A stretch of DNA of 64,000 nt from Arabidopsis thaliana (Eukaryota > Streptophyta > Magnoliopsida > Brassicales > Brassicaceae), in the NCBI RefSeq assembly GCF_000001735.4, contig NC_003071.7, forward strand, positions 15,537,443 through 15,601,442. Reading direction: 5' to 3'. The notes below the pieces were generated by a model. It did not search any database, was not told where the DNA came from, and was given only the letters and a program-made list of their open reading frames with translations. Shown piece by piece: positions 1 to 64,000 of this stretch (the stretch's first letter is position 1; each line of letters begins with the position of its first letter). The position numbers and the translations under genes were made by a program.

Positions 1-59
1 AACAAAAGTATATTTTGTATACACATCATTATAATAGAAGAAACCAATATCTCCATGAG

Positions 60-2574
60 CTAGACAAGCAAATCAGCATAAGCATGAAGTCCATGGCTGT
101 TCATGTTCTGCTTAAGCCTGTACAATGCCCGGCTCTCTAGCTGCCTTACCCTCTCCTTTGACAATCCGTAAATCTCTCCTATTTCCGATAACGATCTCTG
201 TTTACCGCCATCAATCCCAAATCTCAGCTTGATGATCCTTCTCTCCTTTGGACTCAGTACATTGAGGAGATTCCGTACATGGTTCCTCATCAGCTGCTTC
301 CCCACGCTCATTGTTGGTGTCTCAATCCCACTGTCTGGTGTTATTTCCTGTGGTATTAAACGGTTATTACCGGGTTTTGCTCAGTCAACAGAACATCTTC
401 AAAGACAGTTACCTGAAAGGTGGTGTCTTGATCAGACCAAATGGGCTGTTGCATTGAAAGAGGTGTTCTTGTATTGTACAGCAGTTTATCCAGCTTCTCT
501 GTTGAAACCCCAACGTGGCCAGCGAGTTCCTCTTTACTTGGTCGGTAATTCCCTTCCTGCACGCAAGTTTTTCTGGCTTCGGATACTTTGCCTAGTAGCA
601 TGTATACGTTCTCCTGTATCAACATGAGTAGATTTTAGCAATCCTTGCTTTAAAAGTAGATCCTTTAGTAGAGATAATGTCAGGTCTGATCAATTCTTTA
701 ACAAGTTTGTAGTTACCGGTAAACGGATTGTTCTGGAGTTTTGAAATATAGACTTTCTTATGGATTGTCGAATCCACCAGTAAGCGTAAGTAGCGAATCT
801 GCATCCGGATTGCGGTTTGAATTTTTCTACACTTTTCATTAGCCCCATGCTTCCTTCCTACGAACCATTAGATAAGCATAAGAAGAAGCATCAAGAGAAA
901 TGGACATCAAGTTAGATCACTCTATCCCACACCAAAAAATACTGAAGAGCTCGAGATATTTTTACAAGAAACCTTTTGTGCCTACACAAAAACAATGGGT
1001 TCATTTGAAGCTAACCTGCAATAAGTCCTGAAAGTTGAGTCCACGATTCTGATATTGTTTAGCTATATGGACTACCAGACGTAGGTTTGCTGTAATCAAC
1101 TTTTCCCGGCTGCTTCTCCCACGGTGGATATCAGATTTTAAGACAGGGGAACTTATCCCCATAGCTTCAGCCCACTCGCCTATTGTTGGTTCGCAGCCGT
1201 TTTGAGATTCAAGTTTAGTCTTTACCTTCTCCAACTTTAATAAATGCTGATAGATCAAAGATTATGGAAGTTAGCACCAGGGACAAGAAGGAAGTCCAAG
1301 GACACATGAATAAGGAAAGCATGAACCTGTATATGTGATATCAGCTCAGCTTCTTCTTTAGCAGTCAGAAGTTGTTTTGTCTCAGGTCCCCACAAGAAGA
1401 GCTGAAGCGCATCATCATTATCAGCCCCTTGTTTATACTTTTTCTTCGCACTAGTTTTCTGAGGAACATAACCCTCATCGTCCACATCGTTTGATTTTGG
1501 AGCCCGTCTGTTCTTTGCTCGTCTCTCTAGCTGCCGCTTCGATCTTACTATGTTTCCCTTTTCCGGTAAGGACATAGAAGAGCTAAAACCAAACATCCAG
1601 AAATACAAATCTTTTCACATTACAGCCCACAAGTAGCAGATTGATAAGATACACAAACAAGGTTAAAAAAAGCAACCTAGTGGAGAGAGAATCCTTGATG
1701 TTGTCAGATGGATTTGCTTCAGTGTCATCAACTAACAATGCAGCTTGTTTTGAAGCTGATAAAGCCTTCTGAGCTAGTGCAACCACATCACAAAGCTCTG
1801 CATCAGCTAAAGGAGACACAACTGCCGGCAATTTCGTTTCAGATGTTAAAGGAGATATTAATCTGCAAACAAAAGAAAGGCTACATCATTCAGAAAACTC
1901 AAAAGGTTGTATGAAAACTGAAACTGGTGGGTTTAAGAGAGGAAGAGACATTACAAATTCCATAAACCAGTAGAGTGAAGAAGTTGCTGTTCAAATTTCT
2001 CATCTTCTCGAGATGAAACCAATTCATCAAACTGCCTCCTCTCCAGAGTCAACTAAAAATGCAAGGAACCCAATCGCATTAAACAAGAGGACTAGAAAGT
2101 TGACAACTTTATGATTGATTCAATCTCTTAGGACAATATTGCTGCTAATAAAACACACCTGGGATGTTCTATCGTCTCTTAACGCATGTGACAGAGGCCT
2201 AGACTCTTCCCGTGGCTCCTGTGAGAGAACCGACGCAGGAAAATGTCGAGATAGAGAATTGAGATGACGTGAGTTAACAACAGGAGTTGTTGTTTGATCA
2301 TGAAGCATCACTACTACAGAAATACCAACAAACGAACAAAAACAAATCAGAAAATGCTAACACAAACTCGTATACATACACTAATTTCAAATTGAAATCC
2401 ATGAACTTCAAATTCCAGTAACTAACAGAGACAAATCCAGCAAAGACACAATATTTCTATATGAAGAGTAGCTGAATAAGAAGTACCAGAGGAAGGAGAA
2501 GAGTAGCTGCTCTTGAGATGAGTCTTTGTCTGAAACGAAGGAGATGAAGAAACCAAGTTCCTCGTAGCTTCCAT
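60..2574 (-). CDS. SIG6: Plastid RNA polymerase sigma factor 6
   Basis: Nuclear-encoded sigma-70 factor that directs the bacterial-type plastid RNA polymerase to chloroplast promoters. Coding exons on the minus strand: 2574-2487, 2313-2159, 2052-1955, 1862-1677, 1582-1327, 1246-1016, 857-717, 613-413, 347-60. They join to 547 codons with GT-AG junctions throughout. The Ser/Thr-rich, acid-poor N-terminus ([19 protein letters not shown]) suits a chloroplast transit peptide. Region 2 lies at about residues 312-395, with [27 protein letters not shown] and [14 protein letters not shown]. Region 4 is near the C-terminus, with [14 protein letters not shown] and the helix-turn-helix [20 protein letters not shown]. 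Length and sequence match Arabidopsis SIG6/SIGF (At2g36990). It is divergent from TCP11, with 373 bp between the two start codons. Confidence 0.97.
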
Positions 2575-2947
2575 TTCACAGAATCACCAAAGAATAAAAG
2601 ACTCTGTTTTTGCTTCCACGAATGGCTAAGGAAGAAGAAGAATAAGAACATGAGGCTACTCTACAGAGCCATGACGAACAGATAAGGCGACACACACACT
2701 CCCAATTTTTTTTTTGTAAAAATTAAAACTTGTTTGTTGCCATGGAAGTCAGATTTTGTTCTCTCTCCCTTTTTTTTTTTCCTACAGAGTGGATCATGTT
2801 GGGCCTTATATTGGGCTTAAAAGCCCAAATTATCCAAAAGTTAATTCGAATCATCTTCTTCTCCCTCCTTTAGTAACCCTAAGATTCTCTCTGTGAATCC
2901 TTGTTCATCGTCACTGAAATTAGTTTACAAAATCGACGAATTCGGAG
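2575..2947. promoter_or_regulatory. Bidirectional SIG6/TCP11 promoter with site II elements
   Basis: Only 373 bp separate the divergent SIG6 and TCP11 start codons. The interval holds three site II motifs (TGGGCC at 2800-2805, TGGGCT at 2812-2817, and its complement AGCCCA at 2822-2827) and a telo-box-like AACCCTAAG at 2875-2883. Site II plus telo-box is a known architecture of housekeeping plant promoters, and class I TCP proteins bind GCCCA-type sites. A T-rich run at 2770-2780 may be part of the core. Promoter activity is inferred from position and motifs. Confidence 0.6.
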
Positions 2948-3514
2948 ATGATTTTTCAGAATGTGTGCAGAAATGAGTCCAACTTCAACGCTATAGCTTC
3001 CGAATCGCGTTCCCAAACGCAGTTCGGTGTTTCGAAATCCTCCTCGAGCGGCGGCGGATGTATCTCCGCCAGGACTAAAGACCGTCACACGAAGGTTAAC
3101 GGACGAAGCCGTCGAGTTACGATGCCGGCTCTCGCCGCCGCTAGGATTTTCCAGTTAACGCGTGAGCTCGGTCACAAAACTGAAGGAGAAACCATCGAAT
3201 GGCTTCTTAGTCAAGCTGAACCGTCGATTATTGCCGCCACTGGCTACGGGACTAAGCTCATTTCGAATTGGGTTGATGTTGCGGCGGACGATTCCTCGTC
3301 GTCGTCGTCGATGACGTCGCCGCAAACGCAAACGCAAACGCCACAATCGCCGAGTTGTAGGTTGGATCTTTGTCAGCCAATCGGAATTCAGTATCCGGTG
3401 AATGGTTACAGTCATATGCCGTTCACAGCGATGCTTTTAGAGCCGATGACCACGACGGCGGAATCTGAGGTTGAGATCGCGGAGGAGGAGGAACGTAGAC
3501 GCCGTCACCATTAG
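2948..3514 (+). CDS. TCP11: Class I TCP transcription factor
   Basis: Intronless 188-aa protein with a non-canonical bHLH (TCP) domain at about residues 42-98. The basic part is [20 protein letters not shown], followed by helix I ([18 protein letters not shown]) and helix II ([18 protein letters not shown]). The short basic region with the RRVTMP spacing is the class I (PCF) form, which binds GGNCCCAC/GCCCA-type sites in the nucleus. After the domain come a Ser tract (SSSSSSM) and a TQTQTQTP repeat, both low complexity. I recognise it as TCP11 (At2g37000). The start is the first ATG of the open frame, and the shared promoter upstream carries GCCCA motifs of the type this family binds. Confidence 0.95.
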
Positions 3515-4277
3515 TAAAATTAGGCTTTTGATTTAGAGTGTTAAAATTAGGATTTTAAAAGTTTAGGAGGTAACAGATAAGGATAATTTAGTCAAATCAT
3601 GTTGTTTAGTTTGGTAATGTTATTTTGCCACTAAACAACTAATAATATTGTTTGATAATCTTATTATTTGGTTTTGGAAACAAATTGATTAAAAAATAAT
3701 GCCATATGTTTATAATGTTTATATTGTTTTTCTCACTATTGATTTGTGATTTTTTAGTAATGCTTGAAATCATTAAGCAACACTATTTAAATAAACAAAA
3801 ATTTCTCATGAAATCCAAAGAATCATCATTTGTCATGCTCCTCCAATATAGTTATTTCTATTTTTGGAAATAAGTTATAATTAAGAAACCAATCATTTTT
3901 CTCACCCATTTTTTTTTTCATTTGCTAGAAATCTGGACCTCCTTCCATGATGACCCTTCTCAACTCTCTTCTTTCACGCAAGTCTCTCATTTTTCAACTT
4001 TCCAACTTTTGATCTCAACGTCAACATTTCAAGATTTTCTAAAAGAGAACAAAAAAAATCTACAACAAGCTCGTTAGCTTTCTTTTAATCCTTCATCTCC
4101 ATTTTTCAAGAATATACTCATTGGTTTTCTCAAGACATGATAGAAAAACACAAGACATCTCTACGGATATTTCTATTGGTAGCTTCCAATGTATCTATTC
4201 TATTGTTAGGTCAGAGGGTTCAGATATTTCGATTCGGAAGGTTCTGATTTTAAGGCAAGACTTTTGATATAAGAACA
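3515..4277. other. Intergenic: TCP11 3' region and ABCG24 5' region
   Basis: AT-rich spacer between two + strand genes. The first part is probably the TCP11 3' untranslated region; the pyrimidine-rich stretch at about 3900-4090 looks like the ABCG24 promoter and leader. No open reading frame or RNA gene is supported. Confidence 0.5.
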
Positions 4278-7200
4278 ATGAGAGTTAGGGTTGATGTTTG
4301 TTGGACACAACACATCTTCTTGTTCTTTGTTTTTGGCTTGAGTTTTATGTCATTTGCACTATCTCTGGATGGAGATGATTACAGCAAAACAGGGAACCCA
4401 AAAGCTCTTGTTTCGGTTACAAACCTTATCTATACTCGACTTCAGAATCTAAAGACTGTTTTAAAGGCTGACGTTGATCGAGATTTAGGTTATTGCATCA
4501 AGAATTTGTAAGTCTTTTCAAAATCAGCTAATGTAGTCCCATGTTTGAATTTTACATTTTTCTCATATCGTTTGTTGATAATTCAGGAAGGGCGATTGGA
4601 ATGAAGCATTTAATTTTGATAAAAATCTGGACTTCTTAAGCAATTGTGTCAAGAAAAATGATGGTAAACAACATAAAAAGGGTTATGTTTTTATATTCAA
4701 ATACTTGAACATTGAGATTTAATGGTCTTGTGATATGCAGGTGACCTCACACTTAGACTATGTTCAGCTGCGGAGATAAAGTTCTACTTTAGTAGTTTTG
4801 TTAGAAGAGATGAAGCAACAACGGTTCATGTAAAGCCTAACATCAACTGCAATTTAGCTAAATGGGTTTCCGGATGTGAGCCTGGATGGAGTTGCAATGC
4901 AGATGATGAAAAAAGATTTGATCTCAACAATGGAAAAATTCTTCCATCTAGAACTCGTAAATGTCAACCTTGTTGTGAGGGTTTCTTTTGTCCACAAGGT
5001 CTTGCTTGCATGATACGTAAGATATCCATTTACATACATATATGTTATATCAACATTATAAGTACTAAAACTTTAATCTAACATATTCATTGTTGTTTAT
5101 TCTCTGATTTATGTAAACGAAGCGTGTCCGTTAGGCGCATATTGCCCGCTTGCCAAGCTTAATAAAACAACAGGATTTTGTGAGCCGTAAGTTGTTAGCT
5201 TTCTAGATTGAGTAAGTTAATGAAAAATCTTATTAGTGGATGATTTAAAGAGTTTTTACATTGCAGATATAACTACCAAATTCCTCCGGGAAAGTTGAAT
5301 CATACATGTGGTTCTGCAGATAGTTGGGTTGATGCTGAGAGTAGTGGTGATATGTTTTGTTCACCAGGTTCATATTGCCCAACAACGATTCGAAAAGTCA
5401 CTTGTAGTAGTGGGTATTGATTCTTTTATCTCACAACTCTTGTTACTTTTTGAAAATTTGTTTCATATATGAAATATTCATCATTAAGGATGTAATTAAT
5501 GTTTTTATGTATTACTTAGACATTACTGCAGACAAGGTTCTACGTCACAGAAACGTAAGTTTCTAAAACACTAAAACCTAAGAAAATGAATTGTTTTATA
5601 ATATCATTATCATTCATTAATTCTCTTTTTGGTGACCGTTTTAGCATGTTTTAAGCTCGCAACATGCAATCCGAATACCGCAAACCAAAATATTCATGCC
5701 TATGGAGCGATCTTAATTGTAAGTTGTTAGTTAATTAGAATACATTTTGCTTTAAAATTTGTTGGAAATTATATTTTCGTTATTGTATATATAGGCATCA
5801 CTAAGTCTTCTCATGATCATGGTTTATAACTGTTCTGATCAAGTTCTCGCCACTCGAGAAAAAAGACAAGCAAAGTCGAGAGAAGCTGCAGCGAGACATG
5901 CAAAAGAAACAACACAAGCTCGAGAAAGGTGGAAAACCGCAAAAGGTGTTGCCAAGAACCAAAAGATGGGATTGTCTGCACAACTATCTCAAACATTTTC
6001 TCGCATGAAATCTGCTAGAAAGGATGCCACACCAGTTAAAGCATCGGGAAAGTCAAAAGACAAGAAAAAAGAACCGAGTAATTTAACCAAGATGATGAAA
6101 TCAATGGAGGAGAACCCGAGTAACAACGAAGGATTCAATGTAGGAACCGGTAGTAAACCTGGGAAGAAGCCACAAGCTCCAAAGGGTAAACAACTACATA
6201 CCCAAAGCCAGATTTTTAAGTATGCATATGGTCAGATTGAGAAGGAGAAAGCTATGGAACAAAACAACAAGAACTTGACATTCTCGGGAGTTATTTCAAT
6301 GGCTACTGACACTGAGATGAGGACTAGACCTGTTATAGAAGTCGCGTTTAAGGATCTAACTCTTACATTGAAGGGTAAACATAAGCATATATTGAGATCT
6401 GTCACCGGAAAGATCATGCCAGGTCGTGTTTCTGCGGTCATGGGTCCATCAGGAGCTGGAAAAACTACATTTCTTTCTGCCTTGGCAGGAAAAGCAACTG
6501 GATGTACGAGGACGGGTCTAATCCTTATAAATGGTAGAAATGACTCTATAAACTCGTATAAGAAGATCACTGGATTTGTGCCACAAGATGATGTTGTGCA
6601 TGGCAATCTTACCGTCGAAGAGAACCTTCGATTTAGCGCAAGATGCAGGTAAATTTATTCTCATATCATAGAGGAGATTGAGAGTCCAATTCTTAAAAAA
6701 ATACATTTTTATTACATAGTGTTTATGCTTCAAAAAAATGTTGCATATCATTTATTTATATATGTTTCTTTACATGCAGATTAAGTGCTTATATGTCAAA
6801 AGCAGACAAAGTTTTGATCATTGAAAGAGTGATTGAAAGCTTAGGATTACAACATGTAAGAGACTCGTTGGTTGGTACGATAGAAAAAAGAGGAATCTCT
6901 GGAGGACAAAGAAAACGTGTGAACGTTGGTGTTGAAATGGTCATGGAACCTTCTCTATTGATATTAGATGAACCCACTACAGGTTTAGATAGTGCATCTT
7001 CACAATTACTTCTTAGAGCACTTCGACGTGAAGCACTTGAAGGTGTTAACATTTGTATGGTCGTCCATCAACCCAGGTATGTTATCTCCTCCATGAATTA
7101 TGTTACAATTTTATGTTAAGAAATACTTTTTGCTTAATAATTGGTTTTTTCCTCTTATTAGTTATACAATGTACAAAATGTTCGATGACATGATAATACT

Positions 7201-8717
7201 AGCAAAAGGTGGTCTTACCGTGTACCATGGATCAGTCAAAAAAATAGAAGAATATTTTGCTGATATCGGAATCACGGTTCCCGATCGTGTCAATCCTCCT
7301 GATCATTATATAGATATTCTTGAAGGCATTGTGAAACCAGATGGTGATATAACTATAGAACAACTTCCTGTGAGATGGATGCTGCACAATGGTTACCCTG
7401 TGCCTCACGATATGTTGAAATTTTGTGATGGACTTCCTTCCTCGTCAACTGGATCAGCTCAAGAGGATTCCACTCATAATTCTTTTAGTAATGATCTATG
7501 GCAAGATGTGAAAACTAATGTGGAGATTACAAAAGATCAGTTACAACACAATTACTCGAATTCTCATGACAATTCTAATCGAGTAACTCCTACCGTAGGT
7601 CGACAATATAGATATTTTGTTGGAAGGTATGATTTTTCTAGATTTGATAGATGGAATTTTGTGGTTAATTTCATATGTACATTAAAACTTTAGTCTATCT
7701 ATTTCAGGGTTGGAAAACAACGGCTTAGAGAAGCAAGACTACAAGCGTTAGATTTCCTAATATTATTAGTTGCGGGAGCTTGTTTAGGAACTCTTGCGAA
7801 GGTGAACGACGAGACAATCGATACACTTGGCTACACATACACCATAATAGCTGTCTGTAAGTTTCTTACGTACACAAATATTAATTTACATTTACTAGTA
7901 TTCGCGATTTTTGGAACGTTAACTAAGCTCTTTTCTGTATGTCTTTCTTTTTTTGTAGCTCTTTTGTGTAAGATCTCGGCATTGAGATCATTCTCTGTAG
8001 ATAAATTACAATATTGGAGAGAAAGTGCCGCTGGAATTAGCAGTTTGGCACATTTTATGGCTAAAGACACAATGGACCATTTAAACACAATTATGAAACC
8101 TTTAGTGTACTTGTCCATGTTCTACTTCTTCAACAACCCGAGATCTAGTTTCGAAGACAACTACATTGTACTAGTATGCTTGGTCTACTGTGTAACAGGC
8201 ATGGCTTACATTTTTGCCATATTGTACAGTCCTAGCGCCGCACAATTGGTTTGTCCTCACTTTCTCATAATTCATATATGAAGGAACCAAAATTTTCACT
8301 AACCATATGGTACCTGAATTTGCTGTTATGTTCTTGCAGTTGTCGGTGTTAGTCCCCGTTGTTATGACTCTTATCGCTAATCAAGATAAAGAAAGCATGG
8401 TCCTTAAGTATCTCGGAAGCTTTTGCTACCCCAAATGGACTCTCGAAGCCTTTGTCCTTTCCAATGCTCAAAGGTAGAAAGTTTGAAGATTTAATTCTTC
8501 TAACACATAATCAAATCTTAATTCAGAAAATTTGATTTTGGACTCTTTTTTTTGGGTTAGGTACTCTGGAGTGTGGGTGGTGACTAGATGCAGTTCATTG
8601 TCTCAAAACGGATATGATCTTAGTGATTGGATATTGTGTCTCATTGTTCTCGTTCTCATGGGACTAATATGCCGATTCATAGCTTATTTCTGCATGGTTA
8701 CATTCCAGAAGAAATAA
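4278..8717 (+). CDS. ABCG24: ABC transporter G family half-transporter with Cys-rich N-terminal domain
   Basis: Half-size ABCG (WBC/NAP type) transporter, 1082 codons. Exons: 4278-4507, 4587-4663, 4741-5016, 5123-5186, 5267-5413, 5520-5554, 5645-5718, 5795-6648, 6780-7076, 7162-7626, 7708-7856, 7959-8248, 8340-8473, 8561-8717. The N-terminus has a signal-like segment (residues 10-29), a long Cys-rich domain, and a membrane span ([20 protein letters not shown]) near 300. A Lys/Arg-rich linker precedes the nucleotide-binding domain, with Walker A GPSGAGKT at about 518, signature ISGGQRKRV at about 625 and Walker B LLILDEP at about 647. Several membrane spans lie after residue 880. The long N-terminal extension sets this subgroup apart from ordinary ABCG half-transporters. 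I recognise At2g37010 (NAP12/ABCG24). The substrate cannot be read from sequence. Confidence 0.95.
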
Positions 8718-9068
8718 TCTAATAATTACACATGATTAAAAAGCTTACATTTTGTAAAATTCTTCTATTTTTCATACGTTAAATATTAAATGAGTTATAT
8801 AAGTAGTTTATAGAATTAGAGAAGAAGGGATTTTAGAATTCCAATTTTGTAATTTTTATTTGTAGATAATGGTGATTATTCATCATGCTTTTTCTTTCTT
8901 TATATGGTAACCGGTTTTGGTAAGATAGAGTCATACAGAGAATGATATACAAAGAAATCGGTTTATTTTCAGTTACGATTCTTTGGTTTATATGATCCGG
9001 TTTAATTGGTTACTAAGATGATGTCGGAAAGAGAATAGGGAAGCGGCGTAACTAAAAAACACGACACG
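8718..9068. other. Intergenic between ABCG24 and the translin gene
   Basis: About 350 bp of AT-rich DNA: the presumed ABCG24 3' untranslated region, then the promoter and leader of the next gene. No further feature is seen. Confidence 0.5.
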
Positions 9069-11350
9069 ATGATGAATTCGGCGTTTCGAAACGTTCACAT
9101 CACTGCGTCTCGTTTGATAAACCCTAAGCCCTTTTCTTCTTCGATTCTCCATTTTCTTCCTCTCTGTTCCGGCGACGCTTCTCCTCGCCGTTCCAATCCT
9201 CTCCGGCATAGAAACTCGGTGTCTCCTTCATCTTCCTTTCCCTTCTGTTCGACTTCTTCCTTTTCTTCTTTCTACATTCCTATGGCGGGAGGAGATGGTC
9301 AGGTGTCTCATTCGCTTGAGAAGCAGTTCGAGAGTTTCCGTGTTCAATTGGAAGAATCTGCAGCTTTGAGAGAGCAGATTCGTGCTGTGGTTATGGAGAT
9401 TGAGTCTGCTACTAGGCTTATTCAAGCTAATCTTCTTCTCGTTCATCAATCGCGTCCTATTCCTGGTAAATGATTAGTCTTTAGGTTAAAAATTGCATCT
9501 TTTAGCTAAATGTTTGAAATGGCTTGATGGGTTCAGAACTTGGTGATGAAGTTCTCTATGAAGGGAAGTAACTAAAAATGAAGAACTTGTTGAGAAAAGA
9601 ATGAATATTGAATTACACATAGCCTTTGTTCTTTTAAGAAATTCATTGGAAGTGTTTGGTTGTTACTAATATAGATTGCTCGTTTTGTTGATGGATCAGA
9701 GGTTATCGAGAAAGCTAAGGAAAAAATCGTTGATTTGAAGCAGTATTATGGTCGGCTTGCTGAAATTCTTGAGGAGTGTCCTGGACAATACTATAGGTAA
9801 GTTTGAAAGCTATGTGTAGTTAGATTTTCTTTATTTGCAATGGTTTTTTGTTAAAAGGTTTTTGTAATGTAGGTACCATGGAGACTGGAGAAGTGAAACA
9901 CAGGCAGTGGTCTCCCAGCTTGCTTTTATGCACTGGCTAGAAACTGGAACTCTTCTCGTGCATACCGAAGCTGAAGAAAAACTTGGGTGTATGTCTCTGG
10001 ATCTCAATTTACTATTTTCCTTACTTCCAAATACTGAAATACATATCATGGCCTAGTGGTTGCACTATAAATAAAACCTTATTTTGTTTTGCTAGTTCTC
10101 TCACAAACTTTTGTATAGAAACTTCCTTCCCACAATAGGTAACAACTGAGCTGGCAGTAGGCAATCAATTTGAAATCCGTTCATGACTCCAACATACTAT
10201 ACGTGTTATCCTGTGACCCTCCTTTTGCCTGACCTGTCTCAGTTGGAAAAACTAAATGAACGAGTTTTCTACTTTTCTCAATAATCAGATTCAGTTTGCC
10301 ACTAGTCTTCTTCTCTTATCAGTATGTTAATTAGTCTACCTTTTCTTGCTCGTTGTTATTGATTTTGTCCTTAGGCTTTGTTTCAGTCTGCATTTTATCC
10401 ACTGTAGTGTCAACCATTTAGCTAAGATTTGATTTTTTCACCTCAATAGAGTTATTAGTTGCCGTTTCCCATGAACTCAGTTATTCTCCCTTAGGATGGA
10501 TGGATGATAATTGGAAGGTTGGTTTTTCATTACGTTGGTGTAGAATAGATATTTGCCCAAGTGTCGTTTTGTTTCAAATCTGGGTTTTGTTATCTTGTCA
10601 AATCAATTGTCTTTGAGTAAAATAAACAGAACAAGGTGTTGGTCAATTCATCTGCCATTATGGCTCTTCTAATTCCACTTCATTGTACTTCAGTGAACAG
10701 TTTGGAGTTTGGATTGGAGACAGAAGATTATCTCACTGGTAAGTTTCTGAGAAAGAACCCATATTTGCTCTGGAAGGCCAATATCTATAGATCAAATATG
10801 CCTTACGAGCATTTTATGAATCGCAACATTGCTTTTATATTCTCTGATCTTCAGCTTTTTGAATACTTTGCAGGAATTTGTTTCATGTCAAACGATTTGG
10901 TAAGATCATTTTTATCCCTAAATCTTACTTTCCATCTTCCCCCTTAGCATCCTACTTGATAGCAACTTATGAAAAACCTTTGGATAAATGCAAATGGGTG
11001 ATGCAATGTTTGAGCAGCCTAGGTACGTGGTTAATCGAGTGACAGCAGGAGACTATGACTGCCCAAGAAAGGTGATGAATTTCCTGACAGATCTTCATGC
11101 AGCCTTTCGCATGCTCAATCTCAGGAACGATTTCCTGCGCAAGAAATTCGACAGTAAGTCATACATATCTCTAACTGCTCTTCTTTCTCCATTTGCGATG
11201 GTTACATAAAAAAAAAATCGATTTTGACATGTGACAGGTATGAAGTACGACCTAAGAAGAGTGGAAGAAGTTTACTATGATGTCAAGATCCGAGGTTTGA
11301 TTTCCGGCGGAGATCCTCCTGGCGTCCAAGCAGTCCAAGGCCAATCCTAA
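9069..11350 (+). CDS. Translin-family protein with N-terminal extension
   Basis: Translin homologue; the family binds single-stranded nucleic acid and, with TRAX, forms the C3PO RNase in animals. Exons: 9069-9465, 9700-9796, 9873-9988, 10694-10738, 10874-10899, 11018-11153, 11238-11350, giving 309 codons from the first of two adjacent ATGs (308 from 9072). The translin fold starts near residue 75 (LEKQFESFRVQLEESAALRE) and continues with YHGDWRSETQAVVSQLAF, GDYDCPRKVMNFLTDLHAAF and LRNDFLRKKFDSMKYDLRRV. The first 70 or so residues are rich in Ser, Arg and Phe and poor in acids, like an organellar targeting peptide. An internal ATG (MAGGDGQ, 9282) would give a normal-sized cytosolic translin. 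Intron 3 is long (9989-10693) and exon 5 only 26 nt. I recognise At2g37020. Confidence 0.93.
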
Positions 11351-12599
11351 ATGTCCTCGGCTCTTTTTAAGTTTTTATGTATAACTTTGTTTAGCTAGCA
11401 TGAAAACGTCAAGGAGTGTTCTTCTCTAAACCAAAAACGGCAAGGAAAATAGAGAGACTGTAGTTTTTAGGTGTAGTTTGCAATTACTGAAAACGGCAAG
11501 TATTCCTTTTGTGGGCCTTGAAAGCCCACATTTTAGTCACAACTTTACTGTTATCCGAAGTCAGCAGCTTAATAGTATAACAGTAGATGTTCATGAACTC
11601 CACCTGTCCATCGTTGCGGACTTGAAACGCACGTTATATTTGACGGTGTCTTACGTCATTTTGGATTTCAAAACTAAATAAATCAGCTTTTGGAATCCGA
11701 AACAAAGACAAAAAAACAAAATCCAAGTCTAACAGTCGCCATTTCCCCTCCTGCGTCAGTGTTCTTCGTCTCCTCTCGTCGTCTCTCTTTGGTATCTTTT
11801 TTCTTAGCTTCGAGTACTATTCTTTTCGCTGACATTGTGTTAGATTCTCTCTTGAACTTGAACGATCTCTTTTCCAACACAAATGTAATGTATGATATCG
11901 TTCGATTTTTTCTCGGATTGTTAGTTTCTTCAAATTGCAGGTGTTTAGTTAAAGGAAGGGGATAAGCTAAGCAGCTGGATTTTCTTTTCTTTTCTTTTTT
12001 TTCTTCCCTGGAAAGTTATATTTTTATTATTATTTTCTAATGTAACAGCTGTGAGTCGTCTCTATGGCCCACATTATACGTATATTTCTTTTATGTTTTT
12101 TTTTTTTTTTCTATATTGCATTTGCATTTTGAATGTTGTGATAAACATTTAAAACATTGACGCTTCTGTAGCTGCTGAGAGTTTTGATTTTTCTTTATTT
12201 GTGTTTATCTATTCTGTCAATGAGACTGAGATCATCCGACAGAAATTTGTCTGGCTACTCTGTTTCTTTATACTGTAATTGCATAGAATGTCTGTCCTCT
12301 GTTCTTAAGTAAATCTTATATTACTTATTTATATATTTTCACTAGATTTGAGGCAAATTAATGTTTTTTAATTTGGAGAGAACATGTTTCATGTTGTGAA
12401 TTTGTTTATTAGTGCTTAAAAAACATGGATGAATCTAATGGATTGGGATAACATGCATATATAGAGAGAAATGAGATCTAGTTTCGTGAATGTAGCATGT
12501 AAGTTAGATTGGTTTATGGGCAACATTGTCCGGTTCTGTTCAATTATTGTGACATATACTTGGTTCTTTGCAGTGTAAAAACTTGGACCTTGACTTGAA
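11351..12599 (+). promoter_or_regulatory. TRFL8 promoter and long leader with probable leader intron
   Basis: After the translin 3' region, a palindromic pair of site II motifs (TGGGCC at 11513-11518 with AGCCCA at 11523-11528) marks a likely promoter. A C/T-rich stretch at about 11740-11830 looks like leader. A strong acceptor (TTCTTTGCAG, ending 12573) lies 26 nt before the TRFL8 start codon, so the leader is probably interrupted by an intron ending there. The donor could not be fixed. An upstream ORF of 91 codons opens at 11690 but lies partly in what may be intron. Confidence 0.5.
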
Positions 12600-14515
12600 A
12601 TGGGACCTTTTGGGATGGAAACAACACCCGGTTTTCCTGATACTTTTGCTGGATTCAAATCTGCCAGTGTGAGAACATCTTCTTCTTCATCACTTGTGTG
12701 TTTCTTGGTTTTCTACATTTGGATGATGAATTTATTACATGACTTTTATATATTTTCTTTATAGGTTGATGAGAATCTTGGCCATTCAATGGAGGATAAA
12801 ATGAGTGACATGAAGCATTTCCTAATGGATCCTCATCATGATAATACCGCGGTGGACAGTTTCTTAGGTCTTGGTATGGAGAATATGGGCTTAACCTCCA
12901 AGATGGAGGAGTTTTCACATGGATTTGACGTTAGCTTTCTCCCAGATTATGGTAAGTCGATTCAAATGCTCTTTATGCTGAATGGCTTTGTAACATTGTA
13001 AATGGGAGTATGGTTAATGTTAGAGTTCTCTTTCATTTTTTCTAAGGTGGAGTTAACACTTTTAGCACTCAAGATGTGGAAGCAGGTTTAAAGTTTGAAG
13101 TATGTGTTCTCTTTATGCACTCCTTTACATGGTTTTTTTTTCTTGGTCATTCGTGAAATAAAGTTTCTTCGTCATCTCGTAGATTCTTGATGGAATTCTG
13201 GATGGAGTTGATGAAGTGGAAGATATCTACGCATCACATGAGCTTTCTTCTATTGTTAACCATTTCCCTCCAGGTAAAATTTTTGTGATTCTATCATCCT
13301 GGTGCAACTGAGCAATCTATACGGTTCACAATCCATTCAATCATTTACTTGCAGAAACTGAAGTCAAGAAGAATGAATTAGAGGGTGACCCCTATGGTCT
13401 TATGAACTTCAGTTCAGAATCTTATTCTCCTGGAATTAGTGGAAGCATCGGACTCGCGGAGTGGTCAAAAGAAACTGTTCCATATGCTGAATCCCAGATT
13501 GTATCCAGCGAAAAAGTTAAAGATAGTTGGGATACAAATGAGTCAGAAGATGACAAGAAACCACTATCCACATTTATAGGCTCTTGGATTAAACGAAAGA
13601 ATCGGAAACAGAAATTGCTCAACACCGCTTGTAGTAGGTAATCATCGGTGACTAAAGTCTTATTCTGAATATATAATCCCACTGGCTTCAGATTTCCTAG
13701 TGAAGCTCTCTTGTATAATGTTACAGATTAGATTCTTCTCGTGAAAGAAAGTCTTGCGAGTCCTATGACTTCAGGCCCCGGAAAGGACCTATGAAGAAAT
13801 ACATTCACACTTCAATGGTTTGTCTTACTCTCTAAGACTATAGAGTTTTCCCATTTTTTATAATCTATGTAAACCAAATACCATCTGCTATTGCAGGAGA
13901 AAACATTTTCTGATGATCAGCTTACTTTATCTGAGAGTGAAGATGACATTTCTGTAACAAAGACATCCAGAACCAAAAGTGACAGGAGAAAGAATCAGAG
14001 GATATGGACTCTTGATGAAGTAATGAATTTGGTTGATGGTATTTCTCACTTTGGTGTTGGGAAATGGACCGATATAAAGAACCACTTCTTTCATTATGCA
14101 GCACACCGCAAACCCGTTGATATCAGAGTATTTCATCATTCATTCACCTCAAAAGCAAGCTCTTCATTTAGTAGTGATTGGTGACTCAGTTCTTCTCCTC
14201 AATGCAGGACAAATGGCGTAATCTACTGAAAGCAAGTTATAACGAAAAGCATAACGATGGACAGGTTTGCTTTTTTCTCTTCCTTTGTCAACAAAAATTC
14301 ATATTCTGAGAAATCCTCTGTAACACAAAGTTTGAGATGTTCAGGCTGAAGAAAAACGAAAGTCAGTGGCTCGCTCTATACCGAAGGATATTCTACATCG
14401 TGTAAGAGAACTTGCTTCACTCCATCCATATCCCTTCTCCAAATCACCGTGTATTGTTCATGATTCCTCAAGAAGCCGAAGCACTTCAAAGAACAAGAAG
14501 AAGAAGAGTGGATGA
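12600..14515 (+). CDS. TRFL8: TRF-like MYB/telobox protein
   Basis: Single-MYB-repeat protein of the TRF-like family, members of which bind plant telomeric or telo-box DNA. Exons: 12600-12668, 12765-12951, 13047-13099, 13183-13273, 13355-13637, 13727-13817, 13897-14127, 14208-14264, 14345-14515, giving 410 codons with all junctions in frame. The first 280 residues are acidic, with no domain I recognise. The C-terminal SANT/MYB repeat begins RIWTLDEVMNLVDGISHFGV, continues GKWTDIK, and ends in the telobox-like VDIRDKWRNLLK. The tail is basic (SRSRSTSKNKKKKSG). Length and sequence match TRFL8 (At2g37025). Family members without the extended C-terminal MYB helix often bind telomeric repeats weakly, so telomere binding is not certain. 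Confidence 0.92.
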
Positions 14516-16289
14516 TATTGATAGTCTTCATGGAGAAAGTCTAGAGAAGCTATATAGATACTTGAATCGTTTTAACTGTGTTGGGAAGTTGTTCCATGTG
14601 AAGTTTCTGTTAATGAAACCGAGAATGACTTCAATTCAGAAAAGCATTTAGCTTATTCCCTCTATATAAGCTCCATCCTCCAATGCAATTAAACTAACAA
14701 ACTGCAGCAACACAACCACTAGAGGCTTTTTGTCTGAAAATTCATGGTCTCTGCCACCTGTTATACTGCAAATGTTTCAAATCTCAAAAACCAGAACCAA
14801 AACCAAAGAATTGTAGTAAATTACAACTGCAAAAACAGAGGGGAAATTGGTTTGTTTCTCACACGTGAGCAAAAACATCGAAAATATTATAGATCAAATC
14901 ACTTTATCAATAAATTTTACAATTTTATCAAAAAAAAATACAATTATCGACATACACATAATAGAACATTATTAAAAGGTTTAGTTTAGTTTTAGGATGC
15001 AAATAATACAAAACATTAAAATTAAAGCACAAACATGAAACAAATGTCCAGACTCTGAGAAGTCAATTTCTACATAAACTATGGCCAAGATAAGATGATG
15101 ATTAATTTTTTTTCTTTTTTTTCCATGAAAGAGAAATGTATATAGAGATAACATTGCATCATAAGAGTGTTTGCACATGCACGCAATAAATTCTAAAGTC
15201 AGAAGAAGCCAGCTTAGTTCAGAATGGCAGTCGTTGTTAATTAACTTAGACAGACCAAAACCAACTTCAAAACACACACACAACACAAACATAACAGGTA
15301 GATAGATCTGAGAGAGACATTTTTCGAAGAAGAGAATTGTTGTAAGAATGAGGATCTCTTACTCTATTGAAGGGAACATCTTTTGTGAATCCTTAGGGGG
15401 ATGAACCCTAATCAATGATACTCGGTTTTACTCTTATAATGGACCCTCCAATATTGACACTTCTCCATCTATGTACCCTTCCTAGAGACAATAACCCTTT
15501 CACCATCCCTATCTCAATCTTGTGAACCGCATTCTTCCCCGCCTTCTTTAACTGAACTATCACTATACGCTTTTGATCGGTAAAAAGTTAAATACAAACT
15601 CACCTGTAAAAGTTAAGCTACCTAACTATACTGCAAATGCTGATCATTGCATGGTTCTACATTAGACCATGTGTAGATAGTTCAAGAAGTCACCTGAGCT
15701 AGAGCCTTGAGCTGTTTAAAAACCAACATAACTCTAGGAAAAGTCAAGAGATCTGGATTTCTGCAGATCAAACTGAAAGTACCCATGCATGAATCATTAA
15801 CCAAGTCATCACTATCTCCAAGAAGATTTAGACCCATCCCTGGACCCTGTTCCTTTCAGATCTTATCTCCTCTCTATCTCTGTTCATCTTGTCTTGTGGG
15901 GTCTTAATCCCCCCCGTGAACTTGAAGAACTCTGACACCAAATGTGAGCTAGGGAAAAAAAGAGATCATTTTTTTAATCACATCTAACCATAGAGACGTA
16001 TGTTCGTACAGTTTCAGTATTTCAACTCTATCAACAAAAGTAACAGAACCGCACGGTTGTATAAAGTACTGTATCATTTAAAAGTTGCCCATCTCACCCT
16101 CTTTGGCTAACTGTCATGTCCCAACATTTATTAAGGAACTCTGATATTTCTACTTCTGCGTATATATATAGACTTGTCCTTCACTGTGTACTATTCATTC
16201 ACAAACATATTCCTCTATCAAAAAAAGTTCAAAACATTCTATCCATCTATCTACCTTATATTAGATATTAATCTTCTCCTCCTACTAAA
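14516..16289. other. Intergenic: TRFL8 3' region to SAUR46 promoter
   Basis: 1.8 kb without a supported gene. The TRFL8 3' untranslated region probably occupies the first few hundred bases. At 15300-15960 the base composition is more even and gene-like, but no ORF with a recognisable product is present. The last 130 bp hold a TATA run (about 16160-16171) and a C/A-rich leader for SAUR46. Confidence 0.5.
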
Positions 16290-16664
16290 ATGAAGAGCAA
16301 GTTCATTAAGTCCTGTGAAAAGAAACTGAAAAAGATGACGAGCAAAGTCATAATACCTTGTGCGTCTTGCGAGTCATGCTACGAGAGAATTTGCTGGGCA
16401 TTCAAGAAGGAAGCTGAGGTGATTCCAAGAGATGTCCCTAAGGGACATTTGGTTGTCTATGTGGGTGAAGAGTACAAGAGGTTTGTGATAAATATCAACC
16501 TGCTTAAACACCCACTCTTCCAAGCATTGCTGGATCAAGCACAGGATGCTTACGGTTTCAGTGCTGACTCCAGACTATGGATTCCATGCAATGAGAGTAC
16601 TTTCCTCGATGTTGTCCGTTGCGCTGGTGCACCCCAGCATCAGAATAACTGCATATGTATCTAG
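16290..16664 (+). CDS. SAUR46: SAUR-like auxin-responsive protein
   Basis: Intronless gene for a 124-aa small auxin-up RNA protein. The conserved SAUR core is at about residues 46-112: DVPKGHLVVYVGEEYKRFVI, then LLKHPLFQALLDQAQDAYGF, then LWIPCNESTFLDVV. The N-terminus is unusually rich in Lys and Cys (KSCEKKLKKMTSK, CASCESCYERIC), and the C-terminus ends in CICI. Members of this family commonly inhibit PP2C.D phosphatases and so activate plasma-membrane proton pumps during cell expansion; that is family knowledge. A TATA element lies about 120 bp upstream and the ATG is the first of the frame. I recognise At2g37030. Confidence 0.93.
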   Translation: MKSKFIKSCEKKLKKMTSKVIIPCASCESCYERICWAFKKEAEVIPRDVPKGHLVVYVGEEYKRFVININLLKHPLFQALLDQAQDAYGFSADSRLWIPCNESTFLDVVRCAGAPQHQNNCICI

Positions 16665-16988
16665 GAAGGTTCTTGTACAGGGAATTCAAGACATTCATTG
16701 ATTTATCCGGCTCCACGTTTACAAAAAGAATGTTGTTTAATGCTAAGCTATCGGGGTACACTAATAATAATATAAGACTTTTTGTATTAAATGTGTCTTT
16801 CAATTCAGCCGGAAATGTATTACTACTAGCTACAAGGAAAGCAATAAAATACGAGTAAAGTTATGTATCACACTTCTCCAGCTCTAAAGAAATACATGAA
16901 GCCACTAAAGCCAGAGCTAGTTACTGACTAAAAGAGACTAAAACATGAAAATAACTCCAGAAACATGCAACATCTCTATTGTTTTCAA

Positions 16989-17201
16989 TTAAACGCTAAC
17001 AAAATTTTCTAGTGGGGGCAGAAGGGAGAGAGCATAGAACAGCTTTACCTTCTCAGACATCTCAAGACAAAGGCCAAGACATCTTGAAAGCAATGTTTCT
17101 TTAAACCAGATGCCTCTGTTCTGCAACATGTTTGCAAAACATAGAACAGACTTGAGCTCTTCTCTCGTCAAGCTGTTATCAGAGATTAGTGGGAACAACA
17201 T
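16989..17201 (-). pseudogene. Possible gene fragment of unknown origin
   Basis: A 70-codon open frame on the minus strand with protein-like composition (LTREELKSVLCFANMLQNRG, then FKETLLSRCLGLCLEMSE). It is amphipathic and not low complexity, unlike most chance frames nearby. I do not recognise the family. No convincing partner exon or promoter is seen, so it may be a fragment of a duplicated gene, an exon of an unannotated transcript, or chance. Confidence 0.2.
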
Positions 17202-17363
17202 CTAGAATCTTTCGGTTCTATGCCTGCTGTTATATCCTATCACTACAAGAATGAAGAAGTAAAAAAGCCACGGAGTTATTGTAACCAAGAGTTAAATGTT
17301 TCACGTATGTATGTTAGAACAAGAGGCTCTAACATCGGCCATGAAATCCAAACCATACGGGTT

Positions 17364-17583
17364 GAGCAACCAGTTCCACATTGCGTCTCAATCAAAAGAA
17401 TGCATAAAAATGTTGTATACACATAAAGAAGATTAAAATGGCCACAAGAGAAGTACATTTAAGCCGAACAATATATCCAATGAGCAACAAGTTCCCCATT
17501 GCATAAATCAAAATGATGCATAAAATGTTGTACGTTAAAATGGCCACAAGATAAGTACATTTAAGGTGAGCAGTATATCCAAA
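17364..17583. repeat. Imperfect tandem duplication of about 110 bp
   Basis: Two head-to-tail copies, 17364-17481 and 17482-17583. Both begin GAGCAAC.AGTTCC.CATTGC, share ATGCATAAAA.TGTTGTA and TTAAAATGGCCACAAGA, and end near TATATCCAA. The second copy is about 16 bp shorter through small deletions. No gene overlaps it. Confidence 0.85.
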
Positions 17584-17931
17584 TGGTTGGATCTAGTATC
17601 ATTCCCAAAATGAAAAAAAAAAAAAAAAAATGATCACCTCATGGTATTGATATCAAAAACTGCAGCAAGATATATACAAAGGAAAATCTTGCAAATGATT
17701 ATACACAGTAGTTGTATCATTCTCCCTCTTTCACAGCTCCCAAGTAATCCTAGGTGCGTACATACATCGAATTGCTAGCAATTCTTATCAATCAACTGTA
17801 ATTCTAAAACCAAAGGAACCTAAGTCATGACAACTAGTAGCACAGAGATGTCGCCACTGGCATTAAGCATCGAAGCCAAGGTTTGCTCCTTTGGAAACAA
17901 AAAGCTCATCCTACAGATCCACAATTCATTA

Positions 17932-19338
17932 TCATCTCAGCCCATCGATCAAGCTCTCCATTTCTCTTCTCCCAAACCTCCTACCATCTGCGTGTGCATC
18001 TTTACACTTAGCTGCTAAGTAGAACACTAACCAAGCCGCCATGAAGTAAACTTCCAACGCAGATTGGATCACAGAAGCAAAGCTTTTCCCTACCATTCGA
18101 ATCAGAACCCATCTGAAGAAAGACCCACAAAGAATCGCTTCAAGACACTTCAGCTGCACAGCCTGATGCAACAAAAGAGATATCAAATATAAACCTTCCT
18201 TCACTATCTCCCTTCCTCTCCTTCTCGAATCCACAATAGCAACAAACGCATCAACAGCTAATATCAAACCAACAAGTGTATCAAGTAGAAACCAAGCGAA
18301 CAAGAAACCAGATATCTCCTTCTCAAAACCTCTAATCCATGGCGGCATAACAGTGAAAGGCATCAGCTTTAACCTCACAAAGAGCCTGAAAAACGAGTAC
18401 TGATCTTCAACCTCTCCGAAGTACCATAAACCAAGAAGCTGTGTCAAAGCATCTCTCACTGCCCATCTCATTAAAACAAATCCTGTAACTCTCTTAAACC
18501 CCAATCTTGAACCTCTCCAAACAACCCCAAGAAACGAAGGAAACCTACCAAGCAAATCGTTGATTACAGTAACAAACATAATCGCCAACACCAATGAGTA
18601 AACAGTTGTAAACCCTAGAATCACCCATCCATACGCAGCTGATAAAAAGCTCACCAAGAAGAACAGAGCCGCTGCGTCACTACGTCCTAGCTCCAATCCT
18701 TTAAAAATCATCTTCAGATCCACAAAACTCTCAAAGTCTTTATCTTTCTTCTCACTTTCACGATCGAGCTCAGATTCATCCAATTCCGTCTCGTCTTCAT
18801 CGCCGCCATGGTCTTCCTTCTCAAGCTGCCGCAAAACGACACCGGAGCGAATGATCTGAGGAAGGAGAAGTCCGTTATCGATGATAGGACGAGAGAAGCC
18901 AGAAATGCTCTCAAATCCGGAGAGGAATACAGTGGTGGCGTTGATGGGTGAACGAAAGGAAGAGCCTTGAAGCGATCGGCGATGAGGATCGTGTTCGTCT
19001 GTGGAGAAGAAGTCGTCGTCGAGGGTACCAAGGCGCGTGAGCTGAAGAAACGGAGCACGTCGGTGATGATTGAAGCGCGTCGGGGTATGGGAGCGAGAGT
19101 TAAGAGGGAGTCGAGAGAGGAGAGAGCGAAGAGAAGGGTCACTGTCGACGAAAGATGTTAAGAGGAGAGAGCAATGATCGACGAGAGAATGGAAAGAGAA
19201 GAGGAGGAAAGTGAGGAAGATGAAAGTGAGAGGGTGGGAAGAGAAAGAAGATGTTGTTTGACGGAGGAGCTGTGTTGTTGTACGGAGGCGGCTCAGCCGC
19301 GCGTGGTGGTTATGGTGGTGGTGGTGGTGATCGGTCAT
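17932..19338 (-). CDS. Plant multi-pass membrane protein with poly-His N-terminus
   Basis: Intronless 468-aa protein of unknown function, recognised as At2g37035. It opens with MTDHHHHHHNHHARL, a natural histidine run. Hydrophobic segments lie at about residues 37-63 (LTFIFLTFLLFSFHSLVDHC), 225-267 (ALFFLVSFLSAAYGWVILGF and onward), 345-370 (FLFAWFLLDTLVGLILAVDA) and near the C-terminus (VYFMAAWLVFYLAAKC). Between the first two lies a charged, acidic loop (EKEDHGGDEDETELDESELD). No enzyme motif is visible. The start is the first ATG, and three site II motifs lie just upstream (19459-19485). Transport or scaffolding roles are possible, but nothing in the sequence decides between them. Confidence 0.85.
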   Translation of the reverse strand: MTDHHHHHHNHHARLSRLRTTTQLLRQTTSSFSSHPLTFIFLTFLLFSFHSLVDHCSLLLTSFVDSDPSLRSLLSRLPLNSRSHTPTRFNHHRRAPFLQLTRLGTLDDDFFSTDEHDPHRRSLQGSSFRSPINATTVFLSGFESISGFSRPIIDNGLLLPQIIRSGVVLRQLEKEDHGGDEDETELDESELDRESEKKDKDFESFVDLKMIFKGLELGRSDAAALFFLVSFLSAAYGWVILGFTTVYSLVLAIMFVTVINDLLGRFPSFLGVVWRGSRLGFKRVTGFVLMRWAVRDALTQLLGLWYFGEVEDQYSFFRLFVRLKLMPFTVMPPWIRGFEKEISGFLFAWFLLDTLVGLILAVDAFVAIVDSRRRGREIVKEGLYLISLLLHQAVQLKCLEAILCGSFFRWVLIRMVGKSFASVIQSALEVYFMAAWLVFYLAAKCKDAHADGRRFGRREMESLIDGLR

Positions 19339-20159
19339 TGTTTTACTATTCGCTCCCGCTACTTTGGGTAGATCGAGAAGAGAGAGAATGAAGAAGAGAG
19401 ATCAATTCTATTTTGTCTTAACGTATTGAAGAACCTGTATTGTTTGTATTTACTCTTATGGGCTTTATGGGCTTTAATTTGGGCCTTTATTGTGTACTCT
19501 CTCATTCTCTTTTCTTTTTCTTTTTTTTCTGGTTGGCTGGTTGCACTCACTACTCTGGTACTACAGAACTATAGTTGTGTGATCTTTCACTTTTCAATTT
19601 CATATTAGATGAAAATAGAGTTTAGATTCGAGTTCAAATATATTTCGAGTTGTTTCAGTTCATTTACTAACCTTGAGTGATTTTAGGTGATTTTTATGTA
19701 AACTCCTAAAAGTGCTACCAAACAATAACAACAAAATGTATGATTTCGGTTGTAACTTGTATTTATGTTTTTCTATCATAACAATAGTTTTAAACTTTTA
19801 ATTTCATAATTTAGTAAAGAATTCTATAACCCTAGATGGCTAAAGTGTGTGACTTACTAGTATTTTGAAAAATAACTCCATTAGAGTAAGACTAATTAAG
19901 TTTAGATGATTGAGTTAGAGTTGATAACATTTTCTTATCCGATGTTTGTTATGGATATTGAGATAAAAAGAAGAAGGTATGATTCACACATTAATTTGTA
20001 AAAGAAAAATTGTTCATTTGAGAACTTACAATGAGTTTTACACACAAATTTAAATTAGACAGACATAAAACCACTTCACAGACAATCATTTGGTAAAATT
20101 ATTCAGACATGTAAAAAAAAAAAGACTTTATGGTAAGAAAAAAACAGAGGACTATACTC
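19339..20159. promoter_or_regulatory. Promoter of the membrane-protein gene and PAL1 3' region
   Basis: The part next to 19338 holds three site II motifs (TGGGCT 19459-19464, TGGGCT 19468-19473, TGGGCC 19480-19485), suggesting a housekeeping-type promoter for the minus-strand membrane-protein gene. The part next to 20160 is the likely PAL1 3' untranslated region. No other gene is seen. Confidence 0.5.
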
Positions 20160-22795
20160 TTAACATATTGGAATGGGAGCTCCGTTCCACTCGTTGAGAC
20201 ATTCCATCATCGGATCAATGATTTTACCTTCACAAATCGCCGTGAAAACCTTGTCGAACTCTTCTCCAGGCGACGTCACTTTCTCTCCGGTCAAAAGCTC
20301 TGTTCCAAGCTCTTCCCTCACGAATCTATACAATGGATACGACCTACATTCCTTGATCCTGTTCGGGATAGCCGATGTTCCGTTATCGTAGGCTGCTCTT
20401 GCTGCTTCCACTTCTTTCGGTAGCACTGCCTTAAGCTCCTCCTCGAAAGCTCCAATCTTATGGAAGATTGAAGTCACTGCATTCTTCTCACTCTCACCAT
20501 TGATCAAAGCATGGTCAACAATAACTTGTCTCAGCTTCTGAATCAACGGGTACGTTGCGCTACAAGGATCATCCGCGTATGTGTAGACTTGTTCACGGTC
20601 TACAACTTTGAGTAAATCCTTTTCGCAGAAGCGAGAAGGATGAAGCTCACCATTGACTCCAGTAGTAAGAACTTTCTTCGCCACTTGAGAGACAGTGTTC
20701 TTCACAGTCTGTCTCAAATTCTCCTCCAAATGTCTCAAATCCACAGCTTGACAAATCGCAACGAGGAACGTTGTTGACATAAGCTTGAGAATATCAACAG
20801 CTTCAGAAGTTTTGCGAGACGAGATTAGTCCCAAAGAGTTGACATCTTGGTTATGTTGCTCTGCTGATTGAACATGGCTAGTCACAGGATTAGCTAAGTA
20901 TTGAAGCTCTGAACAATAAGAAGCCATTGCAATCTCAGCTCCCTTGAATCCATAATCCAAACTTGGATTCCTCGAAGCGGTTAGATTCGAGGGTAAACCA
21001 TTGTTGTAGAAATCATTCACAAGCTCTGAGAATTGAGCAAACATGAGTTTACCAATCGCTGCTATCGCCAATCTCGTGTTATCCATTGAAACTCCGATTG
21101 GTGTTCCTTGGAAGTTACCACCGTGAATCGCCTTGTTCCTCGAAACATCGATCAACGGATTATCGTTGACGGAGTTAATCTCACGCTCGATCGATTTCGT
21201 TGCGTAACGGATCACTTCGATTTGAGGACCTAACCATTGAGGAGAAGTACGAAGAGCGTAACGATCTTGTTTAGGTTTCTGTAACGGATCCATCTCGTGA
21301 AGCTTCTGAGCTAATTTCATGTACGAGCTTCCGTCGAGGATATGCTCCATTATCGCCGCCGCTTCGATTTGACCGGGATGATGTTTAAGTCTGTGAGTGA
21401 GATGATCGGTGAACTCAGGCTTACCACTCATCACCTCTGCGAAAACCGCCGACAAAATCTCAGCCAAAACAGAGAGAACATTCGTTTCGAATAACACCAT
21501 TGACGCCATTCCAGATCCAACCGCCGTGCCATTGACTAGCGCGAGACCTTCCTTAGGCTGGAGATCAAAGAATCCGGAGCTGATTCCTGCTAATTTGAAA
21601 GCTTCCTCTGCTGTTAAAGCTTCACCGTTGGGACCAGTAGCTTTGGAATTGGGACGACCGGTGAGAAGTCCGGCGATGTAGGAGAGAGGAACGAGATCTC
21701 CGGAGGCGGTGATTGTACCACGGAGGGGGAGAGATGGAGTGATGTTGTTGTTGAGGAAACTGGTAATTGCTTCGAGAATCTCAAATCGGATACCGGAAAA
21801 TCCTTGGAGGAGAGTGTTGATTCGTACAAGCATGGCGGCTCTTGTGGCGGAGTGTGGCAATGTGTGGCTTGTTTCTTTCGTGCTTCCGAATATTCCGGCG
21901 TTAAGGAATCTGTAACGAACAAAAACATTCAAATTTCGTGTTGATTAGTTATTAATTTTTTCATTAAATTAAATCATTAACTTTTAATTACTCAAGAAAA
22001 TATGACCCGATCCACTTAAATTGACCCGAACCCGTATATTTCCCATGCAACGTCATAACTTTTATAGAATTGTTTTCCGTGATTTTAATAACTTTAAAAT
22101 TCATTGTTTTTTTTACCATCGTAATTTTTTTTTTGAATAATAATTTTGAAAAATTCAATTAATTGGATGATAAAGAAAAAATCACAATTAGAGAAAAAAA
22201 TCTAGAAAAGGAAAAATATTAAACAAACTAACTCCGTACATTTTTTCCTATTTCCATATGTATACTGCATCCAACTAATAACAGCCACGTATTCTACCTA
22301 AGAATATACTAACATTTTAAAAGTTTAATTGTTTCTGATTAGAGAAACAAAAGAATATGATTAATACCTAATAAGTTCCTTCTGAAGTGCGACACCGTTT
22401 TTGGTTCTCCGATGAGAAGTAGCACCAAAACCAGTAGTAACACCATAACTATCAGTGCCTTTGTTCATACTCTCCATAACCCAATCACTACTAGCATTCA
22501 CACCGGCTCTAGCTGTCTCCGATAGCTCCACCTTCACACTGTTACCAATAGTTGAGATCGCAGCCACTTGTCCAATGGTCAGAGTCTCACCACCAAGATT
22601 CACAACTGGCTTCCTAAACTCAGCAACCATTCTCTTCACTTCATCCAAATGGCTACCTTTCATTTGCTCCGCTGCAGCTCCCCAGTTGAGAGGATCCTCC
22701 GCGTTGATCACCATGTTCTTTGTCTTGATGTCTCCGCCGCATAACATAGCGTCCACTCCTCCTCCGTTGCTCTTGTGTGCCCCGTTAATCTCCAT
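20160..22795 (-). CDS. PAL1: Phenylalanine ammonia-lyase 1
   Basis: Converts L-phenylalanine to trans-cinnamate and ammonia, the entry step of phenylpropanoid metabolism (lignin, flavonoids, salicylate precursors). Two exons, 22795-22368 and 21909-20160, give 725 codons, the expected plant PAL length, with the family's single intron inside an Arg codon (R143). The Ala-Ser-Gly triad that cyclises into the MIO cofactor is in [17 protein letters not shown] at about residues 211-213. The catalytic Tyr is in [13 protein letters not shown] (about Y117). Other family blocks are [20 protein letters not shown] and [14 protein letters not shown]. The C-terminus PIPIC is typical of dicot PALs. The protein is a cytosolic tetramer. 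I recognise At2g37040. The promoter carries AC and box L motifs. Confidence 0.99.
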
Positions 22796-22948
22796 TTAGA
22801 CTTTTGATCTTAGTTTTACAATAGAAGATTAACTAAGAGGAGATTACAAGATCTCTAAAAGAAAGAAAGAAGATAGGAGCTTATTTGTAATATTGTTGGT
22901 TAAGGAATTGTATTTGTTCCTGAGGAAAATTAGATGAATGAAGGGTGG

Positions 22949-22957
22949 TTTAAATAA
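22949..22957 (-). promoter_or_regulatory. PAL1 TATA box
   Basis: The minus strand reads TTATTTAAA about 155 nt upstream of the PAL1 start codon, the only good TATA-like match in the expected core-promoter range. Confidence 0.6.
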
Positions 22958-22973
22958 GGTGGTAGTGTTTGTT

Positions 22974-22980
22974 GGTAGGT
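22974..22980 (-). promoter_or_regulatory. AC element (MYB site) of PAL1
   Basis: The minus strand reads ACCTACC, the AC-I class element bound by lignin-associated R2R3-MYB factors in phenylpropanoid promoters, about 20 bp upstream of the TATA box. Assignment rests on motif match and position. Confidence 0.6.
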
Positions 22981-23268
22981 AAGCGTATAGAGATAGCTAG
23001 TTTCTTTTTTTCTTCCATATAAAGATTATAGAAAAAATGAAAATTAGTGAGAAAGAAGGAGTTGGTTGAGAATTAATGATGACCGTTAGATGGAGAGTGA
23101 GTGATGGATTTTAGTGGTGGAGATTATAATTCGTGGATTTGGTTTAAGTCGCAAAAAGAGAGTTATTTTTAATTTGATTTTAACACGGTGGTGAATTTCT
23201 TTGGTTTTCGTCAACGTCACGGTGGTAAAAGTGGTCGTGGCTGGTGGCTGACGATAGTTGCATTTCGC

Positions 23269-23279
23269 GGTTGGTGAGA
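23269..23279 (-). promoter_or_regulatory. Box L of the PAL1 promoter
   Basis: The minus strand reads TCTCACCAACC, a full match to the box L (AC-type) motif described in phenylpropanoid promoters, about 475 bp upstream of the start codon. Weaker MYB-like sites lie between it and the gene: CTCAACCAAC at 23061-23070 and an AACGG core at 23083-23087, both read on the minus strand. Confidence 0.65.
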
Positions 23280-23299
23280 CTACGAGATTTTTTGAAGAG

Positions 23300-26200
23300 T
23301 GGTTTTTTTTTTTTTTTTGGAGTAAAGCGTTTCATTGTGATGGGAGTAGGTGTGTATAATGTATGAACGTAATTGAGTCAATTAACGTCCCCACCATAAC
23401 ACTCTTTCATATTTTGTTTTTGTTTTTGTATTTTCTATATTGTTATTTTTGTCATTTGGGATATCATTTCGATTTTATCGGATGATTTTTTAAGTGTTTT
23501 GTTTTCATGTAAATTATTGTGTTCAGTCTTTTGTACTTTCTTGATGTTCTGTTTAATTTACTGTACCATTTTGTTATAACTATATATATGTACAAATAAA
23601 CTTCGTAATTTTGACTAACAGTTCATATGCACTTAGCTTACATTTAAATAATGGGAACTATGCATGCATATGTATATCCCAATCATTAGGTGAAAACTGA
23701 AAAGTCAAAAGTAAAAAAATATATTATCCAAAACATATAACTGAAAGTTGATACGTAAAAAAAACGTAAATAGTTAAAGATACAAATGTACATTTTCGTT
23801 GATTTTGTAATTGAGTATAAAATTTGTGAAAGATAACTATTACGTGGAAATATCGCAAACTCTAATAATATTCACGCGATTATAAGATTCCCAATAGGAG
23901 GCGAGTGACGCAACACGCCGTTTGCATGACAAAGGCAATGTGGTGACATTTATGTAAATATAACCTCCATTTTCGTATCTTATCCTAAGTTCATGAAATA
24001 AAAAAATATAGCTACAAATAACTTATAATAGCTTTTAGTGACTATGATCTGTTTACAAGAGTTTACAAATTTTTTATTAATTAAAAGATAACTCATTTAT
24101 TGATTGTCAATATATTAAAAATGAGTTTATAAATAAAATTTTAGAAAGTAATAAAAGAGAAAAGCAAGCTAAATAATCCATCCTAAAATTACAAAAACGA
24201 GAAATATAAAAAGTCAAGAAACCGAAAAATAACACACGAAACACTCAAGTTTTTTTACAACTAGTATTATCATATTTATGATTTTATTCAAAATAATTAT
24301 CTTGTGTCATTCCTTGTCATGGAAACCAAGCATGAAGCCATCCATTATCTATATGCTAATAAAATAAAATTTCATTATCAAATCCATTCTTTGGTTTAAA
24401 CGCGTTAATATTAGTCGAAAGGGAAAATGTAATAGTCATAAACAGTGTATGAATCAAAGAAAAAACAATAAATTAAAGAAAATGGTAGAAATAAATAATA
24501 TGGGTGGAATGGAAGAAGTGGTGTGTTGGTTAATTGGGCAATGCGTCTTCATTGAAACATTTTGCATGTGTCATGTGTGCATGCATTTTTCCTTCCATCG
24601 TAGCAGACTAGCAGGCAAAAGCCTCCTATTTATGTCAAGAAATATATTAATTTATACGTTTAGTTTCGTTTATCAGTACATTTTTTCTTTTTGATTTATA
24701 GTTGTATCATTGGGAAAAGGATTGATTACACTAGAATTCGATTTCGGTTTAACAGTCTTTTGCATTTTTCGTGTTAATTGTATTCTCATTTTTTTCACCT
24801 GTTTTGACTTTTAGGATAAGGTCCAAATGAAGGCAAGAGTGGGCGGAATATATTATAAACACAAAAATTATATTAAGTAACTTTATTTGAAATGCTGGTG
24901 GATTTGGGTCAATGTGAATGGAAACTTATGTCAAATATCCGATTTTGCTTTGGTCAATTTATTGGTTTACTCTTTCTCTTCTTTTGAAATCCAGCTTATC
25001 TTCTGTAGGTTTTGTAGTTATATATATCTTCTGACTCTTTGTTTTTAAAAGCTCACTTCTTTCGTTGGTAATTAAATAGATATTTTATACACTACAAAAA
25101 CAAAATCAGTTTCAATGATTTAAGTGCATTGCATCTTCTTTTGGTCGTTAATGCATGTGCAATATTGCATATTGTTGAACTCAAAACCAATTGACAAGAT
25201 TGACACATGTCTCCTTTATAGTACTACTCAATCAGAACTAAACATTAAATTTTTAATAAAGTACTTAGCTAAAAAAACAATTAAGGTAACTTTTGATCTA
25301 AGGGTTCGATCAAAACCCCTAAAAATCAGAACAATTATGACTAATTTAATGAACAAAGTACATAAATAAAATCACTAAATACATCGTACTATTTGAAAAC
25401 ATGAAAATTTTATACTTGAGAAATTAAATGCACGTAGTTGTTATGGAGTCTAGCTTGAAAGAAAAACGTTTACGGCCACGGGATTAGAGTGAAGCAATTT
25501 AATGATGGCCGACATATTGAAAAGTAATTTTTAATATCGTATAAATGAGAAATGAGAACAAAACATAGAGAATTTTTTTGCAAAAATCATGAGCCAATAA
25601 ATTTTATATTTTGTTTTTAATAATTATCCAATAAATAAGTTTTAAAGGTTTTTTTCAAAACTAGTAAACCGACCATCGAACGAAAATGGATAGAAAGACT
25701 AAAAGTGGACGTAGAGTCCATGGATTATGTGGGTGCTGGAGGTGTCTGGGACGTTAATTCTCTCTTCCTTGGATCTCATTAAGGATATATACCATTTTCT
25801 CCACCAGTTGTTCTGTTACTTGAGGGACTAAGCAACCTTTTTGGTCGTTGATTTGCCACTCCCAATCTTTATCTTTTGGACTGAACAACTATTTTAGTCG
25901 CATATACTACATTTGGATTGGAGTAAACCAGTATTGTTCAAAATATCAAATCATAAAGCAAAATGACAATCGAATTTGTTCCATGCATGAAAATCATGAT
26001 AATTTGTTCTCTTGTCGTTTCAATGTAAAGATACATGAGTGAGAGCGCTTGATGAGAGAGCTGTTGCCATCACGAGTCACGACTCAAGCAACGTTTTAAA
26101 CATTCTCGATATATTTAAAATATTTTCACAAAGACAGTTTCCGGAAGTTCAAAAATTTACAAGACTATAATTCTTTTTTGTCCAGGAATTGTTTTTTTTG

Positions 26201-29200
26201 TTCATTGCTGACCGATCCGAATTCTAATTATGATTCCCAAACTTTACTCATTATATATTCTTACTTCTAACAAAAAATATTCTTGATTTTATATATACTT
26301 ACAAACTTTGGCTTGTATTTCTGTCAGGTAGAATCAGTTTTAAAGGGAAGTTTCCTAATTATAATCCTCAATCACTTTAATTAGTAATTAAGTTATGTTT
26401 ACGTATCTTACAATCTTTACAATCGTCTAAGCTATATATATAGAAATCCAAGCATGAATTTTATTTATAGGCTTTTCACATAAGTTATATATGCTAAGTT
26501 TGAATTGAGTTGGAGTCGTCTTTAAATGCATGGATGCTTCATTTGCTTGCTACACAGGTTCCATTGATAATATTTTTTTTGAATATTTAAGAATGTGGTA
26601 AATGGTAAGTATAGTATAATTAACTGTATAAGCAAAACATTTATTGTAGAACATGGCGGGCCAATATAATTAAATACATTTTTTTAGCAGACTCAAATCA
26701 GAATGGCTTTCATCGAGACACCAACCACGTACATCAAATATATTACATGAATTAATCTGGTCAATCGTATCTATTGATATCTTAATAGTTTTTCCTACTC
26801 TTTACCAGAAAAAAGACTTGGAAACTTTGATTGATATCTTATATCTAAGGATTTCTACGTGGAACTATAGAAAAAGTTTTTAAAAAAGAATATTTTGATA
26901 GATTATCGTCGGGAAAAGACAATCTCTATGAAAACATATATATAATTAAAGTAGTTAAGCGAATTAGTTGGTCGAAAAAATTGTTATTTTAGTGGAGTTT
27001 TTAGGATGTCATCATTTACATAAAAATATATTTAAAAAGTGGAGAAATGGAAAGACTAAAATTAGGCCACCAAACAAACAAAGAGAAATGGAGGAAAAAG
27101 GGGCAACAACAACCACAGTCGCGAGGATCCATCGGACACCACTCGTCTCACCAAACCCTCTTTTCTTCTTCAGACCTTATTTGGTCCCACTTTCACATTT
27201 TCACCAAACCCCTTCCTCTTGCTGTCCATTTCAGACTCATCAACTTAACAAAATCCCAAACCTAATCAATTTCGGTACACGTCACTGAATTATATCAATA
27301 ACTTAATCAACATATTTCTCATTAAGGAAATGTAGAAAGAAGATGGATTCAATCATTCGAGAAAAAAAAAAAAAAAAGATATACCTATACTACCAACAAT
27401 GAGTAGTAACTAACTCTTCAGACGATGGCTCAAAATTATTGTCGTCCACAAACTTTTGACACCCAACAAAGAGTGGAATGAGAATCCTTAAACTTGTTTA
27501 AAGTTTGTAGGATTAGGACATATATCGGACCTCTAAGTAGATTAGAATGACGCCCTAGACATTTTACTTTGTAATTATTATTGTAGATTGGTGGTAAATG
27601 AAACGTTGGACCATATGTACAACTTTAATAGACTAATACTGGTGATGGTATGAATATATACGTTTGATTTAAGAAAACAAACTAAATAGTAACTATAAAG
27701 TTGTGCATGTATCAATACACTCCTTATCATACATGTACTACTTTATAGTATATATGTTATATATAGCTACTCTGCTCCACATGCTGTCACAATCTTGAAC
27801 CTATAATTATTAAAAATTCGTTAGAGAACCTAAAGATAGCCTTATGCAAATGCAACCTTGTAATTCGTTCGTCATAGTTTGTACTGTTTTAGTCTTTTAG
27901 TTCTTAGTCTATTGGGCTTGGTTCAGTTAGAGCTAGCTTTCATTCTATGGGCTATTTTTTAGATGGGTTTGTTACAAAAGCCACACACCATTTTTTTTAA
28001 TTAAAAATAACTAAATGGACTAAAACACCCAAGACTAAAATATCATTTTATAAAAAAACCTTAAGAATTCAAAATTTTCATAAACCGAAACTTCACAAAG
28101 AAATTAAAATTGTCATAAACCGAAAATTCACAAAACAGAATATATACATATATATATATATAACTATTGTAAACTTATGCTTCAAATGTTGCCAATGATA
28201 TTGATTTGACGTTCATGAAATACCACTTGTCACTTCATTATTATTTAATCACAGATGAAAAGATTTATTTTCTATCTGAAAAGACAAAAACGTTTGCTGT
28301 AAATTAGAGCCGAATCAAATTGAGAAGATTAGCGAAGGACATGGAAATGGCCAGGAAGGATCACTACATCTCCACTGGGGTCAATCTTTTGAGATGCATT
28401 ACATTAGATTAGAACGACCTAAAAAAAGTCGTCATAAAGGAAAAAAGATAGTAACGAGAATATTATCTTTCTGAGTACAAAAAGTTGGAGTCTGCTAAAG
28501 TCCATACATTAGGAGGCGATAAAGGAATTCGTCATTTGTCCATACATAATAAGACCCATTATTGATTTGCCCATAATACAGATCATCATTCAGATATATA
28601 TTATTTAATCAATTTCTATATGACTTGTATTTCAACTTTTATAAAGTATTTATCCAAGATGATAATATCAAAGTTAACCTTAATAATTATACGGGAATGA
28701 GATCATACCTAATAATCTTGTCATGCTGTTTTTGTTACGTGACAAAATATAACCTTTTTTAGTTTGCTAAGTACAAAATATAAAGTTTATAAAGATTACA
28801 GTTTAAGGGAAAATAAAATAAACATTTAAACATATTGATACTATAACTAGGATACGAAAGTAAACAAAAAAAAAACAAGAAAATGCCATTGGAAAAGGCA
28901 AACGAAGCATTATATATCCATTATAATAAAGCAATAGAAGAGGAGGAGATTGATTTAAAAGCTCATTAGCCGATGCAATGATGTTTTAGGAAGAAGATAA
29001 AACAGTTAAACACTCAGATCTCAAGTTTGTCTACTACTCTCCCAAAACCCGATAATATTGTTCTCTTCTTTACGTTTGACCGGTGTCTCCTATCTTCGGT
29101 CTTCGCATGAGTTCAATTTTTTAAATAAAGATATTTTGGATATTATTAGTTTGATCATTATTTACATTAAGTTATTTTAATTAAAGCTATATATATCTAC

Positions 29201-29480
29201 AAGATCTTTTTACCACTTTGATCCTCCACCTTCTTTCATAACGTTTATCAGCAATTTTGAATTATCAATTTCCCACTATGAGTATGATAAATATACACTT
29301 TTTTCTTCTTTTTTTTTTCACTTCAACATTGCTAATAAGAAAAATGATTACAAGTATTTATTTTCTCTAATCTAAATATACTAAATCAGCAGTCACTTTT
29401 CCAATAACTAATGCATTCAGTGATTGACACATCAGCTTAGTACTATTTTTTATTTTTTCATTTTTACGCATAGTATGTGT
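23300..29480. other. Large gene-poor AT-rich region upstream of PAL1
   Basis: About 6 kb with no supported protein gene. Open frames are short and low in coding character. A C-rich, leader-like block stands out at about 27095-27270. A short direct repeat CATAAACCGAAA.TTCACAAA occurs at about 28080 and 28115, and simple AT tracts are common (for example 28147-28163). It probably combines the distal PAL1 regulatory region with old, unrecognisable transposon remnants. Confidence 0.4.
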
Positions 29481-30520
29481 CGTTTTTATTTAACTTTGTT
29501 TCTTTCTCAAATGATTTTCTCTTTCATCCCCACGATCTCCACATCTCCACTTTCTCTCTTCCAAAAACTCCATGACTACTGTGTAAAATCTCAAAAATGG
29601 GTTTCTCAACATCATTAATCGATTACTCAGAAATCAGGTACTTTGTTCATCTCAATGAACCAATTTACCATCTTCTATTTCTGTTTGTAATTTTGTTTTA
29701 TATATATAGAAATTTTCCATAGATCCGAAAATCATATATCCTTCTTCTAGATTTCTATGGTTTTTTTTTTTTTTTGCTTTGTTTCTGCTTTATTTGACTG
29801 AATTCGATTTCTCTCATACATCTCCATTTTTCCATAGGATTATTCTTTAATACAATCAATGCCTATGATTCTCCCGTCTCACAAACACTCAAGGAACAAC
29901 GACAAATTTTGGCTTCTCATCTGAACAGTTGCCTTAAAACAAGGGTGAGTTTAATATCTTAATCGAAGCTCAAGTGTTTTTTTGATGGTAAATTAATTCT
30001 CATACTTTTTACTATTCTTCTTTCATCTCTTATTTTACTTCTTTATATCTGCAATTTCTTTTTTGTATTAAACTGCAATTGTATTTTCACGCAAGATTTT
30101 TGTATTAATACAAATACTTCAATTTTAAAGTCATCTCTTATTTTACTTCTTTATATCTGCAATATCTTTGATATTGTTTCAAAGGCAGCGTCTGCGTCAT
30201 GTAGTTACTTATTTGTGCACATTTTACATTTTTTTTTAGACTTCCAAGCTTTGGGTGTCAACGAATGTTTGTAAACTGAATTACTGATGATGAGAAGAAG
30301 AACACATTACAATTGGTTGGAGCTAATGATGAAATAAGCGGACATGTATATACCCAGCATAATTTTCGTACTTATACTCTCTTATATTTCTAAACTCTTG
30401 ATTTGTTAGTTATTGCCTATCGCAATTGATTCATTGGGTAGAAAAGTTGTACCTTCTTTATATCTTTTTCTTAATCTTTGTATATTCTTCGATCAATGAT
30501 AATAAATTTGTTGTATATTA
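29480..30520 (+). ncRNA. Putative spliced transcript with a 21-codon ORF
   Basis: Gene-like layout without a long ORF. A C/T-rich leader-like stretch (29510-29637) ends at a donor AATCAG/GTACTT. An acceptor TTCCATAG at 29837 opens an exon 29838-29944 that ends AAGG/GTGAGT. An acceptor in a T-run (TTTTTTTAG, 30239) opens a last exon, with AATAAA near 30501. Exon 2 holds an ORF 29859-29924 of 21 codons (MPMILPSHKHSRNNDKFWLLI) whose composition looks protein-like. Exon limits are inferred from splice consensus only. It could be a long non-coding RNA, a short-peptide gene, or chance. Confidence 0.35.
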
Positions 30521-31847
30521 ATACTGTCTGCTTTATTTTAAAATTTTTAGTTAAAAGTTGTAACAGATATAATCTAAAACAATGTTATCCCTAAATAGGG
30601 GCCAAATGCTAGTTATATTCTAAATCAGTAAATAATAGTTACTACATGCACACTAAAACAGACATAGCGTACGTGGGGGACTTATTTTGGGAATTGTCAC
30701 ATGTGTGTGAGTCACTCACCACTAGGTTCGATTTATATCTAACGATTTTTCCCGGAAATATTTATGGACGAAAAAGCAAACATTATAAGATTCATTTGTT
30801 TGTTTTATATAGTACACAAATAATAGAGAATTAAATCACTAATTTTAATGAAAATTAAAAATAAATAATATATATATATATATATATATATATCTGTTGA
30901 CGAAAATAAAAGCAAGTATATCCGAATAAAATTACGAATATAATTTAGGGATGAAAATAGAATCTCCTATACAGTTAAGATATTATAAGAATATTCATGG
31001 TTAGACTATCTTAGAATTAGATAATTAAGGAAAATTATCGTGATCATCAATTTACAAATTTCATACCTGAATTCATTGTTTAATAAGGTAACCTGTTTAT
31101 TTTAGTTTTAAAAGTATATCAACAAGAGAACTTTGATCACTAAAAAACAAAATTCATACAAACTTTAATCACTTCCCTATATTGAAATGATCTAATCTGG
31201 ATGAAAAAAATATTATTTATTAATTTCCCATAAAACAATAAACATGTGGATGTAGCTCTTAAATATTCTTAGAGGCAGAGAATGTCATTTATTCAAATCC
31301 GGAAATATATTAAAAATGTTGAACAAAAAGAAAAAGAAATATATTAAAATGACACCGTTTCGCTGGAGACTGCTTGGTGGTGGAATTCACTACAACACGT
31401 TAAAGGTGGAACACAACGAATCTGGACCATTGAGTTTAAAGGTAAAGCAATTGAACCGTTAGATGTACGTAGAGTCCAGGCTAGGAAGATGGACCCAACA
31501 ATTGTACCTTTACCACTTACCTCCACTGGCTTTGAAGCTGTTCCTCTCTCACATAAAAAAAGCAAACACTTAACGAGGAAGAAACACACTCATATCTCCT
31601 CACGTTCCCCAATTTTTTGATTTTTATTATCTTTTTGGGTTTTTGGGTTTGGTTAAACCATTTATGGGTCTTTAGATCTCTCTTGATAGTAAAGATAAGT
31701 AATTTTAGGGTCTGTTTGGTTCTGTTTCTGGAAATTTCACTTTTTTCACTTTTTTGGGATCACATTTAGCTTTTTTTGGTTCCTTTATTTTGTAACGCCA
31801 TTTATGCGTTAAACTTGTGTGAAGTGTTTGTTTGGTCTGAGCTGGAG
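30521..31847 (+). promoter_or_regulatory. Promoter and leader region of the LRR receptor kinase
   Basis: AT-rich spacer with a perfect (TA)n microsatellite at about 30869-30893. From about 31350 the composition becomes more even, which fits a promoter and leader of the kinase gene; a C/T-rich stretch lies at 31540-31610. No coding region is supported. Confidence 0.45.
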
Positions 31848-34800
31848 ATGGTGAGAATCTCACTGCTTTTGTTGTGTTTACTGGTTTCAACTTGTCTCTT
31901 CACTTCTTCATCAGCACAAGCTCCAGGTAATTGACTGCTTCTGAGTACTTTTTGATGTTTCCTTGTTGAAATAGTTGGAAAGATTCTATTTTTATGTGAT
32001 GTAGTAGTAACAAGGATTTTTGAAAGTTTAGGCTTTTGTTAACAAATCTCAAGAGCTGGTGGTGTTTGAGATTTGTGTGTAGTTATGCTCATATATGTTT
32101 GTTTAGTTAGATTGAAGTAGGGAAAAAGGGAATGGTAACACAAAGAATCAAACTTTTTTTTTTTTTTGGGTAAGGCAGGTTTTGTGAGCTTGGATTGTGG
32201 AGGTGCAGAGCCATTCACTGATGAACTTGGACTCAAATGGTCACCTGATAATCATCTCATTTATGGAGAAACCGCTAATATATCGTCCGTTAACGAAACA
32301 AGAACTCAGTACACGACTTTAAGGCATTTCCCTGCTGATTCAAGAAAGTATTGCTACACTCTCAATGTCACGAGTAGGAATAGATATCTCATTAGAGCTA
32401 CTTTCTTGTATGGTAATTTCGACAACAGCAACAATGTGTATCCCAAATTCGATATCTCCCTCGGGGCGACTCATTGGGCGACCATTGTTATCTCTGAAAC
32501 CTATATAATCGAAACTGCAGAACTGGTGTTTCTGGCTTCTTCTCCTACTGTTAGTGTTTGTTTGTCAAATGCCACAACTGGACAGCCGTTTATATCTACT
32601 CTTGAGCTTAGGCAGTTGAGTGGTTCGATGTATGGTTCGATGCTATCTGAAGACCGGTTTTACCTGAGTGTTGCAGCACGGATAAATTTCGGGGCTGAAA
32701 GTGAAGCTTCTGTGAGGTCAGTATACAGTTCATAATCTGTTTGTTGTTTCAGCATTGTGATTTATCAGGATGAGTTAAGGAAATGAGTTGGTATTGCAGG
32801 TACCCGGATGATCCGTATGATAGAATATGGGAATCTGATTTGCAAAAGAAGCCTAATTATCTTGTGGATGTTGCTGCTGGGACTGTGCGAGTGTCGACTA
32901 CATTGCCAATCGAAAGCAGGGTCGATGACAGACCGCCTCAGAAGGTTATGCAGACGGCTGTGGTTGGAACAAACGGGTCCTTAACTTACAGAATGAACCT
33001 AGATGGCTTCCCTGGTTTTGGTTGGGCATTCACATACTTTGCTGAAATCGAGGATTTGGCTGAGGATGAGTCAAGGAAGTTTAGATTAGTTCTACCTGAG
33101 CAGCCTGAGTATAGCAAATCGGTTGTTAACATCAAGGAAAATACACAGAGACCGTATCGCGTTTATGCACCTGGCTATCCTAACATAACACTTCCATTTG
33201 TGCTAAACTTTCGATTTGCCAAAACGGCTGATTCTTCTAGGGGACCTATTCTGAATGCCATGGAGATCAGCAAATATTTGCGGAAAAGCGATGGTTCAGT
33301 AGATGGTGAGTACAACTAGCCCCTCCTCTTAGTGTTGTGGCCTCACATTTGATTCTAAGATGATTGCTTGTATTGCAGCAACTGTTATGGCTAATGTGGC
33401 ATCGCTATATTCTTCCACTGAATGGGCTCAAGAAGGCGGTGACCCTTGTTCACCCTCACCGTGGTCATGGGTGCAATGCAATTCGGATCCACAACCAAGG
33501 GTTGTTGCTATGTAAGGAAGTCTATCTTAGTACCTTTATTTGCAATATGTCTTTTTGTCTGCATATTTCAACTATGTTATGCTTCATTCTTTCTGCAGCA
33601 AGCTGTCGAGTATGAACTTGACGGGAAATATACCTTCTGACCTGGTGAAATTGACTGGTTTGGTTGAGTTGTAAGTTACTTATTTCTTAGACTTTTGAAT
33701 TTGGGATTATATAGAGATATTCTCTTTACTGATGTTGCAACTTTTGTCAATGGCAGATGGCTTGATGGGAATTCTTTTACGGGTCCAATACCGGATTTCT
33801 CTCGGTGTCCAAACCTGGAGATAATGTAAAATCACTTTCTTTGGAGTTTATATATTTTTTCTTGCCTTCATCTAACTATAAATATATAATGGACTGTGGC
33901 AGACACCTCGAGAACAACCGACTAACCGGAAAGATCCCTTCCTCGTTGACGAAACTCCCAAACCTGAAAGAACTGTATGCTTTTTTTAAAGGATAGTTTG
34001 ATATATTAATTTGTGTGGTGGGGATGACCTTTTAATCTACATTCTTATGCACCCAACCTGCTTTATGATTGCAGGTACCTGCAGAACAATGTGTTAACAG
34101 GAACAATACCATCAGACCTGGCCAAAGATGTGATCTCAAAGTAAGTATATTGTCGGATTTAAACTGCTTTTGCATGAATAGTTCCTAGCTAGATCTTCTC
34201 AGTAACACATGTATTCTTCTTCCTTCAGCTTCTCTGGGAACCTTAACCTTGAAAAAAGTGGAGATAAAGGCAAGAAGCTCGGTGTCATCATCGGTGCATC
34301 AGTTGGTGCTTTTGTTCTGCTAATTGCAACCATCATTTCTTGCATCGTCATGTGCAAAAGCAAGAAGAATAACAAGTTGGGAAAAACTTCGGGTATGTTA
34401 TATTTCTTCAAGTATACCGGTTTCATAGTGTATCTTGATTTTGAATGAATATGCTTACCTTTTTTCTTGGGTTTATTTCAGCAGAGTTAACGAATCGTCC
34501 CTTACCGATTCAGAGAGTTTCGTCTACCTTGAGTGAAGCTCATGGAGACGCTGCACATTGCTTCACACTTTATGAGATCGAGGAAGCCACAAAAAAATTC
34601 GAAAAGAGAATTGGGTCGGGAGGTTTTGGAATCGTATACTATGGTAAAACAAGGGAGGGGAAAGAGATTGCTGTAAAGGTTCTTGCAAATAATTCATATC
34701 AGGGAAAGAGAGAGTTTGCAAACGAGGTAAATCTGCCTTAGTCTAAAACCATGTGCCTAAGTATCTAGTTTTATTTTATTTTGCTTAGGAAGTAACACAA

Positions 34801-36035
34801 GTGATTATGGTTTTTTCAGGTTACATTACTCTCAAGGATACATCATCGGAACCTTGTGCAGTTTCTTGGTTATTGCCAAGAAGAGGGAAAAAACATGCTT
34901 GTGTATGAGTTCATGCACAATGGGACTTTGAAGGAGCATCTTTATGGTAACATATCTTTTTATGATAGGATGGTATATTTCAGCCTTTTGGCTTAACATT
35001 ATGATAACAAGTGGATTTATTTTCAGGCGTGGTACCACGTGACCGGAGAATCAGTTGGATTAAAAGGCTTGAGATAGCTGAAGATGCAGCCCGAGGTCCG
35101 TGAATTGTACAACAAAACAGAAAGCCATTTTTTCGATATTTGATTTTGTTGGTTTTGATTGTTTCTGTAGGGATCGAGTATCTTCACACAGGGTGTGTTC
35201 CAGCAATCATACATAGAGATCTCAAGACTAGTAACATCCTACTTGACAAACACATGAGGGCAAAGGTTTCAGATTTCGGTTTGTCGAAATTCGCAGTTGA
35301 CGGGACCTCACATGTCTCCAGCATTGTCCGTGGCACAGTTGGATATCTTGACCCCGAGTAAGCTAAGACTTAAACTAATACCAAGAACTTCAGATAGATT
35401 CACCAAAACTAGCATAATATCAAGAACTCACATATTTTCTTTATTCGATGTTAAAGGTACTATATATCGCAGCAGTTAACAGAGAAGAGTGATGTATATA
35501 GCTTCGGAGTCATTCTTCTTGAGCTAATGTCTGGCCAAGAAGCCATATCGAATGAAAGCTTTGGTGTCAACTGCCGGAACATAGTCCAATGGGTTAGTTC
35601 AACTTTTTTTTTGTGTGGTTACGCTTTGTTTGGATATATGTAATATGGAATCATAACGGTTTATAAATTATCGCTTGGTAACGGTTTTTGTAGGCTAAGA
35701 TGCATATAGACAACGGGGACATCCGAGGGATCATCGATCCAGCGCTAGCGGAAGATGATTACAGTCTCCAATCAATGTGGAAGATTGCGGAGAAAGCGTT
35801 GCTGTGTGTGAAACCGCACGGGAACATGAGACCTTCGATGTCCGAGGTGCAAAAAGATATCCAAGACGCGATTAGGATCGAGAAGGAAGCGTTGGCTGCA
35901 AGAGGCGGTATATCAGACGAGTTTTCCAGGAGCTCGGCTCATTCGTCTTCGCTCAACATGGGAATGCTTGACCTGGCTGGATCACAGAGTTATGTATCCA
36001 TTGATGAATCAGTATTGCAGCCAACAGCTCGGTAG
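31848..36035 (+). CDS. Malectin-like LRR receptor protein kinase
   Basis: LRR-I type receptor kinase (At2g37050), 934 codons. Exons: 31848-31926, 32179-32716, 32800-33305, 33379-33511, 33599-33670, 33757-33825, 33903-33974, 34075-34140, 34229-34392, 34482-34726, 34820-34946, 35027-35095, 35171-35357, 35457-35592, 35694-36035. A signal peptide (residues 1-25) is followed by a malectin-like domain (from [20 protein letters not shown]), then LRRs, several of them one per 66-72 nt exon, and a membrane span near 526-551 ([20 protein letters not shown]). The cytoplasmic kinase has a Gly loop [11 protein letters not shown], Lys in [18 protein letters not shown] and DFGLSK, so it looks catalytically competent (an RD kinase). 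Exon 10 has a tandem CAGCAG acceptor giving 933 or 934 residues. The ligand is unknown. Confidence 0.95.
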
Positions 36036-36610
36036 TAGATTCGGCTTTGTTTGTACAGATGCATTACTTGCTTGTGTTTTTGACCTTTCACATTGTCTCT
36101 GGTCTTTAGTTATTAGTTTTGAGCTTAACACTACTTTTTTTTCTTTCTTTTGGACTCGAGGTTACAAGAAGTGCTTCGAGTTTGTTTGTTTTTCTTTTAT
36201 TGTTTTCAGACTAACTCGGTGATTTATGTGGGATTGTGATATATTATGTTTTCTTTTAACTGATTTTCACATTTTCAACTGATTATATAGGATGATGTTT
36301 ATGCTCTCGTAGAAATAAGTTCTATAGGTTATTGACACATTCGAGATTCAGGCGCAGTTGTGTTAGTAGTGGTCAAACCAAACCCACGAGTTACTTCTCA
36401 TGATACAGTAGGTTAATAAAGGGCTTGAATGGTGTACACTTTTATTTTACGTTTTGAAAACATAATTCTGATAAATACATGTTATTCTAAAAAATTTACG
36501 CTAAAATTATAGAACATGAATTTAAACACTATAATCTATAACTATATTTTTTTTAAAACATTGATTTAATGATATGGGATGTTTTTCTCAGTGCTTATAA
36601 GCCAAAAAAT
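36036..36610. other. Receptor-kinase 3' region
   Basis: A T-rich 3' untranslated-like segment, then AT-rich spacer. No gene is supported. Confidence 0.5.
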
Positions 36611-37119
36611 ATGTTGGTAATCTCAAAAAAAAAACCTTGAAAACAAGGAGGCCGATCAGGGTTCTTTGGGCTTTGGAATCGAGAAGTTTGATCAATGTTC
36701 TCTTGGTACAGCCTGATGATGAGGCCCCATTAGAAAAGCTATTTCATACTCCAGAGTCCATATCTGAATGTACAAGGTTTTTAAATGGAGAAAAGCCTAT
36801 AGAAGAAATTGTTGACTATACTTCTTCTTGTACTAGCTGGGAAACTGATACTGACTATACAGATACTGAGAAAGAAGAGTCCAATGTTCTCTTGGTACAG
36901 GATACTGATACTGAGAAAGTGGAGTCCAATGGTCTCTTGGTACATGATACTGATACTGAGAAAGTGGAGTCCAATGTTCTCTTGGTACAGCCTCATGATA
37001 CAGAAAAGGTGTTTCCTACTTCAAGCTCAGTATCTGATTGTACAAGCCTATTAGATGGAGGAAAGCCGCCTATGGACCAAAGCGTAAGCTCACAAGGTGT
37101 CGACAATATTACTGCGTGA
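36611..37119 (+). pseudogene. Decayed NYN-like ORF with internal 45-bp repeats
   Basis: An open frame from about 36637 to 37119 (160 codons) has no usable ATG at its start. An ATG at 36611 lies in another frame and meets TGA at 36638, just after a run of ten A. The protein has two related modules ending FLNGEKPIEE and LLDGGKPPMDQ, each preceded by VLLVQP. The spacing and the L.GGKP ending resemble the C-terminal part of plant NYN (limkain-type RNase) domains, as in the neighbouring ORF at 37276. Between the modules is a 15-residue repeat (DTDTEKVESN.LLVH/Q). It may be a pseudogene, or exons of a gene whose first exon I cannot place. No catalytic Asp cluster is visible. Confidence 0.45.
36856..36990 (+). 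repeat. 45-bp tandem repeat, three copies
   Basis: Copies at 36856-36900, 36901-36945 and 36946-36990 share GATACTGAGAAAG..GAGTCC and CTCTTGGTACA. Copies 2 and 3 differ at only two positions; copy 1 is more diverged at its 5' end. The unit is a multiple of three, so the reading frame is kept. Confidence 0.9.
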
Positions 37120-37221
37120 TCTATTTTTTATTTTATCTTTGTTTATGCACGCGTTCTCCGTTTTGCTCTATGTTTTTCTTTTCTTCTCTCCCAATTCTAT
37201 ATCGTGATCTCAGTCGAAACC

Positions 37222-37535
37222 ATGAGTGAAGATTTCTCCAGTAAGATCTCTTTCTTCCATATGTCATACATGTAGACGTTCTTTTGTGGGAAATGGACAC
37301 TCCTGTGGACTATCCTACAGAATCCAATATTATCCTCATCTCTAACAACATCGAAGGTGATATTGACTTCATCCAGTGTCTTGTATCTTCAGCTTCCGCA
37401 GGTTACAATAATCTCTTCGTAGAGACTACTGAGGCTGCTCCCGAGAACCTTGAAACCACAGGATGGCCGACATACATATTACAAGGAGGGAAGCCTATCG
37501 GCCGAATCCGCTATAATCCGCCTCGCGATCTGTAG
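37222..37535 (+). pseudogene. NYN-domain-like fragment
   Basis: The frame from 37276 to 37535 encodes VLLWEMDTPVDYPTES, NIILISNNIEGDIDFIQCLV and ends GGKPIGRIRYNPPRDL. The order (V.WW/L..D.P.., IILIS....D, W...L.GGKP) fits a shortened NYN domain of the plant limkain-b1/MARF1-like family, whose members are putative RNases, but the central part is missing. An ATG at 37222 opens MSEDFS and would need a 35-nt intron (37241-37275) to reach this frame, too short for a plant intron. The acceptor at 37275 could instead join the upstream ORF (donor near 37098). A degenerate gene is more likely than a working RNase. Confidence 0.4.
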
Positions 37536-38893
37536 TTGTTTTCATTGAGCGGAAGAAGAAACATGAGGTAACATAAGAGCAGAGCTGATACTTTGATTCG
37601 GTGCATATGCCTATTTTGCTACTGGTGTCTAGAGCCGTGCTAATTTTGATGTCATAGGCGAAAAATATGCTTTAATATTTTTAAAAAATATTATACATAT
37701 AAAAAAAATCAATGTTTAAAGTTTAATAATAAATTAAGCAAAATTAAAGCAAAACTTAAAAAATAATTTAGAACAAAAATATGCCCTACAAAAAATAGGT
37801 TGATTATAATGTGTAATCTAGTAAATTGTGTTAGTGTCATTATTGTGTTATCAATCAAAACATAATTTTGGTAGTTAAATTTTTTTAATATATATATAAT
37901 GTTAATATCCAAAACGTAATACCTATATATAAAAATAATTAATTAACTTTGATAAATATGATTAACAAAAATGAAGCTGGTAAAGAAGTGAGAAAAGAAG
38001 ACTTTAGTTATTGCCTTAAGTGTGTTTGATATAGATGCATTTTTTACAAGGAAAATAGTTATATTTGAAAGATATATGTACTTAGCTTGTGTATTAAGAA
38101 ACTAAATATTTTAATATGACTCAGATACATTTCCTCTCTCTAAATTATTGTTTTCTGTTTATTTTCATAAAATAGTAGAAGTTTTAAAAATATTAAAATG
38201 ATCACAAATATTTTCGTAATTGTTTATAGATTTTACCTATTTCTTGTATTTTAGGAAAATTTGTAAATTTTAAAATGTTTATAGTTAATTGAATTCTTAA
38301 ATAACTTTTAAAACCCTAATAAGTTTTCGAAAAAAAAAAATTACTTTCCCTACTATACAATAAGAAAATGTATCAAAAATCAAAATTTAATAAAAATGAA
38401 TAAAAGTAAACTTATATAAAGGGATTGAATAATAATAAAGTTCCCCTTAATGGTTAAAGATAATGAATACACGTGGCGTTTCTGGATTTGGTAGAATATG
38501 AACCAGAGAGAAAATAAATAAAGAGATTAAAAAAAAAACGAACGGTGCTGATAAAAGTGAAAACCTAATCTCTCAATCGCAGACGTTGTCATCTCTCTTC
38601 TTTTCTCAAGCGTCCGATCAATCTCTCCTCTTCTCTCGATCTCTCTCCCTCTCTGCCTCCTCTCTTCCTCCAATCAACAAACACCTCTCTGTTTCACTCC
38701 CGCCCTTTTTCGAATTCTTCTGGTAAATCAATCTTCTCTCTCAACTTCTCTGATTCATTGCTTCATTTCAATTTTCCCCTTTTCATATCTTATTAGGATG
38801 TGTTTTGTCTCTGATTTTCTTCGTTTTCTGTTGATGGGTTTTGTCTATTTTGTGTTAATTGTTGTAAAGTTAGGGTTTTTTTTTCTTTCTGAG
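37536..38893. other. Intergenic and NF-YB8 promoter/leader
   Basis: Very AT-rich from 37650 to 38500 with no supported gene. From about 38560 a C/T-rich tract (repeated TCTCTC) looks like the NF-YB8 leader, and a likely donor near 38723 (TTCTG/GTAAATC) suggests a leader intron. An in-frame upstream ATG at 38798 would add 32 hydrophobic residues but probably lies within that intron. Confidence 0.45.
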
Positions 38894-40218
38894 ATGGCGG
38901 AGTCGCAGGCCAAGAGTCCCGGAGGCTGTGGAAGCCATGAGAGTGGTGGAGATCAAAGTCCCAGGTCGTTACATGTTCGTGAGCAAGATAGGTTTCTTCC
39001 GATTGCTAACATAAGCCGTATCATGAAAAGAGGTCTTCCTGCTAATGGGAAAATCGCTAAAGATGCTAAGGAGATTGTGCAGGAATGTGTCTCTGAATTC
39101 ATCAGTTTCGTCACCAGCGAGTATGTCTTTTTTAACCTTTTAACAATGCTATGTTGTGTTTGCTCTTGCTGAATGTTTAGAGGCTTGATAGGAACTTTGA
39201 GTTTTAGTTTCAAGTCTTAAACTTTATAGTGATTTTTGGGTTTTTCTTAACTAGTGAAAGTTGAGGCCTTTTTAGTCCTTACATTGGTTACTCTTTCTTG
39301 TTGTTCATCTTTGTTTGGCTTTGATGTTGCATATTTGATGATGCAATGGTTTTTCTATGACGTTGATGAGCAGAGCGAGTGATAAATGTCAAAGAGAGAA
39401 AAGGAAGACTATTAATGGAGATGATTTGCTTTGGGCAATGGCTACTTTAGGATTTGAAGACTACATGGAACCTCTCAAGGTTTACCTGATGAGATATAGA
39501 GAGGTATGTTCTGAGTACGATGTTTATTAGTTATGCTGTTGTGTGAAGAGAGTTTTTGAATTTCACTAACTTACTCTGTTTCTCCTTTTCCTTTTCTTGC
39601 TCTACTACGTGAACTGGAATATCACAGATGGAGGTCAGTGGTTCTTCTTATTCTATTTCTTGTTCATTCCTAAAACTTGCAACGATCTATGATCTTTATG
39701 GCTTCCGTGAATCATCTCTTTTTGTCAACTTATGTATCAAACTATTTATGCTTTCCTTATCCTTTTCAATGATCAATAGGGTGACACAAAGGGATCAGCA
39801 AAAGGTGGGGATCCAAATGCAAAGAAAGATGGGCAATCAAGCCAAAATGGCCAGGTATATGTCTCAAATCTCATGCCTTTGACCATTTTTTCGTCTTCGC
39901 ATTCATCTGCACGTATTCTCTCTTCCGCTTTAGCTAAGTTAGTCTGACATTCATGGGGTTTGTTTACCATTTGGCAGTTCTCGCAGCTTGCTCACCAAGG
40001 TCCTTATGGGAACTCTCAAGTAACTTTTCCTCTCTTCTCTTCACACTCAAGCAATACGCATCATTCTCTTCTAATTTGTTAAGAATTGAAAACTTGTAAA
40101 GCATCACTTATGTTATAATCTATGAATACCTCAAAATCTGTGAACTAATTTGACATTGGACTCGGTATAATTGTAGGCTCAGCAGCATATGATGGTTCCA
40201 ATGCCGGGAACAGACTAG
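38894..40218 (+). CDS. NF-YB8: NF-YB histone-fold subunit of CCAAT-binding factor
   Basis: Nuclear NF-YB (HAP3) subunit that pairs with NF-YC and then NF-YA to bind CCAAT boxes. Exons: 38894-39120, 39374-39503, 39628-39633, 39780-39854, 39978-40019, 40177-40218, giving 173 codons. The third exon is only 6 nt (ATGGAG), flanked by CACAG and GTCAGT. The histone fold lies at about residues 32-120: [60 protein letters not shown]. The Asp in the QDRFLPIAN stretch is typical of non-LEC1 NF-YB proteins. The Gln/Gly-rich tail lacks a domain. Length and sequence match NF-YB8 (At2g37060). Confidence 0.96.
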
Positions 40219-40972
40219 TATGAGAGGAGTATTCAACTTTGGTTATGTTCCACCAAAAGAGGTTATCTTATCTGTATATTATTTGTGTTGTAAGAGTTTT
40301 GCTATGCAGAACTTGTGACTATAATCATCTCATTGTTTTGTTTTGTTTTTGTTTCCTTGGATTTGTTCTGAATATGTCATCAAGTCAGTCAGTCTATTTA
40401 TATATTTGGTTTGTTGATTATTTCAACACCGGTCTAAAGAATGAATTCTGATTTTAACAAAGATTTCATACAAGAATGAGAACAAATGAATACTTATTTG
40501 GAAAATGTTCACCATCGATAACGTAGTAAGATCCAGAATCTGTTAAACAACCCTTACCTAAAATAGTAAGAACCCTAGATTTTATGTTTATATCGCCTGC
40601 ATTATCTTTAGTCTTTTAGTAGTAACGAAAGCAAAATTAGATGCTTATTGTTGTTTATTTGGTTACAGTTGTTGTAATCGCGGCGTTATCTGTTAAACCA
40701 AATTAGAGATTCTTTTTTAACATATCGTTTCTACAAAAAAAACGGGAATAATCCAACGGTCACAAATTTACAAATCAACGGATCACGTTCATTTCGGGCT
40801 CACTTCTGTCAAAAGACTTAAGACAAAAAAAAAAACTCAAAAATTAACAAAGAAAATTGATTAAATATTAATAAATAAGAAACCGCCGATTTGCTTCGTT
40901 TCAAATTCTTTCATCTTTTATGCGATAAAGCTTGTTTGATTTTTCTTCTTATTGAATCTGTGTGGTTTGTCT
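40219..40972. other. Intergenic between NF-YB8 and the next gene
   Basis: The NF-YB8 3' untranslated region, then AT-rich spacer and the presumed promoter/leader of the gene at 40973. No other feature is supported. Confidence 0.5.
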
Positions 40973-43683
40973 ATGGGAGAAGAGAAGGAGAACTGGAGAA
41001 GCGAGCTCGACGATATCAATGGGCTTAGTCTGATTGATTTCTCCGCCGAGGATGATAACCTCCTCCTCTCTTCCTTTCTCGATCCCACCACCTTTGATTT
41101 CTCAGGTTATTTCAATTTCCATCTCCAATTTCTGGAAATTGTTAGCTGAAGATTTTCCTGGGAAACTTGTGAATTGTGTGATTTGGTTCATGATTGTTCA
41201 TTGTGGGGATTTATAGATTTTTTAAAGCTTGATTAGATTTTTTTATGATGATGATGGATTCAGATACTGATAAGGAAGACAGAGGTCTTTGTTTATTTGG
41301 AGATACACATAATTGTTGTGATGAAGAGACTTTGGGCTCTACTACTTTAGAAGAGAAGGAGCCTCATAAGATCATGAAGACTAACCTACGCAAAAGTCTT
41401 GCTTGGGACAAAGCCTTTTTCACCAATGCAGGCAAGTATTTTTTTAGTGGCTGTGTTCTGTGGATTTGTTATTTAGTAGTAGTTAGTTTTGCTGAGATAA
41501 GTTGGCGCATTTAGGTGTTTTGGAACCGGATGAACTGTCTAGCATGATGGGGAGGAAAAGTTTACCAGCGGTTCAAGAGGATTTGCATAGATCAACAGAG
41601 TCTATGTCTACATTGAAAAGTGACTGCACTGTGGAGACTGGTCAGGAATTTTTTATGTGTGATGCTGCAACACCTGACAAGCGTAAGGACTTGGGATCAA
41701 CAGAGGCAGTACCTAGCCCAAGTAAGCTTTGTTTCCATAAGCGGATTTATAAGGTTCTGTTTATTTGCATCTCTGTCTATTGTTTTGGTGTAGAAAGAGC
41801 TTTAGTTTAGCAGAATGGTTTTTTTTTTTATTGAACATGATATCTTATTTCTAGCAAGTTGTTGTGCTTTTGGTCACTAGTAAGATCTTGTTGATGATGA
41901 AGCTTTTACATTGTATGATTCTCTTTATGGCTCCTCAGCCAGCTCGCATCTAGTGTGATCTATCCTGAGATTCTAAGTGATCCCATCATTTTCGTTGATT
42001 GTATCTAGCTAATGATCTGTATGGTAGTTTATATTTTACTATAGGAAGTACTGTTTGAAACTGTATATGATTGAAACCTATTTAATTTCCGTTATCTATG
42101 AATCTCAAAATGACCATCTTTTTTACTTTTCTCATTTGAAATTTGTAGCTACAAGTACACTAGACGACCCTAGCTCTGAGGAAAAGGTAAGTGCCAAAAC
42201 AACTTTAAGCTATGGATTAATCTTGCACCCCCTCCCTGATTAACCATGTCTTTGTTTTGATTTTTTTCTCAGATGAAACCCAATCCTATTCGTAAAAGGC
42301 CAGGTATTAGATCACAAGGATTAGCGAAGGCGACAAAGCATGTATGTTGATGACTCTCTCTATATGTGCTTGTCTTGTTAAAGCATCTGACATGATAAGA
42401 GTGATAGAAAATGTTGAGCTAAACTAATGAATTTAAAGTGAAAGCAAGCTGATATTAAGCTCTTTTTGGTTGTTTGTTTGTGTTATTCTATAGCCTGTCG
42501 CTTCAGAAGAACACAATACATCCATTTCCAGGCCATCCACTGGACTCAACAGGCCATCCAGTGGACTCAGCAAAACAAAAAGAGCTTCGGTAGATACTAA
42601 CAAAGCCAAACAAGAAACGAATCCTAAATCATCTGGGGGTTAGTCACAACTCTTTTTTAAAGATGTCTTTCAAACTACCTCTTTCTTTACTTCTGCTTCT
42701 TACCGTGATCTTATACAGGTAAAGAGCCTTTGGCTTCCAGAGTTCCAATTTCAAGAAGACCTCGACCCATTGTATCAACACCTGTAGTGCCTTTTAAATC
42801 TGCTTTACGTTCTTCAGTCGCCTCCAAGAATGAATTAACATCTTCTTGCTCTTCCATTGAGAGCTGTCTCAGTGTTTCGTCAACCGCTTCTAACAAGCCT
42901 TCTATACATTCAGTAAAGCAGAAGAAAGATCAGAGTTTAAGAATAGCTTCCCATTCTTTGGCAAATAGACCAAAATCCAGCGCTGGATCTAGAAATATAG
43001 ACCAGCTTAAAGTTCCACCCGTCTCAGCCGGTAGGACATACAAGTTCAATGTATCACGTCTTAGTTCTAGTGTTGACTGGTCATCGGAATCACCGCGAGC
43101 TTTTACTCCTAATAAAATGGCTAAAGGTAACAAGAAAAGTGTCCATGGTGATAACGGTCCTCCAACTGATTATACAACACAGACTTTGAAACCTCTGAAC
43201 AATTCTAAAGATGTATCTGTTGTCCAAGATGACCCAAAGCCTTCTGCTTCCATGATGAAACCAACGGGACTCCGTGTGCCATCGCCAAAAGTTGGCTACT
43301 TTGACGGAGTAAGTTCCCAAATTCATGAAATCCTTTACATATGAACTAGGAAGTAATCAGAGTAACATTTGACAAAGAAATATATCTAATCCTTATCTAT
43401 GTGGAATCTCATTACGTATATGAATATTTGTTGTTAACAGGCGAGGGGCAGCGTTGCACGAACACCCACGGGATCCTGTACTGGTCCGGTAAGTGGCTTG
43501 TCAAAACATGGAGCTTGTAGTCCCGATGAATTTACTCCAAGTAGAACTGCAAAGTCCCAACCCACAATGTCTAAAGCAGCGGTTCGTCCAGTTTCAAGGA
43601 GTTCAAGGCTGATTGTCTCGGCTTCACCAAAGCTTACCAACAAAAGGTATTCAAAAGTCAGTGCAGAGGAACAACTTGGATAA
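40973..43683 (+). CDS. Plant-specific basic Ser/Pro-rich protein of unknown function
   Basis: At2g37070-type protein. Exons: 40973-41105, 41264-41431, 41515-41721, 42149-42186, 42273-42341, 42494-42638, 42719-43308, 43441-43683, in frame throughout, 530 codons. Intron 2 starts GC (GCAAGT), not GT. The N-terminal 150 residues are acidic and contain the conserved-looking block LRKSLAWDKAFFTNAG. The remaining two thirds are basic, Ser/Pro/Lys-rich and probably disordered (SRRPRPIVSTPVVPFKSALR). A short duplication RPSTGLN/RPSSGLS lies near residue 200. No enzyme domain is seen. The composition resembles microtubule-associated or cell-plate proteins, but that is only a suggestion. Other models could differ by skipping the 38-nt or 69-nt exons. 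Confidence 0.85.
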
Positions 43684-44122
43684 TGTAGCTACAGTTATGA
43701 AGCCAAATAACTTGCAACTTGTTATAATATACCATAAGCTTTTAGGTAAAAGACCACATGGACTAAGTGCTTTGTCATGTATAGCTTTGAGATTCACTTG
43801 CAGTCTGGTTTGTAATGGATTTTCTAAAGTAAACAATACCAACTGATAATATATTTTAGTTTCCAATCGTCCCATTAATTTGAAACCTTGTTTTGGCTAT
43901 TGTATTTTTCATAATATGTACTAACTAATATAGTACTGACTACTGAGTAACAATGGAGTTCAGCTTCATAAATGTTGATCAGAGTTTCAGCTAGTCAATA
44001 GAAAGAAAAACAAAAGTAGTTCACGATAGGCAACAAAAACATGTCTACACATTGAAACTTAGGGAAAAAAACAAGCGAATATTACAGACAATGGTTGTTT
44101 GTTTTTCCTGAACTTCAATGGA
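43684..44122. other. Convergent 3' regions
   Basis: Spacer between the convergent ends of the basic-protein gene (+) and RIP2 (-). It probably consists of the two 3' untranslated regions. No other feature is seen. Confidence 0.5.
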
Positions 44123-46615
44123 TCATTTCTGACTTTTCTTCAGTAACACACCAATTTTCTTCAGCATACTTCCATTCTTCTTCTTTGGTGATGACAATTC
44201 ATCATCAGTTTCACCCATATAAGGCGACATGTTGACGTTTCTCCTCCTCAACGGACTCTCTAACGATCCTGTTCTCTCCACGTACTTCCCGTTACTGTTA
44301 TTGTTGTTGTTACCACCAGAGAGCATAGTAGCTGCGGCTTCAGCTGCTTTCCTCCATTGATCACACTGAACCTTGAGTCTCCTCAGCTCAGCTTCTAGTT
44401 CGGTGTTGGTGACTTGTGCCGCCCCTAGCTGTTCTGTCGCATTTTCGGCTCTCTTCCCGCTCTTATCTGCTTCCTCTGTCAGACTCCCGAGCTTTGCTAA
44501 GGCCTCGTCGATAGCCTTGTTCTTCTCACTCTGCATTGTCTCCATTTCGCTCCTGAGACTCTCGTATTGCGACATTACGCTCTGTAGCTCCATCTCCTTG
44601 TCCATTAGATTTGCTCTCAACTCCATCACATCGGATTCTAGCTTCTTGAGTTCACCGGTATCCTCAGGCTCGTTCTGGTTCAAGCTGTTCTCCAAGTTTA
44701 AGTATACTTCTTCTTTTTCTTTGATTTTCGAGTTCAGTATCTCGTTTTCATCGACGAGTATCCTGAGCTTAGCTTCCTTATCCATCAACCGTTCATGCAA
44801 AGAATCTCTTTCAGCTTTGGTTTTCTTCAGTTCTTCCCCCAACTCAGCCTCTCTCTGTGCATATCCGGATTTTACTTCATCGACTTGTTCATAAGCAGTT
44901 CTGATCTGCAACGTGCTCTGGATATACTCTTCATGGTACCTTCTCTCTGTTACTTCCACTGCAGATTTCAACTGGCTAATCTCTTGCCTTGCAACATTTA
45001 TCTCTTCCTTGAGCTCTTCCACTGATGATGAGTCCCCGTTAGCATTTCCTCGGGCTTCATCTTCTTCCTCAAGCTGTCTCACAAGTTGCTCTAGTGACCT
45101 TACCTCAGATTTAGACTGCTCTAGCTCAGTTGTTAGTGAATTACAAGCTTCAGACATCTTCATACCATCTGAACGTAACATCTCAAGCGTCAAGTTGGCT
45201 ATCTCTAATTGCTTTTCAGTTCCCGACACAATTTCATGCGCCTGAGCTTCCCCTTCCTTTGCATCAAACAGCTCACCTCTGAGCTTCTCGACAAGTGACA
45301 ACGTCTCGTTAAGTTCCATCCTTAAGTTCTCAACATTTTCAGATTCAGACAGCTGTGCTTTCAGTTTCTGGACCTCGTTCATGGTAGATGATAGAGCAGC
45401 GGAATCCATGGCATGCTGTCTCTGCATTGCTTCGAGTTCAGACTGCCACGCTTTGTCTCGTTCTTGAGAGAGCTTGCGAAGCTCATCGATCCTGGAATCC
45501 TCAGAGGCGTTAATCTCCATTAACTGCTGCTTTGTTTCCTCTGCTTGATCTTGAGCTTCCTTCTTCAGAGCTTCTGAAGCACTTAGCTGTTCCTTTGCCT
45601 TCTTTAGCTCCTCTTGAAGCTGAGATATCTGAGATGCCAATTCGGGTGTTTTTCCTGTCCGTTTCTTCTGAATCTTGCATAAAAAAGCAACAATGAATAT
45701 TAACAACTCAACTACGCAACAGATGCATCACATATCACTTTCACATATATCAAGTAACAAGCCACAAAAGTAACAATCAGAACAAAACAAGAAGCCTAAC
45801 CCTCTAGGTTTAGGGTTCTTGCAAAGACTCCTGAATCAACAACTTTCAAGGTTTGAACTTCAAACACCCTAACAGCAGTTAGTGTTGAATAGGAAAGAAG
45901 TAGAAGACGAGAAAGCAGCCGAATGAGTACCGTTTTATGCTCTGATTACCATGTAGAATATGATAATTCGATATCTCTCTCAATGGCATTGTATAGTAGT
46001 TACAGTCTTACAGAGGAAGATTCTAGACGTGGACATTTACAATGGTTTCTATAATTGAATCAATCAAATATTCTCGTCATTAAGGAGTATCATTGACAGT
46101 TGGCAGCACTATAATTGAGTTTTGGGCACTCAAAAAGACAACAACACAATCTAGTTCTTGCTAAAAGTGGACAACTGAGACAAGTGTGAGTCAAATCATA
46201 TAAAGGCATTGATTTACAAAGCATTGTGCAAAGCTACAAGTACCTCATTTACAGGGGTTCTTGGAGAACGGCGATCAGCAACTACTTTTGGGCTTTGAGT
46301 TTTCGGTGTCCTGATTTTCGTGTTAGGAGACGAGACAGGGTCGGATTCTGAAGTCTTGAGCTTCCGAGCAGTTTTAGGAGTTGATGCAGGAGATTTCTTC
46401 TGAGGCACCTCCAACGATCCCGGCCTATCATTATCACAATAACGCTTAAGCGTAATTAAACAAACGAAAAGCACTAGAATACATCCCAAGAGCCACTGAA
46501 ACAAATCAAGACTTCAAAAACTACAAAATGACCACATCAAAGACTCTAAAAGACACACAAAAGAGAAAGCTTTGGACAAAAGTGAGGAGAATAACCTAGG
46601 TTTTGGAGTCTGCAT
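44123..46615 (-). CDS. RIP2: ROP-interactive coiled-coil partner
   Basis: Coiled-coil effector of plant ROP/RAC GTPases (also called ICR2), acting at the plasma membrane and cortical microtubules. Exons: 46615-46596, 46424-46244, 45673-44123, giving 583 codons. The first 70 residues are basic and Ser/Pro-rich ([20 protein letters not shown]). From about residue 75 to 500 the sequence is nearly continuous coiled coil, with heptads rich in Leu, Glu and Lys. Near the C-terminus is the family signature [12 protein letters not shown], the block associated with ROP binding, followed by an Asn run (NNNNNSN) and a basic tail ending [14 protein letters not shown] recognise At2g37080. A leader intron of about 834 bp (47503-46670) is indicated by consensus sites. 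Confidence 0.95.
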
Positions 46616-47640
46616 TGCTTGAGATTAGAGTTCTAAAACACTCTCTTTTGGGTCCTTTGAAGATAAACTCTGTGTGTGAGAAAGAAGCAAGAAACACAAA
46701 TCGGTGTTATAAGATTAACATAAGCAAGCATATACAACAAACTCAACAGAAGTACAAAGCTTAAGCAAGTGTACAAAAACAAAACCCTAACAAACTAAAC
46801 TATACAGAGACATTGGCTTCAAAGAGACTCCATTTGAAACCACTACCACTACCACCAAACCAAGGCAACAAGACAAACTTAAAAAGAAACTGTTCACAGT
46901 CAAAGGAAATAGATTTTTTCTCAGTGTGATTCAATCTAATCTCACAGAGGTAAACCAAATTACAAGCAAAGAAAGTACATTTATATTCCACATAATCTTT
47001 TTGTAGTTGTCAAGTCATCAATTTTAGTTTTGTTTTCTCTTCAAAAAATTTGGAATCTTTTGAAGGAGGAGAGGAGATAATAACAATTTCTGTCATTTAG
47101 TTTAACGTGGGTTCTGGTTTTATTAGGTGGATCTTCCCTAAAATAGACAACAGATCTTAAAAGAAACTAACCAAACTAGAAATTTCAATTTAAACCTAAC
47201 CGAGAACATTTTTTCAGAAAAAAAAAAATCAAAATTTGAAGGAAAAAAAAACTTTCTTGAAAACAAATTTTTTTCTTTTCTTTTAGCTGAATCTTCAAGA
47301 AAAACCCAGAAAAGAGTAAACATAAAAACTAAACCAAACCCTCAAAGGTTAAAACTTTCTGCAACATAGTAACTCAAAAACAGAACAAAATTTTAGGTAT
47401 TTCGAACTCATCAACGAAAGAAACAGATAAAGAACCAATTTTTAGGTATTTCAAACAGATAAAGAAGAGAGAGAGAGAAGGGACAGTGTTCTATGTTCTT
47501 CACCTGCAACTGTGGCTGCAGCTTTCCTCTTTTGGTCCGAAATGTTTTAAGAACAGAGAGATCGAAATGTAATGAAGAAAAGATGAGAGATTGAAGAAAG
47601 AGCTAAACTACGGAAGGGTTGAGACCAATTGAGCTATGGA
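46616..47640 (-). promoter_or_regulatory. RIP2 leader with 5' untranslated intron
   Basis: On the minus strand a leader exon ends at 47504 (TTGCAG/GTGAAG) and the next starts at 46669 after CACACACAG, leaving an 834-bp intron in the 5' untranslated region. The first leader exon is purine-rich. Long first introns often raise expression in plants; an effect here is inferred. Confidence 0.55.
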
Positions 47641-50228
47641 TATCATCTTCTTCCTCTCTCTTTGTCCCTTGTGACTAGTGTTGTTCTCTCACTGACTCTG
47701 CTCGTTTCCCAAGTCTTTTTTTTTTCTTTTTTCTTTGTTCCAGTGAACTGTCTATTTGTTTACACATTAATATCCAGAAAGAGAAAAGAGAGTGTGTGTG
47801 AAAAAAAAGGATTGAATTGGGAAATCATGATTTTGCCCCGATACTTTTTGTTTTATGTCAATTTAGTCCATATTTTATTTACTTTTCTCTTTCCGACCAA
47901 AAGGTCAGGTGATGTTCGTCCATGAATTATGCTTTAATACGTTAATGTCTGGTATAAAATATAAACCGTTCCTCATGAAACAGGTTGAGACTGTGTTTTT
48001 GATGGTAAAATTATGAGTTAACTTGGTAAATTAAAACGAAGTAGAATTCAATTTTTTTTTAAAGATGTTATGAAAAGAGTACAGAAACAGATGAGCAATA
48101 TTGTTCAATGGACAAATTAACGCTCTACTAGTCTATTTTCTCTTTTACTTAGTGCAAATACTCTAAAGATTAGGTGTTGCGGATTTGTCACTTGCGAGTT
48201 GGAGGAGTAGAGTTTAATGCCAACACATATGTAGCATAATTAACTATAAACGTGTCCAACCAAAATTTGTTTACTATAAACGTACGTGTTACTACTATCA
48301 GTAACTCCATAACCATAATTGTTTAAAGTTTTAACATATAACTACCATTCAAAGCCTCAAAGAAATGTAACGTCAACCTCTTTCTTCAATTCCATCTCAC
48401 TAAGACTACACAAACAAACAAAAGTCTTAATACATTAACACAGAGAGTTTCTTACGGTTTTGCTCTTGAGACGTGCTAGTATGCATTGACACTCTTAAGA
48501 AGTTAAAGACTAAAGAGTAACAACATTAGAAAAAAATATATTCAATAGACGTCTAAGCGTTGTTACAATTTGCCTAAGAAACAGTTATAGACACTATACC
48601 AAACAATATGTCTAAAATATGTAGGGAAATATTTTTAACATCTTGACCTTCTACAGTATTTCTTTAAATATTTACTTCGAAAGAATACAATTTTTCGTGG
48701 GACTGATAATTGCATCAAGTTGAAGAAAAAAACGAGAGGATCCTTGTAAAATAGAAACAAGAATAAGACATAAAAGACAAAGAGAAGCGTTGCTTGTTGA
48801 GGCGCCAGAGTCACGTGCCATTGTTCGGCCTCATGTTTGCTGCTTGCTACTTAATTGCTAACGGTAATATATGTTTCTTTCGTTTTTCTAATTTATTTTC
48901 TTTTTATTGTTTGAATAAATGAAAACTAAGCATGCATTTCTCTGTATACTTTCTATATTTTAATTCCCATACTCCACTTTTTTTTTGCGTAAAGATGCAC
49001 CTAACCTAATCCCTCAGTACAGTTCTTTCTTATAATTTACTTAAGAGTTTCTTTGAATTACATAGTAATCGCATATAGCACCATATACGATTTATTTATT
49101 TATGTAACCAAGATATTATATAGATACACCTTAATCCATTATCTGTTTTTATTCCTACAAATTTGATCATGTAGTTTTTTCTCTATGAAAAAAGACAGTA
49201 GTTCTTTCTCAATTTACCGGTATTCGAAATCCTAATAATGAAAAAAAAAAATGATGAAAAGGAAAAAGTTATGAAAATTCTATTTATAATAGGAAACTGT
49301 AGTATCACAAGTTGAGTTATTGACACCGAGTTTAGACGGGACTATCTATTTTTCATGCATCACATATGACATTATATAAATGGAGTCTGCGAATTCATTT
49401 TGTACAAATCCAAGTCCACTTTTCAAAAACCATTTTATCTCACGATTGAAAAAGATGAGTCGACCTCCTAATATAATGTCAAACTACTAATTAGTCAAAA
49501 TATACTACCACTTACCTAACAACCACATATAATATAACTACCATTGAAAAACAAACCGTGGACTCCTAAAACCTAAAATATTAGGTTGGAGGAAACAAAC
49601 ACCTAAAAGTTTCGTCGAGTAACGTTTTTGTTCTTTGGTTTTATAAATCATGCATACTCATAGTTTGTGTGGCCATTATTGTTTTTCAGTTTTCGGGGAT
49701 CCTAGGAATTCCCAGTTGCCACCGCAATAGGTTACCGGGAGTTAAATGCAACCTGCATATTTATTATTTAATTCATACTATATGGTCATAGTATGTAATT
49801 TGATTTATGGACATTGATATCCCAAAATTTTGGTCGGTCCATGTCCCTTACACTACATTTAATTAAAGAGTTCCGTTGGTACTATTATTCCATGTACACA
49901 AGCTAATTTGCGCTATTGACCTTGACTGGTTGCATCTTACCATAATGTTTTGAAATTATTCCTATTGATTACCTATGAATATCGTCTAGTACATGCGCGA
50001 CTTGCAAGCATATTATAATCATGTTATGGAAATTAAATGATTAATGTTAAGAACTATAGTATTTATTTAGCATTTTAAATCTACACTCTAGATGACTGAT
50101 TTTAAATCTTTCACTGTGATGTATAAATTCAAAAAAAAAAAAAAGGAAAAGTGTCTCTTTTTTTTTTTTTGTCAAGAAAAGAAGGAAAAGTGTCTAATTT
50201 GAAAGAGATTAGAATGAAATAAAGCAAA
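47641..50228. other. Intergenic AT-rich region
   Basis: About 2.6 kb between the RIP2 promoter and the 3' end of IRX9. No protein gene, RNA gene or clear transposon is seen. A short duplication GGAAAAGTGTCT occurs at 50143 and 50185 on either side of a T-run. Confidence 0.45.
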
Positions 50229-51781
50229 TCAGGTGCTTAAACGTGTTCTTGTGGGAAATTTGAGACGCCAAAGCATAATCTTGGAACAATCTTGTGCCGG
50301 AAGTCCCTTCAACTTTGTATCGTCCTCCAAAACTACTTGCTTCACATATTTTATCGAATCCTATGCAACATTAAAAAAAAAACAATATAGTAGAAAAAAA
50401 TTACTTTATGAAACAAATGTGAAAAATAATATAAATACGGCGACAAATTCGATTTAAACTAAGCCCTCTTATGCAATGCTATTGCTATGTGTTTATAGCT
50501 ACCCTTCTGTTAAATGGACATGGGCCGTTTCTGGATTCAGGTGAAGACAATGCTATGTGTTTAATAAGCCTATTTAACATAATGATTAACGGAATCAATT
50601 GGTTAGAAACTTAGAATCATTTAGCAACTAACACTTAAATGACCAGGTTGTGCAAACTTACCAACCCACCCATTCAACACTTAAATTATCTTCAAGCTCT
50701 ATAACTTTTACATTCATCAATAAAATTTAATAGAAACGAAATTTGTATAGATAATACAAACTTTGAGGCTGAAGTTACCTGTTTGGTGCCTTCAACAGAA
50801 GAAGGACGACCCCATCTCTCAGGGTCCCAAAGTATGGAACTATTGAAAGCGAAGCTTGATATATGAATCGGAGGCTTTGTCTCTGTCTCGTTATTAATTT
50901 TTCTCAAATGCCACCCCAATACTTGTGAAGATTCACAAACAGGCCCTTCTACTACCACTCGTTTCCTATTAGCCGATAACAATGCCATTGGCCAAGTACC
51001 AAATACCCTGCACAAGAAGAAAAACATTTTTTAAGAAAAAACTTTATAACTTGATGGTTAGAGAAAATGTTGTTTTATTTACGTACTCGATATCTCTGAT
51101 CTTGACGAAAAAATCAAGATCATATATGTTGTTTAGTCCCGCAAAATGAACTATTCCGCTTAATTTGTGATGTTCAATGTGCCTCAAAGCTAGATTCCTT
51201 TGATGATCAAGCTCTGATTCTAAGCTTGTGAAATCTTCCTTGAAGACTATACGTCTATACATGATACCGGTCTTTCTTAACATTGTAGACGAAGATTTTT
51301 CTTCGCCATCCGAGTGTTTTTCCACGACTATCCACAATAAGGGAGGTGGAACTAGCCTCAAGGTATTGGCCATTCTCCTAAGAAGAACGTTTTTGTAGCG
51401 ATCTTTAGTTATTATTGGAGTTACAACAATCACTAGTCCTCTTGGTGTCACTTTTACTTGATTCTCATCTTCTTTCTCGGAGAGAGATCTTGTTTCTCCT
51501 TCAGCTTCTCGCGACTCTGCGGGAGCTGGAGCTTGGCTTTGGGAATTGATCAAGGTTCTATTGAGGAGGGAATGTTGTGTGTATGTAGCGTTTTCAAAAG
51601 GTTGGGGAGGAATCGGAGATTTTGTAGAAGTATAAGAAGTCGTTTCGAAATTAGAGAAAAATGAGGCCTTACCAGCAGGAGCGAAGCCAGTGAAGAAACC
51701 CATTACAAAACATAGAGAGAAATGGATCACAGCTTTCTTCCATACTTGAGCTTTCTTCTTTGATCTCTCTAGAGATCCCAT
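50229..51781 (-). CDS. IRX9: Family 43 glycosyltransferase for xylan synthesis
   Basis: Golgi GT43 protein needed for elongation of the glucuronoxylan backbone in secondary walls. Exons: 51781-51087, 51007-50779, 50360-50229, giving 351 codons. It is a type II membrane protein: basic start MGSLERSKKKAQVWKK, then a signal anchor (AVIHFSLCFVMGFFTGFAP). The lumenal GT43 domain starts near residue 120 (VVTPIITKDRYKNVLLRRMA). Where active family members carry an acidic DDxN-type metal site, this protein reads HFAGLNNIYDLDFF, so the aspartates are lost. I start at MGSLERS; an in-frame ATG 21 codons upstream would put 21 polar residues before the anchor. I recognise At2g37090 (IRX9), which is thought to have a mainly structural role in the xylan synthase complex. 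Confidence 0.96.
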
Positions 51782-53704
51782 AACCCTCTCTTCAAGGAAG
51801 AAGGTTTCTTGAGTGAGTTCCGTTTTTATTTTTGTGGAAAACAAAATGTGTGAAGTTAGTGATATATAAGAGCTTTATGAGAATTGTGTAGTTATTGTTT
51901 GTTCGCTAAGGTAAGATTATTTTGATGTTTGATGATTGCTTGCGTTGGTGGTCTTTTGCAACAACCAGTTGTTGGGATTGGAACACATTAACTGAAACAT
52001 ATTTGGGAAATTACGGAAAATCATTGCTAAAAACAATTATATTAATATAATCGTTGCTTACTAATGAATCTTAATGCCGCCATAGATTCATTTTGGCCGT
52101 GGATGTATATGGAGCACTAAACCAGATTGGAGCAGCAAAAAAAATTCATCAGCATTTAGACATTTACGATTTTGCCACAGTAGTTTATCTACTACTTAAT
52201 AAATAAATAAAAATGTTTTTGATAAATATTTTTATCTCTAGAGAGAGTACCTAATGTGGAGATTAGTCTTGAAAAGTGTTTGAAAAATATATAATAAGAA
52301 TTAAGAAACTATCCAATGTTATAAATTGACAGTTTTGGTCTCAAGAGTAAATATATAAATTGATGTTTAGATACAGTATAGATTAATTAATTGAGCTATT
52401 AATAAATAGATAGAAACTCTAAATAAATTTACGGAGACCCCACTAATCAAACACTTGGAAATTAGTACGCTCCTAACGAAAAGGAGGTTTTGTCAAAAGA
52501 TCTTAAAATCGAGAATATATAAAGTTATTATTCTTAAACATATACTGTTGTTCTTAAAAGCAGGACCCATTTCGATTGCTTGGAGTTGGACTAGAGATAT
52601 AATCCCAATGAACAATAATTTGTGGGCGGTCAAATACATTCTAAGATCATCATATACATTCTAAGATCAAAAACATCATGGATCTTGCCTCACTCATAAG
52701 ATCCATATATACCATATAAAGACATTACAAGCTTTTCAATGTAATGAAACAACAACTAAAAGATGAGGGAAAAAAAATAACATATTATAGATAATTACTG
52801 AGTAAACCACTCGTAAGCAGACAACGAAGAGTTGAAGATACCACAAGGAGATTCAAGCTTGATTTTGTCGACAGCCTTTTAGTATTTAAGTAATTAACTC
52901 TAGACTAAGATACTTGACAATTAGAGAAGCACTAGTTAAACCAAAAAACATTTGCAGCCAATAATTTGTTGTTTTCAAAAAAAAAGAATGAGTAGAACTG
53001 AAAGAGATATCAACATGTGATATGCAAATTAGTTGGTCCCAAAGTTATTGCCGTATCATATACGAAGGCGAAACTCATATTTTACTGGAAGATATCTAGA
53101 TTTAAACTAATATTTTCGTTAACGAGTCCTTCATATATATACTCATTGTTCTGCAAGAAAGTTTTGTATGATTTCCACCGTTAAATCTGAAAGAAAGCTA
53201 TGCTAATACGTTTTCTTTATATACATACAAATCTCAGCTCATTTTTTTTTCAATCTTTTATGCTCTGCAATGTTCTATAAATGTCACGATGTAATTTACC
53301 AATGACTAATTTAGGAAAAGAAATAACTACCTCAATGTAGTTCTCTTAAAATACTTTTTTAGATCATGTTGATATAAACTTTCTAGCTTCAAATACAAAG
53401 CAATGTGTCCCAAAAAGTGAATCTAGCAGCAAGAGATCTCAACAAACAACTAGAGAGCATACAGACAAAAAGTACAAAATGTTAAACTTTTCTAGTAAAA
53501 AGGATTAGCTAAGTAGAACCACCGATTTCCTCTTATAGAAAAGATCTCGGCCGTCAATTTTTCTGAACCCAACGTGTGAACATAACAAAACATTAAAAAA
53601 TATAAAACCACAGTGTTCGATCTGAATCATATAGAGAGGGACCAGAGGAACCAAAAAAAAGAGTGAGAGTTTCAGTACCAAAAAATCCTTAGACACAAAA
53701 AGAG
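51782..53704. other. Intergenic: divergent promoters of IRX9 and the Arg/Ser-rich gene
   Basis: About 1.9 kb of AT-rich DNA between divergent genes, with the IRX9 promoter near 51850 and that of the next gene near 53600. No gene or RNA is supported inside. Confidence 0.5.
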
Positions 53705-54598
53705 ATGAGGTTTTCTTCATCTAGACCCGTTTCGAGTCCGGGTCGAACCGAAAACCCGCCTCTACTCATGCGGTTCTTGCGGACCAAAAGCAGAAGCAGA
53801 AGCCGTTCTCGTTCAAGAAGACCTATCTTTTTCCGTCGGAAAAATGCTTCTGCTGCGGCGGAGACACAAGAACCAACTTCACCTAAAGTCACTTGCATGG
53901 GTCAAGTAAGGATAAACCGATCAAAGAAACCCAAACCCGAAACTGCTCGAGTCTCCGGAGGTGCAACAGAAAGGCGACGCCAGAGCCGTCGGTGCGGGTG
54001 GGTCAAGAACGCTTTTCCCTGTCATTCTTTCACCGGAATAATCAAACCTACTTGCTTTAGCCCTGTGTGGCGTAAATGGAAATCATTTTCTCATGCTAGT
54101 TTCTCGAAAAAATCAGAGAAGAGATCAAGTTCGTCTAGAAGTGAACCTATCTTTGGCCGCTCCACGGTGGAGCCAGAGGAACCAGAAGAGACTCGAAAAG
54201 AAGAAAACCAAGAAGAAGAAGCAAGTTCATGTAAATCATTCACAGCTACACCACCGAGAAACGCTTTTTTACTAACTCGATGTAGATCTGCACCATATAG
54301 ATCTCCTTCATCAGCTAATAGCTTATTTGAAGATCAAGAAGAGACAAATAAAGCTCCTTTCCAACGACACGCTTCGTCGGAAAATGTATCAGTTTCGGAA
54401 GAACCGAAGACAAGCGTTACAGAAACAACAGAGAGATTAGAGGATTCAAGAAGAGAATCAGCAGCGAGTGAAGAACCAAAACGAAGCGTTTTGGGATCAC
54501 CACGACAGTGTCTGATCCTCACGCGCTGTAACTCGGAGCCAGCGAGACTCGTTCCCGAGATGGGTTATCGACAGAACCCAAGGTTGGGATTTACGTGA
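53705..54598 (+). CDS. Arg/Ser-rich protein (protamine P1-like annotation)
   Basis: Intronless 297-aa protein, At2g37100 by position. Basic N-terminus with an alternating Arg-Ser run (KSRSRSRSRSRR, residues about 28-39), then a Cys/Trp-rich centre (CGWVKNAFPCHSFTGIIKPT, FSPVWRKWKSFSHASF) and an acidic Glu-rich stretch (EPEEPEETRKEENQEEE). Two repeated blocks follow: NAFLLTRCRSAPYRS near 193 and CLILTRCNSEPARL near 275. The LTRC(R/N)S(A/E)P motif recurs in a plant family that I know only as hypothetical. The protamine label comes from the Arg/Ser run and says little about function. The start is the first ATG of the frame. Confidence 0.85.
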   Translation: MRFSSSRPVSSPGRTENPPLLMRFLRTKSRSRSRSRSRRPIFFRRKNASAAAETQEPTSPKVTCMGQVRINRSKKPKPETARVSGGATERRRQSRRCGWVKNAFPCHSFTGIIKPTCFSPVWRKWKSFSHASFSKKSEKRSSSSRSEPIFGRSTVEPEEPEETRKEENQEEEASSCKSFTATPPRNAFLLTRCRSAPYRSPSSANSLFEDQEETNKAPFQRHASSENVSVSEEPKTSVTETTERLEDSRRESAASEEPKRSVLGSPRQCLILTRCNSEPARLVPEMGYRQNPRLGFT

Positions 54599-55246
54599 TG
54601 CGTTTACATTTTTTTTCTCTTTCTTTTGTATTTTTTCGAGAAATTTACATTGAAACGATTACTATATTCTTTGCTGGATTTACTTGGGGAAGTTTCGCTG
54701 AAATTTAGAGCTTTAAAAGCTTTCTTTATCGTAGAGAATCTTGTGGTTCCCTGACCATGTAATATTTTTCAATTGTCCTATCTATGACAATGTAACTAAA
54801 CAAACAATTTCGTTCGTACACTTATACACTAAACAAAAAAAAGTCTTTGATATAGTTTTATTTTTCTGTTATGCCAACTATGTTTGTGTTCTTAAAATTC
54901 TACATCTCTAAAAACAGATATATTTTCCTTATATTACATAAAAATGGTTTACCCATAAATTGATGAGTTTTATCAAGAGACTTGCAAAATATTGTGGAGA
55001 TCACGAAAATGCCTTGAGGCCCAGATATTAATGGGCTTTTAGGCCCATATGTTAATGAGATCCAAATATTTCCAAGTTAAGTAATTGGTAATGACGGTGA
55101 AGGTGCCTTTGACTATCTTAACGCGTACGGGACGGTCGATAAATTTAGTTAAAGTCTCTTTCTTCTTCTTTACTTTTTCTTCTTCTTTTAGATCAAAGAA
55201 ATCGTTTTGTGCAGATTTGATCTTGCGTTAATTTTCTAAGCAAAAT
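54599..55246. promoter_or_regulatory. PLAC8-gene promoter with site II elements
   Basis: The 3' untranslated region of the Arg/Ser-rich gene, then a cluster of site II motifs: GGCCCA at about 55019-55024, TGGGCT at 55032-55037 and GGCCCA at 55042-55047, about 200 bp upstream of the start codon at 55247. A T/C-rich leader follows. Confidence 0.5.
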
Positions 55247-56284
55247 ATGGCGGGAGAAGATAGCCGTGAAGCTCAACGAGGCGACGAATATGAGGAATCG
55301 AGTCCTCTCTTGAAGGTGAACGAGAATGACGGCAAGATCTGCTCGAAAAGAGATGCCAAGGCGGCGCCTCTTGTGCCTCCTCCCGCGGCGGAGGAATACG
55401 GCTGGACGGCGGATGGATTGCCTGTGAGCCATGGTAGCGTGATTGGCGAGCCGATCAGGAGAAACCAGTGGAATTCTGGTCTTTTTACCTGTCTTGGTCG
55501 CAATGATGAATTTTGCAGCAGCGATCTCGAAGTTTGTGAGTATTTCGTTGAATTCGTATAATTTCTGATTGTAATTTGTTTTCTAAATTTGGTTGGGTTG
55601 TTAAAAATTGAATCTTTAGATCTTATTGAAGTTCAGAGATAAATGGGTTTAGGATTAGATATGATTCGGATTTTAGAAATGTTTGTTATGTGTTTGATGA
55701 AAGTTTTTTTAGTGATGAGATAATGGATAATTCTGTGTAGGTCTTCTTGGAAGTGTGGCTCCTTGTGTGTTGTATGGAACTAATGCAGAGAGACTTGGGT
55801 CTGCTCCGGGAACATTTTCAAACCATTGCTTGACGTATTTGGGATTGTACTTTGTTGGTAATTCTTTGTTTGGCTGGAACTGTCTTGCTCCATGGTTCTC
55901 TTATTCTAGCCGTTCTGCTATTCGCCGAAAGTTTAACCTTGAGGTAATGATTTATGTTTCCTTCATTTAAACAATAGAGAAGTGAGTTTGGGAGAAAAAA
56001 GGTTGCCGTGTAAGAAGATATTGATTAACTCTTTTGGGTAAAAACAGGGAAGCTTTGAGGCTATGAACAGGTCTTGTGGTTGCTGCGGTGGCTGCATAGA
56101 GGACGAGATGCAAAGGGAACACTTGGAGACGACTTGTGACTTTGTGACACATGTCCTTTGCCATACATGTGCCCTTTGCCAAGAAGGGCGTGAGCTCCGC
56201 AGGAAGGTTCTTCACCCAGGTTTCAATGCTCAGTCCACCGTTGTTGTGATGCCACCCATAGAACAAACCATGGGTCGTAAGTGA
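55247..56284 (+). CDS. PLAC8-family Cys-rich membrane protein
   Basis: Three exons, 55247-55535, 55741-55943 and 56048-56284, give 242 codons (At2g37110). The N-terminal 75 residues are polar. The PLAC8 domain follows: WNSGLFTCLGRNDEFCSSDL, then CLLGSVAPCVLYGTNAERLG, a hydrophobic span (CLTYLGLYFVGNSLFGWNCL), and a second Cys-rich block (CGCCGGCIEDEMQREHLE) ending in THVLCHTCALCQEGRELRR. Plant relatives include cadmium-resistance and fruit-weight (FW2.2-like) proteins at the plasma membrane. This one is longer at the N-terminus than typical PCR proteins. Transport or size control is family-level inference only. Confidence 0.92.
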
Positions 56285-56807
56285 AGCTTACATAGAGTCG
56301 AGTGGTCTAAAGAGCACTTGTAATATTGAGTCGACTGAAGCTTACACACGTTGTGAAAACAAGTGTTTCTGTGGAACTTGAATCATGATCCTTGTCTTTT
56401 GCTTACTTTTTGAATAAGGCCTTCTCTGGATGTAATTTGTCGTGTGTCTTTCTTTTGCTATCGAAAAACAAACATATGTATATCTTTATTGCTTACGCAT
56501 TTCTTTTGACATTGTCTGAAATGTTCATTTGTTTCACAATTCGCAAAGCCTAACATTGACGTAAGAGTTTTGGGGAAACCCTTTGGATCCGACAAAAGGC
56601 AACGATATATGGACAAATAAAGTAAAGTGAACATGATAGACTCTACAACTGCAATCAAATATGTGAAGGGAAAACAGAAGTTGATGAGATTCAATTTTTG
56701 TAGTCTAACCAAAACAGAACAAGGGACGTTTGCTACTCTCCCATACAAAAGTCTCAATGACATTGTGATTACAGGTTAAAAACACAGACTGTTGAAGAAG
56801 CTGGAAT
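56285..56807. other. Convergent 3' regions of the PLAC8 and S1FA-like genes
   Basis: About 520 bp between convergent genes, likely 3' untranslated sequence of both. A minus-strand frame at 56458-56763 overlaps it but has no recognisable product. Confidence 0.5.
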
Positions 56808-57373
56808 CTATTCGCCGGGCACAGGGACTCCCTGCTTCAGCTTCTCACGCTTGAGCTTCTTTTTGGAAAGAGGCTTCTTCTTCCTTGGAGGTAGATTCTT
56901 CTGAGCATACATGTACATAACGTAATTGGCTATGAGAAATGTCACAAGCAGACCTCCAATAACAAGCAGCACTATCAATCCAGGGTTCAATCCTTTGGCT
57001 TCAACAACCGCCTGTAAATTCACAAACAATGTATGCAACAATCCATACCAAAGTGAGATATTTGACATCATGTAAACCTAACGAAACTAATCCATGAATA
57101 CAATTGAAATTCCCTGTAAATAACCAGATCATGTTCAAAATAAACAATGCATGCGAGAGGATCATCAAGATCAAGACAACACAACAAGCAACAGATTAAA
57201 TTGATGATCTTCTTCTATTCAGCTCATAACAGATCTAACAATAATAAACAGAGATTTGGAACTTAAAAACCAATTATGGATCAGAGAGGAGCGTGATTGG
57301 TAAACACAGTTCGATTTCATCGGAAATTACAAATACGGAGACGTACCTTTCCGGCGGAACCATCACTGCTCAT
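56808..57373 (-). CDS. S1FA-like small protein with membrane span
   Basis: 76 codons from exons 57373-57347 (MSSDGSAGK) and 57011-56808. A hydrophobic segment ([20 protein letters not shown]) at about residues 18-37 is followed by [20 protein letters not shown] and a very basic tail with a nuclear-localisation-like [14 protein letters not shown]. The family is named for a spinach protein (S1Fa) reported to bind a promoter of a plastid ribosomal protein gene. The strong membrane-span prediction sits oddly with that label. I recognise At2g37120; which S1FA number it carries I am not sure. Confidence 0.93.
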
Positions 57374-57678
57374 GGCTAGTATCCGGAAATCTGAGAATGC
57401 CGGCAAAGAAACGAGTCGGAGATTCTTCTGTAAGGAACTGAGATCTGTGTTTCCGACGAGAAAGATTCAGACAAAAGACAAAAAAGACATGTATACTTAG
57501 GACAAAATAAATAAATTATAAAATATTAATTCATTTGCATCTTAGTAAAATAGAGAAGCCCAATAAGTAACATTTACTTCTATATATTATTACATTATTA
57601 CAATCAGATGACTTCAAAATTTATTTACTACATACAGCAGATTATCTTCACATATCACATGATGATTGAATTAACAAA

Positions 57679-58003
57679 GGGAAAAATGTCATTAAAATCC
57701 TGAACTTTGCTAAAACGTTGATTTAAATCCCGTACTTTATTTGAAACGAAAAAAACATCGAACTTTTGTTGACTTTTCTAATAAATCTTAAACTTGTGTT
57801 GACCGCGCCATTTTAGTCTTGTCGTTATCTGGGTTAACAGACTTAATTGACAGGGTTAATTAGACGTTAACAGAGACATAATTTGCAAACGACACAGTTT
57901 CGGTTTTAGTAAACGACGTCGTTTTATCAAAAAGACTGAACTTCCCCAATTCGATTTGAAAAATCACGAGCCCTAAAAAACAAAAATTCTCAATTCTCTT
58001 TTG
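57679..58003 (+). repeat. Left terminal inverted repeat
   Basis: Starts GGGAAAAATGTC and runs to about 58003 (TTCTCAATTCTCTT). Pairs with 59407-59741 in inverse orientation with scattered mismatches and small indels. Confidence 0.85.
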
Positions 58004-58035
58004 TCGATCGAGGAAGAGAAATTCGAAACTGTAAT

Positions 58036-58363
58036 GATGAGAAAGAAGCTGCCTGCTGATGTCGACCCGCCTCCTCCTGTTGTTGAGCCGCCTCATGTTG
58101 TTGTCGAGCCTCCGTCTGCTTCTATCGAGCCTCCGTCTGCTTCCATAGAGCCTCCGTCTGTTGCTATCGAGCCTCCGTCTGTTGCTGAGCTATGACGTGC
58201 TTCTGTCGAGGCTCCTGCTGTTCACGAGCCTTCTACTAGGCCGTCTCATTCTGTCGTTGACAATAGGAGAAGAAAAAAATCGAAACAGAATGGTAACAGG
58301 TTAGATGGTGACAATAGAAGGAAAAAATCGAAAAGGAGTAGAAGGATGGAGATCATGGTTTGA
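58036..58363 (+). pseudogene. Interrupted Pro-rich/basic ORF inside the Mutator-like element
   Basis: From ATG 58036 the frame encodes MRKKLPADVDPPPPVVEPP, then a 7-residue repeat (EPPSASI/EPPSVAI) encoded by 21-bp units at 58106-58188. It meets TGA at 58193-58195. Past that stop the same frame stays open to 58363 and encodes a basic tail (DNRRRKKSKQNGNRLDG, NRRKKSKRSRR). So one in-frame stop splits an otherwise continuous frame. No family is recognised; the composition recalls disordered nuclear proteins. The ORF begins just inside the left TIR, as the GRF gene does at the right TIR. Confidence 0.5.
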
Positions 58364-58585
58364 GTGTTCAAACTTGACATGAGAACATCGATTGGTCTTT
58401 GGTTGTTGGTATTTGGATTGTTTCATAACTTGAGATGTCTCTTTTGTTGTCTCTTTTGTTGTTTGATTTTTGGTTCGGCAAGTTTTAAGACATGTTGGTT
58501 AACTACTTTTAATCACTCATAGTTTTAAGACAAGTTTTTGTTTGAGTGAAATTATTCCATCTCTTTACTCCGATTCTCATATCAA

Positions 58586-58677
58586 GACCAAACACTCACA
58601 CCGACCAAACACTCACACCTTATATCAAGACCAAACACTCACATTCACCCAAGAAAAATAAAGACCAAACACTCACA
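58586..58677 (+). repeat. Four dispersed copies of a 15-bp motif
   Basis: GACCAAACACTCACA occurs at 58586, 58603, 58629 and 58663, exact in all four places and separated by 2, 11 and 19 bp. It lies within the Mutator-like element between its two ORFs. Confidence 0.9.
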
Positions 58678-58852
58678 AGTTTTATTAAGACAGCAACAAA
58701 GCCAACATTACAAAGTCATAAAAGTCACAAATACTACATTGTCATTACAAGCTTGCCGAAGACAACAAGATAGATAGACCTACACTATTAAGCAACAACA
58801 AATTCATTTTTTTTTGCCTTACCAAGCATCATGTAAAGAATGAAAATGCTGA

Positions 58853-59355
58853 TCAAACAAAGCCAAAAAAACATATTTTCAAACACACTTTCCACTTGCA
58901 GATTTCTTGTTTACTCAACATTGCTTCTTCTTTTAGTTCATGTATCATCACAATTAGCTCATTTGCCTCGGATTTGGCTTTGTTAAGCTCATTTGCAATG
59001 ATCACAAATTTTGGTAAAACATCTTCAACCTCTTCGTATACAGCATCCTCAACCCATTTAAACAAATGACTCTGTTACACAATCAAACCAAATCCGATAT
59101 GATTAGCTGCTAAGTTACATAACATAAACACAAACTCAAACTCAAACTCAAACTCAAACTCAAACTCAAACTCAAACTTACATCTTTTTTGTTTGTCCAC
59201 GTCTTTGGATCTCTTTTCGTTTCACAACGAAAAAAAGGTCTGCCCGGATTATCAACACTCTTCGATGTGAAGATTGTCACATCATCTCCACACCAACACT
59301 TCACCGGAAAACCACGGTTTTGGACAACACCCGATGACGCTGAACTTGAACTCAT
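58853..59355 (-). CDS. GRF-type zinc-finger protein carried by the Mutator-like element
   Basis: Two exons, 59355-59182 and 59071-58853, join in frame to 130 codons. The N-terminal zf-GRF domain reads [20 protein letters not shown], then [14 protein letters not shown], with the CxCG, NPGRxFxxC core of the family, which binds single-stranded nucleic acid in several DNA-processing proteins. The second exon starts with the usual [14 protein letters not shown] segment, then a coiled coil ([20 protein letters not shown]), and ends in a hydrophobic tail ([11 protein letters not shown]). This layout is common for small plant GRF proteins. The intron begins GTAAGT, which is itself the first unit of an eightfold hexanucleotide repeat. 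The gene lies wholly inside a transposon, so it may be a captured or transposon-encoded accessory gene. Expression is unknown. Confidence 0.7.
59131..59178. repeat. Hexanucleotide microsatellite (CAAACT)8
   Basis: Eight perfect tandem units. On the minus strand this is (AGTTTG)8 and starts at the third base of the GRF-gene intron, directly at the 5' splice site. Confidence 0.97.
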
Positions 59356-59406
59356 TGCGTAGGAAGATCCAATTTTCGAAATCGATTTCAATTCTGTCGT
59401 AGAAGA

Positions 59407-59741
59407 AGAGAACTGAGAAATTTTGTTTTTTTAGGGCTTGTGATTTCTTCGATTTCTGATCGAATTGGGGGAAAACATAGCAAGTCGTTTTGATAAAACG
59501 ACGTCGTTTACTAAAAACGAAACTGTGTCGTTTGCAAATTATGTCTCTGTTAACGTCTAATTAACCCTGTCAATTAAGTCTGTTAACCCAGATAACGGCA
59601 AGACTAAAATGGCGCGGTCAACACAAGTTTAAGATTTATTAGAAAAGTCAACAAAAGTTTGATATTTTTTTCGTTTCAAATAAAGTTCGGGATTTAAATC
59701 AACGTTTTAACAAAGTTCGGGATTTTAATGACATTTTTCCC
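59407..59741 (-). repeat. Right terminal inverted repeat
   Basis: Inverse copy of 57679-58003, ending GACATTTTTCCC. A few small insertions make it about 10 bp longer than the left copy. Confidence 0.85.
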
Positions 59742-59751
59742 AATTAACAAA

Positions 59752-60782
59752 TGCATTAGGAACTTTTTTGGATGTCTTATGACTCTTGGGGCTTAGTCAA
59801 AGATTGGCCCAACTCTCCTAAGGCCTTTTACTTAAAAGTCTAGCCCATCAAATTAGTTTTTTTTTTTTTTTTTTTCTTTGTTAGGTGATCATCCGCACTA
59901 TTGCAGGTAATCTAGATTTGGTAACTAATAAGACGAAGACAATCTCTCTTAGATCTAACTTAGAAGATAAATAGACGATTATGGAGCAGTTGAAAGCTAT
60001 CCCTAGGAATTCAATAGCATCTCAGCTGTTGTTCAAAAGCCAAACATAACTATGTATGTGAACTTCTTAAGATCAATTTAGTCGTAATATACATGAATGA
60101 TGAATTTTAATATAGAGGTCAAGATCTATCTCGTTGTAATCATAAATGCTAAGATATGTCTATCAATTGGACACTAGACGAGACTGACCAAATTATTCGT
60201 CGATGGTTAAATAGAAACCAATTATCAAAAGCTCTTATAATAATGGAAATGATTGTGAAAAGAGTCAATGGAGACACATGGGAAAGTACCCAACTCGTTT
60301 GGCATCTCACAACTAAAACAAATACGATCATGATTTGCCTTGGAGTCAATAAGTTGATGACATTAGCTAATTAAATTCCCCGAAGTTGATATCTATTTCT
60401 TTTTATAAATATAAACTAAAAAAACTTGACATTTTAGAAAAAAATGAAAAAGTTTTGGATTTATGTATCATTTAGTTTTATGATCTAGTTTTTAATCTAA
60501 CCGATGTGCTTTATATATGTTTGGCACTACTATAACTTAGAACTAATATTCGAATGTCCGGATCGGTAGTTGTATCGACATCACTCACCAAATATACCAA
60601 CAAATGACAAAAAATAAAAATCCCATCGAAACCTTGGGACGATCCAAACATATCTTTCTGATCCACAACGGTTTTGGTATTTCTTCTTATTGAATCCAAA
60701 ACATTGACAGACATTCATACACATATATATTATTATTATTACTTTTCCACAATATATATCCTTTATGCAAGGACCATCAATA
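59752..60782. other. Intergenic between the Mutator-like element and peroxidase 21
   Basis: AT-rich, with site II-like GGCCCA (59805-59810) and AGCCCA (59843-59848) and a T-run at 59858-59875. A 72-codon frame at 60156-60374 has no recognisable product. The end is the likely PER21 3' untranslated region. Confidence 0.45.
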
Positions 60783-62562
60783 TTAGTTCACATAACGACA
60801 ATCCTTCCTGATCTCCCCTTGGTCTCCCGTGAGCGGGTTGGTCTCGGACAAGAGCCTGACGCCACGTGAGAACTGCTCATGGAAGTAATTATTGTCCGCA
60901 GCCATCTTGGCCACAAACGGTGCGGTCCTGGGATCGGTGGCTAGCTCATCATCAATGACAAGAAGCCCCTTATGGGCCATGATGTTCTTATAATACATGT
61001 TGTCCACAACCATCGGAGTCTCACGATCGTTACGGGAGTACAAGACGGCGTTCGGGTCCGGTGTTGGACTTGGGCAACGTTTTTTTAAGTAAAGGGCGTA
61101 ACTTGGGTCGAGAGTAGGGTCAATCGTTGGGTATAGCCGGTGCACTAGGTTAACGCAGTGGACCCTACCCACTGAGTGAGCACCTACGGTTATATACATT
61201 GACTGATCACTAACAATATCATTTTATATTAAAAAAAGAAAAAAAAACAATATCATTTTATAATTAAAAATAAAATAAAATAACGATATCATCCTTATTT
61301 AAGGAAATTCAATTAGTATCTCTAAGAAAATTTCTGTGATATATCTTTTTACTTCACTAGACATTACATCTCCGAATCAAATACCAAACCCAATAACTAA
61401 ACAAAAGTTCGTTTATAGTGATCGATTTTGTATGTCAAAATTAAAAAAATTCAGATAAAAATTTACAGTATACTCCCTAAATACATTAGTAAAAGTTCGA
61501 CCGGATAAATGTGGTTTTAATTCAGTAAAATTCTTGTCTATCCGAAAAAAACTTGAACTAAACGGAAAACAGAAATGACATCCTACTTAAGTAGTTAAAA
61601 CATGGTTACCTAAGAGAGCGACGGTGGCTTCGACATCGATGCCAATGGAGTTAAAGGTGGAGATAACAGATGAGAGAGAGTCATTGTGGTTAGGGATTAG
61701 AGTCTCAACATCTCCCAAGTAGCTCCCTCTACTATCTCTCCTTCCTGTCTTTATCATCTCTATCTTTGGCCCTTTCAACTATTAATTTCACCAAAAATTA
61801 ATCACCACAAATACAAAAAAAAAAAAATCCCAAATAAAATGCATGTAAATATTTGCATAAACGCACCATGACAATACCGTCTCTCGCAGAAAGAGCGACA
61901 ATATCAGCACAAGAGACTGTGGAAGGACACTCTTTCTCGAGTGCGTCTTTGATAATCTTAACGTACTTAAAGTTTCTCATACCGAAACTCCTCTTCGATT
62001 TCTGCTCAGATTCCACACCTCTCGCTGTCTCTAGCAGCAGCGACGCATCACACGACTATAAAATAAAATAAAAACACACACATGAACATTCATATAGACA
62101 TTTTTTTTTGGGGACAAACTCGTATAGATATCTATGTCTTATGAATTCCGGTGAATATACCTTGACGACACAGTCATGGAAGAGATTACGGAGCCAAGAT
62201 ACGGCTGTGTTACCGTGTTTGTAGTAAAGCGTCTCCACTTGTTGTCTTATTATCTCTTCCGCTTTTGGACAACTCTCTTTGTAATAGTTCATCTCCAATT
62301 CCCCATTTCCTACAATTTTTAATAGTTTATAGAATATTTAAATTCTAATGGTGGAAATTAAATTAGTGAAAGAATGAATATCATTACTTCTTATAGTACA
62401 GTATATGGTATCTATAGATAAATGTATTAGAGTGGCAATGGAGACACATGGCATAACGTAATTAGATAAGGGAAGAATGTATTTACCGATATGGAAGATG
62501 GAGAATAACTGTAATAACAGACAAAAGAAGCCGAGGAGACAAAAGGGCTTCGCATTGGCCAT
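60783..62562 (-). CDS. PER21: Class III secretory peroxidase 21
   Basis: Haem peroxidase of the apoplast that oxidises phenolics with hydrogen peroxide (lignin, suberin, defence). Exons: 62562-62487, 62309-62161, 62055-61867, 61778-61610, 61183-60783, giving 327 codons. A signal peptide covers residues 1-26 (PFCLLGFFCLLLQLFSIFHI). The mature part starts ELEMNYYKESCPKAEEIIR. The distal haem site has the RNLFHDCVV block (R and catalytic H). The CDASLLLET calcium-site region follows. The proximal His is in LLGAHSVGRVHC. Conserved Cys residues are in CPSTVSCAD, VHC and the C-terminal KDCRYVN. Residue positions and intron count fit class III peroxidases. I recognise At2g37130 (peroxidase 21). Confidence 0.97.
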
Positions 62563-64000
62563 TGCTCTCTCTCTCTCTATTCTCTCTTATCTTTTGTCTA
62601 ATTAATTATTGGTGTGTGGCTCTATATGTGTTCCAATGTAGGGTTATATAGAGTTTGAGAACCTCTCTAATCGTGTATGATAAAATTAAGCATCTTTATT
62701 TCTTAGTCATAGTGGTTGCTGTCACTATTAATTAATTATTATTTTTCAATAATCGGGGGTTTCTTAATCGTTCTAAACTCATATTAATACTCAAATTTAA
62801 AACCACTAGCTATCTAGCTATCTGAACTCAATAGTTGTTGAACATGTGAAATTGTGAATTCAGTGAGACTCGATGTCCAATTTAATTCGATAAAAATAGT
62901 AATATACTAGCACAGTAGCATTAATTAATTTAGCTTTTCACTTTTGTTCCAATATATTATCAAACCGATTCAAGTATATATCCATTTTTCTGTTATTTTT
63001 TCCTTCAAATATTAATCAGCAATCTATAAACATTTTCATGTTCCACCAAAAAGTAATATGTATACAATTTGAAATAGTTCTTAGTATAGAAAATAAATAA
63101 AATTGCTTGCAATGATTATCATGAATATTACACGTCAACGTCTACATACCCAACTCTCTTAATTTCAGCGCTATGCTAACCTATAGCTTATATTGGCCTA
63201 TTATCTTAAATACAATTATTATTTAATATATATGATTATAAAAAAGTTTTGGCCTATTATCTTGGTTCCAACAAGTTTATCAATAACAAAATCAGTTGAC
63301 AATAAAAAAAAGAAGGTTAAGTGAATTTACTTTTTTTTTTTTTGAATCTTATAATCCTTTTCTGCTTTTTTTTTTGTGGTAAAATTTATGCTACCTCAAT
63401 TTAACAGATTCTACCAGACTTACCCGCATTTTACCTTCCGTTTAAGATATTGTTACCAATTTGGAATCATTAGCTCACTTCAGAAATATTCAGTACTGTT
63501 AGAGTTGTTAATTTTTAACAAAAAAAGAACGAAAGAATTAGACTGCTCATCAAAATATTTGGCAAAAATACTGAATAAAAACCTTAAATTTTTAAGATTA
63601 TGTACAACCGTTAATAAAGTTTACTTATTAATACAGTATATATCTAGCAATCATTCAAATATATTGTTGGGAATTGGGGATAAGAATCCGATCTTCGATA
63701 GAATGTTACTATAGAAGTCTGATCAAATTTGAAAAGATCCTTAAGTAGCTGTTCATCTATCATTCTTTCGTACGAATATGAGCAATTTGGTTATGAATTT
63801 TAAAGTTACCGTAAAGTTTTAGTTAGTTTGGAAAGCAAAAAGGTTACATTTTTATATGTCAGCAATAAAGATATGTAACAATATAATATTTTAAGAAGAA
63901 AATCCAAAGAAGAATTAAGAAAAAGATTCCTTGGTGTATATAATGAATAATTGAAAGCCATTAAGTTTGACCTTTTAGACATTTCAGTAATCGCATGCGC
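62563..64000. other. PER21 promoter and downstream AT-rich DNA
   Basis: The first few hundred bases are the PER21 promoter, including a CT-repeat leader (62568-62585). Beyond about 63000 no gene is supported. A 112-codon frame at 63376-63714 is Leu/Lys/Asn-rich and looks like a chance frame or an old remnant. Confidence 0.45.

Follow-up and report, generated by a model that had tools for sequence, protein, structure and literature searches.

A Mutator-like element (MULE) of 2,063 bp resides at positions 57679-59741 of the window, the 64,000-nucleotide stretch of Arabidopsis thaliana DNA analysed here (C2:15537443-15601442). The element is a non-autonomous, internally deleted member of the TIR type, and the GRF zinc-finger gene which it carries is probably a long-standing accessory module of its family, encoding a putative transposition helper, rather than a gene captured by the window copy. 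The antiquity of the module is suggested by its recurrence beside MULE transposases genome-wide, and by its constraint between divergent copies. The window element itself is an ordinary deleted MULE; its interest lies in the GRF accessory gene to which it leads, one that is recurrent and conserved in Arabidopsis MULEs and may have been exchanged among them.

The features of the element are collected in Table 1. Its outer borders are marked by a perfect 10-bp target site duplication (TSD), AATTAACAAA, a length falling within the 9-11 bp of MULEs; given the base composition, a 10-bp match at two fixed places is expected by chance with a probability of about 2e-6. The terminal inverted repeats (TIRs) share an ungapped block of 259 nt, 97% complementary, and a gapped alignment extends them to about 330 bp; its 359 columns comprise 28 gap columns and 311 matches, the latter making up 94% of the ungapped columns. 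Ends of such length are those of long-TIR (TIR-type) MULEs. The inverted ends and the duplication reported in the first-pass annotation thus hold on direct comparison, and the description of a non-autonomous Mutator-like element is borne out by TIRs, TSD and the presence of a transposase in relatives. As far as the TSD goes, the element shows past insertion only, and its mobility is putative. The TIR strand folds into a hairpin no better than shuffled sequences (z 0.28). As had been stated, the element is without transposase: no transposase domain was detected in the two window proteins scanned, the GRF protein and a 64-residue plus-strand ORF (58001-58195), the ORFs of the element outside the scan being all shorter than 100 residues. 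The element sits between two minus-strand genes. The start codon of the left neighbour, presumably an S1FA gene, is at 57373, and the element lies upstream of it, at 296 bp as counted to the left TSD. Mutator elements tend to land near gene starts, and an insertion at this place fits such a habit. The right neighbour (60786-62586), which we take to be a peroxidase gene, has its 3' end facing the element.

Table 1. Anatomy of the MULE, in window coordinates.
Feature	Positions	Strand	Remarks
Left TSD copy, AATTAACAAA	57669..57678		10 bp
Left TIR	57679..58000	+	ungapped to 57937; weaker and gapped to ~58000
Remnant, start of transposase-side gene	58034..58195	+	ATG 58034; proline-rich 21-bp repeats; premature stop 58193-58195
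Private stretch, 178 bp	58334..58511		sister has there ~1.1 kb with transposase sequence
GRF exon 2 and stop	58853..59071	-	72 codons (59071-58856), stop 58855-58853; one-base shift near residue 126; hydrophobic C-terminus lost
GRF intron, 110 nt	59072..59181	-	borders GTAAGT...CAG; AAACTC repeat array
GRF exon 1	59182..59355	-	ATG 59355; 58 codons; CxCG ... NPGRPFFRC zinc ribbon core
Right TIR	59406..59741	-	ungapped block 59483-59741
Right TSD copy, AATTAACAAA	59742..59751		10 bp

The GRF gene has 130 codons in all, and its two exons, with a frame open across the splice junction, lie where they had originally been placed. The splice model is supported by comparison, since the position of the intron in the protein is the same across the modelled relatives, and frames are conserved on both sides. 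The gene had been described as intact-looking, which it is not. The relatives measured (n=13) encode, as modelled, proteins of 150-165 residues, and the missing C-terminal stretch is still readable in another frame of the window copy, so that the truncation is attributable to a shift by one base relative to the sister element described below. Against the GRF profile PF06839 the window protein scores 22.1 bits (E 1.6e-4), below the cut-off of 25.9.

The genome (119.7 Mb, seven contigs) was searched with the left TIR block. Of the 38 matches obtained, a single one marks another close element, located on chromosome 1 (C1:17842314-17845286, positions 1015-3987 of locus L031) and flanked on both sides by a perfect 10-bp TSD, TTTTTTAAAG. 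This sister is 97.4% identical to the window element over 654 bp at the left and 96.9% over 1,231 bp at the right, and carries the same GRF gene, in open frame, as the proposed search for copies with the same gene was meant to reveal. At the place of the 178-bp private stretch, which in the genome search matched only its own place, the sister has about 1.1 kb, in which the C-terminal portion of a SWIM-bearing MULE transposase is encoded. The sister is deleted as well, since most of the transposase core is missing. The frame which begins with the proline-rich stretch stays open in the sister over 192 codons, or about 173 when counted from the ATG. The interrupted ORF of the window copy, formerly taken for a decayed sister of the GRF gene, is consequently the start of the transposase-side frame. 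An acidic region resembling it forms the N-terminus of the transposase in a coding relative (L081). The AAACTC array in the GRF intron counts 7 units in the window copy (59121-59178) and 4 in the sister (L031 ~3391-3424).

The TIRs of L081 (C1:16659600-16664600), 89% identical, span positions 92-421 and 4421-4722. Its minus strand has two long open frames, one of 560 codons and one of 358, which carry DBD_Tnp_Mut, MULE and SWIM domains and are a candidate for one spliced transposase. The GRF gene of L081 (58 + 95 codons) is free of stops, starts just inside the left TIR, and is convergent with the transposase. On inspection of the flanks by eye a clean target duplication was not seen. In two further elements on C1 the stretch upstream of the GRF gene has an inverted copy beyond the transposase (5916224-5916664 and 5911717-5911855 in the element at 5.91 Mb, 29479174-29479495 and 29474557-29474748 in the one at 29.47 Mb). 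The GRF gene lies inside long TIRs in all five elements which show them (window, sister, L081, C1:5.91M and C1:29.47M). The MURA-type transposase of the family of the window element is represented by the SWIM-bearing fragment of the sister and by the DBD_Tnp_Mut, MULE and SWIM domains of L081, and is absent from the window copy. This organization was not recovered in two other GRF-bearing lineages. In the L084 lineage the stretch upstream of the GRF gene has no inverted partner, and TIRs looked for upstream of the GRF gene in the L078/DUF730 lineage were not found, direct repeats about 0.75 kb apart occurring there instead. The TIR of the GRF-bearing MULE at C1:5.91M also has relatives in short elements, about 0.45 kb long, which consist of inverted ends in pairs (C5:16970631-16971077, C1:4209164-4209607, C2:713345-713789 and other places) and look like MITE-type derivatives.

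The association of GRF genes with MULE transposases was assessed genome-wide by comparing 83 GRF clusters with 210 transposase clusters. The former derive from 79 of 113 protein matches (E up to ~0.001) and 66 of 70 profile matches; the latter from the 150 matches scored among 233 candidates, and from 70 of the 150 scored among 292, chosen by eye as not repeating places of the first set. Only part of the candidates was scored, so the counts are lower bounds. A MULE transposase is found at no more than 5 kb from at least 45 of the 83 GRF clusters, in convergent orientation for 32 of them, on the same strand for 13, and in divergent orientation for none; 38 have no transposase match within this distance. 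Controls in which the GRF clusters were shifted by at least 20 kb and at most 50 kb, 200 kb or 1 Mb (500 rounds each) gave means of 4.7, 3.9 and 3.3, with a maximum of 10. Among 150 F-box places, out of 892 candidates, serving as negative control, 2 were found within 5 kb of a transposase. As positive control, 42 PMD matches, some of which merged by hand, made 30 clusters, 9 of which lie within 5 kb of a transposase (8 convergent, 1 divergent). Seen from the transposase side, 12 of the 15 clusters most similar to that of the sister (its own included) have a convergent GRF gene within 3 kb, and 3 have no GRF gene nearby. Ranked by similarity, the best matches to the window gene in the genome are the gene of the sister and further copies, most of which are MULE-linked.

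GRF genes look constrained between divergent copies. Fourteen genes make 91 pairs, 12 of which have undefined dS, 71 a dS of about 0.5 or more, and 8 are close. In the 71 deep pairs NG86 dN/dS ranges from 0.12 to 0.42, ratios to be read as rough, since dS exceeds 1 in 55 of them. Seven of the close pairs range from 0.41 to 0.89, and the pair formed by window and sister genes gives 4.14, the shifted end included. The set excludes three genes with broken frames, L085, L065 and L084, the last lacking a recognizable end of exon 1, and exon 1 of L072 was modelled 9 codons short. The constraint is part of the history of the GRF family, not of the window copy. Over the first 126 codons window and sister genes differ by 3 nonsynonymous and 0 synonymous changes, too few to show anything on selection. 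The comparison of dN/dS among copies, which had been suggested as a check, is therefore informative for the divergent copies and uninformative for the window copy, and the notion of an intact gene under selection in the latter is not supported, as the gene is truncated.

The alternative that the GRF gene is mere cargo, acquired from the host through transduplication by the element or a recent ancestor in the manner of Pack-MULEs, is unlikely. MULEs are known gene-capturers, and the 38 GRF clusters away from transposases indicate that host-type GRF genes exist. A rice GRF-domain gene in a Pack-MULE (TNR12/MuDR) is described as a captured fragment (PMC3503983). Capture by a different lineage would fit as well the properties of the GRF genes C2:6077, C4:2158 and C4:5954, which belong to the L084 lineage: their products are 68-72% identical to the window protein (best match of each by bits), but the transposases found 3.9-4.0 kb away are only 27-28% identical to that of the sister. 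Yet, the same gene, with the same intron, is found in many diverged elements, and cargo is not expected to hold one orientation, as in 32 convergent versus 0 divergent pairs, or a low dN/dS across elements. The first-pass annotation had offered the GRF gene as either a captured host gene or a transposon accessory. The accessory option is supported by the 45 of 83 clusters near a transposase and by L081, and capture by the window element is opposed by the sister and by the many MULEs with the gene in the same orientation. An ancestor of the window element may have captured the GRF gene at an older date.

Nine GRF proteins, from the sister and eight other relatives, share the invariant residues C20, C22, G38, R39, F42, C44, H60, L61, F62, K63 and W64. 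The CxC ... GRxF ... C core of the zinc ribbon is present, and H60 is found where a fourth Cys is expected. Judging from the alignment, the domain appears to be a CCCH zinc ribbon, with His as the putative fourth ligand. All nine relative proteins scanned match PF06839 (E up to 0.01, best 1.4e-6). Of 70 genome matches to the profile, 23 (counted among those above 25 bits) pass the cut-off either by themselves or together with adjacent matches, and several of them are MULE-linked relatives. A profile search of solved structures with the MULE GRF gave 7 matches, none significant (E 0.12-0.85), those to NEIL3 structures having E 0.32-0.37. Close to the C-terminus the 13 relatives all have a hydrophobic stretch of 19 residues, with Kyte-Doolittle means of 2.51-3.24, whereas the window protein reaches at most 0.69; the last residues are GY or GH in 12 of the 13. 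The C-terminal segment of the relatives resembles a membrane anchor.

These features bear on a second alternative, according to which the GRF protein would serve not in DNA handling but in anti-silencing, targeting the chromatin or methylation of its own family in the way VANC does in VANDAL21. An Arabidopsis MULE is reported to encode a sequence-specific anti-silencing protein, VANC21 (PMC5735166), and anti-silencing has been proposed for accessory PMD genes in MULEs (PMC5418596). However, a Pfam scan of two GRF proteins and nine alignment members gave GRF-type matches, all others being only weak, and a membrane-like C-terminus is unexpected in a chromatin factor, which makes this role improbable for the GRF protein. 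That GRF genes and MULEs merely share repeat-rich parts of the chromosomes, where many of both lie by position, is hardly tenable, because shifts of 20-50 kb keep the surroundings and yet yield 4.7 clusters on average and never more than 10, versus 45 observed, because divergent pairs are missing against 32 convergent ones, and because the location of the GRF gene inside TIRs in five elements refutes it for elements with TIRs.

The coding relatives of the family carry two convergent genes, a MURA-type transposase and a two-exon GRF gene, each starting just inside one TIR; in the accessory model favored here, the TIRs would drive both. The GRF product, which combines a CCCH ribbon, a charged, helical-looking region and a C-terminal hydrophobic anchor, is a predicted transposition helper. 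It would most likely hold single-stranded or broken DNA resulting from excision or insertion, in analogy, not homology, with mudrB-type helpers. The window copy has lost nearly all of the transposase, and a one-base shift has truncated its GRF gene; it may be mobile only with the transposase of a relative.

Strict co-descent of GRF genes and transposases was considered, by correlating the identity of GRF proteins to that of the window with the identity of transposases to sister sequences, and rejected, as all 24 convergent pairs with data gave rho 0.14 (p 0.52). A hand-picked set of 18 convergent pairs, from which 6 with data were left out, had given rho 0.82; removal of just the three L084-type pairs from the full set gives 0.64 (n 21, p 0.0016). 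The simplest view is that the GRF module moved between MULE lineages, as the comparison of sequences in the L084 lineage hints; capture by a second lineage would be this very transfer, described for the recipient. GRF genes of similar sequence occur at C3:14105 and C3:14136, 4.4 and 2.0 kb from PF10551 matches, and the like spacing suggests that GRF gene and transposase are parts of a single type of element. In the L084 lineage a further GRF-like match, though a weak one (E 0.008-0.76), was seen on the other strand less than 1 kb from the first, at C3:14105024, C4:2157737, C2:6076450 and C4:5955593. Elements of this lineage may, from such matches, carry two GRF genes. Near another transposase lineage, locus L087 hosts a same-strand GRF-like gene with CxCG, C and HLIQWW motifs.

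GRF genes have a further recurrent neighbour, the orphan family DUF730 (PF05325). From 23 of 31 DUF730 matches, those over the cut-off, 13 clusters were obtained. Eleven of these have a GRF cluster in divergent orientation nearby, at less than 4 kb in 10 cases and at 8.6 kb in one, and the two other clusters are far away. The DUF730 gene of L086 encodes CxC, a later C, CGFKRWW and a charged tail, with no hydrophobic end, and looks GRF-like because of this pattern. Weak cross-matches between DUF730 and GRF are found in Pfam. About ten direct repeats, ~0.75 kb apart, were noticed between the DUF730 gene and the GRF gene at C2:5198066-5205647, and fewer in other DUF730-GRF pairs. A speculative and rather doubtful extension of the model is that several MULE lineages, with distantly related transposases, share an exchanged mobile module, a tail-anchored GRF protein by which the transposase complex or intermediates of transposition would be tethered to a membrane, for example the nuclear envelope, and that one lineage would have two GRF-type genes, for an anchored CCCH protein and for a divergent soluble one, DUF730.

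If these views are correct, a good share of the uncharacterised GRF zinc-finger genes of Arabidopsis would be transposon accessory genes, and DUF730 would be part of this system too. To mudrB, PMD and VANB/VANC one more recurrent helper of MULEs would then be added, with a putative role during transposition, either in handling DNA or in tethering to a membrane. A recurrent accessory role of GRF genes in MULEs was not found in the open-licence PMC papers searched. The term GRF has no occurrences in the main text of PMC6446971, PMC7385966, PMC5735166 and PMC5418596, and in the matching passages of other open-licence papers GRF genes appear only in expression, QTL, interval or domain tables. What these sources have in print is a single MULE-borne GRF gene, read as capture (PMC3503983).

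Parallels and differences with known systems can be drawn nonetheless. The Zf-GRF of APE2 binds ssDNA (PMC6122073). The PF06839 core is common to the GRF ribbons of APE2, NEIL3 and MULEs, but the MULE protein is small and stand-alone, with a helical-looking region, a hydrophobic tail, and His as the apparent fourth ligand. GLU-U7, the rice GRF-domain gene within a Pack-MULE, is reported as a single captured fragment (PMC3503983), and is likened to the window gene by description, not by sequence, both being GRF-domain genes inside a MULE. The two genes of maize MuDR, mudrA and mudrB, are convergent and have promoters in the TIRs. MuDR resembles the family of the window element in having long TIRs, a transposase and a second gene, the likeness to mudrB being one of organization; the second gene, of unknown function, is said to be required for integration (PMC6446971). 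Other plant MULEs host a PMD accessory gene antisense to the transposase, and GRF is not listed in Table 1 of the same source (PMC6446971). The accessory gene of the window family is likewise opposite to the transposase, but encodes a small GRF zinc-ribbon protein, not PMD. VANDAL21, or Hiun, is also an Arabidopsis MULE endowed with accessory genes, VANA, VANB and VANC (PMC5735166, PMC6446971), from which the window element differs in its long TIRs and in having GRF as accessory.
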